Shown: positions 1 to 64,000 of the stretch, piece after piece
Position numbering within the stretch: position 1 is the first letter of the stretch
Layout: each line of letters starts with the position of its first letter
Assembly (NCBI GenBank): GCA_003211695.1
Contig: QCSA01000002.1
Location: forward strand, 1 to 64,000
Length of the DNA: 64,000 bases
DNA from: Pelagibacteraceae bacterium AG-464-P07
Lineage (GTDB): Bacteria > Pseudomonadota > Alphaproteobacteria > Pelagibacterales > Pelagibacteraceae
Direction: 5' to 3'
Notes under the pieces: generated by a model
What the model was told of the DNA's origin: nothing
Database searches by the model: none
Seen by the model: the letters and a program-made list of their open reading frames with translations, nothing else
Made by a program: the position numbers and the translations under genes

Positions 1-828
1 GGTAAAGAAGAACTATTAGAACCATTAAATAGATCAGCTTTAAAAATTGCGAAAAAAGTTGCTCTCGATACACCAAAAGGAATTGAGCCTAACTTGATGG
101 CAGGTAACATTTCTAATTCAAATATTTGGAATGATAAAGACACTAGTCAAAACAAAGAAGTTGAAAAAATGTTTTCAGAAATGGTTGGATGGGCTGTTGA
201 TGAGGGCGCAGATATATTAATTGGTGAAACTTTTTATTATGCAGAGGAAGCCTACGCAGCTTTGAAAGCAATGAAACAATCAGGACTTCCCAGTGTTATT
301 ACAATTGCTCCTATGGGTGAAAACATTATGAGAGATGGTGTCTCCATTTTAGACACTTGCAAAGAATTAGAACAAAGAGGAGGAGATGTGGTGGGAATGA
401 ATTGTTTTAGAGGCCCTGCTACTATGATGCCTTACCTTAAAGAAATTAGAAAAGCATTAAAATGTCATGTAGCTGCTTTGCCTATTAATTATCGTACAAC
501 AAAAGAACATCCTACTTTTTTTAATCTACCAGATAATAATGGATGTACCTGTCACACACCTCATAAAACACCATTTCCTACAGCCCTGGATCCTATGCAA
601 TGCAATAGATATGAAATTGGTAAATTTGCAAAGGAAGCTTTTGGTCTTGGTATAAATTATTTGGGTGTTTGCTGTGGAGCAAATCCAATGTTAATTAGAG
701 AGGTTGCAGAAGCGGTTGGATTAAAAATTCCAGCTAGTAAATATAAAGAAAAAATGTCTAGTCATTTTTTGTTTGGAACACATGAAAGAATTCCTAAACA
801 TCAAAAAGATTACACAGATAAAGCTTAA
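1..828 (+). CDS. bhmT: Betaine-homocysteine S-methyltransferase family protein (5' truncated)
   Basis: The reading frame is open from base 1, so the N-terminus lies outside the window; a TTG at 94 is internal and is not the start. The visible 275 residues belong to the zinc-dependent homocysteine S-methyltransferase family. Two motifs that carry the zinc cysteines in this family are visible: a GMNC segment followed by FRGP, and GVCCGANP near the C-terminus. The family moves a methyl group from glycine betaine (or a related donor) to homocysteine to make methionine in the cytoplasm. The following rhodanese and metZ genes on the same strand fit a methionine module. Betaine as donor is inferred from resemblance to marine alphaproteobacterial BHMT; another methyl donor is possible. 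Confidence 0.82.
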   Translation, partial: GKEELLEPLNRSALKIAKKVALDTPKGIEPNLMAGNISNSNIWNDKDTSQNKEVEKMFSEMVGWAVDEGADILIGETFYYAEEAYAALKAMKQSGLPSVITIAPMGENIMRDGVSILDTCKELEQRGGDVVGMNCFRGPATMMPYLKEIRKALKCHVAALPINYRTTKEHPTFFNLPDNNGCTCHTPHKTPFPTALDPMQCNRYEIGKFAKEAFGLGINYLGVCCGANPMLIREVAEAVGLKIPASKYKEKMSSHFLFGTHERIPKHQKDYTDKA

Positions 829-863
829 TTCTATTTAATTTATTTAAGGATACAAAAAAAGTT

Positions 864-1241
864 ATGATTAAACAAATACCCAGTAAAGAAATAACTGATT
901 ATCTAAAAAAGAATCCTAAGTGCGTATTACTAGATGTAAGGACAAAGGAAGAATGGGATACGATTGGTAAACCGAATGGAGAAAAAATAGGATTAAAAAC
1001 CCATTTTTTGTCAATACAATTTGGTGATGAGAGAATTTTCAATGAAAATTTTGTACAGGAATTTAAAAATTTAAACATTAGCCAAGATCATGAAATCTTG
1101 ACTATGTGTAGATCAGGGGGCAGGTCTCAAGCAGCAGCCGAGCTACTAACTAGAGAAAATTATACTTGCTCAAATATTTCTGATGGTTTTGAAGGCAATC
1201 AAGAAAATGTTGGTTGGAAGAAATGTGATTTGCCATGTTAA
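864..1241 (+). CDS. Rhodanese-like domain protein
   Basis: This is a single rhodanese domain of 125 residues. It has the LLDVRTKEEW entry motif near residue 22 and the active-site loop MCRSGGRSQ with the probable catalytic cysteine at residue 82. Rhodaneses carry sulfane sulfur as a cysteine persulfide. There is no signal peptide, so a cytoplasmic location is expected. The gene overlaps the start of metZ by 7 bases and follows bhmT closely, so co-transcription and translational coupling are likely. The physiological sulfur donor and acceptor cannot be read from sequence; a link to sulfur supply for MetZ is inference from position. Confidence 0.85.
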   Translation: MIKQIPSKEITDYLKKNPKCVLLDVRTKEEWDTIGKPNGEKIGLKTHFLSIQFGDERIFNENFVQEFKNLNISQDHEILTMCRSGGRSQAAAELLTRENYTCSNISDGFEGNQENVGWKKCDLPC

Positions 1242-2419
1242 CAAGTGATTTAAAAGGCAAAAATTCTAAATTAATTCGTGGAGCTTTAAATAAAACGAAC
1301 TTCAGAGAACAATCAGAAAGTCTCTTTTTAACATCCGGTTTTCTCTATGAGAGTGCCGAACAAGCAGAAGCAATTTTTAAAGGTGATGAAGCAGGATTTC
1401 AATACACTCGATATGCTAATCCAACAATTGATACATTTGAAAAAAGGATGGCAATAATAGATGGTTCAGAAAGTTGTTTTGCTACAGCAAGCGGAATGGC
1501 TGCTGTTTTTGCTTCTTTAATGTGTCAGTTACAAGCGGGAGACCATGTTGTATCAGCAACTGCTTTGTTTGGTTCTTGTAGAGAAGTTATAAAAAATATA
1601 ATTACAAAATATGGAATAGAAATATCCTTTATTGATGGAAAAAATATAGAAAATTGGAAAAAAGAGATAAAATCAAATACAAAAATTTTCTTTTTTGAAA
1701 CACCATCCAATCCTTGTTTTGAGTTGGTGGATATAGAGTCAGTTTGTAAGTTAGCTGAAAAAAGTAATATTAAAGTTATCGTCGATAATATTTTAGTGTC
1801 ACCTGTTTTGCAAAGTCCATCAAAATTTGGAGCAGATATTATAGTTTATTCTGGTACCAAACATATAGATGGTCAAGGAAGAACTATGGGTGGTGCAATT
1901 TTGTGTTCAGCAAAGTTTAGAGAAGAAGTTTTAAAACCTTTTCTAAGACATACAGGACCTTGCATAAGTCCCTTTAATGCTTGGACTTTATCAAAAGGAT
2001 TAGAAACTATTGATTTAAGAGTAGTAGAACAATCAAGAAATGCTGAAAAAACAGTAAAATTTTTATCTGAACACAATAAAGTCAAATCAGTTAATTATCC
2101 ATTTAGTAAAAGTCATCCACAATATGAACTTGCAAAAAAACAACAAAAGATGGGAGGTAACGTTTTAAGCTTTTACATCAAAGGAGATAAGAAAACAGCG
2201 TTTAATTTTATAAATAACCTGAAGATGATCGACATATGTAATAATTTAGGCGATACAAAATCTTTGGTCGTGCATCCAGCAACAACAACACACAGAATTT
2301 TAACTGATGAGGAAAGAAACGATCAAAATATTTTTGATAATTTGGTTAGACTTTCAGTTGGTCTAGAAGATTTTGAAGATATCAAAGATGACTTAGATCA
2401 AGCGTTAATTGCGATATAA
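1235..2419 (+). CDS. metZ: O-succinylhomoserine (or O-acetylhomoserine) sulfhydrylase, PLP enzyme
   Basis: The 394-residue protein belongs to the Cys/Met-metabolism PLP family. It shows the QYTRYANPT segment near residue 56, the FETPSNP motif near residue 154, and the PLP lysine K209 in SGTKHIDGQGR, a signature shared with MetZ proteins. The enzyme makes homocysteine directly from activated homoserine and sulfide, which fits beside a homocysteine methyltransferase and opposite cysK/cysE. The start overlaps the rhodanese stop region. Succinyl versus acetyl substrate cannot be settled by inspection; the HIDGQGR signature favours MetZ over cystathionine gamma-synthase. Confidence 0.85.
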   Translation: MLTSDLKGKNSKLIRGALNKTNFREQSESLFLTSGFLYESAEQAEAIFKGDEAGFQYTRYANPTIDTFEKRMAIIDGSESCFATASGMAAVFASLMCQLQAGDHVVSATALFGSCREVIKNIITKYGIEISFIDGKNIENWKKEIKSNTKIFFFETPSNPCFELVDIESVCKLAEKSNIKVIVDNILVSPVLQSPSKFGADIIVYSGTKHIDGQGRTMGGAILCSAKFREEVLKPFLRHTGPCISPFNAWTLSKGLETIDLRVVEQSRNAEKTVKFLSEHNKVKSVNYPFSKSHPQYELAKKQQKMGGNVLSFYIKGDKKTAFNFINNLKMIDICNNLGDTKSLVVHPATTTHRILTDEERNDQNIFDNLVRLSVGLEDFEDIKDDLDQALIAI

Positions 2420-2453
2420 AAAAAACAATTTAAAATTAATGGTTAATTATTGA

Positions 2454-3455
2454 TTATAACCACTTTGGGTAAGGAAGTTCTTTTTCAGTTAAAAATTTCT
2501 TATTAAACATCTTGCTACGATATATATCAGATTTATCACATAAAATCGTAACAATGGTATGATTGGGACCCAAATCTTTGGCTAATTTTATAGCACCTGC
2601 AACATTGATGCCTGTGCTTGTGCCTAAACTTAAACCTTCTTTTTCCAACAATTCAAACAAAACAGTCAAAGCATCATGATCATTAATGGAATATGCGTCA
2701 TCAATTGGAGCTTGTTCAAAATTTTTTGTCACGCGACTAGAGCCTATACCTTCAGTAATTGATTTTCCTTCTATTTTTAATTCACCATGTTTGATGTGAT
2801 TAAAAAGAGCAGATCCTTTTGGATCCGATAAGACAATTTTAATATTTTTATTTTTTTCCTTAAGAGCTTTACCCACACCAGCGATAGTTCCTCCCGTTCC
2901 CGAGGCACAAATAAAAGCATCAACTTTACCTTCTGTTTGATCCCAAATCTCTGGGCCTGTTGTTTCGTAATGACCTTTATAATTAGCAATATTATCGAAT
3001 TGATTTGCCCAAAATACACCTTGTGAATGTTCTTTTTTTAAATCTTCCGCAAGTTTACCTGAATACTTTACATAATTATTTGGATCCTTGTAAGGTTTTG
3101 CCGGAACTAAACGTAAGTCGGCACCAATAGACTTGAGAATATCTTTTTTTTCTTGAGTTTGGGTTTCGGGCATTACAATAATAGTTTTGTAACCTCTGGA
3201 ATTTCCAATTAAACATAATCCAATTCCAGTATTTCCTGCAGTTCCTTCGACAATAGTTCCTCCTTTGGAGATTAATTTTTTTTCCTCTGCATCTTTGATT
3301 AAGGCCCATGCCGCTCTATCTTTAATTGAACCGCCAGGATTTAAAAATTCAGCTTTTCCATAAATATTACAACCGGTTAATTCTGAAGGACCATTTAATC
3401 TAATGAGAGGTGTATTTCCTATGCCATTAACGAAATTATTAAATGTATTTTTCAT
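2454..3455 (-). CDS. cysK: Cysteine synthase A (O-acetylserine sulfhydrylase)
   Basis: This 333-residue PLP enzyme makes cysteine from O-acetylserine and sulfide. K45 in NPGGSIKDRAA is the Schiff-base lysine, and GTAGNTGIGL is the substrate-binding asparagine loop. GSGTGGTIAGVG is the phosphate-binding loop seen in the family. Its start lies 28 bases after the cysE stop, with the Lrp gene further upstream, so lrp-cysE-cysK reads as one minus-strand operon. Cystathionine beta-synthase is less likely because there are no CBS domains and the partner gene is cysE. Confidence 0.9.
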   Translation of the reverse strand: MKNTFNNFVNGIGNTPLIRLNGPSELTGCNIYGKAEFLNPGGSIKDRAAWALIKDAEEKKLISKGGTIVEGTAGNTGIGLCLIGNSRGYKTIIVMPETQTQEKKDILKSIGADLRLVPAKPYKDPNNYVKYSGKLAEDLKKEHSQGVFWANQFDNIANYKGHYETTGPEIWDQTEGKVDAFICASGTGGTIAGVGKALKEKNKNIKIVLSDPKGSALFNHIKHGELKIEGKSITEGIGSSRVTKNFEQAPIDDAYSINDHDALTVLFELLEKEGLSLGTSTGINVAGAIKLAKDLGPNHTIVTILCDKSDIYRSKMFNKKFLTEKELPYPKWL

Positions 3456-3483
3456 TTAGCTATGAACCATAAATTTTATATCC

Positions 3484-4077
3484 TTAACAAGCGGGAATAT
3501 CATCTTCATCAATAATCCCATAGGGTTTGAATGAAGTATCTTTAATCTCAGGTTTAGTCCTAATATTTTTTGCAGGAACCCCAACCATGATAGCGTGTTC
3601 TGGTACATCACGTGTGACCACAGCGTTTGCACCAATTTTAGCAAATTCTCCAACTATGATTGGTCCTAAAACTTGGGCTCCAGATCCTACCACAACATTA
3701 TTTTTTAAGGTTGGATGACGTTTAGTTCCTCTTTGTCCGTCTGAATTAATACTGGGTGATATCCCTCCAAGAGTAACAGAGTGGTAAAGTGTTACGTTAT
3801 CTTCAATTTCGGAAGTCTCTCCTATAACCACACCCATTCCATGATCGATAAAAAAGTTTTTTCCAATCTTTGCCGCCGGGTGTATTTCTATTCCAGTTAA
3901 AAATCTTGAAGATTGGGAAACAATTCTTGCAATTAAAATAAGTCCGGCTTTAGAAAAAAAATTTGCTATTCGATGAAAAAAAATTGCTTTAACCCCCGGA
4001 TAAGTTAGGATAATACTCAGCCTAGATTTAGCCGCAGGATCTCGATCCATAATAGATTTTATATACTCGTTCATCAT
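3484..4077 (-). CDS. cysE: Serine O-acetyltransferase
   Basis: The 197-residue protein has a helical N-terminus ([10 protein letters not shown] and FHRIANFF) followed by left-handed beta-helix hexapeptide repeats. Recognisable elements are [18 protein letters not shown] and LYHSVTLGG, which carry active-site histidines in CysE, then [15 protein letters not shown]. It acetylates serine for the adjacent cysK product; the two enzymes commonly form the cysteine synthase complex. At 197 residues it is shorter than the ~270-residue enterobacterial CysE and resembles the short EpsC-type form. Its start overlaps the stop of the upstream Lrp gene by 4 bases, so translation is probably coupled. Confidence 0.9.
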
Positions 4078-4532
4078 ATGTAATGTAGCGGAAGATTGCT
4101 GGTTTGTTTAAGTTCTTCCATGGAAAAACTTGTTGTAACATCCGATAGATCTATTTTATCGGTCAGTTTTTTATAAAACTCATCAAATTTATCTATACTT
4201 GGAACCAATACTTTTAAGAGATAATCAGTTGTTCCGCTCAACCGATAAAATTCTACGACCTCATCCATTTCTTTAACGCCTTCTATAAATTTTTTTGACC
4301 AATTCATATTATGTTGACTTGTTCTGATTTGAACAAAAGCTACAGTGGAAAGATTTATTTTCGCTCGATCAATAACAGCCACTTTTTTTTTAATGTATCC
4401 TTGCTTGTAAAGTTTATTTATTCTTAGCCAACAGGGCGTTGATGACAAATTTACTTTTTTTGACAATTCAGCAACAGGTATGTCAGCATTGACTTGTAAT
4501 AGGGATAAAATTTTCTTATCTACGTCATCCAT
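4074..4532 (-). CDS. Lrp/AsnC family transcriptional regulator
   Basis: The 152-residue protein has an N-terminal winged helix-turn-helix ([20 protein letters not shown], then [12 protein letters not shown]) and a C-terminal RAM/AsnC ligand domain ([16 protein letters not shown]). These are the two standard domains of Lrp-type regulators, which bind amino acids and wrap DNA as oligomers. It overlaps cysE by 4 bases, so it likely regulates the lrp-cysE-cysK operon and itself. The effector is unknown; a sulfur amino acid would fit the neighbours but is inference. Confidence 0.88.
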
Positions 4533-4592
4533 AATGTTTTATTCTAAAATTATATAATAATATAGATTTTTTATCTATAAAATAGTAATATT

Positions 4593-4622
4593 TTGATTAT
4601 TTTTAACTTATTTTTCTATAAA
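4593..4622 (+). promoter_or_regulatory. Candidate sigma-70 promoter for the SAM-riboswitch operon
   Basis: TTGATT at 4593 and TATAAA at 4617 are separated by 18 bases, placing transcription start near 4630. The predicted transcript would then begin about 35 bases before the SAM-II aptamer. The region is extremely AT-rich, so chance matches are common. Confidence 0.35.
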
Positions 4623-4663
4623 ACTTTACTTTATTAGAATTATATCCTACTAATTTCAACGAA

Positions 4664-4716
4664 TGGCGCTGATTTAAATCTAATTGCAAGCGCTAAACAA
4701 ATCTTGCTAAAGCGAT
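4664..4716 (+). ncRNA. SAM-II riboswitch aptamer
   Basis: The segment carries the hallmarks of the SAM-II (metA) pseudoknot aptamer. The 5-bp P1 stem is GCGCT at 4666-4670 with AGCGC at 4689-4693. The loop contains the conserved TGATTTAA and ATTGCAAGCGC stretches. A downstream AAAT...GCTAAAG strand forms the pseudoknot. SAM-II is known mainly from Alphaproteobacteria and marine metagenomes, where it represses methionine or sulfur genes when S-adenosylmethionine is abundant. Here it sits directly ahead of an intrinsic terminator and a second aptamer. Recognition is by eye against the remembered consensus. Confidence 0.8.
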
Positions 4717-4728
4717 GATCTTTATTAG

Positions 4729-4756
4729 ACCACCGCAATAGCCGGTGGTTTTTATT
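4729..4756 (+). terminator. Intrinsic terminator between the two SAM aptamers
   Basis: A perfect 7-bp stem, ACCACCG at 4729-4735 with CGGTGGT at 4743-4749, encloses a 7-base loop and runs into a T-tract at 4749-4753. It lies 12 bases after the SAM-II pseudoknot strand and well before the coding start. This fits a transcription-attenuation platform for the SAM-II aptamer. Confidence 0.75.
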
Positions 4757-4774
4757 GGGGTAACTCAATTTAAA

Positions 4775-4829
4775 CCGGGTGATTAAATTTGTGCACCTGA
4801 CAATTGTCTAAGTACTAACTAAAAAGGAG
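4775..4829 (+). ncRNA. Probable SAM-V riboswitch aptamer overlapping the ribosome-binding site
   Basis: A short stem, GGTG at 4778-4781 with CACC at 4794-4797, closes an ATTAAATTT-containing loop. A downstream ACTAAAAAGGAG strand includes the Shine-Dalgarno sequence for the start at 4835. This matches the SAM-V layout, in which a SAM-bound pseudoknot hides the ribosome-binding site. Tandem SAM-II/SAM-V arrangements have been described in Pelagibacter-type marine bacteria, with transcriptional control by the first and translational control by the second aptamer. The SAM-V consensus is short, so this call is less certain than SAM-II. Confidence 0.68.
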
Positions 4830-4834
4830 AACGA

Positions 4835-5497
4835 ATGACACTAAGATTGACTGATTTAGCACCAAATTTTGATGCTGAAACAACTCAAGGAAAAATTAAC
4901 TTTCATAAATGGGCCGGTGATAGTTGGGTAGTTTTATTTTCACATCCCAAAGATTTTACACCCGTTTGCACAACTGAACTTGGTTCACTTCAAAGTCTTA
5001 AACCTGAGTTCGATAAACGAAATGTCAAAATAATAGGTCTGAGCGTTGACCCTATTTCTGATCATAAAAAATGGAGTGAAGATATTAAAGAAGTAACTGG
5101 TTATAAACCCAGCTATCCTATTATTGGAGATGAAAATCTTCACGTTGCTAAATTATATGGATTGTTGCCAGGCTCAATATCCGGAAGTTCAGAAGGTCGA
5201 ACAGCAGCAGATAACCAAACGGTCAGAACTGTTTTTGTAATAGGTCCAGATAAAAAAATTAAACTATTTCTTACCTATCCTATGGCAACTGGAAGAAATT
5301 TTTTAGAAATATTAAGAACCGTAGATTCTATACAATTGACGGCCAAGTATAAAGTAGCCACTCCAGCAGGATGGAAGCAAGGAGAAGACGTAATTATTGT
5401 GCCTGCAGTTAAGAACGATGAAGCAAAGAAATTATTTCCTAACGGATGGAAAACTGTAAAACCATATTTGCGCGTTATTAAGCAGCCTGGACTATAA
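4835..5497 (+). CDS. 1-Cys peroxiredoxin (Prx6 family)
   Basis: The 220-residue protein has the peroxidatic cysteine C45 in FTPVCTTELG. Prx6-type features follow: GRTAADNQTVRTVFVIGP, the YPMATGRNF segment, and a C-terminal extension (VATPAGWKQGEDVII). It is expected to reduce hydrogen peroxide or organic peroxides in the cytoplasm with an external thiol partner. A strong AAGGAG ribosome-binding site lies inside the SAM-V aptamer. Placement under SAM control and ahead of two YeeE/YedE membrane genes is unusual for a plain antioxidant enzyme and hints at a role in sulfur or persulfide handling, which is inference. Confidence 0.9.
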   Translation: MTLRLTDLAPNFDAETTQGKINFHKWAGDSWVVLFSHPKDFTPVCTTELGSLQSLKPEFDKRNVKIIGLSVDPISDHKKWSEDIKEVTGYKPSYPIIGDENLHVAKLYGLLPGSISGSSEGRTAADNQTVRTVFVIGPDKKIKLFLTYPMATGRNFLEILRTVDSIQLTAKYKVATPAGWKQGEDVIIVPAVKNDEAKKLFPNGWKTVKPYLRVIKQPGL

Positions 5498-5513
5498 AGT
5501 TATTTCCTCAGAT

Positions 5514-5538
5514 GGTGGGCTTTTACAAGCGGCCCACC
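5514..5538 (+). other. Intercistronic GC-rich hairpin
   Basis: GGTGGGC at 5514-5520 and GCCCACC at 5532-5538 form a perfect 7-bp stem in a gap of 57 bases between the peroxiredoxin stop and the next start. No T-tract follows, so it is more likely an mRNA-processing or stability element, or a partial attenuator, than an intrinsic terminator. Confidence 0.5.
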
Positions 5539-5554
5539 AACCAGGTATTAGTTC

Positions 5555-5968
5555 ATGAACATCATAAACTTTACACCTCTGTCTGCTTTTATAGGAGGCA
5601 TAATAATTGGTTTGGCTGTAATATTTTTTTTTATTGGCAATGGCCGATTAGCGGGCATTAGCGGCATAGTAAATAATGTTCTTGTCTCAAAACAAAACAG
5701 AACTGATAACTTTTTATTTATTATTGGGTTAGTTTTGGGGCCCATTTTTTATGCATTTTTTACAAAAAATAACATTCCTTTTTTAATAACGTCGTCGCTG
5801 CCAATCATTATTATTGCTGGTTTTTTAGTTGGCATAGGAACAAAAGTTGGAAAAGGTTGTACAAGTGGTCATGGGATTTGTGGCATTAGTCTTTTGTCGC
5901 TAAGATCTATTATAGCAACGATCACTTTTATGATTACAGCAATAATAACAGTTAAATTGATAGGATAA
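5555..5968 (+). CDS. YeeE/YedE family membrane protein (sulfur transport half, first)
   Basis: The 137-residue hydrophobic protein has about four membrane segments (near residues 9-28, 52-69, 75-98 and 110-136). It carries the YeeE/YedE motif GKGCTSGHGICG with cysteines C102 and C109. Members of this family, such as TsuA, move thiosulfate or related sulfur compounds across the inner membrane, with conserved cysteines in the path. Alphaproteobacteria commonly carry two half-length paralogues in tandem, as here: the next gene starts 4 bases after this stop. Transcription is probably from the SAM-controlled promoter upstream. The transported compound is inferred from the family. Confidence 0.82.
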   Translation: MNIINFTPLSAFIGGIIIGLAVIFFFIGNGRLAGISGIVNNVLVSKQNRTDNFLFIIGLVLGPIFYAFFTKNNIPFLITSSLPIIIIAGFLVGIGTKVGKGCTSGHGICGISLLSLRSIIATITFMITAIITVKLIG

Positions 5969-5972
5969 AAAA

Positions 5973-6401
5973 ATGATATCTAAAATTATATCTCTTACTA
6001 GTGGAATAATTTTTGGTGTTGGTTTGTCCGTTTCTAACATGATTAACCCAGAAAAGGTTCTAGGATTTCTAGATTTATTTGGTCAATGGGATCCTTCATT
6101 AATTTTTGTGATGATAGGTGCTATTATTGTAAGTGCTCCAGTATTTTTTTTACTTAGAAATAAAAACAAACCTTTATTTGCTGACAATTTTGCTATTCCG
6201 ACTATAAAATCTATTGATAAAAATTTAATTATAGGTTCTGGAACATTTGGCATTGGATGGGGGATGGTTGGATTTTGTCCGGGTCCAGCAATATCATCTC
6301 TTGCATTATTAAATACTTATTCAGTCTTTTTTGTATTATCTATGTTGGGAGGTTTTTTATTCATTGAATTGGTAAATAGAATAATTATTCCAACTCAATA
6401 A
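5973..6401 (+). CDS. YeeE/YedE-type (DUF6691) membrane protein (sulfur transport half, second)
   Basis: The 142-residue membrane protein has about four hydrophobic segments and two family signatures: SNMINPEKVLGFLDLFGQWD (residues 21-40), and GFCPGPA with cysteine C102. It is the usual partner of the preceding GCTSGHG-type half, and the two together are the size of a full YeeE/YedE transporter. The 4-base gap from the upstream stop implies translational coupling. It ends 18 bases from the convergent HD-domain gene. Confidence 0.82.
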   Translation: MISKIISLTSGIIFGVGLSVSNMINPEKVLGFLDLFGQWDPSLIFVMIGAIIVSAPVFFLLRNKNKPLFADNFAIPTIKSIDKNLIIGSGTFGIGWGMVGFCPGPAISSLALLNTYSVFFVLSMLGGFLFIELVNRIIIPTQ

Positions 6402-6418
6402 GAGACTAATGAAAAATT

Positions 6419-6973
6419 TTACTGTGCGTAGGGTGTTCTGCTAAATATTTTTCTTACATAAGACTCAAATTCTTTCAAGGGTAGGGTATCGTAATTTGGA
6501 TCGAATGATTTTTGATCCCACTTTTCACAAAAATCAATTGTCGCTTGGTAATATTTGTGACCTTTATATTTTTCCTTTTCATTCTTGTTTCCACCAAGAT
6601 GATGGGCATAATAATACATTTGAAAAATTCCGTGTTTTTCAACTATCCATGCTGTTTTTTCAGTTACATAAGGTCTTAAGACTGCAGAAGCAAATTCGGC
6701 ATGATTATTTGGTGCAAGTTCATCTCCTATATCATGTAATAAAGAAGCAACAATCATTTCATCCGAAGCATTTTCTTTCAAAGCCCTAGTTGCAGTTTGT
6801 AGAGAATGTTCAAGACGATTAATTTGGTATCCACCAAGGCCTGAAGTTAGCCCCTGCATTGTTTTAAGAATTCGGTCCGCAGTACCTTCAACAAATTTTT
6901 TTTCTAATTTGTTTAAAAGAAGATAGTCTTCTTTTGAGCCTTTTCTCATCTCTGTAAATTTTACTTTTTTCAT
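6419..6973 (-). CDS. HD-domain protein, possible diiron oxygenase or phosphohydrolase
   Basis: The 184-residue protein has an HD metal-binding core: H56 in RLEHSLQTA, the H80-D81 pair in LLHDIGDE, H91 in NNHAEFA, and later histidines at 114 and 124-125. The layout resembles the small HD proteins linked to phosphonate breakdown (PhnZ/TmpB-like), some of which are mixed-valent diiron oxygenases. No phosphonate genes are adjacent, so the substrate is unknown and a phosphohydrolase is equally possible. It stands alone on the minus strand, 72 bases downstream of the end of cvpA. Confidence 0.7.
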   Translation of the reverse strand: MKKVKFTEMRKGSKEDYLLLNKLEKKFVEGTADRILKTMQGLTSGLGGYQINRLEHSLQTATRALKENASDEMIVASLLHDIGDELAPNNHAEFASAVLRPYVTEKTAWIVEKHGIFQMYYYAHHLGGNKNEKEKYKGHKYYQATIDFCEKWDQKSFDPNYDTLPLKEFESYVRKIFSRTPYAQ

Positions 6974-7045
6974 AGCATTTATTTATTTTTTTTTGATCCC
7001 CAGTTAAAAGAGATAATTGTATGATTTTTTTCTTTTAATTTAGGG

Positions 7046-7591
7046 TTAAATATCCTTAATTTTTTCTTTTGCATCAATGTAATTTTCTTCATTAGGAAGT
7101 ACTTCAATTAAAAAATTACTACCATTGTTCACATATGAAAAGGTAAATGATTCCTCAACTTTCATTGGCCATTTTTCGTATGGATATAACCAATTAACTA
7201 GTGAAAATAAAATAACGCTCACAATATAACCCTTTAAAAAACCAAATAAAAAACCAAAGAAAGAATCTAATCCACCTAGACCAGAATATTTAACAACTTT
7301 ACTTATACCTTTACTAGCTAACAATATAATAAAAATAGCTAACAAAAATACAATAATTCCTAGTCCAATATCAACCGCATAATCGGATTCAATGTAATTG
7401 TTTGCCCAAGGTTTTAATTTTGGAACGACAATTATTGTTATAACGATAGCTAAAATCCACTTTGAAGTTGAAAGTAAACTCAGAGTAAAGCCTTTATCCA
7501 AACATTGTATTACAGTTAATAAAGTTATTGTCGCGTATATTACATCAAAAAGTGTAAGATAATTGAAAATAGTATCGATCATTTCTGACAT
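7046..7591 (-). CDS. cvpA: CvpA family membrane protein
   Basis: The 181-residue protein has four hydrophobic segments (near residues 13-31, 42-60, 74-97 and 108-132) and the conserved SGLGGLDSFFGFLFGFLKGY block of the CvpA/colicin V production family. Its molecular function is not settled in any organism. It follows the RND gene by 30 bases on the same strand. In many Proteobacteria cvpA precedes purF; purF is not present here. Confidence 0.82.
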   Translation of the reverse strand: MSEMIDTIFNYLTLFDVIYATITLLTVIQCLDKGFTLSLLSTSKWILAIVITIIVVPKLKPWANNYIESDYAVDIGLGIIVFLLAIFIILLASKGISKVVKYSGLGGLDSFFGFLFGFLKGYIVSVILFSLVNWLYPYEKWPMKVEESFTFSYVNNGSNFLIEVLPNEENYIDAKEKIKDI

Positions 7592-7621
7592 CTATTTTGA
7601 TTTTGTCAAAATTTTAAATAA

Positions 7622-10081
7622 TTAATTTGCTTTACCAAAAGGTTGTATTAATAAAATTAATTTTGGTAAAAGCGTTAAAACTGATATTAAAGCTAACAAC
7701 ATAGCTATGCCAGTAAAAATACCAAAATAAATAGTTGGTATAAAATTTGATAAATACAAAATAGAGAAACCAAAAACAATTGTGATTGAAGTATTTAAAA
7801 TTGCAACGCCAACAGTAGAATGACATTTCTCAATTGTTTGATAGTAGTTTGTATTTTTTTGAAATTCTTCTCTAAACCTATAGATATAATGAATACTATT
7901 ATCTACAGCTATTCCTATTGTGATTGCGGCAATGGTGATTGTCATCATATCTAATGGAATTCCTAATAAACCAATAATTCCTAATATAAAAAATGCAGCA
8001 ATAAAATTTGGTACCACACCAATGAGTGATAAAGTTAAATTTCTAAATAATATTAAAAACATTATAAATATTCCTGCCATTACAAATCCTAGGGTTAAAA
8101 TTTGAGATTTGAATAAGCTTTGTAACAAGTTATTAAATAAAATTAAAACTCCACCTAGTTTAAATTCATTTTTTTTTAGTCCAAGTTTATTTTCTAAATC
8201 ATAGTTGATTTTATTTATTAATTGATTTCTTCTTAAACTTTCTTGAGAGTCTTTGATTCTTAAATTAATTCTAGCTTCATTGTCTTTTATAGAAATGTAT
8301 GGATCAACAATTTCTGCTTTTATTGTGTCTGGTAATTTACTGTATAACACTCCAAGTTCTAAACTATCTAATTTCTTTCCATCATTTAATTGTTCAGCGA
8401 CTTGAAGTATTGAGGAAAAAGATAATACTTTTCCTACTTCATCTAAATTATCCAAATAATTATGAACAAGATTAATTTTGTCAATTTTATTCCTTGTAAA
8501 CCAATACTTTGGATTATTTTTATCTTCTTCATCATCCCAGCTTTCAAATTCATCATCTGAACTTGTAGTTATATTTGTTTTTGGAAATTTAATTATGATA
8601 TCTAAAGGAGTAGTGCCTCCAAGCTTATCATCAATTAATTTCATTCCTTTATATATTTCAGTTTTTTCGTCAAAATAATTAATAAAACTATTTTCAACTT
8701 CTAATTTGCTGATTCCAACTATACTTAAAACAACCACAATAAAAGTTATGGTAAAAATTGATTTAGTATTTTTTTGTGAAATTTGACTTAATGTGCTAGT
8801 GATTTTTGATTTACCTTCATCTTTTATGATTAGTGTATTCTTAGTTAAAAAAATCAAAGTTGCTGGCAATAACGTAAATGTAATAATGAAAGAGGTAATT
8901 AATCCAAGAGTCATCATCCATCCAAAATCAATAATCGGTTTAATGTCGCTAACAATTAAAGATAAAAATGCGCAAATTGTGGTTAGAACAGTATAAAGTA
9001 TCGGCCAAAACATTTTTTGTGTCGCTTGAAATACCGCATCACTGTTAGTTAATTCTGGATGATCTCTTCTTAATTGAAGATATCTTACACTCATATGGAT
9101 ATTCATTGCCATTGTCAGAATAAGCATGAGGGCAATAAAATTTGAAGAAATTACTGTGACTTTCCATCCCAACAATCCTAAAAGTCCCATCATAATTAAA
9201 ACGGAAAAAAAACAACTATTCAAAGGGATAATTATCCATAGGACTTTTCTAAAAATAAACCAAAGGGTAGCAACAATGAATAAAAATACTCCAGCTCCGA
9301 AAACTATTATATCATTTTTTATAAATGTCATCATATCATCGGCAATCATTGGAATTCCACCCAGATGTATTTTTGTAAATTTTTGATGGTTTTTAATAAT
9401 ATTTCTAATTTCTAAAATATTTTCGTGGTTTTTTTTTTTTGAATAATCTTTATAAATTTCAAACTCGTGTAAAAGTTTTGAATAGGATTTTTTTTCTTCA
9501 ATACTAAGATTTTCATTGATAGATTTATTATAAAAATAATCTTTTTTATCAATAAATTCTCTTAATTTTTTATCGCTTTTGAAATTGACGATTATTGCCG
9601 TTGTCTTGCCATCATCACTTATAACAAATTCTTTAAAGACCGGACTACTGATTATTTCCTCAAATCCTCGTTTTTTATCTACCTTATCATCTTTTAATGT
9701 TTTAAAATTTTTGAGCCTTTCCATTAATGGTTCATCAGAGCTACTCAAAAGTGGGATATCAAGTATTGTTATAACGTTATGTACCCAGTCTAAATTTTGA
9801 ATATCGTCTTTAAGCTTTGTTAAATTTTGAATTGTATCATCACTAATAATTTCTTTTTCTGGAGTGTAAGTAAGCACCAAAAAATCCTTGGAACCGTATC
9901 TTTTAGTTATTTCTCTCAGATAATTTAGGTCGGGATCATTCTCCAATAATAGAGTGTCAGAGGAGGCATCAAGTTTGAAATCTTTCGAAAAATAACCAAA
10001 ACTTAACAAAACTAAAAACAATAATGTCAAAATTAGCTTTGGTTTTTGAATTACAATATTTTGATAAGCATTGGATAACAT
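7622..10081 (-). CDS. RND superfamily (MMPL-type) transporter
   Basis: The 819-residue protein shows the duplicated RND plan. TM1 is near residues 14-30, followed by a large periplasmic domain and five clustered membrane segments (about 250-410). A second unit has TM7 near 445, another periplasmic domain, and five membrane segments (about 660-810). AIAVDNSIHYIYRFR resembles the TM4-type signature of MMPL or hopanoid/lipid RND proteins. Such proteins export lipids or other hydrophobic molecules using proton flow; the substrate is unknown. No membrane-fusion or outer-membrane partner is adjacent. A 12-base T tract near 9429-9440 lies inside the gene and is in frame. Confidence 0.8.
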   Translation of the reverse strand: MLSNAYQNIVIQKPKLILTLLFLVLLSFGYFSKDFKLDASSDTLLLENDPDLNYLREITKRYGSKDFLVLTYTPEKEIISDDTIQNLTKLKDDIQNLDWVHNVITILDIPLLSSSDEPLMERLKNFKTLKDDKVDKKRGFEEIISSPVFKEFVISDDGKTTAIIVNFKSDKKLREFIDKKDYFYNKSINENLSIEEKKSYSKLLHEFEIYKDYSKKKNHENILEIRNIIKNHQKFTKIHLGGIPMIADDMMTFIKNDIIVFGAGVFLFIVATLWFIFRKVLWIIIPLNSCFFSVLIMMGLLGLLGWKVTVISSNFIALMLILTMAMNIHMSVRYLQLRRDHPELTNSDAVFQATQKMFWPILYTVLTTICAFLSLIVSDIKPIIDFGWMMTLGLITSFIITFTLLPATLIFLTKNTLIIKDEGKSKITSTLSQISQKNTKSIFTITFIVVVLSIVGISKLEVENSFINYFDEKTEIYKGMKLIDDKLGGTTPLDIIIKFPKTNITTSSDDEFESWDDEEDKNNPKYWFTRNKIDKINLVHNYLDNLDEVGKVLSFSSILQVAEQLNDGKKLDSLELGVLYSKLPDTIKAEIVDPYISIKDNEARINLRIKDSQESLRRNQLINKINYDLENKLGLKKNEFKLGGVLILFNNLLQSLFKSQILTLGFVMAGIFIMFLILFRNLTLSLIGVVPNFIAAFFILGIIGLLGIPLDMMTITIAAITIGIAVDNSIHYIYRFREEFQKNTNYYQTIEKCHSTVGVAILNTSITIVFGFSILYLSNFIPTIYFGIFTGIAMLLALISVLTLLPKLILLIQPFGKAN

Positions 10082-10110
10082 TTTCTAAATCAAAATAGAT
10101 ATATTTTAAT

Positions 10111-11538
10111 TTAGTTAGTTTGAATATCTCTAAATTTGGTGAACATAGCTTCAAATTCAACCCTTATGTTACCTGTTGGACCATGCCTTTGTTTACTAAT
10201 CATAATATCAGCTAGATTCAAAACCTCGTTCATCTTGGCTTGCCACTCAGCATGCTCAACGGTTGCAGGTCCTGGTTCTTTTCTTTCTAAATAATATGCT
10301 TCTCTATAAACAAACATCACAACATCAGCATCTTGCTCTATTGAACCGGACTCTCTTAAATCTGATAATTGAGGTTTTTTATCATCTCTTTGTTCAACAG
10401 CTCGAGAGAGTTGAGAGACAGCTATTACTGGTATATTGAGTTCTTTAGCTATGGCTTTAAGACCCTGGGTAATTTCCGAAATTTCTTGAACCCTACCTTC
10501 GTTTCTTATGTTTGTTGCTCTCATCAGCTGTATATAATCAACTACCACTAAATCACAACCAAACAATCTTTTTATTCTTCGGGCCCTGTTACTTATGGCA
10601 GCAATTGATATTGCTGGGGTTTCGTCAATATAAAGCGGTAATTCAGAAATATTTTTTGAGGTTTCAATAAATTTATCAAATTGTTCCTCAGAAATTTTTC
10701 CTCTTCTAATATCATTTGATTTTATTCTAGATTGCTCTGATAAAATTCTTGTTGATAATTGCTCACAAGACATTTCTAAGGAAAAAAAAGCTACAGAAGA
10801 TTTTAAACCTTTATCTTGAATATTCTTTGCTGCGTGAAACGCTATATTTGTTGCAAGAGCTGTTTTGCCCATCGAAGGCCTTCCTCCTATTATAACTAAA
10901 TCCTGATTGTGTAGTCCTCCTAGACGATCATCTAATTCAGTTAACCCTGTAGGAACTCCAACAATACCCTCGGTACTTTTGAAAGCCCTAGATGCCATTT
11001 CAATAGTTTGATTGAGAGCAATATCAAACTTAATAAATGATTTACTAAAAGATCCTTTTTCAGCTAAATCAAATAATAATTTTTCTGAGTCTTCTATTAT
11101 TTTCTCGCCAGGTAAATCAATATTTTTATTTGATGCATTATCTATAGTTGCTTCAGAAATTTTTATTAATTCTCTTCTTACATGCATATCATAAATTATT
11201 TTTGCATACTCAATTGCTTGTCTTAGACTTGTAGAAAATTTAGTAATTTTTACCAGATATTCATGACCTTCAAGTTCAATTAGGTTTTTATCATTTTCAA
11301 AATAATTTTTTAAAGTTATAGGATTTGCCAACATTCCTTTAGAAATCAAATTTTCAATAGCTAAAAAAATTTTTTGGTGAATAGGATCGTAAAATTTTGT
11401 GTAATTAATTATTGGACCTACATCATCAAATATATCATTAGAAACAAGTATAGAACCAATTACAGACTGCTCTGCTTCAATATTATTAGGTAATTCTTTA
11501 GGATGATCTTTGACTAAGTCAAATTTGTTTAAAGACAT
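10111..11538 (-). CDS. dnaB: Replicative DNA helicase DnaB
   Basis: The 475-residue hexameric helicase unwinds DNA at the replication fork. The N-terminal domain (residues about 15-120) begins with LPNNIEAEQSVIGSIL. The RecA-like C-terminal domain has Walker A GRPSMGKTA with K225, Walker B VVVDYIQLM, and SQLSRAVEQR. Length is normal for the family. It is the last part of the common rpsF-rpsR-rplI-dnaB cluster. The start at 11538 lies 91 bases after the rplI stop. Confidence 0.96.
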   Translation of the reverse strand: MSLNKFDLVKDHPKELPNNIEAEQSVIGSILVSNDIFDDVGPIINYTKFYDPIHQKIFLAIENLISKGMLANPITLKNYFENDKNLIELEGHEYLVKITKFSTSLRQAIEYAKIIYDMHVRRELIKISEATIDNASNKNIDLPGEKIIEDSEKLLFDLAEKGSFSKSFIKFDIALNQTIEMASRAFKSTEGIVGVPTGLTELDDRLGGLHNQDLVIIGGRPSMGKTALATNIAFHAAKNIQDKGLKSSVAFFSLEMSCEQLSTRILSEQSRIKSNDIRRGKISEEQFDKFIETSKNISELPLYIDETPAISIAAISNRARRIKRLFGCDLVVVDYIQLMRATNIRNEGRVQEISEITQGLKAIAKELNIPVIAVSQLSRAVEQRDDKKPQLSDLRESGSIEQDADVVMFVYREAYYLERKEPGPATVEHAEWQAKMNEVLNLADIMISKQRHGPTGNIRVEFEAMFTKFRDIQTN

Positions 11539-11629
11539 AAACAGAAGTATATATCTTTTTTTACTTCTTTAAAAATAATTATCTAATTTATTTTTTTATG
11601 TGAAAAAAATCTTAACAAAGTATAAAAAT

Positions 11630-12091
11630 TTAAGATTTTTTCTCTTCAGATTTTTCAACTTCAATAAGAATATTTGCTTGTATCTCTGAATGTAGATTGA
11701 CAGTTGTTTTAAAGATACCGGTTGATTTGATTTCTTTTTCTAAGTCAATCTGCGATGGTTTTATGTCTACATTATCTTTTTTTTTTATAATTGTTACTAT
11801 TTCCGCAGGTTTTACAGATCCATAAAGATCATTATTTTCGGTAACCAACTTTTGAATTTTATAATTTTTGTTATTTAATATTTCAAAATACTTCGTGGCT
11901 GCTTTTTTAAGTGCTAAATCTTTTTTATTAAGCTGTTCTTTCTTATTATTAACTATTTTAATATTTTCTTTTGATGCATTAAGAGCTTTTTCAAATTTAA
12001 TTAGATAATTTCTAGCATATCCTCTTTTAACCTTAACAATATCTCCAATTTTTCCAAGGTTTTTAATATTTTCTAGTAAAATAACTTGCAT
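11630..12091 (-). CDS. rplI: 50S ribosomal protein L9
   Basis: The 153-residue protein starts with the L9 signature MQVILLENIKNLGKIGDIV followed by KRGYARNYLI. A long connecting helix (KKEQLNKKDLALKKA) leads to the C-terminal RNA-binding domain. Length is typical. It lies 9 bases after rpsR in the rpsF operon. Confidence 0.96.
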   Translation of the reverse strand: MQVILLENIKNLGKIGDIVKVKRGYARNYLIKFEKALNASKENIKIVNNKKEQLNKKDLALKKAATKYFEILNNKNYKIQKLVTENNDLYGSVKPAEIVTIIKKKDNVDIKPSQIDLEKEIKSTGIFKTTVNLHSEIQANILIEVEKSEEKKS

Positions 12092-12100
12092 AAATTAAAT

Positions 12101-12379
12101 TCAAACCAGCGCTAAAATTCTTGCTCTTTTAATTGATAGTGAGAGTTTCCTTTGTTTTTTTTGGGAAACAGCTGTAATTCTAGAAGGTAAAATTTTGCCA
12201 TTTTCTGATATATATCTTTTTAATAATTTAATATTTTTATAATCAATTTCTGGAGCATTTTTTCCTGTCAAAGGACATTTTCTTTTGAATTGAAATCTTG
12301 GAACTTGAAATAAATTTAATCTACTAAGGTTACGTTGATTATTTTTTTTTATATTTTTTTTGTATTTTTTTTTCATCAT
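12101..12379 (-). CDS. rpsR: 30S ribosomal protein S18
   Basis: The 92-residue basic protein has the S18 core: [22 protein letters not shown], then [19 protein letters not shown]. An extra lysine/asparagine-rich N-terminal tail makes it somewhat longer than the 75-residue E. coli protein. Starts at 12379 or 12376 (adjacent ATG codons) are both possible. It begins 3 bases after rpsF. Confidence 0.95.
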
Positions 12380-12382
12380 TCA

Positions 12383-12745
12383 TTATTCTTTATTTTTTTT
12401 TTCCTTAACTTCTTTATTGGAGTAGGTTTCTTGTTTAAAATAATTTTTATCCAAATCAAATTTCTTTACTCTTACAGTTAAAAATCTTAGTAAATTATTA
12501 TCAATTTTTTCATTTTTTTCTAATTCCGAAACAGTTAAGCCACTTCCTTTAAGTTTAAAGTGTATATAGTTGCCTTTCTTATTATTATTTATTTCATGGG
12601 ACAAATTTAGAAGGCCCCAATCATCGATTTTTATAATTTCTCCCTCATTTTTTTCTATAATATTTAAATATTTTGTTTTTAAACTTTTTAACTGGCTAGC
12701 AGAATGACTCTGTTTAGCTATAATTGTATGTTCATATAAATTCAT
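12383..12745 (-). CDS. rpsF: 30S ribosomal protein S6
   Basis: The 120-residue protein has the S6 ferredoxin-like fold signature: YEHTIIAKQS at the N-terminus, WGLLNLSHEINNNKKGNYIHF in the middle, and a lysine/glutamate-rich tail. It heads the rpsF-rpsR-rplI-dnaB operon. The start is 127 bases from the divergent fabD. Confidence 0.95.
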   Translation of the reverse strand: MNLYEHTIIAKQSHSASQLKSLKTKYLNIIEKNEGEIIKIDDWGLLNLSHEINNNKKGNYIHFKLKGSGLTVSELEKNEKIDNNLLRFLTVRVKKFDLDKNYFKQETYSNKEVKEKKNKE

Positions 12746-12789
12746 TTTTCGTCTTGTAATTTCATATTATATTTGCAATATATTTTTCA

Positions 12790-12817
12790 TTGTATTGAAA
12801 AAAGATGGTTTTATACT
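12790..12817 (+). promoter_or_regulatory. Candidate promoter for fabD-fabG-acpP
   Basis: TTGTAT at 12790 and TATACT at 12812 are 16 bases apart, which puts transcription start near 12824, about 50 bases before fabD. It lies in the 127-base divergent gap between rpsF and fabD. AT-richness weakens the call. Confidence 0.35.
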
Positions 12818-12872
12818 ATTTAAACTTCTAATTTACAATATATAAATTACTTCCTAGAATATAAATAAGCAT

Positions 12873-13802
12873 ATGTTTTCAATAATTTTTCCAGGACAAG
12901 GTTCTCAATTTGTAGGAATGGCAAAAGAATTTTATAAAAAACATTCTCTTGTAAAAAATATATTTTCTAGAGCAGATGAAGCTTTAAATTTTAATTTAAG
13001 TAATATTATTTTAAGTGGACCGATTTCAGAAATTAATTTAACCAAAAACACACAGCCAGCAATATTTGTTGTTAGTTATTCAATCTTTTCTGTAATGAAA
13101 AAGGAATTCAATATTGACTTAAATCAGGCAAATTATTTTGCTGGCCATTCACTTGGAGAGTATTCCGCTTTAACCTGCGCTAATGCTTTGCAATTTGAAG
13201 ATGCTGTTTGTTTACTATATGAAAGGGGCAAATCCATGCAAGAAGCAGTGCCATCTGGTAAGGGAGCTATGTTAGCCATAATAGGTTTGAATGAAGAGGA
13301 AATTTTGGAACAAATAAATTCAATTTCGATAAATGGAACTTGCGAAATAGCTAATGATAACAGTCCAGGTCAAATTGTTATTAGTGGAGATAAGGATAGT
13401 ATTAAAATTTTACAAGATAGTCTTAAAAAAAAATCTATACGTGGAATAATTTTGCCTGTGAGTGCACCATTTCATTGCTCCTTAATGGAAAGTGCTGAGG
13501 AAAAAATGAGTCAAAAAATTACTGAATCATTATTTAAAGATCCAAAACCATCAATAATATCTAATGTTACCGCAAAAGCTGAAAATAAAGTCAACAGAAT
13601 TAAGAAGTTATTAATTAAACAGATTACTTCAAAAGTTAAATGGAGAGAAAGTATAGAGTATATGATTAATCATGGTGTTAATGAATTTATTGAAATTGGA
13701 CCTGGCAAAGTTCTATCAGGGTTGGTAAAGAGAATTAACAAAGACGTAAATGTTTTTAATATTAATTCTATTGATGATATAACAAATTATAAAAATAAAT
13801 GA
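12873..13802 (+). CDS. fabD: Malonyl-CoA:ACP transacylase
   Basis: The 309-residue enzyme loads malonate onto acyl carrier protein for fatty-acid synthesis. The nucleophile motif GHSLGEYSA has serine S93, the N-terminal FPGQGSQ loop is present, and the catalytic histidine lies in SAPFHCSLM. The C-terminal IEIGPGKVLSGL block is typical. It heads fabD-fabG-acpP and overlaps fabG by 4 bases (ATGA). Confidence 0.95.
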   Translation: MFSIIFPGQGSQFVGMAKEFYKKHSLVKNIFSRADEALNFNLSNIILSGPISEINLTKNTQPAIFVVSYSIFSVMKKEFNIDLNQANYFAGHSLGEYSALTCANALQFEDAVCLLYERGKSMQEAVPSGKGAMLAIIGLNEEEILEQINSISINGTCEIANDNSPGQIVISGDKDSIKILQDSLKKKSIRGIILPVSAPFHCSLMESAEEKMSQKITESLFKDPKPSIISNVTAKAENKVNRIKKLLIKQITSKVKWRESIEYMINHGVNEFIEIGPGKVLSGLVKRINKDVNVFNINSIDDITNYKNK

Positions 13803-14533
13803 TTAGTTTTAAAAATAAGAAAATATTAATTACAGGTGCAACTGGTGGAATAGGTAATGAACTTGTTAAAAAATTTTTAAATTTGGAAGGCAGTATAGTA
13901 GCTACAGGAACGAAAGTAGAAAAATTGGATATTATAAAAAAAAAAAATCCAAGTGTGAAAATACAAAGATTTGATCTCTCAGAGCATTCAAGAATTGAAG
14001 AATTTATAAACAATGTTGCCTTAGATTTAGGTGGAATAGATGTACTTATCAATAATGCCGGAATAAATAAAGATAACCTATCTATAAGAATGAAGGATGA
14101 AGAATGGAAAAAAGTAATCGATGTAAATTTAACTTCTACTTTTTTGTTGTGTAAACATTCAATAAAAATAATGTTAAAAAATAAATTTGGTAGAATTGTA
14201 AATATTACCTCAATTGTAGCCCATTCAGGAAATCAAGGTCAATCAAACTATTCCGCTTCAAAGGCTGGTATTATTGGTATGTCTAAAAGCCTTGCAATTG
14301 AATATGCAAAAAAAAATATAACAGTTAATTGTGTCTCTCCGGGTTTTATAGCTACAGATATGACAACGAATATTGCAGAGAAAGTAAAGATGTTTTTAAC
14401 ATCAAGAATACCTATGGGGAAGCTTGGGACAGGGGAAGATGTATCAAATTGTGCAGCTTTTCTATCCTCAGACTTAGCTTCCTATATTACTGGTGAAACA
14501 TTGCATGTTAATGGTGGCATGTATATGGCTTGA
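13799..14533 (+). CDS. fabG: 3-oxoacyl-ACP reductase
   Basis: The 244-residue short-chain dehydrogenase reduces 3-ketoacyl-ACP with NADPH. It shows the cofactor motif TGATGGIG (residues 12-19), NNAG (85-88), and the catalytic triad S138, Y151 and K155 in YSASKAG. Length is standard. It overlaps fabD by 4 bases and precedes acpP. A run of 12 adenines at 13936-13947 lies in frame inside the gene, a potential slippage site. Confidence 0.95.
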   Translation: MISFKNKKILITGATGGIGNELVKKFLNLEGSIVATGTKVEKLDIIKKKNPSVKIQRFDLSEHSRIEEFINNVALDLGGIDVLINNAGINKDNLSIRMKDEEWKKVIDVNLTSTFLLCKHSIKIMLKNKFGRIVNITSIVAHSGNQGQSNYSASKAGIIGMSKSLAIEYAKKNITVNCVSPGFIATDMTTNIAEKVKMFLTSRIPMGKLGTGEDVSNCAAFLSSDLASYITGETLHVNGGMYMA

Positions 14534-14590
14534 CAAAATTTACGATTAATCTATTAAGTTTATTATTACAAAATTTATTTATGGAATCAC

Positions 14591-14824
14591 ATGACGGATG
14601 ACGTAGTAAGTAAGGTGAAAAAAATAGTTGCCGATCACTTAGGTGTCGATGATGCAAAAGTCACTGAAGAAGCCAGCTTTATAGATGATTTAGGAGCAGA
14701 TAGCTTAGATACGGTCGAGTTGGTTATGGCTTTTGAAGAAGAATTTGGCTCTGAAATTTCTGACAGCGAAGCCGAAAAAATATTAACTGTTGGTGATGCA
14801 ATAAAATTCATAGAAAACAAATAA
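14591..14824 (+). CDS. acpP: Acyl carrier protein
   Basis: The 77-residue acidic protein carries the phosphopantetheine attachment serine S38 in [12 protein letters not shown]. It shuttles acyl chains for fatty-acid and lipid A synthesis. fabF normally follows acpP, but here gmk begins 29 bases downstream. Confidence 0.97.
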
Positions 14825-14853
14825 AACTAAAGTTTGCTTTCCAAGTTTTTAAT

Positions 14854-15489
14854 ATGATTTCTGATCGTACAGGGGTAATGATAGTTATTTCCTCACCTTC
14901 TGGAGTGGGCAAAACTACTCTTGTGAAATTATTGGCTAAAAGAAATAAAAATTTTGAGATTTCAATTTCAAATACGACACGAATACCTAGAAAGAATGAA
15001 ATCGAAGGTAAAGATTATTATTTTATCAATGAAGAGAAATTTAATGATCTAATTAAAACAAAATCTTTCTATGAGTATGCAAGAGTTTTTAATAATCTTT
15101 ATGGTACGTTAAAAGCTCCTGTCATTAAAAATTTATCTCAGGGAAAAGATGTATTATTTGACATAGACTGGCAAGGTTCCAAACAAATAAAAAGACTAAA
15201 ATTAAAAAATAAATTGATTTCGATATTTATTTTACCACCAAACATTAAAACACTTAGAGATAGATTATCCAATCGTGATATGAAGGATAAATTAATATTA
15301 CAAGAAAGAATGAGTCAGTTTAATAGAGATGTATTACATTGGAAAGAATATGACCATGTTGTAATTAATGATGATTTGAAAAAATGTTACCAAGCGGTTA
15401 TGTCAATAATTAATTGTGAAAAAAAAGGAAAAAAGTTTTTGTTTGATCAAAATAAAATTAAAGAAAAAATATCTGAATTAATTAGTTAA
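14854..15489 (+). CDS. gmk: Guanylate kinase
   Basis: The 211-residue kinase phosphorylates GMP to GDP. The P-loop SSPSGVGKTTL is near residues 13-23, and the GMP-binding region includes TTRIPRKNEIEGKDYYF and YEYARVFNNLYGT. The alternative in-frame ATG at 14878 would remove eight residues and leave the P-loop intact. The end overlaps the convergent rsmA end by 12 bases. Confidence 0.93.
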   Translation: MISDRTGVMIVISSPSGVGKTTLVKLLAKRNKNFEISISNTTRIPRKNEIEGKDYYFINEEKFNDLIKTKSFYEYARVFNNLYGTLKAPVIKNLSQGKDVLFDIDWQGSKQIKRLKLKNKLISIFILPPNIKTLRDRLSNRDMKDKLILQERMSQFNRDVLHWKEYDHVVINDDLKKCYQAVMSIINCEKKGKKFLFDQNKIKEKISELIS

Positions 15490-16269
15490 ATTTTCATATT
15501 CTTTTGTAATTTCAAAATAAATTTCTTTACTTAAATTTTGTGGTCTTAAATTTAAATTAATCTTTAACCTATTCAAAACTTCATTACTGTTATTAAATAA
15601 TTGTTTAAATGGTTTATTGATCATTTTTCTTCTTTGCGAAAAAAAAATTCTTGTAACTAATTCTAAACTTTTTGCATTTTGAAATTTTACGTATTTTGTT
15701 TCTGGAACAAATGACAAAATACTACTTTCTACCTTTGGTTTTGGATAAAAACAACTTTTAGAAACGTCAAAATGTTTTATAATTTTTAATTTCCAATTGC
15801 TAATTATAGATAATCTGCCATAATCTTTTGTATTGGTTTTGGCGATAATTCTTTCTGCTACATCTTTTTGAAACATTAAAATTAGTTTTTTATACCAGAA
15901 ATTTGAATTACAACTTAATATCCATTTTGTAAGTATTTTAGTCGATATATTGTAGGGTAAATTACCAAACACAGTTAGTTTTTTATTAGATAAATTTTTT
16001 TCGTTAATTTTTAATATATCTTCATTAAAAATATTTACCTTATTTTTCAAATCTTTTTTTAAATTTCTATAAAGTAAATTATCTTTTTCAATTAAAAATA
16101 TTTTTTTTGGTTTTTTTTTAATTATTTCTCTTGTTAGATTGCCTGTGCCAGGGCCAACTTCTAATATATCATCTTTTTCATTTATATCGCCAATATCAAT
16201 AATTTTATTTATAATGTTAATATCTGTTAAAAAATTTTGTCCTAAACTTTTTTTTGGTACAGTTTTCAC
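15478..16269 (-). CDS. rsmA: 16S rRNA (adenine1518-N6/adenine1519-N6)-dimethyltransferase
   Basis: The 263-residue methyltransferase (KsgA) dimethylates two adjacent adenines near the 3' end of 16S rRNA. It begins KKSLGQNFL, with SAM motif I EVGPGTGNLT, and has the catalytic NLPYNIS motif. FFSQRRKMINKPF is in the C-terminal domain. It is last in the minus-strand lptF-lptG-lptD-surA-pdxA-rsmA operon and overlaps pdxA by 4 bases. Confidence 0.94.
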   Translation of the reverse strand: MKTVPKKSLGQNFLTDINIINKIIDIGDINEKDDILEVGPGTGNLTREIIKKKPKKIFLIEKDNLLYRNLKKDLKNKVNIFNEDILKINEKNLSNKKLTVFGNLPYNISTKILTKWILSCNSNFWYKKLILMFQKDVAERIIAKTNTKDYGRLSIISNWKLKIIKHFDVSKSCFYPKPKVESSILSFVPETKYVKFQNAKSLELVTRIFFSQRRKMINKPFKQLFNNSNEVLNRLKINLNLRPQNLSKEIYFEITKEYENLTN

Positions 16270-17237
16270 TTTATATTATTAAAAAGTTTTATTGATTCAA
16301 TTAAACTAGACGGATCAGCAATTTTTTTTCCAACAATATCTACTGCAACACCATGATCTGGTGAAACTCTGATAAATGGAAGGCCTAAGGTAATATTAAT
16401 AGCTTTCAAACCCATTATAGTTTTAATCGGTGTTAATACTTGATCATGATACATTCCAACAACTACGTCGAATTTTTTTTGACTTTTTGATAAAAATAAT
16501 GTGTCAGCGGAAAGTGGGCCAGAGATATTAATTTTTTGTTTTTTTAGCTTTTTAATTGCAGGCTTAATTATTCTTTCTTCTTCTGAAAATTTTTCATTAG
16601 AAAAACAGTGTGGATTTAACCCAGTAATTGCGATTTTAACTTTTTTTTTTAAATATTTATTATAAAAAAAAACAATTTCTTTTATTTGACTTACTATTTT
16701 TTCAATATTTAATTTTAAAGATATTTTTTTTACCGGAATATGTGTTGTAATCGGAGTAACAGCTAATTTTTTGCTGTAAATTAACATTGCTACCTTATTA
16801 TAGCATCCCATTTTATATGCAATAAATTCTGTTATACCATTGAATTTTTTATTTAGTAAAGTTTCTTTTGATACTGGACCATTTATAAATCCCAAAATTT
16901 TATTTTGTTTTATCAATTTTAGTCCTTCAGAAAAACAATTTAAAATAAATTTATTTGATTTTTTTGAAATTTTTTCAAAAATTTTTTTTTGATTGTATTT
17001 TATATTAATCACGGGAATAGCCGTACCTTTTAAATCTTCTAATTTAAAATTCTTTTCAATTAACTTTAATTTTAGATTAAATTTAAAATATTTTAAATGT
17101 CTGTATAAAAGATTGTAATTTCCAATGACTAAGCATAGATGGTGATTAAATTTTTTTTTTTTTATCCAAGATTTAAAAATTATTTCAGATGAAATACTAT
17201 TGGGTTCTCCAAGAATTATAGCAATTGGTTTACTCAT
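16266..17237 (-). CDS. pdxA: 4-hydroxythreonine-4-phosphate dehydrogenase
   Basis: PdxA oxidises 4-phosphohydroxy-threonine in pyridoxal phosphate synthesis. The start at 17237 gives 323 residues beginning MSKPIAIILGEP, as expected; the frame is open further upstream to 17324 but that extension is lysine/isoleucine-rich and lies inside surA. Visible landmarks are the metal-binding histidines in ITTHIP and GMYHDQVLTP, GPLSADTLF, and SPDHGVA near the C-terminus. It overlaps the surA end by 8 bases and rsmA by 4. Confidence 0.9.
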   Translation of the reverse strand: MSKPIAIILGEPNSISSEIIFKSWIKKKKFNHHLCLVIGNYNLLYRHLKYFKFNLKLKLIEKNFKLEDLKGTAIPVINIKYNQKKIFEKISKKSNKFILNCFSEGLKLIKQNKILGFINGPVSKETLLNKKFNGITEFIAYKMGCYNKVAMLIYSKKLAVTPITTHIPVKKISLKLNIEKIVSQIKEIVFFYNKYLKKKVKIAITGLNPHCFSNEKFSEEERIIKPAIKKLKKQKINISGPLSADTLFLSKSQKKFDVVVGMYHDQVLTPIKTIMGLKAINITLGLPFIRVSPDHGVAVDIVGKKIADPSSLIESIKLFNNIK

Positions 17238-18339
17238 TGAAAAATTTAATTTTAGTATTATTTTTAATTTGATTAAAATAATTTTTTGAAAAATTATATA
17301 ATTGATTATTTTTTTCAATTTCAATTAATTCTTTCAACTTTTCATCAAGATCCATCTTATTTTCCTCTACTCTTTTGTTTTCAACTTTTAATATTAAAAT
17401 TCCTCCAGAAATTGGAATGGGCTCAGTTATTGTGCCTATTTTGGTTTTTTTTATAAATTTTAATAATAGTTTAGAAAATTTACTTTCATTGACCCAGCCC
17501 AACCTACCTCCTTGTTGAGCGGTTGGTGACGAACTAAATTGAATAGCAGTATTTTCAAATCCTTTTTCTTTTATATTTTTTATTAGATCATCTATTGTAA
17601 TTTGATTATTTGTTTTGACATCAGCCACTTCTTCAATAGACTTTTCTGCATCTATAAGATTTTTTTTATTATTATAGGATGCGCTTTCAGCTTCAATGAT
17701 AATTCCATCTTGTTCTTCAGCAACAATATTATTTTCTGTCAATACTTCTTTACTTTCATTATTTAATTCCTTTATTGCCGCATCCTCAATAAATATTTCA
17801 TAAACTAGATACTCTTTTTTTTTTTTTTCTTCCGTAATTAATGTCTTCAATTTTTTATCAATTTTTTCCTTGTCAATAACAATTTGATTCTTGTAAAATT
17901 GATAAACTAATTGGTTCCATTTTAATTCGATTAAAACTTTTTCTTTAAATTCATCAAATTCATATTCCTCAAATTTTAAATAGGTTTTAAAATCCTCAAT
18001 GTTCTTAAATCCAATATTTTGAGCTGATTGGGCAATCTGATTATTAATAGTTTTATCTGTCATAATTATATTATCGTAATGTTCCAGTGCACTGATTTTT
18101 ATTTTATCTTTAATTAAAGAATCGACCGCAATCTTTCTGGATTCTTGATCATTCAATTTTTTAAATTGTCCCACAGTTATCACACTTAAATATTTTATTT
18201 CTCTAGTTAAATCGTAATTGGTAATAATTTCACTTCCTACTGATATAATTATTTTATTGGTTAATCCTGCTTTTGAACTAGTCAATAAAAGTATTGAGAT
18301 AAGGATTATAGATTTAAATAATTTGATATTTTTTCTCAC
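17230..18339 (-). CDS. surA: Periplasmic chaperone/peptidyl-prolyl isomerase SurA, with inserted OstA-like module
   Basis: The 369-residue protein has a signal peptide (about residues 1-24), the SurA N-terminal chaperone domain beginning KIIISVGSEIITNYDL, and one parvulin domain. The parvulin domain starts at KEYLVYEIFIE and resumes at GFENTAIQFSSSPTAQQGG. Between these parts, residues ~200-247 form an extra module (QDGIIIEAESASYNNKKN) that closely resembles the OstA-type repeat at the start of the neighbouring LptD. SurA normally escorts outer-membrane proteins, including LptD, through the periplasm. A run of 14 adenines on the coding strand (17815-17828) is in frame just before the insert. 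It lies directly after lptD. Confidence 0.88.
   Translation of the reverse strand: MRKNIKLFKSIILISILLLTSSKAGLTNKIIISVGSEIITNYDLTREIKYLSVITVGQFKKLNDQESRKIAVDSLIKDKIKISALEHYDNIIMTDKTINNQIAQSAQNIGFKNIEDFKTYLKFEEYEFDEFKEKVLIELKWNQLVYQFYKNQIVIDKEKIDKKLKTLITEEKKKKEYLVYEIFIEDAAIKELNNESKEVLTENNIVAEEQDGIIIEAESASYNNKKNLIDAEKSIEEVADVKTNNQITIDDLIKNIKEKGFENTAIQFSSSPTAQQGGRLGWVNESKFSKLLLKFIKKTKIGTITEPIPISGGILILKVENKRVEENKMDLDEKLKELIEIEKNNQLYNFSKNYFNQIKNNTKIKFFNE
17599..17742 (-). repeat. OstA-like module inside surA (copy of lptD segment)
   Basis: This segment encodes SurA residues ~200-247 and aligns with the LptD segment at 20489-20623 with one residue indel. The best DNA block, on the plus strand from 17681, matches the lptD block from 20568 at about 33 of 36 bases. 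The shared protein core is IIIEAESA followed by S/T and Y. Confidence 0.8.
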
Positions 18340-20499
18340 TTAATTACCCGTGGTAACGGGCGTGGATAATTTGCCAAAAGGTATAATTGTTAATGTAAAC
18401 ATTAGATTTTCACCAGGTTCTAAATCATTATCTGAGTAAAAGCTTTTATTATATTCTATTGCCGCTCTCAGGCAGTCATTTTCATATTGGTAGCTTATAT
18501 TATAAAATTCAGTAGCATCAGTTGTAAAGTTTTCACGAGTTTTAAATTTTAAAGAATTTGATTTATTTAATTCTAAAACCAGTCCAGCGTTAATATAATG
18601 GCTATCTCCTATATGGTTATTTTCTTCGACATATTCAAAATTTGTCACTAATTTGTTAATTTTAAAAATACCTAAAATTTCGTTATAATTTAAAGTACTG
18701 TAATTGTTATCTAACGAAAATTTATAACCAACTTTACTAAACTCATTTATATAATAATTTACATTACCAACCAATTCAGAAGTTTTTTCATTCAAGGTGC
18801 TTTGCGTGGACATAGCAACATTATCATCATAGTTATAAACTTGCCCTACTGACAAATTAAATTTTTCAAAATCATTTTTATCCTTGTGGCTATAATCTGT
18901 CCCTAAAGTTAAGCTTGTACCTGTTTCAATCACGTCAATATCACTCATTTTATTTAAAGTGTATAAGTTTAATATTCCTAATTTCAATTGGCTATCGCTC
19001 ATATTCCTCATATGACCTGGAGCAGATCTTATCATTAGTTTTGGTGTTAAAGTTTTTTTATAATTTTCCGAATTTTTTTCTAAAGGCAGAGAACTTAATA
19101 ATGATACAGCTCCCATGAGTTCGATATTATTTTTGTCATTTTTATGATCAGAAGTGTTCTCTGCCCTATAGTTTGAATTTTTTAAATTACCTTCAACTTT
19201 TGTTATAATGCCAGAGTTACCAATGTAATCATTTGAAATCCAATGAAAATCGTTGACAAATTTTGTTTGTTTTTTGTTAGTCTCGTAATTCTTGTAGTAA
19301 CCTCTGGATTGAAAGTTAAACGTTCCTAGTTCTTCAGAAATAGGTAATTTATTTTGATAATCATAATTCGGTGCTACAAATTCATATCTTTCATCTTCTT
19401 TGCCTAAATCTTCATATACATCCATGTTTATATTCATACTTGTATTATTTTTTGAAAAACTCATATCTATTGAGGAATGCATCACAGTGTTACTGGTCAT
19501 TATTTTAGATTTAATATCATGAACTTTAAGGTAAGTATCATTCGACGCTTTTTGATAATTCATTACAAGCTTGCTTTCATCAAATAATTCAAGACCTAAA
19601 TCAATATCAGATTTTGCAAAAAAATGATTTCTGCTTCCACCAGTTTTTTTGTCTGAGGTTTTTTTATAACCTTGGTTATAACTAGCATCTATAATTGAGT
19701 AACTGTTTTTTGTTACATGCCGATATTCTGTTTGAATTATAGGATTTTCATCTGCATAAATTTTTGGATTTAATGTTGCATCTTTATTTTCTGCTAAAGC
19801 GAAATAATAAGGTAAATTAAGACCATATCCTAATAAAGTAGAATTCGTTACACCCGGTACTAGGAATCCAGATTGTCTTTTTACCGTTGGATCAGGATGA
19901 AAAAACCTCGGAGTATAGAATACAGGGTAACCATATAAATATAATTTTGCATCTTCATAATTAATTGTTTGTTTTTCTTTATCATGAATTACTTTTTTTG
20001 CCACGAGTTTCCATGGGGGACATTTATCACCCCTTTTTCTACAAGTGGTAAAAACTCCTCCTTCAATATAACTATTATTCTCAGTAATGATTGCAGAATT
20101 AGCAACCAATCTAGGGTCATTTTCAACATTCCCAAATGTATCTTTTTTAAATTTCAATTTTAAATTTGAACCTGCTATTCTTTTCTTTTTAGCATCGATA
20201 AATATGTCATCAAAAAAATATTTATTTTCATATTTATCAGTCATTTCAATATAGCCTTTTGATCTTAAACTTTTATTTTTTGTAGAGTAGTGAAACATAT
20301 CTAGTAAAATTGAATTTCCGGATCCATCATTCATTTTTGTTGATTTGTTAGATTTTATAACTTGATTTTTCTTATCATATAAAACGATTTCAGTTTTCAT
20401 GGTTACTCCATTACTGCCTTTAAAAAAAACATTACCTTCAGCCAATAATTCTTCTTTGTTTTTTTGAATATTGAACCTTGTCCGATTTAAGCTCATCAT
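18340..20499 (-). CDS. lptD: LPS-assembly protein LptD, main part (frameshifted from its N-terminus)
   Basis: This 719-codon frame encodes the end of the OstA-type periplasmic domain and the outer-membrane beta-barrel that inserts lipopolysaccharide into the outer leaflet. Landmarks are EELLAEGNVFF, LVANSAIITENN, and the barrel entry motif CRKRGDKCPPWKLVAKKV with the conserved PVFYTPRFFHPDP. The frame has no signal peptide and its first residues read out of frame. The missing N-terminus is encoded in the overlapping frame at 20438-20779. Removing one A from the A7 tract (20459-20465) would fuse the two at KVQYS-KNKEELLAEGN. It is followed directly by surA. Confidence 0.85.
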   Translation of the reverse strand: MMSLNRTRFNIQKNKEELLAEGNVFFKGSNGVTMKTEIVLYDKKNQVIKSNKSTKMNDGSGNSILLDMFHYSTKNKSLRSKGYIEMTDKYENKYFFDDIFIDAKKKRIAGSNLKLKFKKDTFGNVENDPRLVANSAIITENNSYIEGGVFTTCRKRGDKCPPWKLVAKKVIHDKEKQTINYEDAKLYLYGYPVFYTPRFFHPDPTVKRQSGFLVPGVTNSTLLGYGLNLPYYFALAENKDATLNPKIYADENPIIQTEYRHVTKNSYSIIDASYNQGYKKTSDKKTGGSRNHFFAKSDIDLGLELFDESKLVMNYQKASNDTYLKVHDIKSKIMTSNTVMHSSIDMSFSKNNTSMNINMDVYEDLGKEDERYEFVAPNYDYQNKLPISEELGTFNFQSRGYYKNYETNKKQTKFVNDFHWISNDYIGNSGIITKVEGNLKNSNYRAENTSDHKNDKNNIELMGAVSLLSSLPLEKNSENYKKTLTPKLMIRSAPGHMRNMSDSQLKLGILNLYTLNKMSDIDVIETGTSLTLGTDYSHKDKNDFEKFNLSVGQVYNYDDNVAMSTQSTLNEKTSELVGNVNYYINEFSKVGYKFSLDNNYSTLNYNEILGIFKINKLVTNFEYVEENNHIGDSHYINAGLVLELNKSNSLKFKTRENFTTDATEFYNISYQYENDCLRAAIEYNKSFYSDNDLEPGENLMFTLTIIPFGKLSTPVTTGN

Positions 20500-20779
20500 T
20501 TGTTTTTATGTCAGTGATTTTGACAGATTTTTTAGCAACTATAACATTTTCTTTCTTATCATAAGTTGCACTTTCAGCTTCAATGATAATTTCATCTTGA
20601 TCTACAATAAGAACATTACCTTCTGCTATAATTTTTTCGCTATCCTTAAATAACTTTATATTTGATGCACTAATATCAAATGGTTCTTCAGTTTCGTCAG
20701 CAGCTAAACTACTTTGGATTAAAGAAAAAAAAATTAATATTAAATATAAAAATATATTTTTATTATTTTTCATTAACAT
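20438..20779 (-). CDS. lptD: LptD N-terminal part: signal peptide and OstA-type repeat (separated by frameshift)
   Basis: This 113-codon frame encodes a signal peptide (IFLYLILIFFSLIQSSLA) and the first OstA repeat (EKIIAEGNVLIVDQDEIIIE). It then runs into an out-of-frame tail, KKQRRIIG. It is the missing start of the LptD barrel gene in the overlapping frame. An LptA-like stand-alone protein is an alternative, but the next frame continues the same domain without a signal peptide, so a split lptD is more likely. It overlaps lptG by 17 bases from the upstream ATG; an ATG two codons in (20773) is also possible. Confidence 0.78.
   Translation of the reverse strand: MLMKNNKNIFLYLILIFFSLIQSSLAADETEEPFDISASNIKLFKDSEKIIAEGNVLIVDQDEIIIEAESATYDKKENVIVAKKSVKITDIKTNDELKSDKVQYSKKQRRIIG
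20489..20623 (-). repeat. OstA-like module of lptD (source copy)
   Basis: This segment encodes the first OstA repeat of LptD (residues ~53-97 of the N-terminal frame), a native part of the family fold. It is the likely source of the similar module at 17599-17742 in surA. The two copies share the plus-strand word CTTTCAGCTTCAATGATAAT exactly. Confidence 0.8.
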
Positions 20780-21854
20780 GAATCATTCCTATAGAACTAA
20801 TAAGTAAAACTATACTTACAGGAGTCCAAACCGACATTATCAGTGATATTTGTTCCGTTTCACCCAGCGCTCTAGAGAAGTAATCAAGATAAAAAATGAT
20901 AACCGAAAGGATGATAGCAATAAGAACATAAGCTAGATGACTTCCTTTGTATTTTATATTCATTACAACAGCACCAGCAAGAAGCGTCATGGACATTAAG
21001 AAAAGTGGGAAAGACAAAGATTTTTGGAATTCACCTTCAATTTCTTTAGTGGAATAACCTAGGTATTTGTAATTTTCTTTTAATTTGTTCAGTTCCCAAA
21101 AAGATACAGCATCCAAATTGGAAAAAATGTTTTTTATGCTGTTAATTTCAAAGTTACTTTCAAAAGAATGATCCGCAATATAGGTTGAGGTATTGTTACT
21201 ATTTCTGTAATAAATTATTGCATCGCTTAATTTCCATTCTTTGGTACCGATGTCAGCTTTGCGTGTTTCGATTCTAGATTGAGGCTCATTGTTTTCATCA
21301 AATTTATAGATAGAAACATTTATCAAATTATTTTGACTTAATCTTTTTGCTCTAATTATATTTGTATTTCCCTCGATTTTGTCTTTTATCCAAATACCAT
21401 TTTCTGTAAGTGCAGCCAAATAATCATTACCTTTAGTATATTCATTTTTTATATCTAAATATTTGTATGTCAGTTTCGATGTTACCGTATTTATACCCAT
21501 TACAATAAATATACCAAAAATTAATGATATTAAGGCTGGGAAAAAAATAATTCTGAAGTTTGATATTCCTGCTACCTTTAAGACAATTATCTCTTCTGAC
21601 TGAATAAAATTTAAAAATAATATTATTGATGAAAATAAAAAAATAAATGGGAATAGTTTATATATCATTGAGGGTACCTTTAAAAAAGTTAATGATAAAG
21701 GTAATAAAAATCCAACCCCATGATCCTTAAAAAAATTTACTTCTTCAAATATATTAAGAATAATTCCCAAAGCCAAAAAAGCCAAAGTAACATTCAGTAT
21801 GATTTTAGAGTATTGAATAAAAAAATATTTTTTAAATATACTAAATTTAAACAT
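20763..21854 (-). CDS. lptG: LPS export ABC transporter permease LptG
   Basis: The 363-residue protein belongs to the YjgP/YjgQ permease family. Membrane segments lie near residues 14-33, 55-80 and 98-120, then a periplasmic domain (about 130-270), then three C-terminal segments. The motif FPLFLMSMTLLAGAVVMN is typical. With LptF and the LptB ATPase (not in the window) it extracts lipopolysaccharide from the inner membrane. It starts one base after lptF ends, supporting co-translation. Confidence 0.92.
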   Translation of the reverse strand: MFKFSIFKKYFFIQYSKIILNVTLAFLALGIILNIFEEVNFFKDHGVGFLLPLSLTFLKVPSMIYKLFPFIFLFSSIILFLNFIQSEEIIVLKVAGISNFRIIFFPALISLIFGIFIVMGINTVTSKLTYKYLDIKNEYTKGNDYLAALTENGIWIKDKIEGNTNIIRAKRLSQNNLINVSIYKFDENNEPQSRIETRKADIGTKEWKLSDAIIYYRNSNNTSTYIADHSFESNFEINSIKNIFSNLDAVSFWELNKLKENYKYLGYSTKEIEGEFQKSLSFPLFLMSMTLLAGAVVMNIKYKGSHLAYVLIAIILSVIIFYLDYFSRALGETEQISLIMSVWTPVSIVLLISSIGMIHVNEK

Positions 21855-21855
21855 T

Positions 21856-23004
21856 TTATTTACCTACATTTTCAAATTTAAATATCCTAATTAAATTTAG
21901 GTAATTCAATAATATTAATGAAGGAGGCAAAGAATAATAAATAATTGAATTTAAGACAGTTTGTCCTGAGTATCTAACCATGATTTCTGCAAATACCAGG
22001 ACACTAAATGCCGCTGAAAAAACAATATATTTTTGAAAAAAATAAAATTTACCTTCCTTTCTTGATGATAATAAATAACAAATAATTATGGATATGATTG
22101 GAACGTAAAGAGGCATACCCAATCTTCTATTCAGTTCAGCTGTAATATCATCTATTCTAGCTGCACATTGAACTTCTGTAATATTAGTTTCTTCTTTGTC
22201 TAAAAATGGTTTAAAGCAATTTAATAAATCAAGAGTATTATTTTCCTGTAATTTTGGATAAGTTGTAGTTTTAGTAGAAAATGCGGATAGATTAATTTCT
22301 GTTTTATCAAAATTTAAAAAATTAATTTTATTATTTGTTTTCTCTGTTTGTATTGTGCCGTCGTATAAAACTAAAATATTTTGTACACCTCTTTTTGTAA
22401 TGTATCCTCTTTTGGCAATGATTGTTTTTGATAGTTCAGTTCTTTCTTGGTCATCTCTAGTTGCTGTGTCATCTCTTAAAAAAATATTTAACATTTCACC
22501 ATTACTTTTTTTCTTTTCAACAAATACAGTTAACCCTTTAACCGTATCATTAAATTTTTTTTCTTTTACCAAAGAAGGAAAGAGACTTATGCTAGATGAT
22601 TTTAAAATAGTTCTTGCAAGATTCAGAGATGAATGACTTACAATAACTGATAATAATAATTGAAATAATGTAATTAAAATTGAAATTTTAAAAGCTAAAT
22701 TTACCAGTCTAATTTTATTTAATCCAGATGTCCAAAAAACTAATAATTCGTTATTTTTTTCAAACTGCAATATTGTAGCTAATAAACTGATCAAAAAAAC
22801 TAAAGGAATTAATCTATTTAAAACTTTAGGAATATTTAAAATTGAATATGCAAAATAAATACTAAATGCATGTCCGTCATCGGTAACAAAATCCAGATAA
22901 TTTACAGCTTGAACAATCCAAACAATTATACTTATTGATATTAATATTAACGCAAATAAAGAAATAAATTCATTAAAAAAATATCTATTAATTGTATTTC
23001 TCAT
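21856..23004 (-). CDS. lptF: LPS export ABC transporter permease LptF
   Basis: The 382-residue member of the YjgP/YjgQ family has the same layout as LptG: three N-terminal membrane segments, a periplasmic beta-jellyroll region and three C-terminal segments. NELLVFWTSGLNKIRL (the coupling helix region) and ELNRRLGMPLYVPIISIII are visible. It heads the minus-strand outer-membrane biogenesis operon and is divergent from pepA, an arrangement common in Alphaproteobacteria. Confidence 0.92.
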   Translation of the reverse strand: MRNTINRYFFNEFISLFALILISISIIVWIVQAVNYLDFVTDDGHAFSIYFAYSILNIPKVLNRLIPLVFLISLLATILQFEKNNELLVFWTSGLNKIRLVNLAFKISILITLFQLLLSVIVSHSSLNLARTILKSSSISLFPSLVKEKKFNDTVKGLTVFVEKKKSNGEMLNIFLRDDTATRDDQERTELSKTIIAKRGYITKRGVQNILVLYDGTIQTEKTNNKINFLNFDKTEINLSAFSTKTTTYPKLQENNTLDLLNCFKPFLDKEETNITEVQCAARIDDITAELNRRLGMPLYVPIISIIICYLLSSRKEGKFYFFQKYIVFSAAFSVLVFAEIMVRYSGQTVLNSIIYYSLPPSLILLNYLNLIRIFKFENVGK

Positions 23005-23055
23005 TATGGTTGATTTAATATATATGTTAATTTAATTCAACTGTAACAAGAAAAT

Positions 23056-24543
23056 ATGAAAAATACTATTATTTTTGGCAGCAAAATTGATTTTAAACAA
23101 GGAGAAACATTAACTTTTTTTCTTAATGAAAATTTAGATTTTAAGGATGAAAGCAAAACCTTTTCTACTCAAACTTTAAATAAAATTCGTGTTTATTTGA
23201 AAAATTTAAAATTCAAAAAAAAAGAAGAAAAAATTATAAGTTTTGATATTTCAGAAAAAAATAAAGTTTTATTTATTATATTAAAAGAGAAGTTGGTTTC
23301 AAATAATTTTGAAGAATTGGGAGCAAACTTTTATTCTTTTATAAAAACAAACAAGATAGATAAAGTAAATTTGTATGCAGATACACTCAAATCTTTTAAA
23401 TCTTATAACAAAAATACTGAGTTAATTTTAAATTTCATTCATGGATTTAACTTAAAATCATATTCTTTTGATAAGTATAAAACACAAAATAAAAATATTT
23501 TTTATTTTTTATTAAATATAATATCTTCTAAAAAAAATTCACTAAATAATAATTACTTTAGATATAAAGCAATAGAATCTGGAGTTTTTCAAACAAGAGA
23601 TTTAGTTTCTGAACCTCCAAATATTTTGTATCCAAAAAAATATGTTGAAATTATAAAAAAACTTTCTTCCTTAGGTTTAAAGATTCAAATTTACAACGAG
23701 TTAAAAATGAAAAAGTTAGGAATGCATGCTCTTTTAGGGGTAGGACAAGGAAGCATTAATGAATCATTTCTGGTTACTATGGAATGGAGAGGAAACAAAA
23801 AATCAAAAGACAAACCCTTGGCATTTGTTGGAAAAGGAGTTTGTTTTGATACAGGAGGAATTTCCTTAAAGCCTGCTAGATTTATGGAAGAAATGAAATA
23901 TGATATGGCCGGTTCTGCTGTTGTGGTTGGATTACTAAAAACTCTGGCTTTAAGAAAAGCAAAAGTAAATGCAGTTGGAGTAGTTGGACTTGTAGAAAAC
24001 ATGCCAGGTGGAAACGCTCAAAGGCCAGGTGACATTGTGAAATCCTATTCTGGTAAAACAATCGAAGTTTTAAATACTGATGCAGAAGGAAGATTGGTAT
24101 TGTCTGATGCTCTTAGTTTTGCAGAAAAAAAATTTAAACCTAAATTTATAATAGATTTAGCTACCCTTACCGGAGCGATCATCGTATCTTTGGGAGAAGA
24201 ATATGCAGGATTGTTTTCTAACAATGATGATCTATCAAATAAAATTTTTGAAGTAAGTAAAAAGATTGAAGAAAAAGTTTGGAGATTACCTTTAAATGAA
24301 AATTATAATAAATTGATGGATTCCACGGTTGCCGATGTACAAAATATTAATTATTCAGGTGGCGCAGGATCTATTACAGCTGCCCAATTTTTACAAAGAT
24401 TTATAATCAATAAAACTCCATGGGCACATTTAGATATTGCTGGAATGGCATTTTCAAAAAAAGCTTCAAATCTAAATCCAAAAGGTGCAACCGGTTTTGG
24501 AGTTCGTTTACTCAATAAGTTAATAGAAGAACATTATGAATAA
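23056..24543 (+). CDS. pepA: Leucyl aminopeptidase
   Basis: The 495-residue M17 metallopeptidase removes N-terminal residues from peptides in the cytoplasm. The C-terminal catalytic domain has VGKGVCFDTGGISLKP (metal-binding lysine and aspartate) and NTDAEGRLVLSDAL (residues 340-353, metal-binding D and E plus the catalytic arginine). The N-terminal macro-like domain is poorly conserved, as usual. It is divergent from lptF; its stop overlaps ndk by 8 bases. holC, often next to pepA, is absent here. Confidence 0.93.
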   Translation: MKNTIIFGSKIDFKQGETLTFFLNENLDFKDESKTFSTQTLNKIRVYLKNLKFKKKEEKIISFDISEKNKVLFIILKEKLVSNNFEELGANFYSFIKTNKIDKVNLYADTLKSFKSYNKNTELILNFIHGFNLKSYSFDKYKTQNKNIFYFLLNIISSKKNSLNNNYFRYKAIESGVFQTRDLVSEPPNILYPKKYVEIIKKLSSLGLKIQIYNELKMKKLGMHALLGVGQGSINESFLVTMEWRGNKKSKDKPLAFVGKGVCFDTGGISLKPARFMEEMKYDMAGSAVVVGLLKTLALRKAKVNAVGVVGLVENMPGGNAQRPGDIVKSYSGKTIEVLNTDAEGRLVLSDALSFAEKKFKPKFIIDLATLTGAIIVSLGEEYAGLFSNNDDLSNKIFEVSKKIEEKVWRLPLNENYNKLMDSTVADVQNINYSGGAGSITAAQFLQRFIINKTPWAHLDIAGMAFSKKASNLNPKGATGFGVRLLNKLIEEHYE

Positions 24544-24949
24544 AAATTCATCAGAAAGGACATTGTCAATTATTAAACCAGATGCTGTTGAAAGAGAACT
24601 AGAAACAAAAATAAAAAAAATTTTCTTAGATAATAAATTGAATATTGTTGATAGTAAAAAAATACAAATATCCAAAGAAGAAGCTGAAGAGTTTTATAAG
24701 ACACACCAAACAAAACCATTTTATGAAAAACTATGTTCTTACCTTTCCTCTGGACCAATAATTGCAATAATTTTAGATGGTGAAAATGCTATTCAAAAAA
24801 ACAGAGACCTAATGGGTGCTACAGATCCTAAAAAAGCAAAAGATGGTACAATTAGAAAACTTTATGGAATTTCTATTGATAAAAATTCAGTGCATGGATC
24901 AGACAGTCTCGAAAATGCTAAAGCAGAAATAGCTTTTTTTTTTAATTAA
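24536..24949 (+). CDS. ndk: Nucleoside diphosphate kinase
   Basis: The 137-residue enzyme balances nucleoside triphosphate pools. It has TLSIIKPDAV at the N-terminus, RDLMGATDPKKA, and the phospho-accepting histidine H120 in NSVHGSDS. It overlaps pepA by 8 bases. Length is standard. Confidence 0.95.
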   Translation: MNKNSSERTLSIIKPDAVERELETKIKKIFLDNKLNIVDSKKIQISKEEAEEFYKTHQTKPFYEKLCSYLSSGPIIAIILDGENAIQKNRDLMGATDPKKAKDGTIRKLYGISIDKNSVHGSDSLENAKAEIAFFFN

Positions 24950-25042
24950 TTCAGATAATATATCTTATTAACCTATCAGTATTTGTAAGGCTTTCTCCAC
25001 TTTTTTATAGGTAAAGTATTTTTTTTTCACTATTATTAGAAA

Positions 25043-26116
25043 ATGTTTATTTCTTTTTTAAATATAATTAAAAAAAAAATCTATATTATTTTTACTTTAA
25101 CATTTCTATCTATTATTTCATCAGACCATTCGCTAGCATCAAATCATATATTGGCAGTAGAGGGATTAGAAATTACTAAGGAAATAGATTTAGAATTTTC
25201 AAGAAATAAGATTATTGATAATGCATTTAGAAAAGCATTTTATAGATTATTAAGTCAAATTCTAAATTCATCGGATATCAAGAAATTAAAAAATGTTAAT
25301 ATGAGAGAAATAAAAACTTTGGTCGAAAATTTTAAAATTAAAAATGAAATTTTTAGAGAAAGTAAATACTATGCAAATTTTGATGTATATTTTAATAAAA
25401 AAAAAATAAAATTTTTTTTAGAGAAAAAAAACTTATTTTATTCAAGCCCAAAACAAATATCAGTTTTATTCTTACCTATTATTATTGAACAAGAGAATTT
25501 ATACCTTTTTAATGAAAATATTTTCTATAAATATTGGCTAACTAATAAAGATCAAAGTGGATTAATAAATTATATTATGCCCCTAGAAGATATAGACGAA
25601 ATTTTAAAATTAATTAGTTCTCAAAAAAACTTAGAAAATTTAGATATAATAGAGATTGCTAAAAAGTATAACACGGAAAATTATATTTTAAGTTTAATAT
25701 ACCTAGAGAAAAACAAATTGGATTTCTTTTCTAAAATTAAATTTGAACAATATAAAAAAAATTCAAGTTTAATTTTTCACAATGTGGATATTAAAAAAAA
25801 AGATTCAATAACAGCTATAATTAAAAAAGCAAAGTTACATTTGAATGATATATGGAAAGATTTTAATGAAATAAATACTTCTATTAAATTATCAATAAAT
25901 TTAATTTTAAATAGTAATGACGCAAATAAAATTTCTAAATTTGAAAATACTCTAGCTAAAATTGATGATATAGGCTCTTTTTCAATTAAAAAATTTGATT
26001 TAAACAAAACAGTTTATGAAATTATTTATAATACGGATCCTAATAAATTAATAAAACAATTTTCTATTTATGGTTTCGAAATAGTTAATGATGAAAGTCG
26101 TTGGATAATCCAATGA
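25043..26116 (+). CDS. DUF2066 domain-containing protein
   Basis: The 357-residue protein begins with a hydrophobic signal-like segment (about residues 12-32, ending at SLASN). A DUF2066-like region follows (KIIDNAFRKAFYRLLSQIL; later FDVYFNKKKIKFFLEKKN). The family is periplasmic or secreted and has no defined function. DUF2066 genes sit next to the hda regulator in many Alphaproteobacteria, as here: the stop overlaps the hda ATG as ATGA. The sequence is lysine/asparagine/isoleucine-rich from the low GC content. Confidence 0.72.
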   Translation: MFISFLNIIKKKIYIIFTLTFLSIISSDHSLASNHILAVEGLEITKEIDLEFSRNKIIDNAFRKAFYRLLSQILNSSDIKKLKNVNMREIKTLVENFKIKNEIFRESKYYANFDVYFNKKKIKFFLEKKNLFYSSPKQISVLFLPIIIEQENLYLFNENIFYKYWLTNKDQSGLINYIMPLEDIDEILKLISSQKNLENLDIIEIAKKYNTENYILSLIYLEKNKLDFFSKIKFEQYKKNSSLIFHNVDIKKKDSITAIIKKAKLHLNDIWKDFNEINTSIKLSINLILNSNDANKISKFENTLAKIDDIGSFSIKKFDLNKTVYEIIYNTDPNKLIKQFSIYGFEIVNDESRWIIQ

Positions 26117-26775
26117 ATAATAAAAATCAAATATTATTTGATTTTAAATTCAATAATAATTATTTAGATCAAGATTATTATTTATCTTCCAGTAATCAAG
26201 ATGCATATAATTTAATTAATTGTTGGCCGAAATGGATTAAAAAAACAATTAATCTATACGGAGAAAATTTTTCAGGCAAATCTCATTTAGCTTCAATTTT
26301 TGAAAAAAAAACTACTTGTATAAAAGTTTTTTCAGAAAAATTTACCGATGAGACGATTCAAAATTTTAAAACTAAGCAGGTTTTAATTATTGAAGATTTA
26401 GATGAAAATTTTTCAGAAAATTTATTATACACAGTTTTAAATATAGTAGAACAGGAAAATAAATATTTACTGATAACTTCCTTGGAACCACTAAATAAAT
26501 TTAATTTTATACTACCTGATCTTATTTCAAGAATTAGAAATTGTTTAATAATTGGAATCAAAAACCCTGATGATAATTTAATTTTTGCATTGTTGATTAA
26601 GTATCTATCTGATAGACAAATAAATATTGATAAAAAGTTAATTGAATATATTATTAAAAGAATCGATCGATCATATGAAAAAATTTTTTTATTTATTCAT
26701 AAAATAGATAAACTTAGTTTAAAAAAAGGTAAACCAATTAATTTATCAACTATAAAAGAGGCATTAGAAAAATAA
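26113..26775 (+). CDS. hda: DnaA-related regulator Hda/HdaA
   Basis: The 220-residue AAA+ protein resembles DnaA domain III. It has a DnaA-like start (ILFDFKF), Walker A YGENFSGKSHL, Walker B VLIIEDLD and the sensor region LPDLISRIRNC. Hda promotes hydrolysis of DnaA-ATP with the sliding clamp after initiation. The ATG at 26113 overlaps the DUF2066 stop (ATGA) and is preferred over the TTG four codons upstream. The Walker A has the GxxxxGKS pattern. Confidence 0.82.
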   Translation: MNNKNQILFDFKFNNNYLDQDYYLSSSNQDAYNLINCWPKWIKKTINLYGENFSGKSHLASIFEKKTTCIKVFSEKFTDETIQNFKTKQVLIIEDLDENFSENLLYTVLNIVEQENKYLLITSLEPLNKFNFILPDLISRIRNCLIIGIKNPDDNLIFALLIKYLSDRQINIDKKLIEYIIKRIDRSYEKIFLFIHKIDKLSLKKGKPINLSTIKEALEK

Positions 26776-26783
26776 GGTAATAA

Positions 26784-28580
26784 TTGCATAAATATAGAAC
26801 ACATAATTGTTCGGAACTTCGACTGAGTCATAAAAGTACTACTGTAAAATTATCAGGCTGGGTGCACAGAGTAAGAGATCATGGAAACTTGTTATTTATT
26901 GATCTTAGAGACCACTATGGAATTACGCAATGCGTAATTGAGAAAGCAAATAAAAATTTTAAAATTTTAGAAAAAATTAAGCCTGATTCTGTAATTTCTA
27001 TAACAGGAAAAGTTTTAAAAAGAACTCCAGAAACTATCAATAAAGATTTACTCACAGGAGAGATAGAAGTTGAGTTTAAAGAGTTAGAAATTTTATCCGA
27101 AGCTCAAGAATTGCCGATGCCAGTTTTTGGAGAACAAGATTATCCAGAAGATATAAGACTAAAATATAGATTTTTGGACCTCAGAAGACAAACAATGCAT
27201 GAAAATATTATTTTAAGATCGAAAGTAATTTCTTTTATTAGAAAAAAAATGAATGAGTTGGGATTTAACGAATTTCAAACACCTATTTTAACCGCATCTA
27301 GCCCTGAGGGAGCTAGAGATTTTTTAGTCCCAAGCCGACTAAATCCTGGAAAATTTTATGCATTACCACAAGCTCCTCAACAATTTAAACAAATGATTAT
27401 GGTAGCTGGGTTCGATAAATATTTCCAGATTGCTCCATGTTTTAGAGATGAAGATGGAAGAGCAGACAGGAGTCCTGGAGAACACTATCAATTAGATATG
27501 GAAATGTCGTTTGTTGAGAAAGAAGATATTTTTTCAGTTACAGAACCACTATTTTATGAATTGTTCAGTAAATTTGGAGGTGAAAAAAAAGTTTCAGATT
27601 ACCCATTCAAAAAAATTTCATTTAATGATTCAATGTTGCAATATGGAACTGACAAACCAGATTTAAGAAATCCTTTAAAAATTTCGGATGTTACTGACAT
27701 ATTTAATTCTGTTGAAATTAAATTGAATATATTCAAAAAACAGATTAATAAAGGTGCTATTGTAAGAGCAATTCCTGCTCCCAATACTATTAAAAAACCG
27801 AGAAGTTTTTATGATAGTTTAAACGAATGGGCAAAAACAGAAGGTGCTAATGGACTTGCTTATTTATCAATAATAAAAACAAAAGATAAACTTACAGGGT
27901 CAGGACCAATTGCAAAATATTTTTCTGATAACGGAATAAATATAATAACTAAAATATGTAATCTCAAAGATGGTGATGCTGTATTTTTTTCTTGTGAAAA
28001 AAAACAAATAGCTGAAAAAATTTCAGGTTTGGCAAGACAAAAAATAGCTAAAGATTTAGATTTAATACAAGAGAATCAATTTCAATTTTGTTGGATTATT
28101 GATTATCCATTATATCAGTTTAACGAAGAAGAAAAAAAAATTGATTTTAGCCATAATCCATTTTCTATGCCAAAAGTGAGCTACGAGGAGTTTGACAAAA
28201 CAGATCCTCTTAAAATTCTTGCTGAACAGTATGATTTGGTATGTAATGGCATTGAGTTATCCTCAGGTGCTATTAGAAATCATCTTCCAAAAATGTTTTA
28301 TAAAGTATTTTCGAAAGTTGGATATTTAAAAAAGGATGTTGATAAAAAATTTGGAGGAATGATTAAAGCTTTATCTTACGGGGCTCCGCCACATGGTGGA
28401 ATGGCTCCAGGCATAGATAGGATAGTAATGTTATTAGCAAATGTAGAAAATATAAGAGAAATAACTTTGTTCCCACTAAATCAAAATGCCCAAGATCTGC
28501 TAATGAATGCTCCATCCAAGGCAACAGATCAACAACTAAAAGAACTAAATATAAAGATTGTCAAAAAAAACAAAAATTAA
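26784..28580 (+). CDS. aspS: Aspartyl-tRNA synthetase
   Basis: The 598-residue class II synthetase charges tRNA-Asp. Visible are the N-terminal OB fold (VKLSGWVHRVRDHGNLLFIDLRD in two blocks), motif 2 FRDEDGRADR, the bacterial GAD insert, and motif 3 GMAPGIDRIVMLL. A TTG start at 26784 preceded by AAGGTAA fits the conserved N-terminus (HKYRTHNCSELR); no ATG lies nearby in frame. Whether it also charges tRNA-Asn cannot be read directly. Confidence 0.95.
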   Translation: MHKYRTHNCSELRLSHKSTTVKLSGWVHRVRDHGNLLFIDLRDHYGITQCVIEKANKNFKILEKIKPDSVISITGKVLKRTPETINKDLLTGEIEVEFKELEILSEAQELPMPVFGEQDYPEDIRLKYRFLDLRRQTMHENIILRSKVISFIRKKMNELGFNEFQTPILTASSPEGARDFLVPSRLNPGKFYALPQAPQQFKQMIMVAGFDKYFQIAPCFRDEDGRADRSPGEHYQLDMEMSFVEKEDIFSVTEPLFYELFSKFGGEKKVSDYPFKKISFNDSMLQYGTDKPDLRNPLKISDVTDIFNSVEIKLNIFKKQINKGAIVRAIPAPNTIKKPRSFYDSLNEWAKTEGANGLAYLSIIKTKDKLTGSGPIAKYFSDNGINIITKICNLKDGDAVFFSCEKKQIAEKISGLARQKIAKDLDLIQENQFQFCWIIDYPLYQFNEEEKKIDFSHNPFSMPKVSYEEFDKTDPLKILAEQYDLVCNGIELSSGAIRNHLPKMFYKVFSKVGYLKKDVDKKFGGMIKALSYGAPPHGGMAPGIDRIVMLLANVENIREITLFPLNQNAQDLLMNAPSKATDQQLKELNIKIVKKNKN

Positions 28581-28585
28581 TTTTG

Positions 28586-29422
28586 TTATTTTTTACTTTT
28601 TAAATTAATTCTTACATCAGTGAGATCAATTAGTTTTTTTTTATAATTGCTTCTTACAAAACCTTTACTAGTAATATCTCTAACTAATTTTAAAAATTGC
28701 GCATCTTCTTCTTTATTAATTTCTCTATTACTTTCTTGAGGCATCAATGATGGTGTATGTGCCAAGTCTTCTCTACCTAAGTACGATATCGCAAGCTCTC
28801 TAAATATATAATCTAAAATAGAGGATGCACTTAGAATCCTATCGTTACCATCAATTTTACCTGAAGGCTCAAATTTTGTTCCTAAGTAGGCATTGACAAA
28901 CTCGTCAAGTGGAACTCCATATTGTAAACCCAATGAAATTGCTATAGCAAAGTTATTCATTAAGGCTTTAACTAATTCACCTTCTTTACTTGTATCAATA
29001 AATATTTCACCTAACTTACCATCGTTGTATTCTCCAGTATGTAAATATACCTTGTGATTACCAATAGTAACTTTTTGAATATACCCTTTTCTTCTGTCTG
29101 GCATTTTGAGTCTAGGATATGACTTTTCATTAATCTGTAAATTTATTTTCTCATTCTTTTTTTCTAATAATTCTTCACTTGAGTTTTTTTGAACTGTATT
29201 AGAAATTTCTAAAGATTTATTATTAGATAAAGTGCTTATACTTGTTTTATTTTTGTTCCCTAATTTTTTTGTTTTCCTAGTGTCTAATATAACATCGATA
29301 ATTTCAAACTTGCCATCTTCTCGTTGATCTAGTTTCGAAAGTTGTTCTGCATTTAGCTCATCCAGATAATGTTTGACTTTAAAACTACACGTGTAATAGG
29401 TTTCGACTAAATATTTTGCCAT
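28586..29422 (-). CDS. Stand-alone TSCPD-domain protein, like the C-terminus of B12-dependent ribonucleotide reductase
   Basis: The 278-residue protein has a short N-terminal unit with [11 protein letters not shown], a variable linker, and a TSCPD-like region from about residue 107: [13 protein letters not shown], then [19 protein letters not shown] and [22 protein letters not shown]. This is the domain normally at the end of class II reductase NrdJ. No catalytic alpha chain is adjacent. It may act as a split NrdJ subunit or as an independent regulator; which one is not decidable here. It is divergent from the NDUFA12 gene. Confidence 0.78.
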
Positions 29423-29509
29423 ATCTCTATGCCTCGAGTTAAGTTTTTTTTAAGAAAAGGACTTATTTATGGTATATATTAATTCACAATTAAGTCTAAT
29501 TTTTTTTAT

Positions 29510-29525
29510 ACAATTAACAATTGTG
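29510..29525. promoter_or_regulatory. Inverted repeat ACAAT-N5-ATTGT in the divergent gap
   Basis: ACAAT at 29510 and ATTGT at 29520 form a dyad with a 5-base centre, in the 156-base gap between the TSCPD gene and the complex I accessory gene. The same half-sites and spacing occur at 50888-50902. It may be a regulator site or chance in AT-rich DNA. Confidence 0.3.
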
Positions 29526-29578
29526 TTAAAAATTATTTTTTTATAGACAGTATAACAATCTATAGTGCTAATTTTTTT

Positions 29579-29938
29579 ATGAACTTTATAAAACAAATAT
29601 TTACATGGTGGAATCGACAAACAATAGGAACAATGATTCTCACTTTTTTTTCAGGCAAACTAAAAGGAACCGATGAATTTGGTAACAAGTATTACGAAAG
29701 TAAAACTGGTAGGAGATGGACGATATATAAAGATGCTGTTGAAGCATCCAATATTCCACCAAATTGGTATTCTTGGATTCATTTTACAAGTAATAAGCTG
29801 CCAGATTATAATCAAAAAAAATATTTTTGGGAAAAGAGACATGTGCCCAATTTAACAGGAACAAATAAAGCTTACAGGCCAAAAAAGATAATTGAAAGCA
29901 AAACTGTCAAAAAAAAATATGAAACTTGGAAAGTATAG
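29579..29938 (+). CDS. Complex I accessory subunit, NDUFA12 (17.2 kDa) family
   Basis: The 119-residue protein matches the NDUFA12/B17.2 family found in Alphaproteobacteria and mitochondria. The signatures are GTDEFGNKYYESKTGRRW and EASNIPPNWYSWIHF. The subunit binds the peripheral arm of NADH:ubiquinone oxidoreductase. Next to it is DUF2155, the usual alphaproteobacterial neighbour, whose start overlaps this end by 20 bases. Confidence 0.9.
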   Translation: MNFIKQIFTWWNRQTIGTMILTFFSGKLKGTDEFGNKYYESKTGRRWTIYKDAVEASNIPPNWYSWIHFTSNKLPDYNQKKYFWEKRHVPNLTGTNKAYRPKKIIESKTVKKKYETWKV

Positions 29939-30431
29939 TATTTATTTATTGATTTATTTTTTTTTAAACTTAAACCAATCTTTTAGTGAAACCGTAACTT
30001 ATATAGAAATTGATAGCTTAGATAAGTTACCATCTACATACGAAGAAGAAGAATTCATAGATGAGGGTGAAACTAGTCAACAAACATTACAAAAAGTAAA
30101 ATATGATGAGCCCAAAACATCAGATAGCGAAATTGTTACTGTTGAAATAAAAGCTTTAGACAAAATTACAGCAAAAACTTCTACATTAAGCATAAAATTA
30201 GGTGAAGAAAAATACTTTGGTAATTTAAAAATTAAACCTTTAAAATGTAAAGCTTCAGATATTGATCAACCTCCTGATACAGTGGCCTATTTGCAAGTAA
30301 TTGACACATCCGACAAAAAAAATGATCAAGTTTTTGTATTTAACGGGTGGACTTTTGCGTCTAGCCCAACACTGAGATCTTTAGATCATGCAATATATGA
30401 TTTATGGTTGTTGGGTTGTAGCAATACCTAG
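29919..30431 (+). CDS. DUF2155 domain-containing exported protein
   Basis: The ATG at 29919 gives a 170-residue protein with a signal peptide (YSIYLLIYFFLNLNQSFS) and the DUF2155 core: a C-terminal block FNGWTFASSPTLRSLDHAIY ending in a conserved LLGC. The family is exported and of unknown function, often with the NDUFA12 gene. The upstream extension to 29892 is lysine-rich and unlikely to be used. Its end overlaps convergent accC by 4 bases. Confidence 0.85.
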   Translation: MKLGKYSIYLLIYFFLNLNQSFSETVTYIEIDSLDKLPSTYEEEEFIDEGETSQQTLQKVKYDEPKTSDSEIVTVEIKALDKITAKTSTLSIKLGEEKYFGNLKIKPLKCKASDIDQPPDTVAYLQVIDTSDKKNDQVFVFNGWTFASSPTLRSLDHAIYDLWLLGCSNT

Positions 30432-31765
30432 GAAAATTTTTCTTGATTTAGCCAGTTAACATTAAAATTTGAGCTAACAAATTTTTGATGATTTAAAATT
30501 TTTTTATGAAGATCAATTGTTGTAGTAATGCCTTCTATGACAAATTCATCTAAAGATCTAAGTGTTCTTTGAATTGCCTCAGTTCTATTTCTACCATGGC
30601 AAATTAGCTTACAAATTAAACTATCATAATGAGGTGAAATTTTACATCCTTGAAATATAGCTCCATCGATTCTAGTTCTAAACCCAGAAGGCTGATGACA
30701 AACACTAATTGTTCCAGGACTTGGTTGGAAGTTTTTATTGGGATCCTCAGCATTAATTCTACATTCTATAGCATGACCTCTTGGAATTATATCTGTCTGA
30801 TTTAAAGAAGTGTATCCTTTTGCTGCTATACTAATTTGCTCTTTTACAATATCAATACCAGTTACAACTTCTGAAACAGGATGTTCCACTTGAATTCTGG
30901 TATTCATTTCTAAAAAATAAAATTTTCCATTCTCATATATAAATTCAATTGTTCCAGCTCCTTCGTATCCAATGTTTTCAACCATTTTTACTGTTTTGGA
31001 TAAAAGATCTTTTCTTACCTCTGCAGTTAAAATAGGACTAGGAGATTCTTCAATTAATTTTTGATATCTTCTTTGAACGGAACAGTCTCTTTCTCCAAGA
31101 TGAATTGTTTTATTTTTATCAGAAAGAATTTGAACTTCTATATGCCTTGGATTATTAAAGTATTTTTCAATATAAACTTCATCATTATTAAAATATTTTT
31201 TTGCTTCATTTTTTGCTTCATTCATAGCATTTTCTAGTTCCGATTCTTTTGTTACTATTTTCATTCCTTTTCCACCACCACCACCTGATGCTTTAACTAA
31301 AATTGGAAAGCTAATTGATGAGCAAATTTTTTTAGCTTGATCTAAATTAGTTATTCCTCTTTCAGAACCTGGAATTATCGGTAAACCGTTTTTAGATGCT
31401 ATTCGTTTAGCCTCAATTTTATTTCCCATACTTTTAATTAATTGTGGACTTGGTCCTATAAATTTTATTCCATGTTTAATTACCATTTCTGCAAAATTAT
31501 AGTTTTCCGATAAAAAACCATATCCCGGGTGTACAGCTTCAGCATTAGTTAAATCTACAGCAGATAATAAAGCTGCAGTATTTAAATAACTATTTTGAGG
31601 TTGATGAGATCCTATACATACACTTTCATCTGCAAGTCTTACATGCATTGAGTCATGATCTACATCAGAATGAACCGCTACAGTTGAAACACCCAATTCT
31701 TTACAAGCTCTAATTATTCTAACTGCAATTTCTCCTCTATTTGCGACAAGAATTTTTTTAAACAT
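30428..31765 (-). CDS. accC: Acetyl-CoA carboxylase, biotin carboxylase subunit
   Basis: The 445-residue ATP-grasp enzyme carboxylates biotin on AccB as the first step of fatty-acid synthesis. Visible are KILVANRGEIAVRIIRA, the glycine loop ASGGGGGKGMK, the LGERDCSVQRR block, and MNTRIQVEHPVSE. Length is standard. It overlaps the upstream accB by 1 base. Confidence 0.96.
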   Translation of the reverse strand: MFKKILVANRGEIAVRIIRACKELGVSTVAVHSDVDHDSMHVRLADESVCIGSHQPQNSYLNTAALLSAVDLTNAEAVHPGYGFLSENYNFAEMVIKHGIKFIGPSPQLIKSMGNKIEAKRIASKNGLPIIPGSERGITNLDQAKKICSSISFPILVKASGGGGGKGMKIVTKESELENAMNEAKNEAKKYFNNDEVYIEKYFNNPRHIEVQILSDKNKTIHLGERDCSVQRRYQKLIEESPSPILTAEVRKDLLSKTVKMVENIGYEGAGTIEFIYENGKFYFLEMNTRIQVEHPVSEVVTGIDIVKEQISIAAKGYTSLNQTDIIPRGHAIECRINAEDPNKNFQPSPGTISVCHQPSGFRTRIDGAIFQGCKISPHYDSLICKLICHGRNRTEAIQRTLRSLDEFVIEGITTTIDLHKKILNHQKFVSSNFNVNWLNQEKFS

Positions 31766-32121
31766 TAATCTAACAATACCAAAACTTGTCCAAATTCAAC
31801 TGACTGGCCATCTTCTATGCATATTTTTTTAATAGTTCCATTTATGGGAGAAGGAACATGATTCATTGTTTTCATAGCCTCAATTATCATAACAGTATCG
31901 CCTTTTTTAATTTTTTTTCCAACTGAAGCAAAAGGCTTAGCTCCTGGTTCATGAGACAAATAGGCTGTTCCAACTATAGGACTTTTTATAACTGCTTTAG
32001 AGTCAACAATTTTTTCTTCAATTGGGTCATCACTACTAATAATCTTTTTATCCTTTAATGATTTTTTTAGATCTTCTAAAACTTCTATTAATTTTTTTAT
32101 TATTTTTTTATCTATTTCCAT
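31765..32121 (-). CDS. accB: Biotin carboxyl carrier protein of acetyl-CoA carboxylase
   Basis: The 118-residue protein has a C-terminal biotinyl domain with the modified lysine K84 in IEAMKTMNHV and a charged N-terminal helix and linker. It is shorter than the 156-residue E. coli protein because the linker is reduced. It overlaps aroQ by 14 bases and accC by 1 base, forming aroQ-accB-accC. Confidence 0.95.
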   Translation of the reverse strand: MEIDKKIIKKLIEVLEDLKKSLKDKKIISSDDPIEEKIVDSKAVIKSPIVGTAYLSHEPGAKPFASVGKKIKKGDTVMIIEAMKTMNHVPSPINGTIKKICIEDGQSVEFGQVLVLLD

Positions 32122-32557
32122 TTTTTAATAATTCATTCATTGCATTTATGGCTAAAATATATCCTTTTGTTCCTAATCCACAAATTATTCCGGTTACAAC
32201 ATCACTTATCATAGATTTATGTCTAAATTCTTCTCTTTTATATATATTTGATATGTGTAGTTCGATGCTAGGTTTTTTGAAAATAACTAGTGCATCACGA
32301 ATAGCAACTGAAGTATGAGTATATCCAGCAGCATTGATTATCAAACCATCAAATTTTTTATTTGATTCTTGTATTAAGGAAACAATTTCACCTTCAATAT
32401 TTGTCTGCTTAAATATCAGTTCAATGCCTTTATTTTTTGCATAAGCATGACAATCTTTTTTTAAATCTTCAAAAGTTGTCTTTCCATAATGATTTTCTTC
32501 TCTTTCTCCCAAAAGATTGAGATTTGGTCCATTTATAATTAATATTTTTGTTGCCAT
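32108..32557 (-). CDS. aroQ: Type II 3-dehydroquinate dehydratase
   Basis: The 149-residue enzyme dehydrates 3-dehydroquinate in the shikimate pathway. It has INGPNLNLLGERE with the catalytic tyrosine Y24 in HYG, the INAAGYTHTSVAIRDAL block, and ELHISNIYKREEFRH with the catalytic histidine. The gene lies ahead of accB-accC, as in many Alphaproteobacteria, and is divergent from thiS with only 33 bases between them. Confidence 0.95.
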   Translation of the reverse strand: MATKILIINGPNLNLLGEREENHYGKTTFEDLKKDCHAYAKNKGIELIFKQTNIEGEIVSLIQESNKKFDGLIINAAGYTHTSVAIRDALVIFKKPSIELHISNIYKREEFRHKSMISDVVTGIICGLGTKGYILAINAMNELLKNGNR

Positions 32558-32590
32558 GGATTATAATATTTAAATAAATAAGTCTTTTTT

Positions 32591-32809
32591 ATGAATAACT
32601 TAAAAAAAATCAAAATTCAATTGAATGGTATGAAGCATCAAATAAAGATGGGGTATAATCTTAAAGATTTATTAAAAATATTAAAAAAAGATAACAACAA
32701 AGTAGCTATAGAATTAAATGGTGAAATAGCAGATAAAAAAAAATACAGTAAAATATTTTTAAAAAAAAACGATAAAATTGAAATTGTCCAATTTATTGGA
32801 GGTGGATAG
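32591..32809 (+). CDS. thiS: Sulfur carrier protein ThiS
   Basis: The 72-residue ubiquitin-like protein ends in the required diglycine (FIGGG). Its C-terminus is thiocarboxylated and donates sulfur to the thiazole of thiamine. thiG follows 9 bases later. No THI-box is visible in the 33-base upstream gap. Confidence 0.88.
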   Translation: MNNLKKIKIQLNGMKHQIKMGYNLKDLLKILKKDNNKVAIELNGEIADKKKYSKIFLKKNDKIEIVQFIGGG

Positions 32810-32818
32810 AATATTATA

Positions 32819-33589
32819 ATGAAAGATAGTTTTGTAATTGCTAAAAAAAAATTTATATCAAGATTAATTGTAGGAACAGGAAAATATAAAAGCTTTCAGC
32901 AAACTGCAGATGCAATTAAAGCTTCTGGTACGGACATGGTAACTGTAGCTGTTCGCAGAGTAAACATTACTAATAAAAAAGAACCAACTTTAATGGATTA
33001 TATTGATCCTAAAAAAATTACCTACCTTCCAAATACTGCTGGTTGTTTTAACTCTCATGATGCGCTTAGGACATTAAGATTGGCAAGGGAAATAGGAGGA
33101 TGGAAATTAGTTAAGCTTGAAGTATTGGGAGATAAAATAACATTGTATCCAAATATGATAGAAACAATTAAAACAACTGAAGTATTGGTTAAAGAAGGAT
33201 TTAAGGTAATGGTTTATTGTACAGACGATCCAATTATGACAAAAAAATTGGAAGATGTAGGTGCATCTGCTATTATGCCATTGGCAGCACCCATTGGTTC
33301 AGGTTTAGGAATTCAAAATAATATCAATATAAAAATAATTAAAAAGCAATCCAAAGTTCCAGTTATAGTAGATGCTGGCGTAGGTGAAGCTTCTGATGCA
33401 ACTATTGCTATGGAATTAGGATGTGATGGAGTTTTAATTAATACGGCAATCGCAGAAGCCAATAATCCATTATTGATGGCAGAGGCGATGAAATTTGCAG
33501 TTATTGCAGGAAGAAAATCTTATTTGGCTGGTAGAATGAAAAAAAGAGAATTTGCAAGTGCATCCTCACCAAAAAAGAATTTAATTTAA
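32819..33589 (+). CDS. thiG: Thiazole synthase
   Basis: The 256-residue TIM-barrel enzyme builds the thiamine thiazole from ThiS-thiocarboxylate, dehydroglycine and deoxyxylulose phosphate. K99 in [10 protein letters not shown] is the Schiff-base lysine. Family motifs include [29 protein letters not shown] and [11 protein letters not shown]. Other thiamine genes are not in the window. Its end overlaps convergent RNase E/G by 9 bases. Confidence 0.95.
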
Positions 33590-35497
33590 ATTTCGATTCC
33601 CCTCTTCTGGTTTCATATTGAGGTTTCTTTTACTTTGTTTTGTATTATTAAAATTTTTGTATGACTTTATTTTTTTCCTTATTAATTTTTTCTTTAAATA
33701 TCTTCTATTATTATCGGAAAAAATTTTCTTACGATTTGAATTTTCAACAAATTTTAATTTATATTCTAGTTTTTTAATAACTTTATTATTTTTATTTAAT
33801 AGTTCAATTTTGTATTCAGGAATTATAAGTGAATTATCATAAATAAAATTAAGTTGTAGCTTGTGTTTCTTTTTACAATATGAAAGTTCATCATCAAAAT
33901 GTTCTTTGATGTTTTCACTTACTTTTTCAGAAACATTGATGTTAACTTTTTTGATTTTATTAGAAATGGCTTGTTCTATTGCTAATTTAAGTATTTTGAA
34001 AGAAAAAGAGTCTAATGTAAGCACAATATTCCACTGTACTGAACTTTCTCTTAATCTTTGTCTGGACATTTCTAATAGACCAAAATTGCTTATTCTTTCA
34101 AGTTGAATCCTTGCACGATCTTTTTTAAAATTATCTCTCAATCTTTTTTCAACTGCTCTTCTATTATTAAAATTGAACATATCGATAAAATCTATAATTA
34201 TTAATCCAGCTAAATCTCTAACTTTAATTTGTCTTGCTATTTCATCTGCAGCCTCTAAGTTTGTTGCCAAAGCTGTTCTTTCCACATCAATTTCTTTTGT
34301 AGATCTTCCAGAATTAATATCGATAGAAACTAACGCCTCTGTTGGATTAATTACTATATATCCTCCAGATTTCAGTTTTATTATTGGTTCAAAAATTTGA
34401 TTTAACTTTTTTTCAATTCCCTCTTTATAAAATAAAGGGACTTTTCCTCTATATTTTTTAACATATTTGACACTCTTTGGCATGATTAGTTTCATAAAGC
34501 TTTTTGTTTTTTGATAACCTTCATTTCCTTCTACAATTATATATTTCATTTTTTCATTATAGATATCTCTAATTGTCCTTTTAATAATATCGCCATCATC
34601 ATATACTAAACTTGGAGCTAAAGAATTCATTGCTCTTTTTTTTATTTCTTCCCAAATTTTAATTAAACTTTCCAGATCGTAATTTATTTCATTTTTTGTT
34701 TTGTTAGCCCCAGCAGTTCTGATAATTAGACCCATTTCTTTTGGAATTTTTAATTCATTAAGAATGTCTCTAATTTTCTTTCTGTTATTTGGATTAAAAA
34801 TTTTTCTAGAGATCCCGCCACCCTTAGGTGTGTTGGGCATTAATATAGTGTACTTTCCAGCTAAAGAAATAAATGTACTTAAAGCAGCACCTTTTTTTCC
34901 TCTTTCATCTTTTAAAACTTGTACCAGTATAATTTGATTTGGTTTTATAACCTCTTGAATTTTATATCTTATTGAACCAAAACTTTTTCTTGGTTTATTA
35001 AATTTCTTTTTTATATTTACGATTTCAGTGTTATTTCTATTAATTTTCCCTTTAATTGGATTTAATTCATTATTAGCTGGGTTTAAATCTTCTGTGTTAG
35101 TTACATCTCCATTATTTAATTCATTTTCACTACTACTAAAATCTTCATCATGAATTGTGGAAGAATTGCTTTCTTCGAGTTTTTTACTTTCCTCTTTTAA
35201 CTTTTCTCTTAACTCTTCTTCCTTTTGTTTTAGGACCTGGATATCGCCTTGAGGAATCTGATAATAATCTGGCTGAATGTCATTAAACGCTAAAAAACCA
35301 TGACGTTCTCTACCAAAATTAACAAATGCTGCTTGTAATGAGGGTTCTACTCTACTAACTTTTCCTAAATAGATATTGCTTTTAACGAGTATATTTTTTT
35401 TGCTTTCATACTCATAATCTTCAATATTTTCTTCTGACTTAAGAACAACTCTAGTTTCATTTGGATGCGAAGCATCAATGTATAAATTTCTTTCCAT
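33581..35497 (-). CDS. rne: Ribonuclease E/G family endoribonuclease, no zinc-link
   Basis: The 638-residue enzyme has an N-terminal S1-type domain ([13 protein letters not shown], residues ~50-62) split by an asparagine/glutamate-rich insert (~85-165). The RNase domain carries the metal-binding aspartate in SIDINSG (D393) and the IIDFIDM motif (D436, D439). After MSRQRLRES, where RNase E/G normally has a CPxC zinc-link, no cysteines occur; the only cysteine is in SYCKKKH near residue 543. The C-terminal tail is basic. It processes and decays RNA, probably at the membrane or in a degradosome, although no partner motifs are recognisable. Confidence 0.88.
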
Positions 35498-35659
35498 AAT
35501 TTTTTAAATGTAAGTTTGATCATTTTCTTATTTTTTGAATCTTGTCTATTGGTGTATTTCTATAATATTTGTTGGATAAATTCTATAATTTAGTATTAAA
35601 ACCTCTAAATTAATGCTTTTTTGCCTAAAGAATGTCAAATTTATTTAATTAATTTTAGA

Positions 35660-38014
35660 ATGTTTGAGCTTATTAAAAAAATAACGATAGTTGCATTATC
35701 AATGCTTCTCGTATTTTTTGTGACGATATTTCTAATTTTGTGGACTTTTTCAAGTGATTTACCAAATTATAAGTTTCTTTTAAATTACGAACCTTCAGTT
35801 TCAAGCAGAGTACACGCTGGAGATGGCCAACTTATTGCTGAATTTGCTCTTCAAAAAAGACTGTTTGTACCCTTTGAAGCGGTTCCAAAAAATGTCATTA
35901 ATTCCTTCCTTTCAGCGGAAGATAAAAATTTTTTTAAACATCCTGGTATTGATGCCAAAGGGGTTACAAGGGCCATAATTAATAATTTAAGGAATTATCT
36001 TAAATCTAAAAGATTGGAAGGAGCATCAACAATAACACAACAAATAGCAAAAAATTTTTTACTTTCAAACGAAGTAACTTTTAAGAGAAAGTTTAAAGAA
36101 GCTATCTTAGCATTTAGAATTGAAAGAGCTTTATCGAAAGAAAGAATAATGGAATTATATTTGAATCAAATATATCTTGGACAAGGAGCATATGGTATAG
36201 CGGCAGCAAGCTTAGAGTATTTTGATAAACCTATAAATAAATTGGAATATGAAGAGGCAGCATTATTAGCAGCTCTTCCTAAGGCACCAAGTAGATATAA
36301 TCCATTTAAATTCAAAGAACTTGCTAAGAAAAAAAGAAATATTGTTTTAAACAATTTGTATAAAAATCAGTATATTTCAATTGAACAATATAGCGAACTA
36401 GTAAAAAAAGATATTAATCTTAAACCCAGAAAAGTTAAACTTGTAGAAGAAACAAATTATTATTCAGAGGAAGTCAGAAAAATTTTAAAAAATAAATATG
36501 GATATGATAAATTATATAAAGGGGGTCTCTCGATAAGAACTCCTTTAGATCCTATTTATCAAGTTCAAGCAGTAAAAGCTTTAAGAGAAGGTCTTGAACT
36601 TTATGATCGTAGACATGGATGGAGAGGGGTTTTGGCAAATAAAAAAGATGATTTAGATTGGTTCAGCTCTGTATCAAATTTTAAACTCGAAAAAAATCTT
36701 AATTGGAATATTGCTAAAGTAATTAAAATGGAAGAATTTTCAGTTGATATTGAAACCGAAGACAAAGAAATTGGAAAGATAAATTTTGAAACAATAAACT
36801 GGACTAAAAAAAACTTCAAAACACTCTTTAAATTAGGCGATATAATTTATGTTAAGAAAATTAAAAAAAATAAATGGGAATTAAAGCAATTACCAAAAGC
36901 CAATGGTGCAATTGTTGTAATGGATCCATTCACAGGAAGAGTTTTATCGTTAGTTGGAGGATTTAGTTATAATTTAAGTGAATTTAATAGAGCTTCACAA
37001 GCGTTTAGACAACCAGGATCAGCTTTTAAACCTTTTGTTTATGCGTTAGCTTTAGAAAATGGATATACACCGTCTACTTTAATCTTAGACGCTCCTATGG
37101 TTATGGAGCAAGGTATAGATTTAAAGTTATGGAAGCCTGAAAATTATGGAAAAAAGTTTTATGGACCATCTACTTTAAGAACTGGATTAGAAAAATCTAG
37201 AAACTTAATGACAGTAAGAATCGCTTTAGATGTGGGTATAAATAAAATTGTTAGCATGACGAAGAAGCTTAATATTAATGAAAATCCTGAAGAATTATTT
37301 TCTATTTCTTTAGGTACAGCCGAAACCACATTATTAAAATTAACATCTGCTTATAGCACCTTTGTAAATGGAGGAAAAAAAATATTTCCTATTATGATTG
37401 ATAGAATTCAAGATAGAAGAGGCAAAACAATTTACAACGCTGATAAAAGAAAATGTATCACATGTGAGCAAATATCTTATTTTAGCGATCAAGTGCCTAA
37501 AATTGAAGATAATTTTGAACAGATAATCAGTCCTGAAACAGCATATCAAATGATATCTATGCTTGAGGGCGTAGTTCAGCGAGGAACTGGAAGAAAATTG
37601 AAACACTTAAATTTAAATTTAGCTGGAAAAACTGGAACAACAAATAATAATACTGATACATGGTTTATTGGTTTTACTTCAAAACTTGTTGTTGGCGTTT
37701 ATGTTGGTTTTGATGACCCTGCTTCATTAGGAAGATATGAAACAGGGGGAAAAACAGCTATGCCAATTTTTAAAAAATTTATCCTTAATAGCATTTCCAA
37801 ACAAGATGCAACACCCTTTAAGGTTCCAGATGGAATAATAATGATGGTTGTAGACTCAGTTACAGGTCAAAAAGTTGATTTTAATTCAAAAAATTCTATT
37901 TATGAATCCTTTAAAGAAAAAAAAATAAGTGAAGTTGATATTGAAAATAATTATAATGATTCTATATTCAGTAATTCAAATGCAGGAATTAAAGAAATAA
38001 TTAGATTTTACTAA
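35660..38014 (+). CDS. mrcA: Penicillin-binding protein 1A (bifunctional transglycosylase/transpeptidase)
   Basis: The ATG at 35660 gives 784 residues beginning with a membrane anchor (TIVALSMLLVFFVTIFLIL). The glycosyltransferase domain has SAEDKNFFKHPGID and STITQQIAKN. The transpeptidase domain has the nucleophile S454 in GSAFK and KTGTT at 657-661. The enzyme polymerises and cross-links peptidoglycan. The in-frame upstream TTG at 35621 is not needed. The common alphaproteobacterial amidase between rne and mrcA is absent. prfB follows by 5 bases. Confidence 0.93.
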   Translation: MFELIKKITIVALSMLLVFFVTIFLILWTFSSDLPNYKFLLNYEPSVSSRVHAGDGQLIAEFALQKRLFVPFEAVPKNVINSFLSAEDKNFFKHPGIDAKGVTRAIINNLRNYLKSKRLEGASTITQQIAKNFLLSNEVTFKRKFKEAILAFRIERALSKERIMELYLNQIYLGQGAYGIAAASLEYFDKPINKLEYEEAALLAALPKAPSRYNPFKFKELAKKKRNIVLNNLYKNQYISIEQYSELVKKDINLKPRKVKLVEETNYYSEEVRKILKNKYGYDKLYKGGLSIRTPLDPIYQVQAVKALREGLELYDRRHGWRGVLANKKDDLDWFSSVSNFKLEKNLNWNIAKVIKMEEFSVDIETEDKEIGKINFETINWTKKNFKTLFKLGDIIYVKKIKKNKWELKQLPKANGAIVVMDPFTGRVLSLVGGFSYNLSEFNRASQAFRQPGSAFKPFVYALALENGYTPSTLILDAPMVMEQGIDLKLWKPENYGKKFYGPSTLRTGLEKSRNLMTVRIALDVGINKIVSMTKKLNINENPEELFSISLGTAETTLLKLTSAYSTFVNGGKKIFPIMIDRIQDRRGKTIYNADKRKCITCEQISYFSDQVPKIEDNFEQIISPETAYQMISMLEGVVQRGTGRKLKHLNLNLAGKTGTTNNNTDTWFIGFTSKLVVGVYVGFDDPASLGRYETGGKTAMPIFKKFILNSISKQDATPFKVPDGIIMMVVDSVTGQKVDFNSKNSIYESFKEKKISEVDIENNYNDSIFSNSNAGIKEIIRFY

Positions 38015-38019
38015 ATTTT

Positions 38020-39130
38020 ATGAGTGGCATCGATTTTAATCAAAATATTGAAAAAATTAAAAAAATAAACCTTAATATAAAGGGGTATCTTTGAGACAAA
38101 CAATATTAAGGAAAAAATATTACTTTTTGAAAAAAAATCCTTAGAAAAAAATTTTTGGAAAGATAAAAACTTAGCTCAAAAAACTATCAAAAAAAAAAAT
38201 TTCTTCGAAGATATTTTAAATAATTTTTTAAAATCACAAAAAGAAGTTGAAAACTTGGTAGAGCTATATCAGTTAGCTTCTACCGAGAATAACAAAGATG
38301 TCATTGATGAGTGTGAAAAAAATTTAAATTTATTGTTGTCCGAAATAAAAATAACAGAAGAAAAATGTTTTTTATCTAATGAAAATGATAGTTTTGATAG
38401 TTATTTAGAAATTCACGCTGGAGCTGGAGGTACAGAAAGCCAAGACTGGGCATCTATGCTTAGACGAATGTATATGAAATGGGCTGATAAAAAAGATTAT
38501 AAATTGGAAATAATAAGCGAACATAGAGGAGAAGAAGCAGGATTAAAATCAAGCACTATTAAAATTTGTGGATCCTATGTTTATGGATGGCTTAAATCCG
38601 AGTCAGGAATACATAGGTTAGTTAGGATTTCCCCTTTCGATTCTGGCGCAAGAAGACATACAAGTTTTGCTAGCGTTTGGGTCTATCCTGTGGTGGATGA
38701 TAGTATTAAAATTGATATTCAAGAAAAAGACTTAAGAATTGACACTTATCGCTCCAGCGGTGCTGGTGGACAACATGTAAACACAACAGATAGTGCAGTA
38801 AGAATTACTCATATTCCAACCAACATAGTTGTGCAATGTCAAAACGAAAGATCTCAACACAAAAACAAGGAAACTTGTTTTAATATGCTAAAAGCTCGGT
38901 TATATGAGCATGAATTAAAAAAGAAAGATGAGAACGTCAAAAGCTTGGAAGATAGTAAAACGGACATAGGTTGGGGTCATCAAATAAGATCTTATGTATT
39001 ACAGCCCTATCGATTGGTAAAAGATTTAAGAAATAATTATGAAAATACAAATCCTGATAGTGTTTTAAACGGTAACATCGATGAGTTTCTTGAAAATTCT
39101 TTATTTAGATTAAAAGGGAAAAACAACTAA
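38020..39130 (+). CDS. prfB: Peptide chain release factor 2, with programmed +1 frameshift
   Basis: Translation starts at 38020 and meets an in-frame TGA at 38092. The surrounding sequence AAGGGGTATCTTTGA is the classic RF2 site with an internal Shine-Dalgarno. A +1 shift from CTT continues at 38093 and gives 369 residues. RF2 recognises UGA and UAA stop codons; SPF (VRISPFDSG) and GGQ (residues 249-251) motifs are present. Low RF2 makes TGA slow and raises frameshifting, which is autoregulation. An annotation from TTG 38255 would lose the N-terminus. The AsmA-like gene starts immediately after the stop. Confidence 0.95.
38081..38094 (+). promoter_or_regulatory. RF2 autoregulatory frameshift site
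   Basis: AGGGG at 38081 acts as internal Shine-Dalgarno just before TAT CTT TGA. It matches the E. coli prfB site except for the base after the stop (G here, C in E. coli). The downstream frame resumes at 38093. Confidence 0.93.
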
Positions 39131-41371
39131 ATGATTAAATGGATTATAAGAATAATTTTAGTACTAATAACTTTTGCAATTCTTTCATTGTTTTTCCTAT
39201 CATTTTACGGACTAAAAACAGACTATTTTAATTCAACTATCCAGGCTAAAGTTAAAGCCTTCAATCCAAATTTAAATTTAGAATTTCAAAAGACAAACAT
39301 TTTACTAGATTTAAAGAAATTAGAATTAAAAGTTAAAATTAAAAATCCTAAAATTAATTTAGCCAATACATCTGCCGACTTAAATAAATTGAATTTAAAT
39401 ATTTCTATTAAACATTTTTTAAAAGGAAAATTTGCATTACAAAGAGGAGAAGTAGAACTGATTAAAACTGATATAAAACAATTTATTAAATTAGCAAATC
39501 AGATTAAACCTTCACCTTATTTATTTATTGTAAAAGAAATTTTTAAGGAAGGTCAAATAGAAGGAAAAATAAAAATCAATTTTGATACCAAAGGTAGAAT
39601 TAAAGATGATTATGAAATTGTGGGTTTAATATCTAATTTTGATGCCAAAATACTTAAAAAATTTAATATAAACCAAAGTGATTTTAAATTTGAATTATTA
39701 AAAAATAACTATAGTTTTTATGTAATCAAAGGAAATATCAATGAAATTGATTTAGCAAATAGTGAATTTAAGATTATAAGAGAAAATAAAAATTTAAATG
39801 TAAAAGGTAATTTAGTTTCTAAGGCAAATTTAAAAAATATTCAAAATACTCTTGAATTGTTTAAAATTAACCTACTTGAAGGCAAAGTAGATAAATCTGA
39901 AATTTCCTTTGATCTTAAAAGTGTCCTAAGTTTCCAGCTGGAAAAATATATAAAAGTAAAAAATTTTAGAGTTAATGGAAATGGAAATATTCATTTTTTA
40001 AACATAAAACACAAAATAGATACATCAGAACTAAAAAAAATATTTATCAATTACAACGATTCATTTCAAATTACTGATACAAAAATAAAATTTTTATTGG
40101 ATAATAATGTACAAGAAGTTGAACTAGAAGGTTTGGTTAATTTAGTAAATGAATATGAAAATTTTAAATCAAAATTAATTGTTGATAAGAAAAAAAATAA
40201 TACGATCTTTGATACAGAAATAGATATAAAATCTTCGATTATTCAATTACAAAGTCTTAACTATAGAAAAGAAATAAATGATCCAGCAAACTTAAGATTT
40301 AAGGGAAATCGTAAAAAAAACGAAGGATATAATTTTGAAATTGTTGAGTTTAAAGAATCCAACAACTTAATTTTGGTCAAAGACATTGAATTCAATAAAA
40401 AATTTCAAGTAAATAATTTAAAAGAGTTGATCGTTCGAACTATGCACAGCAACTCAGTAAATAATGATTTTAAACTTAAAAAAAACAAAAAAATAAAAGT
40501 GCAGGGAGAAATATATGATGTAAGACCTTTATTGGCATCCCTAAATAATGGAGACAAAAAAAATACACTAAGTAAAAAATTTAACGGTGAATTTCAAGCT
40601 AACATTAAAGAAGTAATCGCTGATAAACAAATTAATTTATTAAAGTTTTCAATGATTTCAAATATTAAAAAAGGTAAACACGAAAAATTTACTGCCAAAG
40701 GAGAATTTTCTGATAGTGAATTTTTAGATATTTCAATGTCGCCAACAGGTGACGGTAAAACTAAAGTAATTCAATTATTTTCTGATAGGGCAGAGCCATT
40801 TATTAGTAACTACAAATTTATCAAAGGATTTAAAGGAGGAAAATTAGAATATGAATCTACCTACAATGACGAGGGATCAAATTCAAATTTAAAAATTTCA
40901 AATTTTAAGGTTTCAAAAGTGCCAGCCTTGACACAGCTTCTTACCCTGGCATCCTTACAAGGAATAGCTGACACCTTAGCAGGAGAAGGCATTAGATTTA
41001 GTGAACTAGACATGGACTTTAATTCTAAAAAATCTGAAAAAAATGTAGTTAACATTGAGGAATTTTATGCAATTGGCCCAGCTATATCCTTATTAATGGA
41101 AGGGTATGTTGTAAAAAAAGAATTGGTTAGTCTAAAGGGAACCCTAGTTCCTGCAAGGACAGTGAACAAGGCGATTGGTTGGATACCGCTGGTTGGTAAG
41201 ATTTTAATTGGAAGCAAGATTGGGGAGGGTGTTTTTGGAGTTAGTTTTAAAATGAAGGGTCCACCCAAAGACATCAAAACCACAGTAAATCCAATTAAAA
41301 CTTTAACACCTAGGTTTGTTACCAGAACACTGGAAAAAATAAAAGATATTAAGGAAAAAAACAAAAACTAA
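39131..41371 (+). CDS. AsmA-like (YhdP/TamB-related) protein
   Basis: The 746-residue protein has one N-terminal membrane segment (about residues 3-28) and a long beta-rich, lysine/asparagine-rich region. The C-terminal AsmA-like block includes TLASLQGIADTLAGEGIRF, GPAISLLMEGYV and KAIGWIPLVGKILIG. AsmA-family proteins are thought to bridge the periplasm and carry phospholipids to the outer membrane. It begins directly at the prfB stop and ends overlapping tyrS by 4 bases. The exact member is not clear from sequence. Confidence 0.78.
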   Translation: MIKWIIRIILVLITFAILSLFFLSFYGLKTDYFNSTIQAKVKAFNPNLNLEFQKTNILLDLKKLELKVKIKNPKINLANTSADLNKLNLNISIKHFLKGKFALQRGEVELIKTDIKQFIKLANQIKPSPYLFIVKEIFKEGQIEGKIKINFDTKGRIKDDYEIVGLISNFDAKILKKFNINQSDFKFELLKNNYSFYVIKGNINEIDLANSEFKIIRENKNLNVKGNLVSKANLKNIQNTLELFKINLLEGKVDKSEISFDLKSVLSFQLEKYIKVKNFRVNGNGNIHFLNIKHKIDTSELKKIFINYNDSFQITDTKIKFLLDNNVQEVELEGLVNLVNEYENFKSKLIVDKKKNNTIFDTEIDIKSSIIQLQSLNYRKEINDPANLRFKGNRKKNEGYNFEIVEFKESNNLILVKDIEFNKKFQVNNLKELIVRTMHSNSVNNDFKLKKNKKIKVQGEIYDVRPLLASLNNGDKKNTLSKKFNGEFQANIKEVIADKQINLLKFSMISNIKKGKHEKFTAKGEFSDSEFLDISMSPTGDGKTKVIQLFSDRAEPFISNYKFIKGFKGGKLEYESTYNDEGSNSNLKISNFKVSKVPALTQLLTLASLQGIADTLAGEGIRFSELDMDFNSKKSEKNVVNIEEFYAIGPAISLLMEGYVVKKELVSLKGTLVPARTVNKAIGWIPLVGKILIGSKIGEGVFGVSFKMKGPPKDIKTTVNPIKTLTPRFVTRTLEKIKDIKEKNKN

Positions 41372-42603
41372 TTTATTTTAACTATCACATGGTTTTTTTT
41401 CCCGTGCGAAAGTTTGAGGAAATTTTCTTTACCGAAATTATTTAATAAAATATTGAATTTGTCGCTTTCAACAGTCTCATTGTTAATTTTTATCCCTTTG
41501 TTTTTAATCATTCTTCTAACTTCGCTTTTAGAATTTGATAAATTAGTAGCTGTAACAAGGTCAATTATATTTATACCATTAATTACTTGTTTTTTTTTGA
41601 GAATCAATGTTGGTAAATCAGTTCCAACGGATTTTTTTTCGAAAGTATTCTTAGCTGTCTGTTCTGCTTTTGCAGCTGCAGCTTTACCGTGTAACATCGA
41701 GGTAGTTTCATTTGCTAATATTATTTTTAATTGATTAATATTTTTATTTTTTAGTTCTTCTATTTTTTCTAATGACAAATCCGTAAACATTTGAAGAAAC
41801 CTTAATACATCCTCGTCATCAGTATTTCTCCAAAATTGCCAGTAATCATATGTGGTCAAAAGTTTTTTATCTAACCATACAGCTCCTTTTTCTGTTTTAC
41901 CCATTTTTGAGCCTGAAGATAAGGTAATGAGAGGAGTTGTCAGTCCAAAGACCTGCTTATTAGAATGCCTTTTAATTAATTCAACTCCGTTAACAATATT
42001 TCCCCATTGATCTGATCCTCCAATTTGCATTGAACAGTTTTTATTTTTGTTAAGTTCAAGAAAATCATAAGCTTGCAAAATCATATAATTGAATTCCATA
42101 TAACTTAAAGATTGTTCTCTATCCAATCGTATTTTAATACTATCAAAACTTAACATCTTATTTATAGTGAAATGTATTCCTATTTTTCTTAAGAATTTTA
42201 TATAATTTAATTTTCCAAGCCACTTATAATTATTAACAAATATTGGTTTTGTATTTTTATTTTTTGTTTTTAAAAAAATTTTAAAAACATTTTCAATATT
42301 TTTTGTATTTTTTTCGATTACTTTTTCAGGTAAAATTTTTCTCGTTTCTTCTTTACCCGAAGGGTCTCCTATACGTGTCGTACCTCCACCTAGCAAAACA
42401 ATGGGCTGATGCCCATACTTTTGCAGCAGTCTTAAACACATTATTTGCAATAAACTTCCAACATGCAAACTTGAAGAAGTGCAATCAAATCCAATATATG
42501 CTCTAATTTTATTTTTATTCATCAATTGTTCTAATTCTTCATAATTAGTACATTGATTAAAATAATTTCTTTTCTTAAATTCGGATAAGAATGAATTTTC
42601 CAT
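41368..42603 (-). CDS. tyrS: Tyrosyl-tRNA synthetase
   Basis: The 411-residue class I synthetase has the HIGH-like HVGS at residues 47-50, the tyrosine-binding block MQIGGSDQWGN, and a KMSKS-like KMGKT motif. A C-terminal S4 RNA-binding domain (SNSKSEVRRMIKNKGIKIN) is present. The gene is divergent from anmK, as in many Alphaproteobacteria. Confidence 0.95.
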   Translation of the reverse strand: MENSFLSEFKKRNYFNQCTNYEELEQLMNKNKIRAYIGFDCTSSSLHVGSLLQIMCLRLLQKYGHQPIVLLGGGTTRIGDPSGKEETRKILPEKVIEKNTKNIENVFKIFLKTKNKNTKPIFVNNYKWLGKLNYIKFLRKIGIHFTINKMLSFDSIKIRLDREQSLSYMEFNYMILQAYDFLELNKNKNCSMQIGGSDQWGNIVNGVELIKRHSNKQVFGLTTPLITLSSGSKMGKTEKGAVWLDKKLLTTYDYWQFWRNTDDEDVLRFLQMFTDLSLEKIEELKNKNINQLKIILANETTSMLHGKAAAAKAEQTAKNTFEKKSVGTDLPTLILKKKQVINGINIIDLVTATNLSNSKSEVRRMIKNKGIKINNETVESDKFNILLNNFGKENFLKLSHGKKNHVIVKIN

Positions 42604-42662
42604 ATTTTTTTAAAAACTGTGTACAATCAATATACTTTATTTAATTTAATTAAAAAATACAT

Positions 42663-43826
42663 ATGAGCAAAAGCTATTACAGTTTAGGTCTAATGAGCGG
42701 TACATCTGGGGATGGAATCGATGCTTCAATTATTAAATCAGATGGTCAATCTAAATATGAAACAGTTCTTGATAAATATTTTGAGTATGATTCTGATATT
42801 CCTAAAAAAATTAGCCAAATAAAAGATAAATTAGCCTATCTAGAAAGTAGCATAGGAGGACCAGAGTATATAAGGATTCAAAAAGAATTATATAAAGAAA
42901 CAAACTTTTTAGAGAAAAAAATTACCTTATTACATGCAGAAGCAATTAATGAAACTTTAAAAGATTTTAAAGAAAATTTAGACTTTATAGGATTCCATGG
43001 ACACACAATTCAACATTTACCTAATAGAAAGTACACTAGGCAATTAGGTGATGGAAATTTGCTTTCGAACATAACAAAAAGGACTGTTGTTTATGATTTT
43101 AGACAAAATGACATAGAAAATGGTGGAGAAGGAGCACCACTAACTCCAATTTTCCATAAACTGTTAGTTGAAAAATTTAAAACAGAAATTCCAATAGTAG
43201 TTTTAAACATAGGTGGAATAGCCAATGTTACTATTATAGACAAAAAAGAGAGTATAACGACTGGTCAAGATATTGGACCTGGAAATTGCTTAATAGATCA
43301 ATGGATGAAAAAAAATTCAAATAAAAGTTATGATAAAAATGGTTCAACAGCTAAATCGGGAAGCATACATTATTTATTTTTAAATAAAGCCCTAAGCGAA
43401 TGGTATGATAGACTAGAAGATAGAGACTCGTTTAATAAAATAAAATGGTATAAATCATATGATACAAGTGATTTTGATTTATCTTTTGTTCGTGATCTAC
43501 CTTTAGAAGATGGTGCAGCTACTCTAACAGAATATTCGTCAGAAATTTACTCGAATTTTATAAACAACTTTTGTAATCCATATCCAAAAAAAATAATAGT
43601 TTGCGGAGGAGGACGCAAAAATAAATTTTTAATAAAAAGTTTTGAAAAAAAAATTAAATGCGAGTTAGATATTATTGATAAATATGGAGTTAATGGTGAT
43701 TTTATTGAGTCGCAAGCTTTTGCTTATCTTGCTATTAGATCTTATCTTAAGTTGCCAATTTCTTTTCCTGAAACTACGGGAGTACATGAACCTTGTACCG
43801 GGGGAATAATAATTAAAAATTTTTAA
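42663..43826 (+). CDS. anmK: Anhydro-N-acetylmuramic acid kinase
   Basis: The 387-residue sugar kinase recycles cell-wall 1,6-anhydro-MurNAc. Visible are the N-terminal GLMSGTSGDGIDASI, IGFHGHTIQH, and VLNIGGIANVT with GQDIGPGNCLID. CGGGRKN sits near the C-terminus. Length is typical. It is divergent from tyrS and overlaps the convergent hydrolase end by 4 bases. Confidence 0.93.
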   Translation: MSKSYYSLGLMSGTSGDGIDASIIKSDGQSKYETVLDKYFEYDSDIPKKISQIKDKLAYLESSIGGPEYIRIQKELYKETNFLEKKITLLHAEAINETLKDFKENLDFIGFHGHTIQHLPNRKYTRQLGDGNLLSNITKRTVVYDFRQNDIENGGEGAPLTPIFHKLLVEKFKTEIPIVVLNIGGIANVTIIDKKESITTGQDIGPGNCLIDQWMKKNSNKSYDKNGSTAKSGSIHYLFLNKALSEWYDRLEDRDSFNKIKWYKSYDTSDFDLSFVRDLPLEDGAATLTEYSSEIYSNFINNFCNPYPKKIIVCGGGRKNKFLIKSFEKKIKCELDIIDKYGVNGDFIESQAFAYLAIRSYLKLPISFPETTGVHEPCTGGIIIKNF

Positions 43827-44485
43827 TATAGCGCAGATTCTTTTTTAATATATTTATCTAAAACAAAAGATAATTCTTTCTCTTTATTTGAAAAAAAATG
43901 ATTAGCTTCCTCTATTTCCTGAAAGTCTACTTTAATTCCTGTCTGGCTAGATAATCTTTTTTTTAATAAATTAATATTATCTAAAGGAACTAGTTCATCA
44001 TTTTTTCCGTATACCATTAGACCAGATGCAGGGCAGTGTGATAAAAATGAAAAATCATAAACATTAGGTTGAGGAGATATAGCGATAAATCGATTTATTT
44101 CAGGTCTTCTCATCAATAATTGCATTGCAATCAATGAACCAAAAGAAAATCCAGCTATCCAACATTGTGAATGATCTATATTTCCTCTCTCAATCCAATC
44201 CAATGCCGCTGCGGCATCAGATAATTCTCCTTGGCCATTATCAAATTTTCCATCACTTCTACCAACCCCTCTAAAATTAATCCGACAAACAGAAAATTCA
44301 TTTTTTAAAAAAGTTTGAAAAATTTCAAAAACAATTTTGTTATTCATAGTTCCGCCGTATTGCGGATGGGGTTGTAATACCAAAGCAACGGGCGAAGTTT
44401 TTTTGCTATTTTTGAAATATTTTGTTTCTATCCTTCCAGTTGGTCCTGAAATAAATAATTCACTTACTTTTTTATCCATAAACAA
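43823..44485 (-). CDS. Alpha/beta hydrolase
   Basis: The 220-residue protein has the nucleophile elbow GFSFGS with S114, HPQYGGTMNN near residue 40, the YGKNDELVP block with the catalytic aspartate, and a histidine in EEANHFF. The family (similar to short COG2945 hydrolases) is cytoplasmic and of unknown substrate. It lies beside iscR-suf, a common position in Alphaproteobacteria. The start at 44485 or the ATG two codons later is possible. Confidence 0.8.
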   Translation of the reverse strand: MFMDKKVSELFISGPTGRIETKYFKNSKKTSPVALVLQPHPQYGGTMNNKIVFEIFQTFLKNEFSVCRINFRGVGRSDGKFDNGQGELSDAAAALDWIERGNIDHSQCWIAGFSFGSLIAMQLLMRRPEINRFIAISPQPNVYDFSFLSHCPASGLMVYGKNDELVPLDNINLLKKRLSSQTGIKVDFQEIEEANHFFSNKEKELSFVLDKYIKKESALY

Positions 44486-44569
44486 TATTGATTATTATTA
44501 TCAAAAAAAAACTAGGTTTTATAACATGTCTGTAAGATTTAAGAGAAATTTCTTTTTTAATACTTAAAG

Positions 44570-44597
44570 TTGACTAATTTACTCAGGATAGTATAAA
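44570..44597 (+). promoter_or_regulatory. Candidate promoter of the iscR-suf operon, with possible Rrf2 operator
   Basis: TTGACT at 44570 and TATAAA at 44592 are separated by 16 bases. The spacer and -35 region (TTGACTAATTTACTCAGG) has imperfect symmetry, GACT against ACTC, similar in style to Rrf2/IscR operators. Autorepression by the first gene would fit. Confidence 0.5.
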
Positions 44598-44636
44598 TAG
44601 ATCATATTTTTCAATAATAATTTGATTATTTGTATT

Positions 44637-45071
44637 ATGAAATTAACTAGTAAAGGCAGATATGCAGTGATGGCAATGGCCGATCTTGCAAAAAACCATG
44701 ATCCAAGACCTGTTTCACTAAATGAAATTTCGTTAAGGCAAGGAATATCAATTCTTTATTTAGAACAACTTTTTTTAAAATTAAAACAAAATAGTTTGGT
44801 TAATAGTACAAGAGGATCACATGGAGGATATGTTCTATCGAAAACTCCAGATAAAATAAAATTATCAAATATTATTTCTGCAGTTAATGAAGAAGTTAAA
44901 ACACTAAAGTGTAATAGAAACTCAAAGAAAGGATGCAATAGTAAATCAGTTAAATGTATCACTCACAATCTTTGGGATGAATTGGGAGAACATATAAATT
45001 TATTTTTCGAACAAAAAAGTTTGGAAGATGTTTTAAATATAGAAAAAAAATTTCAAAGAATAAAAAATTAA
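44637..45071 (+). CDS. iscR: Rrf2 family Fe-S regulator (IscR-like)
   Basis: The start at ATG 44637 (MKLTSKGRYAVMAM) gives 144 residues with the Rrf2 winged helix and recognition region GSHGGYVLS. Three cysteines, C92, C100 and C107, are candidates for a [2Fe-2S] cluster, although the spacing is wider than in E. coli IscR. It leads the suf operon, with sufB starting at the next base. It probably senses Fe-S demand and controls the operon. The upstream TTG is not preferred. Confidence 0.9.
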   Translation: MKLTSKGRYAVMAMADLAKNHDPRPVSLNEISLRQGISILYLEQLFLKLKQNSLVNSTRGSHGGYVLSKTPDKIKLSNIISAVNEEVKTLKCNRNSKKGCNSKSVKCITHNLWDELGEHINLFFEQKSLEDVLNIEKKFQRIKN

Positions 45072-46508
45072 ATGACACAATCAACAATTAATACATCAGA
45101 GGAATACAAATATGGTTTTACAACCGATATTGAAAGTATCAGAGCACCAAAAGGATTAAATGAAGATGTAATTAAATTTATTTCCAATATTAAAAAAGAA
45201 CCACATTGGATGTTAGAATGGAGATTAAAAGCTTATTCAAGGTTAAAAAATTTAAAAGAACCTAATTGGCAAAAACCAAAATATCCAAAAATAGACTATC
45301 AAGATTTATATTATTATTCTGCGCCAAAAAGTTCTCAAAATAAGCCTAAAAGTCTTGATGAAGTGGATCCTAAATTAATCGAAACTTATAATAAGTTGGG
45401 TATTTCACTAAAAGAGCAAGAGAAATTAAGTGGAGTAGCAGTAGATGCTGTTTTTGACTCGGTGTCAGTAGCAACTACTTTCAAGGATAAACTAACTGAA
45501 AAAGGAATTATATTTTGTCCAATTTCAGAAGCAATTCAAAAACATCCTGATTTGGTAAAAAAATATATTGGTTCTGTCATTCCAATTACAGATCATTATT
45601 TTGCTACACTTAATTCAGCAGTTTTTACCGATGGTTCATTTGTTTATATTCCCGAAGGAATTAGATGTCCCATGGAGCTATCCACATATTTTAGAATTAA
45701 TGCTTCCGAAACCGGACAATTTGAAAGAACATTAATTATTGCAGATAAAGGTAGTTATGTTAGTTATCTTGAGGGATGTACAGCTCCAATGAGAGATGAA
45801 AATCAGCTTCATGCCGCCAACGTTGAGTTGATAGCTTTGGATGATGCTGAAATAAAATATTCTACTATACAAAATTGGTATCCCGGAGATGAAAAAGGTA
45901 AAGGAGGTATTTACAATTTTGTTACTAAAAGAGGTGCTTGTAGGGGAAAAAATTCTAAGATTTCTTGGACGCAAGTTGAAACCGGCTCAGCGATAACTTG
46001 GAAATATCCAAGCTGTATTTTGCAAGGAGATAATTCAGTTGGTGAATTTTACTCAGTAGCTATTACGAATAATTATCAGAAGGCTGACACTGGAACTAAA
46101 ATGATTCATCTTGGAAAAAATACCAAAAGCAAGATTATTTCTAAAGGTATATCAGGTGGACATGGAGATAACACTTATAGGGGCTTAGTTAGAATAAGTT
46201 CTAAGGCACATAATTCTAGAAATTACACACAATGTGATTCTTTATTAATGGGTAATAAATGTGGAGCACATACAGTTCCTTATATAGAAAATAAAAATTC
46301 TTCATCCAATATTGAACACGAAGCAACAACTTCAAAAATAAGTGAAGAACAACTTTTTTATTGTAACCAAAGAGGTTTAAATCAAGAAGAAGCTATTAGC
46401 TTGATTGTTAATGGTTTTTGCAAAGAAGTACTTCAACAATTACCCATGGAATTTGCTGTGGAAGCACAAAAATTGGTTGGAATTAGTTTAGAAGGTAGCG
46501 TTGGTTAA
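45072..46508 (+). CDS. sufB: Fe-S cluster assembly protein SufB
   Basis: The 478-residue scaffold subunit of SufBCD has the SufB blocks [54 protein letters not shown] and [13 protein letters not shown]. It is the main site of cluster building. The gene begins immediately after iscR and is directly followed by sufC. Confidence 0.97.
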
Positions 46509-47252
46509 ATGTTGGATATTAAAAGTCTTAGTGCCTCAATAGATGGCAAAAAAATATTAGACGGTTTTGACCTTAAAATTAAACCTGGAGAAGTGCATGC
46601 TATTATGGGCCCAAATGGTTCGGGAAAAAGCACTTTAGCCAATGTATTAACTGGAAAAAATGGCTATGAAATTGAAGGGCAAGTTTTTTATGAAGACAAA
46701 GATCTATTAAATTTACCTATAGAAGAAAGAGCCCAAAAAGGTTTGTTTATGGCTTTTCAATATCCCTTAGAAATAGCAGGTGTAAATACAAACAACTTTC
46801 TAAAAACATCTTTAAATACTATTCGTAAAGTTAGAGGTTTAAAAGAGCTAGACTCTTTGGATTTCTTAAAACTAGTAAAAACAAAAACAAAAAATCTTAA
46901 AATTGATGAAAAAATACTTAATAGACAATTAAATGTTGGTTTTTCTGGAGGAGAAAAAAAGAAAAATGAAATTTTGCAAATGACAATTTTGGAACCCAAA
47001 CTTGCAATTTTAGATGAGACTGACTCCGGTTTAGATATTGATGCACTAAGGATAGTTTCAGATGGTGTGAATGCCTTAAGAAGCAAAGAAAGATCTTTTT
47101 TAATTATCACACACTATCAACGCTTGTTAGATTATATCAAACCAGATTTTGTTCATGTGCTGGTTAATGGAAAAATAGCAAAAACTGGTTGTGGAGAACT
47201 GGCAGAAGAACTTGAAAAAGTTGGTTATGAAAGAATGGAGATAGGCAAATAA
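46509..47252 (+). CDS. sufC: Fe-S cluster assembly ATPase SufC
   Basis: The 247-residue ABC-type ATPase has Walker A GPNGSGKSTL, the signature NVGFSGGEKKKNEILQM, and Walker B LAILDETDSGLD. It powers the SufBCD scaffold. It starts at the base after the sufB stop. Confidence 0.97.
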   Translation: MLDIKSLSASIDGKKILDGFDLKIKPGEVHAIMGPNGSGKSTLANVLTGKNGYEIEGQVFYEDKDLLNLPIEERAQKGLFMAFQYPLEIAGVNTNNFLKTSLNTIRKVRGLKELDSLDFLKLVKTKTKNLKIDEKILNRQLNVGFSGGEKKKNEILQMTILEPKLAILDETDSGLDIDALRIVSDGVNALRSKERSFLIITHYQRLLDYIKPDFVHVLVNGKIAKTGCGELAEELEKVGYERMEIGK

Positions 47253-47260
47253 ATGACAAT

Positions 47261-48559
47261 ATGATTTTAAATTTCGACAATTTTCAAAAAGCTAATCAAA
47301 GCGGTAGCAAACTAAATAATATTAGAATTAAAAATTTAAATATTTTTAAGGAAAAAGGTTTTCCGACTAAGAAAGAAGAAAATTGGAAATACACAGATTT
47401 AAATAGAATAATATCAAATAATCTAAGCAAACTAGAAATCCTAAATGATAAAAAAACTTCTCAATATAATAATGAGTGGATATTAAAAAATTTTCAACAC
47501 AATCAAATAATCTTAGTTAACGGTGATTTTGTTAGTTCAAATTTTAGTTTTGAGACTAAAGAAAAAATAACAATAAAACCATTAAAGGAAATTTTAAATG
47601 AAGAAAAAGATTTTGAAAAAATAAGAAATTATTTTGATGAACAAGAAAATTCTCTTAACGCATTGAATCATGCATTAGTTAATGATGGTATATTCTTAGA
47701 AATAGAAGACGATTATTCATTTAAGAAACCATTAATTATCTATAATTTTTTTAACAAGTTTTCAGAAAATAAAATAATAAATAATAAAAGTATTATTTTA
47801 CTTGGAAAGAATTCCAAGCTAAGTGTGTTGGAATGGTATAGAGCAGAGAGTGATATTAAGTATTTTAATAATACCATTCACAACTGTTCGATTCAAAAAA
47901 ATGCCATACTGAAAAAATATATTATGGATAGCAATTTGGATAATTCCTACAACTACCATTTTACCAATGTTAAAAGTTATTCTAACAGTATATTTGAGAA
48001 TTTTTTATTTTCTGCAGGATCAAGTTTTATAAAAAATGAAATTCGTTGTGATTTGGTAGAAACTTTTAGTTCATGCTTTATTAATGCATTAATATTTTTA
48101 AAGAACCAACAACACCATGAATTAAAAACTAACATTAATCATAAACAGGAAAATTGTAAAAGTTCTCAATTAGTAAAAAGTGCTTTATTGGATAAAAGCA
48201 ATGGGACTTATCAAGGAAAAATTTATGTTGATAAAAAAGCTCAGAAAACTAACGGATATCAACTTAGTAAAGCATTAGTATTGTCAGAAAATTCTGCTTT
48301 TAACTCAAAACCTGAATTAGAAATCTATGCGGACGATGTTAAGTGTTCACACGGTTCAACAACAGGTAATATTGACCAAAATTCTGTTTTTTATTTGATG
48401 TCCCGCGGATTATCTAAAGAACAGGCAAATAGAATGTTAGTCGAAGGTTTTTTAAATGAAGCTGTCGAAACAATTACAGAGCCAAACATTAAATCATTAA
48501 TTTCAAAATTGTTTATCGATAAAATCAACAAAACAAAATTTGAAATTAATGAATATTGA
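47261..48559 (+). CDS. sufD: Fe-S cluster assembly protein SufD
   Basis: The 432-residue protein is related to SufB, with the conserved C-terminal block EIYADDVKCSHGSTTG followed by FYLMSRGLSKEQANRMLVEGF. The N-terminal half is divergent and low in conserved residues. It partners SufB and SufC. Its end overlaps sufS by 11 bases. Confidence 0.93.
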   Translation: MILNFDNFQKANQSGSKLNNIRIKNLNIFKEKGFPTKKEENWKYTDLNRIISNNLSKLEILNDKKTSQYNNEWILKNFQHNQIILVNGDFVSSNFSFETKEKITIKPLKEILNEEKDFEKIRNYFDEQENSLNALNHALVNDGIFLEIEDDYSFKKPLIIYNFFNKFSENKIINNKSIILLGKNSKLSVLEWYRAESDIKYFNNTIHNCSIQKNAILKKYIMDSNLDNSYNYHFTNVKSYSNSIFENFLFSAGSSFIKNEIRCDLVETFSSCFINALIFLKNQQHHELKTNINHKQENCKSSQLVKSALLDKSNGTYQGKIYVDKKAQKTNGYQLSKALVLSENSAFNSKPELEIYADDVKCSHGSTTGNIDQNSVFYLMSRGLSKEQANRMLVEGFLNEAVETITEPNIKSLISKLFIDKINKTKFEINEY

Positions 48560-49769
48560 AAATATTAAATCTCAATTTCCAATCTTTTCTAAAAAGATAA
48601 ATGGTAAACCACTGGTTTATCTAGATAGTTCCAATTCATCACAAAAACCTATGTGCGTAATAAATAAATTGAACGATTTTTACAAAAATGAATTTTCTAA
48701 CATAGGAAGAAGTATTCATTCACTAGCTGTAAATGCTACAAATAAATTTGAAGAAACAAGGGAAAGTATAAAAAATTTTATTAATGCTAATTTTAAAGAA
48801 GAAATCGTTTTTACTAAAAATGCGACTGAAGCTATAAACTTGGTTGCCACAACTTTTGGTCAACAAAATATTAAAGAGGGTGATGAAATCATAATTACAG
48901 AATTAGAACATCATTCAAACTACGTTCCATGGCATTTTCTTAGAGAAACAAGAGGTGCAATTATAAAGTTTGCACCAATAAATGAAGATGGCGATGTTAT
49001 CATTGATGAATTAAAAAAATTAATCACATTAAAAACAAAAATTATTGCCGTCACTCACTTGTCAAACGTTACCGGCACAATTGTACCAATCAAAGAAATA
49101 GTAGAGATTGCGCACAAAAAAAATGTTCCTGTACTAGTAGATGGATGTCAGGCTGTACCTCATATTAAAGTTGACGTTACAGATCTAGACTGTGATTTTT
49201 ATGCTTTTTCCGCTCACAAAGTTTATGGCCCAACGGGAGTTGGAATTTTGTATGCAAAAAAAAAATGGCTCGAAAAACTACCTCCTTATATAGGAGGTGG
49301 AGCCATGATTAGCGAGGTAAAAAAAGATAAAATTATTTATGCTAAACTTCCCGAGAAATATGAAGCTGGAACAATGCCTACAGCAGAAGTGATAACATTT
49401 AATGAGTCCATAAAATTTATGGAATCAATTGGAATAGATAATTTAATGAAACATGAAAAGGAAATTAAAAACTACGCCTTGGAAAAACTTAATAAAATAA
49501 ATTCTGTAAAAATAATTGGTAATCCAAAAAATAAAGCTGGAGTGATTGCCTTTACTATAAAAGGGATACATCCTCATGATATTGCTACAATTTTAGATGA
49601 GGACGGTGTAGCAATTAGAGCTGGACATCATTGCTGTCAAATTTTTCACGAAAAAATGAATTTAACTGCTACGGCAAGAGCTTCAATTGGAGTTTATAAT
49701 AATAAGGATGATATTGATATGCTCTGTAAGGCAATTGAAAATTGTAGAAAAATATTTGATTTAAAATAA
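48549..49769 (+). CDS. sufS: Cysteine desulfurase SufS
   Basis: The ATG at 48549 gives 406 residues, a typical length. This class V PLP enzyme takes sulfur from cysteine for Fe-S assembly. The PLP lysine is K224 in AFSAHKVYGPTGVG, histidines are in ELEHHSN, and the catalytic cysteine is in RAGHHCCQ. It overlaps sufD by 11 bases and sufU by 1 base. The upstream TTG at 48540 is unlikely. Confidence 0.95.
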   Translation: MNIENIKSQFPIFSKKINGKPLVYLDSSNSSQKPMCVINKLNDFYKNEFSNIGRSIHSLAVNATNKFEETRESIKNFINANFKEEIVFTKNATEAINLVATTFGQQNIKEGDEIIITELEHHSNYVPWHFLRETRGAIIKFAPINEDGDVIIDELKKLITLKTKIIAVTHLSNVTGTIVPIKEIVEIAHKKNVPVLVDGCQAVPHIKVDVTDLDCDFYAFSAHKVYGPTGVGILYAKKKWLEKLPPYIGGGAMISEVKKDKIIYAKLPEKYEAGTMPTAEVITFNESIKFMESIGIDNLMKHEKEIKNYALEKLNKINSVKIIGNPKNKAGVIAFTIKGIHPHDIATILDEDGVAIRAGHHCCQIFHEKMNLTATARASIGVYNNKDDIDMLCKAIENCRKIFDLK

Positions 49770-50239
49770 TGGACTTAAAGCAATTATATCAGGATATAAT
49801 TTTAGAACATGGAAAAAGTCCTAGAAACTTTGGAAAGTGTGAAGGATATAATCACGATGCAAAAGGATATAATCCTCTTTGTGGGGACAAAGTTCACGTA
49901 TATTTAAAGTTAAATAGTGGAAAAAAAGTTGAGAGCTTAACTTTCGAGGGAGAGGGATGTGCTATTTCGTTAGCTTCAGCATCCATAATGACGGAGTTAG
50001 TTAAGGGAAAATCTTTTGACGAAACAAGAGATATAATGAATGCCTTCTTAAATATGATTAAAAATACTTCGGAAATACGATCTAATCACTTGGATGAAGA
50101 TCAAAAAACTAAACTTATGTCGTTGTCTGGAGTAAAGCAATTTCCAATGAGAGTGAAATGTGCTACATTATCTTGGCATACTCTAGTTTCAGCAATGAAA
50201 GGGAAAAAAGAAGAAATAAATACCGAGGTAATAGATTAA
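49769..50239 (+). CDS. sufU: SufU-type Fe-S scaffold/sulfur transfer protein
   Basis: The 156-residue IscU/SufU-like protein has cysteines C38 (NPLCGD), C64 (GEGCAIS) and C131 (VKCATLSW) in the SufU pattern, together with an extended loop typical of SufU. It receives sulfur from SufS. It starts inside the sufS stop as TAATG, and sufT starts the same way at its end. Confidence 0.92.
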   Translation: MDLKQLYQDIILEHGKSPRNFGKCEGYNHDAKGYNPLCGDKVHVYLKLNSGKKVESLTFEGEGCAISLASASIMTELVKGKSFDETRDIMNAFLNMIKNTSEIRSNHLDEDQKTKLMSLSGVKQFPMRVKCATLSWHTLVSAMKGKKEEINTEVID

Positions 50240-50541
50240 TGAGTGATATTAAAAATCAAGTTATAGAAGAGGTTAAAAAAATTTATGATCCTGAAATTCC
50301 AGTAAATATATATGAATTGGGTTTAATTTATAAAATAGAAGTTGATGAAACAAACAAAGTCAACATTGATATGACATTAACTTCACCAAATTGTCCAGTT
50401 GCAGAGAGTTTACCAAAAGAGGTAAAGGATAATATACTGAAAGTAGAAGGTGTTTCTGACGTAAACTTAAATTTAGTTTGGGAACCACCTTGGGATAAGG
50501 ACAGGATGTCAGAAGCAGCTAAGTTGGAACTAAACATATGA
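50239..50541 (+). CDS. sufT: SufT family (DUF59/MIP18) Fe-S assembly protein
   Basis: The ATG at 50239 overlaps the sufU stop (TAATG) and gives 100 residues. The DUF59 features are YDPEIPVNIYELGLIY and the TSPNCPVAESLP cysteine motif (C52). The family helps mature Fe-S proteins. An upstream in-frame extension to 50158 lies within sufU and is not used. The stop overlaps the next ATG (ATGA). Confidence 0.92.
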   Translation: MSDIKNQVIEEVKKIYDPEIPVNIYELGLIYKIEVDETNKVNIDMTLTSPNCPVAESLPKEVKDNILKVEGVSDVNLNLVWEPPWDKDRMSEAAKLELNI

Positions 50542-50873
50542 CGAAGCAAATAATTACTTTAAGCGATAATGCAGCGCAAAGAATTAAGGAAATAATGGCG
50601 AATGCAAAAGATCCCTCAATTGGAGTAAGAATAGGAGTAAAATCAGGCGGTTGTGCGGGAATGTCATATATAATGGAATATGCAAAATCTTCTAATTCGA
50701 ATGACGAGGTTATAGAAGATAAGGGTGTTAAAGTATTAATTGATCCAGGTGCAGTTATGTATCTCTTAGGTACTGAAATGGATTATAAAAAAGAGGAGCT
50801 TTCTTCTACTTTTGTATTTAAAAATCCTAATGAAACAGAGCGTTGTGGATGTGGAGAGTCTTTTAAAGTTTAA
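50538..50873 (+). CDS. sufA: A-type Fe-S carrier (SufA/IscA/ErpA)
   Basis: The 111-residue A-type carrier has the cluster-binding cysteines C39 (SGGCAGMSY) and C103/C105 (ERCGCGESF). It transfers clusters from the SufBCD scaffold to targets. It overlaps sufT by 4 bases and is the last suf gene before the small downstream gene. Confidence 0.93.
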   Translation: MTKQIITLSDNAAQRIKEIMANAKDPSIGVRIGVKSGGCAGMSYIMEYAKSSNSNDEVIEDKGVKVLIDPGAVMYLLGTEMDYKKEELSSTFVFKNPNETERCGCGESFKV

Positions 50874-50880
50874 CGCTGTA

Positions 50881-50909
50881 TTGCCGCACAATATTCAATT
50901 GTGTATAAT
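50881..50909 (+). promoter_or_regulatory. Strong promoter with palindromic spacer, leaderless transcript
   Basis: TTGCCG at 50881, a 17-base spacer, then TATAAT at 50904. The entire spacer is the inverted repeat CACAATATTCAATTGTG (CACAAT/ATTGTG with a 5-base centre), suitable for a repressor or activator. Transcription would start near 50916-50918, at the ATG itself; no ribosome-binding site is seen before it. Confidence 0.65.
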
Positions 50910-50917
50910 GTCCCATT

Positions 50918-51109
50918 ATGAGAGACAAAAAACATCTTGTAGAACACTCTAATAAGTTGGTAGAAAAAGCCAAAGAGAAAGCATTGTTCCGTTCTCAACG
51001 CAAAGCTGTTGAAGCAGGTGCTCACGGTACACTAGATTACACGATCAAAAAAGGTGTAAATAAAAACAAAATTGCTGGTGAAAAAATACTAAAAAGTAAA
51101 AAGGATTAA
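50918..51109 (+). CDS. Small basic hypothetical protein, probably leaderless
   Basis: The 63-residue protein is strongly basic and helical in composition, with repeated KAKEK, RSQRKAVEAG and KKGVNKNKIAG. No membrane segment or cysteine is present. I do not recognise a family. A well-formed promoter ends only 8 bases before the ATG and there is no Shine-Dalgarno, so it would be translated from a leaderless mRNA. It ends 2 bases before the convergent glnA stop. An RNA- or nucleoid-binding role is possible from its charge only. Confidence 0.6.
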   Translation: MRDKKHLVEHSNKLVEKAKEKALFRSQRKAVEAGAHGTLDYTIKKGVNKNKIAGEKILKSKKD

Positions 51110-51111
51110 TC

Positions 51112-52518
51112 TTAGCAGCTGTAGTACATCTCGAACTCTATTGGGTGAGGAGTATGTTCGAGTTTATGAATTTCTTCAAATTTTAGAGCGATGTAAGCAT
51201 CTATTTGATCATCTGTAAATACACTTCCTTGTTTTAAAAAATCTCTGTCTCTGTCCAAACATTCCATTGCTTCTCTTAGGGAACCACAAACTGTGGGAAT
51301 TTTTTTTACTTTATTTTCCGGAAGAGCATATAAATCATCATCAAGGGGTTTGCCTGGATCAATTTTATTTTTGATACCATCTAATCCTGCCATCAACATT
51401 GCTGCGAATGTTAAATAAGGATTTCCTGCGCCATCAGGATATCTAACTTCAACTCTTGAACCTTTTTTATTATGTGATATCGGAATTCGACAAGTAGCAG
51501 ATCTGTTTCTTGCCGAATAAACTAACAAGACCGGAGCTTCAAACCCAGGAATTAGTCTTTTGTAACTATTGGTAGTTGAATTTGAAAAAGCATTAACCGC
51601 TTTTGCATGTTTCAAAATTCCACCAATATAATAAAGCGCAGTATTTGATAATCCCGCATATTTATCACCGGCAAATAAAGGAGTATCACCTTTCCAAATT
51701 GATTGATGTGTATGCATGCCCGAGCCGTTGTCTCCTTTAACTGGTTTTGGCATAAACGTTGCCGTTTTGCCAAAAGAATGAGCAACCATTTGCACACCAT
51801 ATTTATAAAGTTGTACATTATCGGCTTGAGTAGTTAAGGTATCAAAATACATTCCCAACTCATGTTGACTTGGCGCGACTTCATGATGATGTTTTTCAGC
51901 TTTAATACCCATGTCTCTTAAGGCCTTTAAAAATTCACTTCTCATATCCTGAGCGGCGTCAACAGGAGGTACAGGAAAATATCCACCTTTAATTCCAGGA
52001 CGATGTCCCATATTTCCGCTTTCATATTTTTTTCCGGTATTATAAGGACCTTCAGAACTATCAATGGTAAAACTAGTTTCATTCATATCATTTTTATATC
52101 GAACATCATCGAAAACAAAAAATTCAGGTTCAGGTCCAAAATAAGCTTTGTTACCAATATTTGTTTTATTTAAATAAGTTTCGGCTTTTTTTGCTGTACT
52201 TCTCGGATCTCTCTCATAAGGAGTTTTATTAACTGCATCTAGGACATCAACGAAAAGAACTAAAGTGCTATGAGACGTGAATGGATCTATAATTGTTCTT
52301 TCTAAGTCTGGCTTTAATAACATGTCAGATTCGTGAATTGATTTCCATCCGGCAATCGATGAACCATCAAAGAAAACTCCCTCGTTTAGCATTTTCTCAT
52401 CAACCATCTTACCGTCCATGGTTAAATGTTGAAGCTTTCCTTTTGGGTCTGTAAATCTAAGATCTACATACTCCACTTCTTTTTCCTTCATTAATTTAAT
52501 AACTTTACTTGCGCTCAT
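51112..52518 (-). CDS. glnA: Glutamine synthetase type I
   Basis: The 468-residue enzyme makes glutamine from glutamate and ammonium. It has the FFDGSSIAGWK block near residue 49, EVAPSQHELG with metal-binding residues, NGSGMHTHQS, NRSATCRIP and the C-terminal DLYALPENK, whose tyrosine corresponds to the adenylylation site. The C-terminal block HPIEFEMYYSC is typical. glnB, usually next to glnA, is not in the window. An inverted repeat lies 39-57 bases upstream of the start. Confidence 0.96.
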   Translation of the reverse strand: MSASKVIKLMKEKEVEYVDLRFTDPKGKLQHLTMDGKMVDEKMLNEGVFFDGSSIAGWKSIHESDMLLKPDLERTIIDPFTSHSTLVLFVDVLDAVNKTPYERDPRSTAKKAETYLNKTNIGNKAYFGPEPEFFVFDDVRYKNDMNETSFTIDSSEGPYNTGKKYESGNMGHRPGIKGGYFPVPPVDAAQDMRSEFLKALRDMGIKAEKHHHEVAPSQHELGMYFDTLTTQADNVQLYKYGVQMVAHSFGKTATFMPKPVKGDNGSGMHTHQSIWKGDTPLFAGDKYAGLSNTALYYIGGILKHAKAVNAFSNSTTNSYKRLIPGFEAPVLLVYSARNRSATCRIPISHNKKGSRVEVRYPDGAGNPYLTFAAMLMAGLDGIKNKIDPGKPLDDDLYALPENKVKKIPTVCGSLREAMECLDRDRDFLKQGSVFTDDQIDAYIALKFEEIHKLEHTPHPIEFEMYYSC

Positions 52519-52556
52519 CGAATTTCCTTTACATGAATTAAAAAATTTTTACAAAT

Positions 52557-52575
52557 CACAATGAATTTCATTGTG
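52557..52575. promoter_or_regulatory. Perfect inverted repeat upstream of glnA
   Basis: CACAATGAATTTCATTGTG is a perfect 9-bp dyad with a single central base, 39-57 bases upstream of the glnA ATG and in the divergent gap with nnrD. It shares the outer CACAAT/ATTGTG half-sites with the promoter spacer at 50887-50903. It may be a regulator site or a 5'-UTR hairpin. Confidence 0.55.
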
Positions 52576-52674
52576 TGACTGAGGCTTAGTAACAAATATA
52601 GATTAAAAAAAAATATGCTATTATTAGGTATCAGCTATGCATAATATACAGAATCACGATCATTTGCAGGATTA

Positions 52675-53544
52675 ATGAATATAAAATTTGTAAAAAATAC
52701 ACCCAAAATTTGGCTAAATAAGTTTCCTTGGAAAAAACAAAAAGATCACAAATATAGTAGAGGAAAACTTGTTGTCTTAGGAAGCCAAAAACACATGACT
52801 GGAGCTACCATTTTATCCGCAGAATCAGCGTTAAGAGTCGGCACTGGTTCTGTAAAAATTCTGTCCTCAAAGCAAACACTGCCTATATACTCAATAAAGT
52901 TTCCATCTGCATTAAAAGAAGAAATAAATGATCTAAAATCTTTAAGTAAATTTATTAATAAAGAAAAATCTTCAACGTATTTAATTGGACCTGGGGCAGG
53001 TTCAAATAATTTAACAAAGAAAAAAACACGATTAATTTTAAAAAAAATAAAAAATGTAGTTGTTGATGCAGATGCTTTGACCTGCTTTAAAAAAAAGCCC
53101 AAAGAGCTTTATCGTTTGTTGGACAAAAATAAAGTTATTACCCCGCATTCAAAAGAGTTTCATTCAATATTTCCATCAATAAAAAAAAATCTTAGTAGAG
53201 AAGAAAAGATAACGAAAGCAATTCAGCTTACAAAAACAAACATTGTTTTAAAGGGATCTGTTACTTTAATAGGATCATTCGAAGGTAATATTATTTATAA
53301 TAAACATACATCAAGCGAATTGGCAGTAATTGGATCAGGAGATGTACTTAGTGGGTTAATTGCAAGTCTTATTGGGAAAAATAAATTAAATCCTTTTCTT
53401 GCCGCTTGCGCAGGAGTTTGGATTCATGGAGATTTAGCTAAACAGTTTGGTCCTGGCTTAATCGCTGAAGATATTATACAAGCAATTCCTCATACCTTAA
53501 AAAAACTAAAAAAATGGAAGATTTACTCAAAAAGGAATCGGTAA
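52675..53544 (+). CDS. nnrD: ADP-dependent NAD(P)H-hydrate dehydratase
   Basis: The 289-residue ribokinase-like protein repairs hydrated NAD(P)H. It has the carbohydrate-kinase-like motifs KYSRGKLVVLGS, YLIGPGAGSNNL, VVDADAL, ITPHSKEF and the catalytic GSGDVLSGLIASL. The YjeF-N epimerase domain found in many bifunctional Nnr proteins is missing. It is divergent from glnA and overlaps the YbaK-like gene by 31 bases. Confidence 0.88.
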   Translation: MNIKFVKNTPKIWLNKFPWKKQKDHKYSRGKLVVLGSQKHMTGATILSAESALRVGTGSVKILSSKQTLPIYSIKFPSALKEEINDLKSLSKFINKEKSSTYLIGPGAGSNNLTKKKTRLILKKIKNVVVDADALTCFKKKPKELYRLLDKNKVITPHSKEFHSIFPSIKKNLSREEKITKAIQLTKTNIVLKGSVTLIGSFEGNIIYNKHTSSELAVIGSGDVLSGLIASLIGKNKLNPFLAACAGVWIHGDLAKQFGPGLIAEDIIQAIPHTLKKLKKWKIYSKRNR

Positions 53545-53996
53545 AAAGAGTTAATAATTTTATTAAACAATTCGATTCCTCTCTTGAAATTATTATGCTT
53601 GATAAAACAGCACGAACAGCAAAAGATGCTGCCACCGCTTTAAATTGTGAAGTAGGGGCAATTGTAAAAAGTTTAGTCTTAAGAGCTGATAATGGTTTTT
53701 TGATTTGTTTAGTAGCAGGCGATAAAAGATGTTCGCTAAATAAATTAAAGAAATTAATAGGAAAGAAGGATGTTTGCATGGCAGATGCTGAACAAGTTAA
53801 ATCACAAACGGGATTTTCAATAGGTGGAGTGGCTCCAGTTGCCTATTTAAATAAATTAGAAGTATTAATTGATAATTCACTTGGAAGATTCAAAGATGTT
53901 TTTAGTGCAGCAGGACATCCTAATTGTATTTTTAAAATTGGTTATAGCCAGTTGATAAAAATTACCAATGGTTCAGAAAAAGAAATAACTGAATGA
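53514..53996 (+). CDS. YbaK/aminoacyl-tRNA deacylase family protein
   Basis: The 160-residue protein has the YbaK/EbsC fold: a conserved lysine in AIVKSLVL, VAGDKRCSLNKLKKLIG, GFSIGGVAPVAY, and FSAAGHPNCIFKI. Family members remove mischarged amino acids from tRNA. It overlaps nnrD by 31 bases and the next transporter by 4 bases. The target tRNA is not readable. Confidence 0.85.
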   Translation: MEDLLKKESVKRVNNFIKQFDSSLEIIMLDKTARTAKDAATALNCEVGAIVKSLVLRADNGFLICLVAGDKRCSLNKLKKLIGKKDVCMADAEQVKSQTGFSIGGVAPVAYLNKLEVLIDNSLGRFKDVFSAAGHPNCIFKIGYSQLIKITNGSEKEITE

Positions 53997-54880
53997 GAGA
54001 ACCAAAAGCTATAGACTTTACTTTGCTAACTATTTTAGCTCTCATTTGGGCTTCAGCCTTTTTTAATATTAAAATTGCGACCTACTCTTATGGACCTCTT
54101 TCGATTTCATTTTTCAGAATTTTCTTTGGTGCACTTCCTGTAATTTTAATATGTTATTTAAGAAAAATTAAAATCGAAGCTTTTTCTAAAGACTGGTATT
54201 GGTTTGCAGCCATTGGGTTTATAAATTTAGTAATCCCCTTTTTTTTAATTGCCTACGGTATTCAAAAAGTTCAAAGTAATCTAGCAGCAATATTAATGGC
54301 GAGCACTCCCTTGACTGCTGCTATTTTAGCACATTTTTTTATCAGTAATGAAAAAATTAATTTAATCAAATCCATTGGAATTCTGGTTGGCTTTTCTGGA
54401 ATTATTTTTTTATTTTCTGATAAAATTTTAATTAATGAAAATAACCTTTTGTCAGCTTTTTTAATTTTATTTGGATCCTGCTTCTATGTAGTGGGAGGCT
54501 TATTAACCTTAAAGATTAGTAATAAGAAAAATGAGAATGTTACAGCTTCAATTTTGATTTGGGGTGGATTGATTATGTTTCCTATTTGTATGTTTATTGA
54601 ACAACCTTGGAATTTAAATCCTAGGCTAGACTCAACTATTTCTCTTATTTATCTTGGTGTTTTTTCTACTGGAATTGCCTGGCTTCTTAGATTTTATATC
54701 TTAAAAAATAATGGTTTAGTTTTCCAGGCCCAGGTTGCTTATCTAATTCCTATATTTGGTGTGATCCTTGGATTTTTATTTTTAAAAGAGGGAATTACTC
54801 CAAAAGTAATTTTATCTTTGATAGCTGTTATTCTAGGAATATATTTAGTTAAAAGATCTAGTAAAGTGATAAGCGACTGA
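53993..54880 (+). CDS. EamA/DMT family transporter
   Basis: The 295-residue membrane protein has ten hydrophobic segments in two EamA repeats. The first repeat starts LALIWASAFFNIKIA and the second includes FGSCFYVVGGLLTLKI. The family exports or imports metabolites, often amino acids or cofactors; the substrate is unknown. It overlaps the upstream deacylase gene by 4 bases (ATGA). Confidence 0.85.
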   Translation: MREPKAIDFTLLTILALIWASAFFNIKIATYSYGPLSISFFRIFFGALPVILICYLRKIKIEAFSKDWYWFAAIGFINLVIPFFLIAYGIQKVQSNLAAILMASTPLTAAILAHFFISNEKINLIKSIGILVGFSGIIFLFSDKILINENNLLSAFLILFGSCFYVVGGLLTLKISNKKNENVTASILIWGGLIMFPICMFIEQPWNLNPRLDSTISLIYLGVFSTGIAWLLRFYILKNNGLVFQAQVAYLIPIFGVILGFLFLKEGITPKVILSLIAVILGIYLVKRSSKVISD

Positions 54881-54888
54881 AAAAAGAT

Positions 54889-55803
54889 TTACTTAAGTTT
54901 AGCAATTTTATTAATATGTGATGGTCTGATTTCACAGCAACCACCTAAAATTGTAGCTCCATCATCCTTAAATTTTTTTACAAATTCGTAAAATTTACTT
55001 TCAGTAATATCCTCTCTTGAACCCAAGATCTTAGTGGGATTTCCACCTTTGCCCCAAATTGAAGGCTCACGTGCTGCATAATCGTCAGGAATATTTTTAA
55101 ATGCGTTTAATTTAAATCCGTAAGGAATATTTAAACTTTTTAATTCCTTAGCTATAATTTCATAAGATTCAGGATGAACACATGCTGCAATAATTCCTAA
55201 CCAGTTTTCTTTTTTATATTTTTTTACAATATCACTTATATTTTCACCTGACGGTAATTTCCCATTTTTTCTGATATGTACACCTATCAGTACTGGTAAA
55301 TTAAATGATTTGATTGTTTTCAGCGCGATTTCACATTCTTTTCCGCTTCCCATTACATCTAAATAAAAAAAATCTATATTTGATTTAAGCAATTTTGCTT
55401 GATCATAAAAATTTTTTTCAATTAAATTTAAATCATCTCCTAAATTTTCATTATAGGTTTGATATTGGTTAGGTAAACCTCCAGCTACTAATATATTTTT
55501 TTTTGAGATATCTCTTGCTTTTAATGCAAGTTCTACAGCTTTGGTGTTTATATGTTCAAAATGCTCTTCACATTTATTTTCAATTAATCTTATTCTTCTA
55601 GCAGTAAAGGTTGCTGTCACTATAACATCTGCACCAGCATTAATAAAATCTAGATGTGTATCAGTTACTAATTGATGATATTTTTCTTCTATTAAAGCAC
55701 TTGCAGACCAAAGCGTTCCTTGAGGTTTTAATCCCCTTTTTAATAATTCTTGGCCCATGCCACCGTCCAGGATTCTTGTTTTTGAAAAATAATTTATATC
55801 CAT
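54889..55803 (-). CDS. Homocysteine S-methyltransferase family protein
   Basis: The 304-residue zinc methyltransferase has the N-terminal ILDGGMGQEL, a middle zinc cysteine in IAACVHPES, and the C-terminal zinc pair in LGGCCEIRPSHI. Family members (MmuM-like) methylate homocysteine from S-methylmethionine or SAM. It is the second such enzyme in the window and follows TauE by 12 bases, an operon of unusual composition. The methyl donor is uncertain. Confidence 0.85.
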   Translation of the reverse strand: MDINYFSKTRILDGGMGQELLKRGLKPQGTLWSASALIEEKYHQLVTDTHLDFINAGADVIVTATFTARRIRLIENKCEEHFEHINTKAVELALKARDISKKNILVAGGLPNQYQTYNENLGDDLNLIEKNFYDQAKLLKSNIDFFYLDVMGSGKECEIALKTIKSFNLPVLIGVHIRKNGKLPSGENISDIVKKYKKENWLGIIAACVHPESYEIIAKELKSLNIPYGFKLNAFKNIPDDYAAREPSIWGKGGNPTKILGSREDITESKFYEFVKKFKDDGATILGGCCEIRPSHINKIAKLK

Positions 55804-55815
55804 AATTTTTAATAA

Positions 55816-56559
55816 TTAAAAAATTTTAAATCCCATTCTTGTAGCAACAAAAATGACTAGTATAGCAGTTACTAAGGCTAGAATACGAGTCGGAAATATT
55901 TTCAAATTTAAAAAATTTCCTAGCTGTCCTCCAATTAAAACGGCTACCAAAAGATACCAGTAATTTGGAATTTCTGTTAAAATTGCATTTTTTGTTAATT
56001 GTCCAATAATTCCAGAGACTGAATTAATCAGGATAAACAATGAGGCAGTGGTTACAATATGATTTGGTCTAGCTGCTCTAATTAGAAAAAGTATTGGGCT
56101 CAAAAAAATTCCTCCACCAATTCCAACAATGCCTGAAATGAATCCTAATACTCCTCCAATTAAAATTGAAACTGGTATTGGAATTTTTCTGTAATTTTCT
56201 TCTTTATCGTCGTAAGATTTGAAGTTTATTAATAATAAAATTCCTGCTGCCATCAAAACTAAAAACAGCAATATTTCAAACAATCTTTTTTCTATCGGCA
56301 AAGAACCACCAATAAAAGCCAAAGGTATTGATCCAATTAAATAAGGAAGTAAAAGTTTAAGATTTAAGTTTCCTGTTCTAATATAATTAAAGCAATTACC
56401 TGATACGACTATAATATTACAAGATAAAGCGATAACAGGAAAAATAAAATAGGGAACACCCCAAATCAAAAGGAGAGCTAAATAAGTAGAACCACCACCA
56501 AAACCAACACTGGAGTACAAAATAGCAGTAGCCAAAAATAATATTGCTAATAGCATCAT
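55816..56559 (-). CDS. TauE/SafE (TSUP) family membrane transporter
   Basis: The 247-residue protein has about eight hydrophobic segments, with the TSUP glycine-rich motif GGVLGFISGIVGIGGGIFLSP (in two parts) in the second half and SSVGFGGGSTY near the N-terminus. The family exports sulfite, sulfoacetate or related organosulfur compounds. It is the first gene of a two-gene unit with the methyltransferase downstream and is divergent from moaB (24-base gap). Confidence 0.85.
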   Translation of the reverse strand: MMLLAILFLATAILYSSVGFGGGSTYLALLLIWGVPYFIFPVIALSCNIIVVSGNCFNYIRTGNLNLKLLLPYLIGSIPLAFIGGSLPIEKRLFEILLFLVLMAAGILLLINFKSYDDKEENYRKIPIPVSILIGGVLGFISGIVGIGGGIFLSPILFLIRAARPNHIVTTASLFILINSVSGIIGQLTKNAILTEIPNYWYLLVAVLIGGQLGNFLNLKIFPTRILALVTAILVIFVATRMGFKIF

Positions 56560-56583
56560 CGTTATTTATCCTACAAATAAATT

Positions 56584-57084
56584 ATGCAAGTTAACATAGC
56601 ACTTTTAACAGTAACGGATACCAGAACCATTGATACCGATAAATCGGGTGCCATTTTAGTAAAAAAAATAAAAGAACAAAATCATAAGTTAGTTGATAGA
56701 AAAATTGTAAAAGATGAAAAAGAAGAAATAAAAAAAGTTTTATCAGACTGGTTAAAAAATAATGAACTAGATGTAATTATAACAACAGGAGGAACGGGTT
56801 TAACTGGTAGAGATATTACTCCTGAAGCAATAAAAGAAATTGCTGATAAAGAAATTCCTGGATTTGGAGAACTATTTAGAGAATTAAGTTACAAAACTGT
56901 AGGAACCTCTGCTATGCAATCAAGAGCTTGTGCTGTATTAGCAAATGGAAAATACATATTTGCTTTACCCGGTTCCTCAGGCGGTGTAACGGATGCTTGG
57001 GATGGAATTTTAAAATATCAACTTGATATCAATCACAAACCTTGCAATTTTGTAGAATTATTTCCAAGACTTAAAGAGAAATAA
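56584..57084 (+). CDS. moaB: Molybdenum cofactor biosynthesis protein MoaB/Mog family
   Basis: The 166-residue protein has the MPT-binding features TTGGTGLTGRDITPEA and ALPGSSGGVTDAWDG. MoaB/MogA activates molybdopterin by adenylylation. It precedes the molybdenum hydroxylase cluster (coxSLM) by about 2 kb, supporting cofactor supply. MoaB fits better than Mog by length, but the roles overlap. Confidence 0.88.
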   Translation: MQVNIALLTVTDTRTIDTDKSGAILVKKIKEQNHKLVDRKIVKDEKEEIKKVLSDWLKNNELDVIITTGGTGLTGRDITPEAIKEIADKEIPGFGELFRELSYKTVGTSAMQSRACAVLANGKYIFALPGSSGGVTDAWDGILKYQLDINHKPCNFVELFPRLKEK

Positions 57085-57158
57085 TTTTTTTATTTATAAT
57101 AAAAACTAATCTTGTCTCAGAAAATTTATGGTATTTTGAATCTTTTGATTTCATTATT

Positions 57159-57308
57159 ATGGGTAAAAATAAACCTAGGGCATATAAAATTATTATTACC
57201 AAAGCAGATATAAGAAAAGCTCGCATCGCATTAATTTTCATTGGGACAATATATTTCTTTTATTTAATTTTGTATTGGGCTAAAAACGTCACATTGTGGA
57301 ACACTTAA
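57159..57308 (+). CDS. 49-residue single-pass membrane protein
   Basis: The small frame from ATG 57159 encodes a basic N-terminus (MGKNKPRAYKIIITKADIRK), one hydrophobic helix (IALIFIGTIYFFYLILYW) and a short tail. Its end overlaps the next frame by 13 bases, which suggests translation coupling. I do not recognise a family. Reading frame and layout support it, but short length limits confidence. Confidence 0.6.
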   Translation: MGKNKPRAYKIIITKADIRKARIALIFIGTIYFFYLILYWAKNVTLWNT

Positions 57309-57676
57309 TAGAAGATATAGTTTTTCTTCAAGATAAAATATTCCTAAGAGGTTTTATTTTTGGTCTCGTTCATGTTGGAATTATGTTAATCGGTTATTAC
57401 ACTGGTTGGAGCATTAATAGGCTATTAAAAATTGTCTCCAATGGATTTATTGCAGGCATCGTTGGTGTAGTAATAGCACATGTAGTAGCAGACTATATTG
57501 CTGCAACTCTTGATCCAGACATAAGACCTGCTGCCCTAGGTATTGTTGTTGGAGGTTTGTTACCATTAATATTTATTCCTTTTTTGGAAAAATATGTAAC
57601 TAAGAGCAAATATCATATTGCTATAGGCGATCACGAAGACCTTCAAAAAGATTTAAAAAAAAGACACAGAAAATAA
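57296..57676 (+). CDS. Small three-helix membrane protein of unknown function
   Basis: The 126-residue protein starts with GTG at 57296 inside the preceding small gene. Three hydrophobic segments are near residues 18-37, 46-68 and 76-97, followed by a charged tail. GIVVGGLLPLIFIPFLEKY is notable. No family is recognised. It follows moaB and the 49-residue membrane protein, so a membrane complex is possible but not shown. Confidence 0.68.
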   Translation: MEHLIEDIVFLQDKIFLRGFIFGLVHVGIMLIGYYTGWSINRLLKIVSNGFIAGIVGVVIAHVVADYIAATLDPDIRPAALGIVVGGLLPLIFIPFLEKYVTKSKYHIAIGDHEDLQKDLKKRHRK

Positions 57677-57692
57677 TTTTTTATTTAATATA

Positions 57693-58064
57693 TTAAATGC
57701 CTTTTTTTATAGCGGAATAAATAATCTCTTTATCAGTTTGACCAATAATGCGAGCTACTTCTTTATTACCTTTGTAAACAACAATAGTAGCCCAAAAATC
57801 TATACTTAGTTTTTTTGCTATATCTTCATTTTTATTTTGATCATAACTAAAAAAAATAATTTCATTAAATTCTTTTTCAGCCCGATCCAAAATTTTTGTT
57901 TGTTTGGCACAGGTGCCACAAAAAATATTATAAGAATTTACAACTATTGTTCTCCCATCTGTTTTAGCTTTTTCAAATATTTCTATTGAAAAATTTGTTT
58001 CTTTCTCAACAGCTGAAGCTGAAAAACAAGTAATAATAAATAGTAAAAGTAAAAGTTTTTTCAT
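57693..58064 (-). CDS. Exported thioredoxin-fold protein (CGTC)
   Basis: The ATG at 58064 gives a 123-residue protein with a signal peptide (KKLLLLLFIITCFSASA) and a thioredoxin-type active site FCGTCAKQ. Periplasmic location and a redox or disulfide role are likely. The upstream in-frame start at 58097 would add 11 residues before the signal and is less likely. It follows the DUF1244 gene on the same strand. Confidence 0.8.
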   Translation of the reverse strand: MKKLLLLLFIITCFSASAVEKETNFSIEIFEKAKTDGRTIVVNSYNIFCGTCAKQTKILDRAEKEFNEIIFFSYDQNKNEDIAKKLSIDFWATIVVYKGNKEVARIIGQTDKEIIYSAIKKGI

Positions 58065-58072
58065 ATTAATAA

Positions 58073-58318
58073 TTATTTTCGATATTTTTGTTTCCACTCT
58101 TCGTATGACATACCATAAACATGCTTTCTAGCATCAGGATCGGAGATATCTATCCCTTTTTTTTGGGCTTCTTCTCGATACCATTTAGATAAGCAGTTTC
58201 TACAAAATCCAGCTAGATTCATAAGATCAATATTTTGAACATCTTTCCTATCTCGTAGGTGGTGAATTAATCTTTCAAAAGCTGCAGATTGTAATTCTTT
58301 TTTTGTATCGTTATCCAT
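58073..58318 (-). CDS. DUF1244 family protein
   Basis: The 81-residue protein matches DUF1244: FERLIHHLRDRKDVQNIDLM, NLAGFCRNCLSKWYREEA, and the C-terminal YGMSYEEWKQKY. The family is common in Alpha- and other Proteobacteria and has no defined function; the two conserved cysteines in FCRNC could bind metal. It is divergent from coxG. Confidence 0.9.
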   Translation of the reverse strand: MDNDTKKELQSAAFERLIHHLRDRKDVQNIDLMNLAGFCRNCLSKWYREEAQKKGIDISDPDARKHVYGMSYEEWKQKYRK

Positions 58319-58352
58319 AATAAAATTTATTATATACTAGTTTATTTGAAAC

Positions 58353-58925
58353 ATGAAACTAACAGGATCATACGAAATAAAATTGGATAAGAATTCAGTC
58401 TGGAAAGCTTTGAATGATCCTGAAATTCTTAAGAAAAGTATACCTGGGTGTGAAGAATTCAAAAAAAACTCTGACACCAATTTTACAGCAACTGCTACAA
58501 ATAAAATTGGACCATTTAATGCTACTTTTACAGGAGATATTGAACTTAAAGATTTAAATCCTCCTGATAGTTATAAAATTGCTGGACAAGGAAATTCACC
58601 TGTTGGATTTGCTTCAGGTGAGGCTTCAGTGAAGTTAGAAGAAAGTAATGGAATTACTAAATTAATTTATAGTGTAGAAGCAAACGTTGGAGGAAAAATA
58701 GCTCAAGTTGGATCAAGGTTAATTGATATGACAGCAAAAAAAATGGCAGATATTTTTTTTGGTAAATTTTCAGAACTATTATCATCAGCAGAAAAAAAAG
58801 AAGAAAAAAAAGAGGAAATTAAAACTGTTTCAAAAAAAAGTTTCGATTTAAAACAAATTAATAAAAAACTGTTATACGCAACTGTTGTAGCTGTTGTTTT
58901 ACTAGCCATTTACTTGCTCAAATAA
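58353..58925 (+). CDS. coxG: CoxG-like SRPBCC protein with C-terminal membrane anchor
   Basis: The 190-residue protein has the CoxG-type SRPBCC fold (MKLTGSYEIKLDKNSVWKAL and IPGCEEF; later GKIAQVGSRLIDMTAKKMA). A charged lysine/glutamate stretch precedes a C-terminal membrane helix (residues about 171-189). CoxG recruits CO-dehydrogenase-type enzymes to the membrane. It sits 84 bases upstream of coxS, in the expected order. Confidence 0.88.
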   Translation: MKLTGSYEIKLDKNSVWKALNDPEILKKSIPGCEEFKKNSDTNFTATATNKIGPFNATFTGDIELKDLNPPDSYKIAGQGNSPVGFASGEASVKLEESNGITKLIYSVEANVGGKIAQVGSRLIDMTAKKMADIFFGKFSELLSSAEKKEEKKEEIKTVSKKSFDLKQINKKLLYATVVAVVLLAIYLLK

Positions 58926-59009
58926 TTTTTTCTAATAGAACGTGTATTTTAATTTAGCATTGCGACTTTTTAACCATTATGTTTAAATATTTATGACAGG
59001 AGAAGTCTG

Positions 59010-59471
59010 ATGCAAAAGGTTTCGTTAGAAATTAATGGCAAGAAGGTTTCACGGGAAATAGAAGATCACACCTTATTATCAACTTTATTAAGAGACATTT
59101 TAAGTTTAACCGGCACACATATTGGTTGTGATACTAGTCAATGTGGAGCTTGCGTCGTTCATGTGGATGGAAAATCCGTTAAGAGCTGTACACTTTTTGC
59201 TGCAGATATTCATGGATCGAAAGTTACAACTATCGAAGGACTTGCAAATAATGGAAAAATGCACCCAATGCAAGAAGCTTTCAAGAAACTTCACGGCTTG
59301 CAATGTGGATTCTGTACACCAGGTATGGTGATGAGCGCGGTAGATTTACTAAAAAATAATAAAAAACCTAGCGATCAAGAAATTAGAGATTGGTTAGAAG
59401 GTAATATCTGTCGTTGTACAGGTTACCAGAATATTGTGGCCGCTGTTAAGGAAGCTGCTTCAAAAATGTAG
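59010..59471 (+). CDS. coxS: Molybdenum hydroxylase small subunit, two [2Fe-2S] (CoxS-like)
   Basis: The 153-residue protein has the plant-type [2Fe-2S] cysteines C40, C45, C48 and C60 and the second cluster cysteines C99, C102, C134 and C136 (CGFCTPGM and ICRCTGYQ). It passes electrons from the Mo site to the FAD subunit. A good AGGAG ribosome-binding site precedes ATG 59010. The S-L-M gene order is typical of form II enzymes. Confidence 0.95.
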
Positions 59472-59489
59472 ATAAAAAAGAAGAAGAAT

Positions 59490-61865
59490 ATGGCAAGTAG
59501 TTTAATAGGATCAAGAGTAGAGAGAAAAGAAGATAAGAAATTCCTTACTGGTAAAGGAAGGTACACCGCTGATATTAATCTTGCTAACCAAACTTATGCA
59601 TATTTTGTTCGTTCTCCACATGCTAGAGCTACAATTTCAAAAGTTGACATATCAAAAGCCTCTAATGCACCAGGTGTTGTAAAGATATTAACTGGAGATG
59701 ATTTAGCTAAAGATAAAATTGGCGGACTTATCGCAGGATGGAAAATAGTGAGCCAAGATGGAACCGATATGAAATGTCCACCACATCCTCCTTTAGCAAA
59801 CAAAGCAGTAAATTTTGTGGGAGATCATGTAGCAATTGTAATTGCTGAGACACTAGATCAGGCTAAGGATGCAGCGGAAAAGGTTCGAGTTAATTATAAG
59901 GTATTAAAAGCAGTAGTAAATACTGGTGATGCTTTAAATTCAAAAGCTATCTATGACGGAATAGATAAAAATTTATCTTTTGACTTTTTATTGGGAGATA
60001 AAGGAAAAACTGATGAAGCTTTTTCAAAGGCAGATAAAATTGTAAAACTTGATTTAGTAAATAACAGATTAATACCAAATGCAATGGAACCTAGAGCTGC
60101 TATTGGTGACTATAATTCATCATCAGAAGAATTAACTTTATATACGGCAAGTCAAAATCCACATCTATCAAGATTAATTTTGTCGGCGTTTAATGCTGTA
60201 CATCCAGAACATAAATTTAGAATTGTGGCTCCTGATGTAGGTGGAGGCTTTGGATCAAAGATTAACGCTTATGCTGAAGATGCAGTTGTAGCTTGGGCAT
60301 CTAAAAAAATTGAAAGACCAGTTAAATGGGTTGCTGAAAGAAGTGAGTCGTTTTTGTCAGATAATCATGGCAGAGATCATGTTACTCATGTGGAATTAGC
60401 GCTTAAAAATGATGGAAAAATAACAGCTATAAGAGTTGATACTATAGCAAATTTGGGAGCGTATGCTCTTGTTCTTGGCACTGTAACTCCAACGTATTTA
60501 TATGCACCTTTACTTGTAGGACCTTATGATATTCCAACAGCATGTTGCAATGTCAAAGCAGTTTATACGAACACAGCTCCAACCGACGCTTATAGAGGAG
60601 CTGGAAGACCAGAAGCAACATATGTGGTTGAAAGAATTGTCACTGAAGCCGCTAAAGAAATTGGAATGGATCAAGCTGAGTTTAGAAAGAAAAACTTTAT
60701 TAACAAATTTCCACACCAGCAATGCTTAGTACATAATATAGACTCAGGTGATTATCACGCTCATTTAGATAAAGCATTGGAATTATCTGATTACAAAAAC
60801 TTTGAAAATAGAAGGTCACAGTCATCAGCAAAAGGAAAACTTAGAGGAATCGGCTTTTCAACTTATCTGGAAGCATGCGGAGTTGCTCCTTCAGCTGTGG
60901 TGATGTCAATTGGTGCAGGCGTAGGTCTATGGGAATCAGCAGAAGTAAGATTTAATGCTACAGGAAATATTTCCGTTTTTACAGGAACCCATAGTCACGG
61001 ACAAAGTCATGACACGACATTTGCTCAAATTGTTGGCGATAGATTAGGAGTTCCAATAGAAAATATAGATATTGTACATGGAGATACAGATAAAGGACCA
61101 TTTGGAATGGGAACTTATGGATCAAGATCACTTGCTGTTGGAGGAACAGCGATTGTCAAAGCGTGTGATAAAATTATTGAAAAAGGAAGAAAGGTTGCTG
61201 CCAAGATGTTGGAAGCAAAACCTGAAGATGTGGATTTTAAGGATGGAGAATTTATAGTTAAAAATTCAAATAAAAAGAAGACAATAGGAGAAGTTGCCTT
61301 TGCATGTTATTTACCCGGAACGTTTGGAGATATTAAATCTCCACTTCCTGAAGGCGTTGAACCAGGTTTAATGGAAACATCTTTTTTTGATCCTTCTAAT
61401 TTTTCATTTCCAGCAGGTTCACATATTTGTGAAGTTGAAGTAGATCAAGATACGGGAGAAACAAAAGTAGTTAAATATACTGTAGTGGATGATTTTGGAA
61501 CGGTTATTAACCCTTTAATTGTTGAAGGCCAAGTTCATGGAGGTGTAGCGCAAGGTATTGGACAAGCTCTATATGAGAATGCTCACTACGATGAATCGGG
61601 TCAGTTAATAACTGCTTCTTATATGGATTATACGATGCCAAGGGCCGACAATTTTCCAGAAATTAAACTTGGTTTTACCTCAACACCAGCAACATCAAAT
61701 CCACTGGGAGCTAAGGGATGTGGGGAAGCAGGAACCATCGCGGCTCCAGCAGCCGTTATGAATGCTGTAATAGATGCAATTGACACAGATATATCAATGC
61801 CAGCAACTTCTGAAAAAGTATGTAATGCATTACAAAAAAATAAAAAAAATAAGGAAGCAGCATAA
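59490..61865 (+). CDS. coxL: Molybdenum hydroxylase large subunit, form II CoxL type
   Basis: The 791-residue Mo-cofactor subunit of the xanthine oxidase family carries the form II active-site motif AYRGAGR at residues 367-373, not the AYXCSFR of form I CO dehydrogenase. PDVGGGFGSK, GTYGSRSLAVGG and the GAKGCGEAGTI block with the catalytic glutamate are present. Form II enzymes have doubtful CO activity and may oxidise other small molecules such as aldehydes or heterocycles. It is between coxS and coxM. Confidence 0.93.
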   Translation: MASSLIGSRVERKEDKKFLTGKGRYTADINLANQTYAYFVRSPHARATISKVDISKASNAPGVVKILTGDDLAKDKIGGLIAGWKIVSQDGTDMKCPPHPPLANKAVNFVGDHVAIVIAETLDQAKDAAEKVRVNYKVLKAVVNTGDALNSKAIYDGIDKNLSFDFLLGDKGKTDEAFSKADKIVKLDLVNNRLIPNAMEPRAAIGDYNSSSEELTLYTASQNPHLSRLILSAFNAVHPEHKFRIVAPDVGGGFGSKINAYAEDAVVAWASKKIERPVKWVAERSESFLSDNHGRDHVTHVELALKNDGKITAIRVDTIANLGAYALVLGTVTPTYLYAPLLVGPYDIPTACCNVKAVYTNTAPTDAYRGAGRPEATYVVERIVTEAAKEIGMDQAEFRKKNFINKFPHQQCLVHNIDSGDYHAHLDKALELSDYKNFENRRSQSSAKGKLRGIGFSTYLEACGVAPSAVVMSIGAGVGLWESAEVRFNATGNISVFTGTHSHGQSHDTTFAQIVGDRLGVPIENIDIVHGDTDKGPFGMGTYGSRSLAVGGTAIVKACDKIIEKGRKVAAKMLEAKPEDVDFKDGEFIVKNSNKKKTIGEVAFACYLPGTFGDIKSPLPEGVEPGLMETSFFDPSNFSFPAGSHICEVEVDQDTGETKVVKYTVVDDFGTVINPLIVEGQVHGGVAQGIGQALYENAHYDESGQLITASYMDYTMPRADNFPEIKLGFTSTPATSNPLGAKGCGEAGTIAAPAAVMNAVIDAIDTDISMPATSEKVCNALQKNKKNKEAA

Positions 61866-61870
61866 ATATT

Positions 61871-62659
61871 ATGAAAGGTTTTAATTTTCATTCGGTAAAA
61901 AATGTAAAGGAAGCAAAAAAATTAGCTTCAGGTAAATCAGCTTTTTTAGCTGGAGGAATGACTACAATCCCAGCGATGAAACTTAGACTGGCTTCTTATT
62001 CAGATATTATTGATATCAAAAATATTAAAGATTTATCGGGTATCAAAGTATCAAGTAAGAGTCTAAAAATTGGTGCAACAACTAAACATGCTGAAGTTGC
62101 AGCTTCTAAAGAAGTAAAAAAAGCTATTAGTTCTTTAGCTCATTTAGCTGATGGTATTGGAGATCCTCAAGTTAGAAATCGTGGAACGATAGGGGGATCG
62201 ATTGCAAATAATGATCCCGCAGCTGACTATCCAGCAGCTTGTTTGGCCTTAAATGCAATAATTCACACAAGCGATAGAAAAATTGTTTCTGATAAATTTT
62301 TTAAAGGTATGTTTGAAACTGCTTTAAAAAAAGGTGAATTAATACAAGCAGTAGAATTTCAAGTTCCAGATAAATCTTGCTATGTAAAATTTCCTAATCC
62401 TGCATCTAGATATGCAATAGTTGGAGTTTATGTTGCAAAGTATAAAAAAGAAGTAAATGTTGCAGTTACTGGAGTTGAATCTGCTGTTTTTCGATGTAAA
62501 AAAATTGAAAGTGCTTTAAAATCTAACTTTTCAAGCTCAGCCATAGACGGTGTAAAAATTAGTTCATCAGGTTTTAACTCTGATATTCACGCATCATCTG
62601 ATTATCGGGCACATCTAATAAAAGTTCTAGCTAAAAAAGCAGTTGCTGGCTGCAAATAA
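61871..62659 (+). CDS. coxM: Molybdenum hydroxylase FAD subunit (CoxM-like)
   Basis: The 262-residue flavoprotein subunit has the FAD-binding AGGMTTIPAMKLR and IGDPQVRNRGTIGGSIANND followed by PAADYPAA. It delivers electrons from the Fe-S subunit to an acceptor. It begins 5 bases after coxL and ends 40 bases before the first XdhC gene. Confidence 0.93.
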   Translation: MKGFNFHSVKNVKEAKKLASGKSAFLAGGMTTIPAMKLRLASYSDIIDIKNIKDLSGIKVSSKSLKIGATTKHAEVAASKEVKKAISSLAHLADGIGDPQVRNRGTIGGSIANNDPAADYPAACLALNAIIHTSDRKIVSDKFFKGMFETALKKGELIQAVEFQVPDKSCYVKFPNPASRYAIVGVYVAKYKKEVNVAVTGVESAVFRCKKIESALKSNFSSSAIDGVKISSSGFNSDIHASSDYRAHLIKVLAKKAVAGCK

Positions 62660-62699
62660 GCTCTTTTAAAATCATTCACTTTTAATTTAAGATACATCA

Positions 62700-63029
62700 A
62701 TGAAAAATTCATTTGATGAGAAAATCTTGGAAGAAGCTCAAGACTGGCTATCAGCCAAAAGAAATGTGATTTTAGCAACCGTAACTCAAACATGGGGTTC
62801 ATCCCCAAGACCAGTTGGAAGTCGAATGATTGTTAACGATAAAGGTGATTTTTCAGGCTCTGTATCAGGAGGATGTGTAGAAACGGCGGTTGTTCGCGAA
62901 TGTTTAAGTTTATTAAAAGACAAAAAAGCACATAAAAAAATAGAATTTAAAGTTTCAAATGAAAGCGCTTGGGAAATTGGTTTAGCTTGTGGTGGAGAGA
63001 TTGCAATCTTTTTAGAACAAATTAATTAA
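62700..63029 (+). CDS. XdhC/CoxI family N-terminal part (molybdenum hydroxylase maturation)
   Basis: The 109-residue protein matches the N-terminal XdhC-CoxI domain: TVTQTWGSSPRPVGSRMIV, GSVSGGCVETAVV, and the cysteine in LACGGEI. The family helps insert sulfurated molybdenum cofactor. The C-terminal Rossmann part is in a separate gene at 63183, with a tiny membrane protein in between. Confidence 0.88.
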   Translation: MKNSFDEKILEEAQDWLSAKRNVILATVTQTWGSSPRPVGSRMIVNDKGDFSGSVSGGCVETAVVRECLSLLKDKKAHKKIEFKVSNESAWEIGLACGGEIAIFLEQIN

Positions 63030-63039
63030 ATAAAATATT

Positions 63040-63183
63040 ATGAGTACATTCGTAGCTAGTCATAAAAAATACATAAAATGGTGGAAAAAAAAATTGAATG
63101 TATCTGATTATGGCCTTTTATGGATTTCCTTTATTAAAGGATTGATAATTGGATTATTGATTTATCATTTTTTTATTAAGTAA
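63040..63183 (+). CDS. 47-residue single-pass membrane protein
   Basis: The frame from ATG 63040 has a basic, aromatic N-terminal region (HKKYIKWWKKKLN) and one C-terminal hydrophobic helix (LLWISFIKGLIIGLLIYHFF). Its stop overlaps the next gene as TAATG. No family is recognised. The tight coupling between the two XdhC halves argues that it is translated. Confidence 0.6.
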   Translation: MSTFVASHKKYIKWWKKKLNVSDYGLLWISFIKGLIIGLLIYHFFIK

Positions 63184-63863
63184 TGAAAAAGCAGTTACTT
63201 AAAGAAATTATTGAAAAAAAAGAAAAAAAGATTGAGTTCGCTATTATTACTGATCTTCAGAATGGAGAAAGTTGTATTTTTGAAAAAAATAAACCAATAG
63301 ATAGAAATTTTGAGAAATATAAAGATAAAATTGATTTACACTTTAGTAATAAAAAAGACGGAATAATAGAAGGAACAAACATCTTTGTAGAGACTTATAT
63401 ACGTCCGATAAAAGTAATTATAGTTGGAGCAGTTCATATAGCTCAATATTTAGTTAATTTCGCTAAAAGTTTAAATTTTGAAATTTCCATTATTGATCCA
63501 AGAGGTTATTTTGCAACAGAGAAAAGATTTCCAAATATAAAAATAATAAATAAGTGGCCTAAAGAAGCATTTGAGGATATTGAAACTAATCAAAACTCAG
63601 CTTTAATAGCATTAACTCATGATCCGAAAATAGATGATCCAGCTCTTCAACATGCAATAAAAAAAAATTTTTTTTATATAGGAGCATTAGGAAGCAAAAA
63701 AACTCACGAAAACCGTTGTAAAAGATTAAAAGAAGCAGGATTTAAAGATGAAGAAATTAAAAGAATTTTTGGACCTATCGGAATAAAACTTGGAGGACGT
63801 TCAGCTCCAGAAATTGCTTTATCAATTATTGCTCAATTAGTTGCCGAAGCATATAAAAAATAA
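63183..63863 (+). CDS. XdhC family C-terminal Rossmann part
   Basis: The 226-residue protein has the XdhC Rossmann region: a VIIVGAVHIAQYL dinucleotide-type loop, IIDPRGYFATEKRF, ALIALTHDPKIDDPAL, and FYIGALGSKKTHENR, ending with PEIALSIIAQLVAEA. The usual GxGxxG loop reads GAVHIA, slightly changed from the GAGHVA pattern. It starts within the upstream small gene stop and directly precedes the MocA-like gene. Confidence 0.87.
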   Translation: MKKQLLKEIIEKKEKKIEFAIITDLQNGESCIFEKNKPIDRNFEKYKDKIDLHFSNKKDGIIEGTNIFVETYIRPIKVIIVGAVHIAQYLVNFAKSLNFEISIIDPRGYFATEKRFPNIKIINKWPKEAFEDIETNQNSALIALTHDPKIDDPALQHAIKKNFFYIGALGSKKTHENRCKRLKEAGFKDEEIKRIFGPIGIKLGGRSAPEIALSIIAQLVAEAYKK

Positions 63864-64000
63864 ATGATATCCTCAATTTTATTAGCCGCAGGTCAATCTA
63901 AAAGAATGGATGGAGACAATAAATTAATAAAGAAATATAAGAAAAAATATTTAATTAACCATATTTTAGGAACTTTGATAAAAAGCAAGATTGATAAAAT
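63864..64000 (+). CDS. MocA/MobA-like nucleotidyltransferase (3' truncated)
   Basis: The first 45 codons encode SSILLAAGQSKRMDGDNKL, the nucleotide-binding start of the NTP-transferase family. In CO-dehydrogenase-type clusters this protein makes the CTP-linked molybdenum cofactor (MocA). The gene runs off the window end. It starts immediately after the XdhC C-terminal gene. Confidence 0.82.
   Translation, partial: MISSILLAAGQSKRMDGDNKLIKKYKKKYLINHILGTLIKSKIDK

Follow-up and report, generated by a model that had tools for sequence, protein, structure and literature searches.

Analysis of the window, the whole 64,000-nucleotide stretch of the draft genome G000, showed a putative lptD gene on the minus strand that was divided between two reading frames. 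The gene order was lptF/lptG-like, lptD, surA, pdxA, ksgA. The features of the locus were as follows.

21856..23004, minus strand: LptF-like LPS export permease
20763..21854, minus strand: LptG-like LPS export permease, upstream of lptD (TIGR04408, E 5e-63, under the cut-off; PF03739)
20438..20779, minus strand: N-terminal lptD frame, signal peptide and first OstA repeat, 113 aa, with a shifted tail past the A7 run
20459..20465, minus strand: A7 run (T7 on the plus strand), the point of frame change; in the alignment, G001 has A6 at both of its copies and G002 has A9, in frame
18340..20499, minus strand: C-terminal lptD frame of 719 aa with the rest of the OstA part and the beta-barrel, free of other lesions
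17230..18339, minus strand: SurA-like chaperone gene, immediately downstream of lptD

The A7 run on the coding strand separates the frame of the signal peptide (judged by eye) and first OstA stretch from the frame of the LptD barrel. The translation of the ORF 20438-20779 ends in YSKKQRRIIG before the stop, and the 719-aa ORF, whose frame starts with an ATG at 20499, contains NIQKNKEELLAEGN. The two ORFs overlap in different frames. The layout of signal peptide and OstA before the barrel is thus spread over two frames in the G000 assembly, and it lies in one frame in intact relatives. This split is not due to chance, as judged from the sequence, because the two long ORFs match successive parts of one protein within the lptF/lptG-lptD-surA-pdxA-ksgA order. 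Within the window, lptD had the sole internal break relative to the congener G001, and no RNA family reached the gathering threshold in the 64 kb. No second lptD copy was found in the G000 assembly, which is 83% complete, and a second intact lptD elsewhere was rejected on this basis.

The N-terminal frame matched OstA models of the LptC/LptA type (Pfam LptC-related, E 8.6e-5, over the cut-off) and LptD_N (E 0.005, under the cut-off). The barrel frame matched the LptD equivalog NF002997 significantly, with E 3.4e-29 and 101.6 bits, below the cut-off of 683 bits; two intact relatives had similar scores of 78-82 bits. A Pfam search of the barrel part gave no match. LPS export genes and surA beside lptD form a typical neighbourhood, and here LptF/LptG-like genes were found upstream and SurA, PdxA and KsgA downstream. 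The assignment to LptD, made in the earlier note from the letters alone, is therefore upheld as a probable one by the below-cut-off NF002997 match, the neighbourhood and the intact relatives. LpxC was also found in G000, which makes LPS synthesis, and with it a need for LptD, probable.

The 719-aa part was used as query against 100 genomes, G000 included. An lptD match was found in 84 of the 100 (its own genome included) and in 36 of the 38 genomes that were at least 90% complete. Among the five genomes of the genus compared (G000-G004), lptD was present in G000, G001 and G002. One-frame lptD genes had 841 codons in G001 and 807 codons in both G014 and G019. In G001 the OstA stretch is duplicated, and both copies read YLKNKEE from an A6 run where G000 has A7. 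This comparison with relatives, proposed in the earlier note, agreed with its claims that a one-base shift in the A7 run splits lptD and that the two halves join at this point, since G001 has A6 at both copies and reads through the junction in a single open frame. At the same spot G002 reads YFKKKEE from A9, in frame; its lptD is broken later in the gene by a +1 change in a different nine-base run (T on the coding strand). Since the breaks of G000 and G002 affect separate runs, the two genomes keep no common site. No further two-frame lptD was found among the other 82 matching genomes.

A separate observation concerns the lptD of G001, in which the extra tandem OstA stretch (about 20519-21075 of contig C4) is placed at the position of the G000 junction.

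The dN/dS values were 0.30 (N half) and 0.23 (C half) against G001, and 0.35 and 0.21 against G002. By this sequence-based estimate, both halves are under purifying selection. Pseudogene decay of lptD was rejected, as there was no other lesion and dN/dS was 0.2-0.35.

The neighbouring surA gene was found in G000, G001 and G002, encoding SurA of 368-387 aa with an in-frame insert after the first parvulin-domain strand; no surA was found in G003 and G004.

17608-17766 of the window, minus strand: SurA insert, inside surA 17230-18339, partly related to the adjacent lptD OstA repeat

Part of the insert aligned with the neighbouring LptD OstA repeat (IIIEAESASYNNKKN against IIIEAESATYDKKEN; BLASTP E 1e-12 over 56 aa), and the surA and lptD DNA shared 79% identity over about 113 bases. 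The insert was present in all three surA genes of the genus and absent from 20/20 other family SurA spanning the region (24 were aligned, of which four were shorter and did not reach it). It is thus genus-specific in this sample, and in part related to the LptD OstA repeat. Over the first 30 bases of a shared 87-base segment, surA and lptD of G000 were identical at 28/30 positions; the agreement with the G001 counterparts was 22/30 for surA and 25/30 for lptD. The residue after EAE was S, N and I in G000, G001 and G002, respectively, in both the surA and the lptD products. Because the G000 copies agree more with each other than with their G001 counterparts, these alignments hint at exchange (gene conversion) or co-variation between the neighbouring genes. 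AlphaFold2 modelled the SurA core with confidence and residues 192-244 with pLDDT under 50, which gives no basis for a structure of the insert. A literature search by titles only found none describing a SurA insert with LptD OstA, which does not prove absence from print.

Other split genes of G000 were sought by comparing 735,024 bases (735 kb of the 1.14-Mb draft) with 668,662 bases of the congener G001. G001 frames of at least 150 codons with a match in the G000 sample were counted after removal of nested ones. Left out were two G001 frames, one of 181 codons (judged antisense by eye) and one of 149 codons that matched at low identity, together with frame changes at 49760 and 63862, which look like gene boundaries. 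Five of the 307 matched frames (109,357 codons aligned) were split in G000, and all five were +1 changes in A/T runs of 6-10 bases (p 0.06 for 5/5). Draft error of the homopolymer type is expected to recur within one assembly, at unconnected runs and in unrelated conserved genes, and this pattern was seen here. In addition to lptD (run of 7), the split genes were as follows.

G000:C4 near 12337: rpoC, +1 in an A/T run of 7; only two part matches in G000, in different frames
G000:C1 near 13540: TIGR00057 gene, +1 in an A/T run of 10
G000:C1 near 54500: BamB-like gene (named by eye), +1 in an A/T run of 6
G000:C11 near 11272: TIGR00697 gene, +1 in an A/T run of 9

The family search showed that the only rpoC copy of G000 consists of these two halves. 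The TIGR00697 gene is whole in G001, G002 and G003. The TIGR00057 gene has 249 open codons in G000 against 320-331 in G001, G003 and G004; this break may matter less, since the matched domain is complete. A one-base gap was also seen on C11 near 4556, 60 bases from the end of a frame.

Single-base breaks were found in other drafts of the genus as well, with five sites in G000, six in G002 (pdxA having two), one in G003 and three in G004. Their locations outside G000 were as follows.

G002:C6 near 1476, 1603, 4117 and 10550: among the breaks of G002, which lie in lptD, pdxA (two sites) and three more genes
G003:C1 near 7388: rpoC
G004:C9 near 4690, 13939 and 19198: rpoB and two more genes

Of these 15 sites in G000 and G002-G004, 13 were +1 (sign test p 0.007); the two -1 sites, one in G002 and the sole site of G003, were not clear run changes. 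Most of the 15 sites lay in runs of at least 6 bases, and one pdxA site of G002 was a C after a T run. No +1 run break was found in the G001 sample. Two splits in G001 were kept outside the 15, being +5 and -1/-12 changes at 64-74% identity rather than single-base run changes. In the parts compared, 4/5 genomes of the genus therefore carry single-base breaks of this kind. Since G001 is also a draft and had none of the +1 type in its sample, +1 run errors are not universal among the drafts of the genus.

Outside the genus, no two-frame split of rpoC was listed across the 100 genomes that matched, and rpoB, matched in 92 genomes, had two possible splits (G089 and G023, uninspected). Partial rpoC and rpoB matches apparently cut by contig ends, which were not checked individually, were excluded from the splits. 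Split gene instances numbered 3/10 in the genus and 2/192 outside it (p 0.0008), a contrast of few genomes tested after the pattern had been seen, the G000 rpoC split having been found before testing.

The split of lptD is best explained as a sequence error of the draft rather than as biology, with a probability of about 0.82. The cell would have had an intact lptD, and the assembled sequence would have gained an A in a short run of As. This A would belong to a series of +1 errors that the G000 draft carries in its A/T runs and that may have arisen during amplification, sequencing or assembly. Draft error is favoured because the same +1 lesion in a run splits four other conserved genes, including the only rpoC, and a cell could hardly live with its only rpoC broken; in addition, the break sites are not common to the congeners, so nothing is kept. 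The additional base compared with G001, the intact relatives, the apparent purifying selection on both halves and the four further +1 splits are established directly by comparison; from them we infer that the +1 lesions are errors of the draft rather than of the cell. The +1 bias itself could come from real replication slippage. The earlier note had left three alternatives unranked. The same +1 lesion in four other genes raises draft error among them, and the direction needed and the short run lower slippage rescue.

The A7 run might instead be real, with RNA polymerase or the ribosome slipping often enough to give full-length LptD, as in Buchnera and Blochmannia; this is unlikely. The genome is AT-rich (30% GC; the 735-kb sample contains 2815 six-base and 1506 seven-base A/T runs), and in insect endosymbionts 12-50% of transcripts were reported as corrected at long poly(A) runs (PMC5009743). 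In lptD, however, the frame is restored only if the transcript loses one A. The E. coli reporters described in PMC6260861 showed no rescue by deletion slippage on any poly(A) run tested, and slippage of any kind appeared only from seven Ts or eight As upward; judged only against these published E. coli data, neither the length nor the direction in lptD fits slippage rescue. In Buchnera transcription, 151/157 insertions and 16/57 deletions were reported in runs (PMC5574713). The direction needed (loss of an A) and the short A run thus disfavour rescue, and the break sites are not common to the congeners. Leaky rescue of lptD is still conceivable, because E. coli was reported to bypass indels of the DNA methyltransferase M.HaeIII in 3-8-base runs, including A insertions in an 8A run (PMC3812077). 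Programmed or stimulated frameshifting was rejected: a +1 shift is needed and a -1 slip would be useless, G001 and G002 read straight through so that the site is not kept in relatives, and the RNA structure downstream of the junction is ordinary, no stronger than that of shuffles (z -0.12).

Run-length slippage is a common indel mechanism, and a single-cell genome would display private mutations. A true recent mutation, private to one cell or population and leaving LptD lost or nearly so, is nevertheless improbable. The cell would also have to survive like lesions in its single rpoC copy and in further genes, LpxC is retained, and 36 of the 38 relatives with a completeness of 90% or more keep lptD.

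Very improbable is a genus-wide case, in which this deep-ocean SAR11 genus would truly carry, in living cells, +1 A/T-run expansions in the essential lptD, rpoC, rpoB and pdxA, tolerated through high-rate run-length correction by the polymerase or ribosome. Were this true, it would make a striking example of a free-living streamlined bacterium whose core genes depend on slippage for their decoding. A functional split into a small secreted OstA protein and a separately started barrel is hardly credible: the ATG at 20499 does open the barrel frame, but no signal peptide is visible in a barrel that begins at this codon (MMSLNRTRFNIQ...), the arrangement was listed in no other genome with an lptD match, and G002 is broken elsewhere in the gene.

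With draft error as the preferred reading, the lptD, rpoC, TIGR00057, TIGR00697 and BamB-like genes of G000 are no ground for inferring gene loss or pseudogenes. Because such breaks occur in 4/5 genomes of the genus in the parts compared, work on genome reduction among deep-ocean SAR11 should include a screen for single-base run breaks. In PMC4771312 the single-cell genome AAA240-E13, sampled at 770 m at Station ALOHA, is placed in SAR11 clade Ic.

Among known systems, the slippage-rescued genes of Buchnera and Blochmannia resemble the present case in the AT-rich genome and in conserved genes split at poly(A) runs; their runs, however, are reported as long (PMC5009743), whereas the lptD run is an A7 with an unfavourable direction, at which rescue would be hypothetical. 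The tssM gene of Citrobacter rodentium is likewise a conserved gene that is prematurely interrupted, and transcriptional frameshifting was reported to rescue it (PMC4256274); that report differs from the case of lptD, where rescue would be hypothetical. Homopolymer errors of draft and single-cell genomes share with G000 the one-base changes in short A/T runs, the unrelated genes affected and the multi-contig drafts. In single-cell Prochlorococcus assemblies, alignment gaps were reported at 0.70 per kbp with 454 alone and at 0.44 in a 454 and Illumina hybrid, and Illumina was thought most likely to have corrected the run-length discrepancies (PMC2731171). Compared with these reported gaps, the density in G000 is far lower, at 5 in about 109,000 aligned codons.
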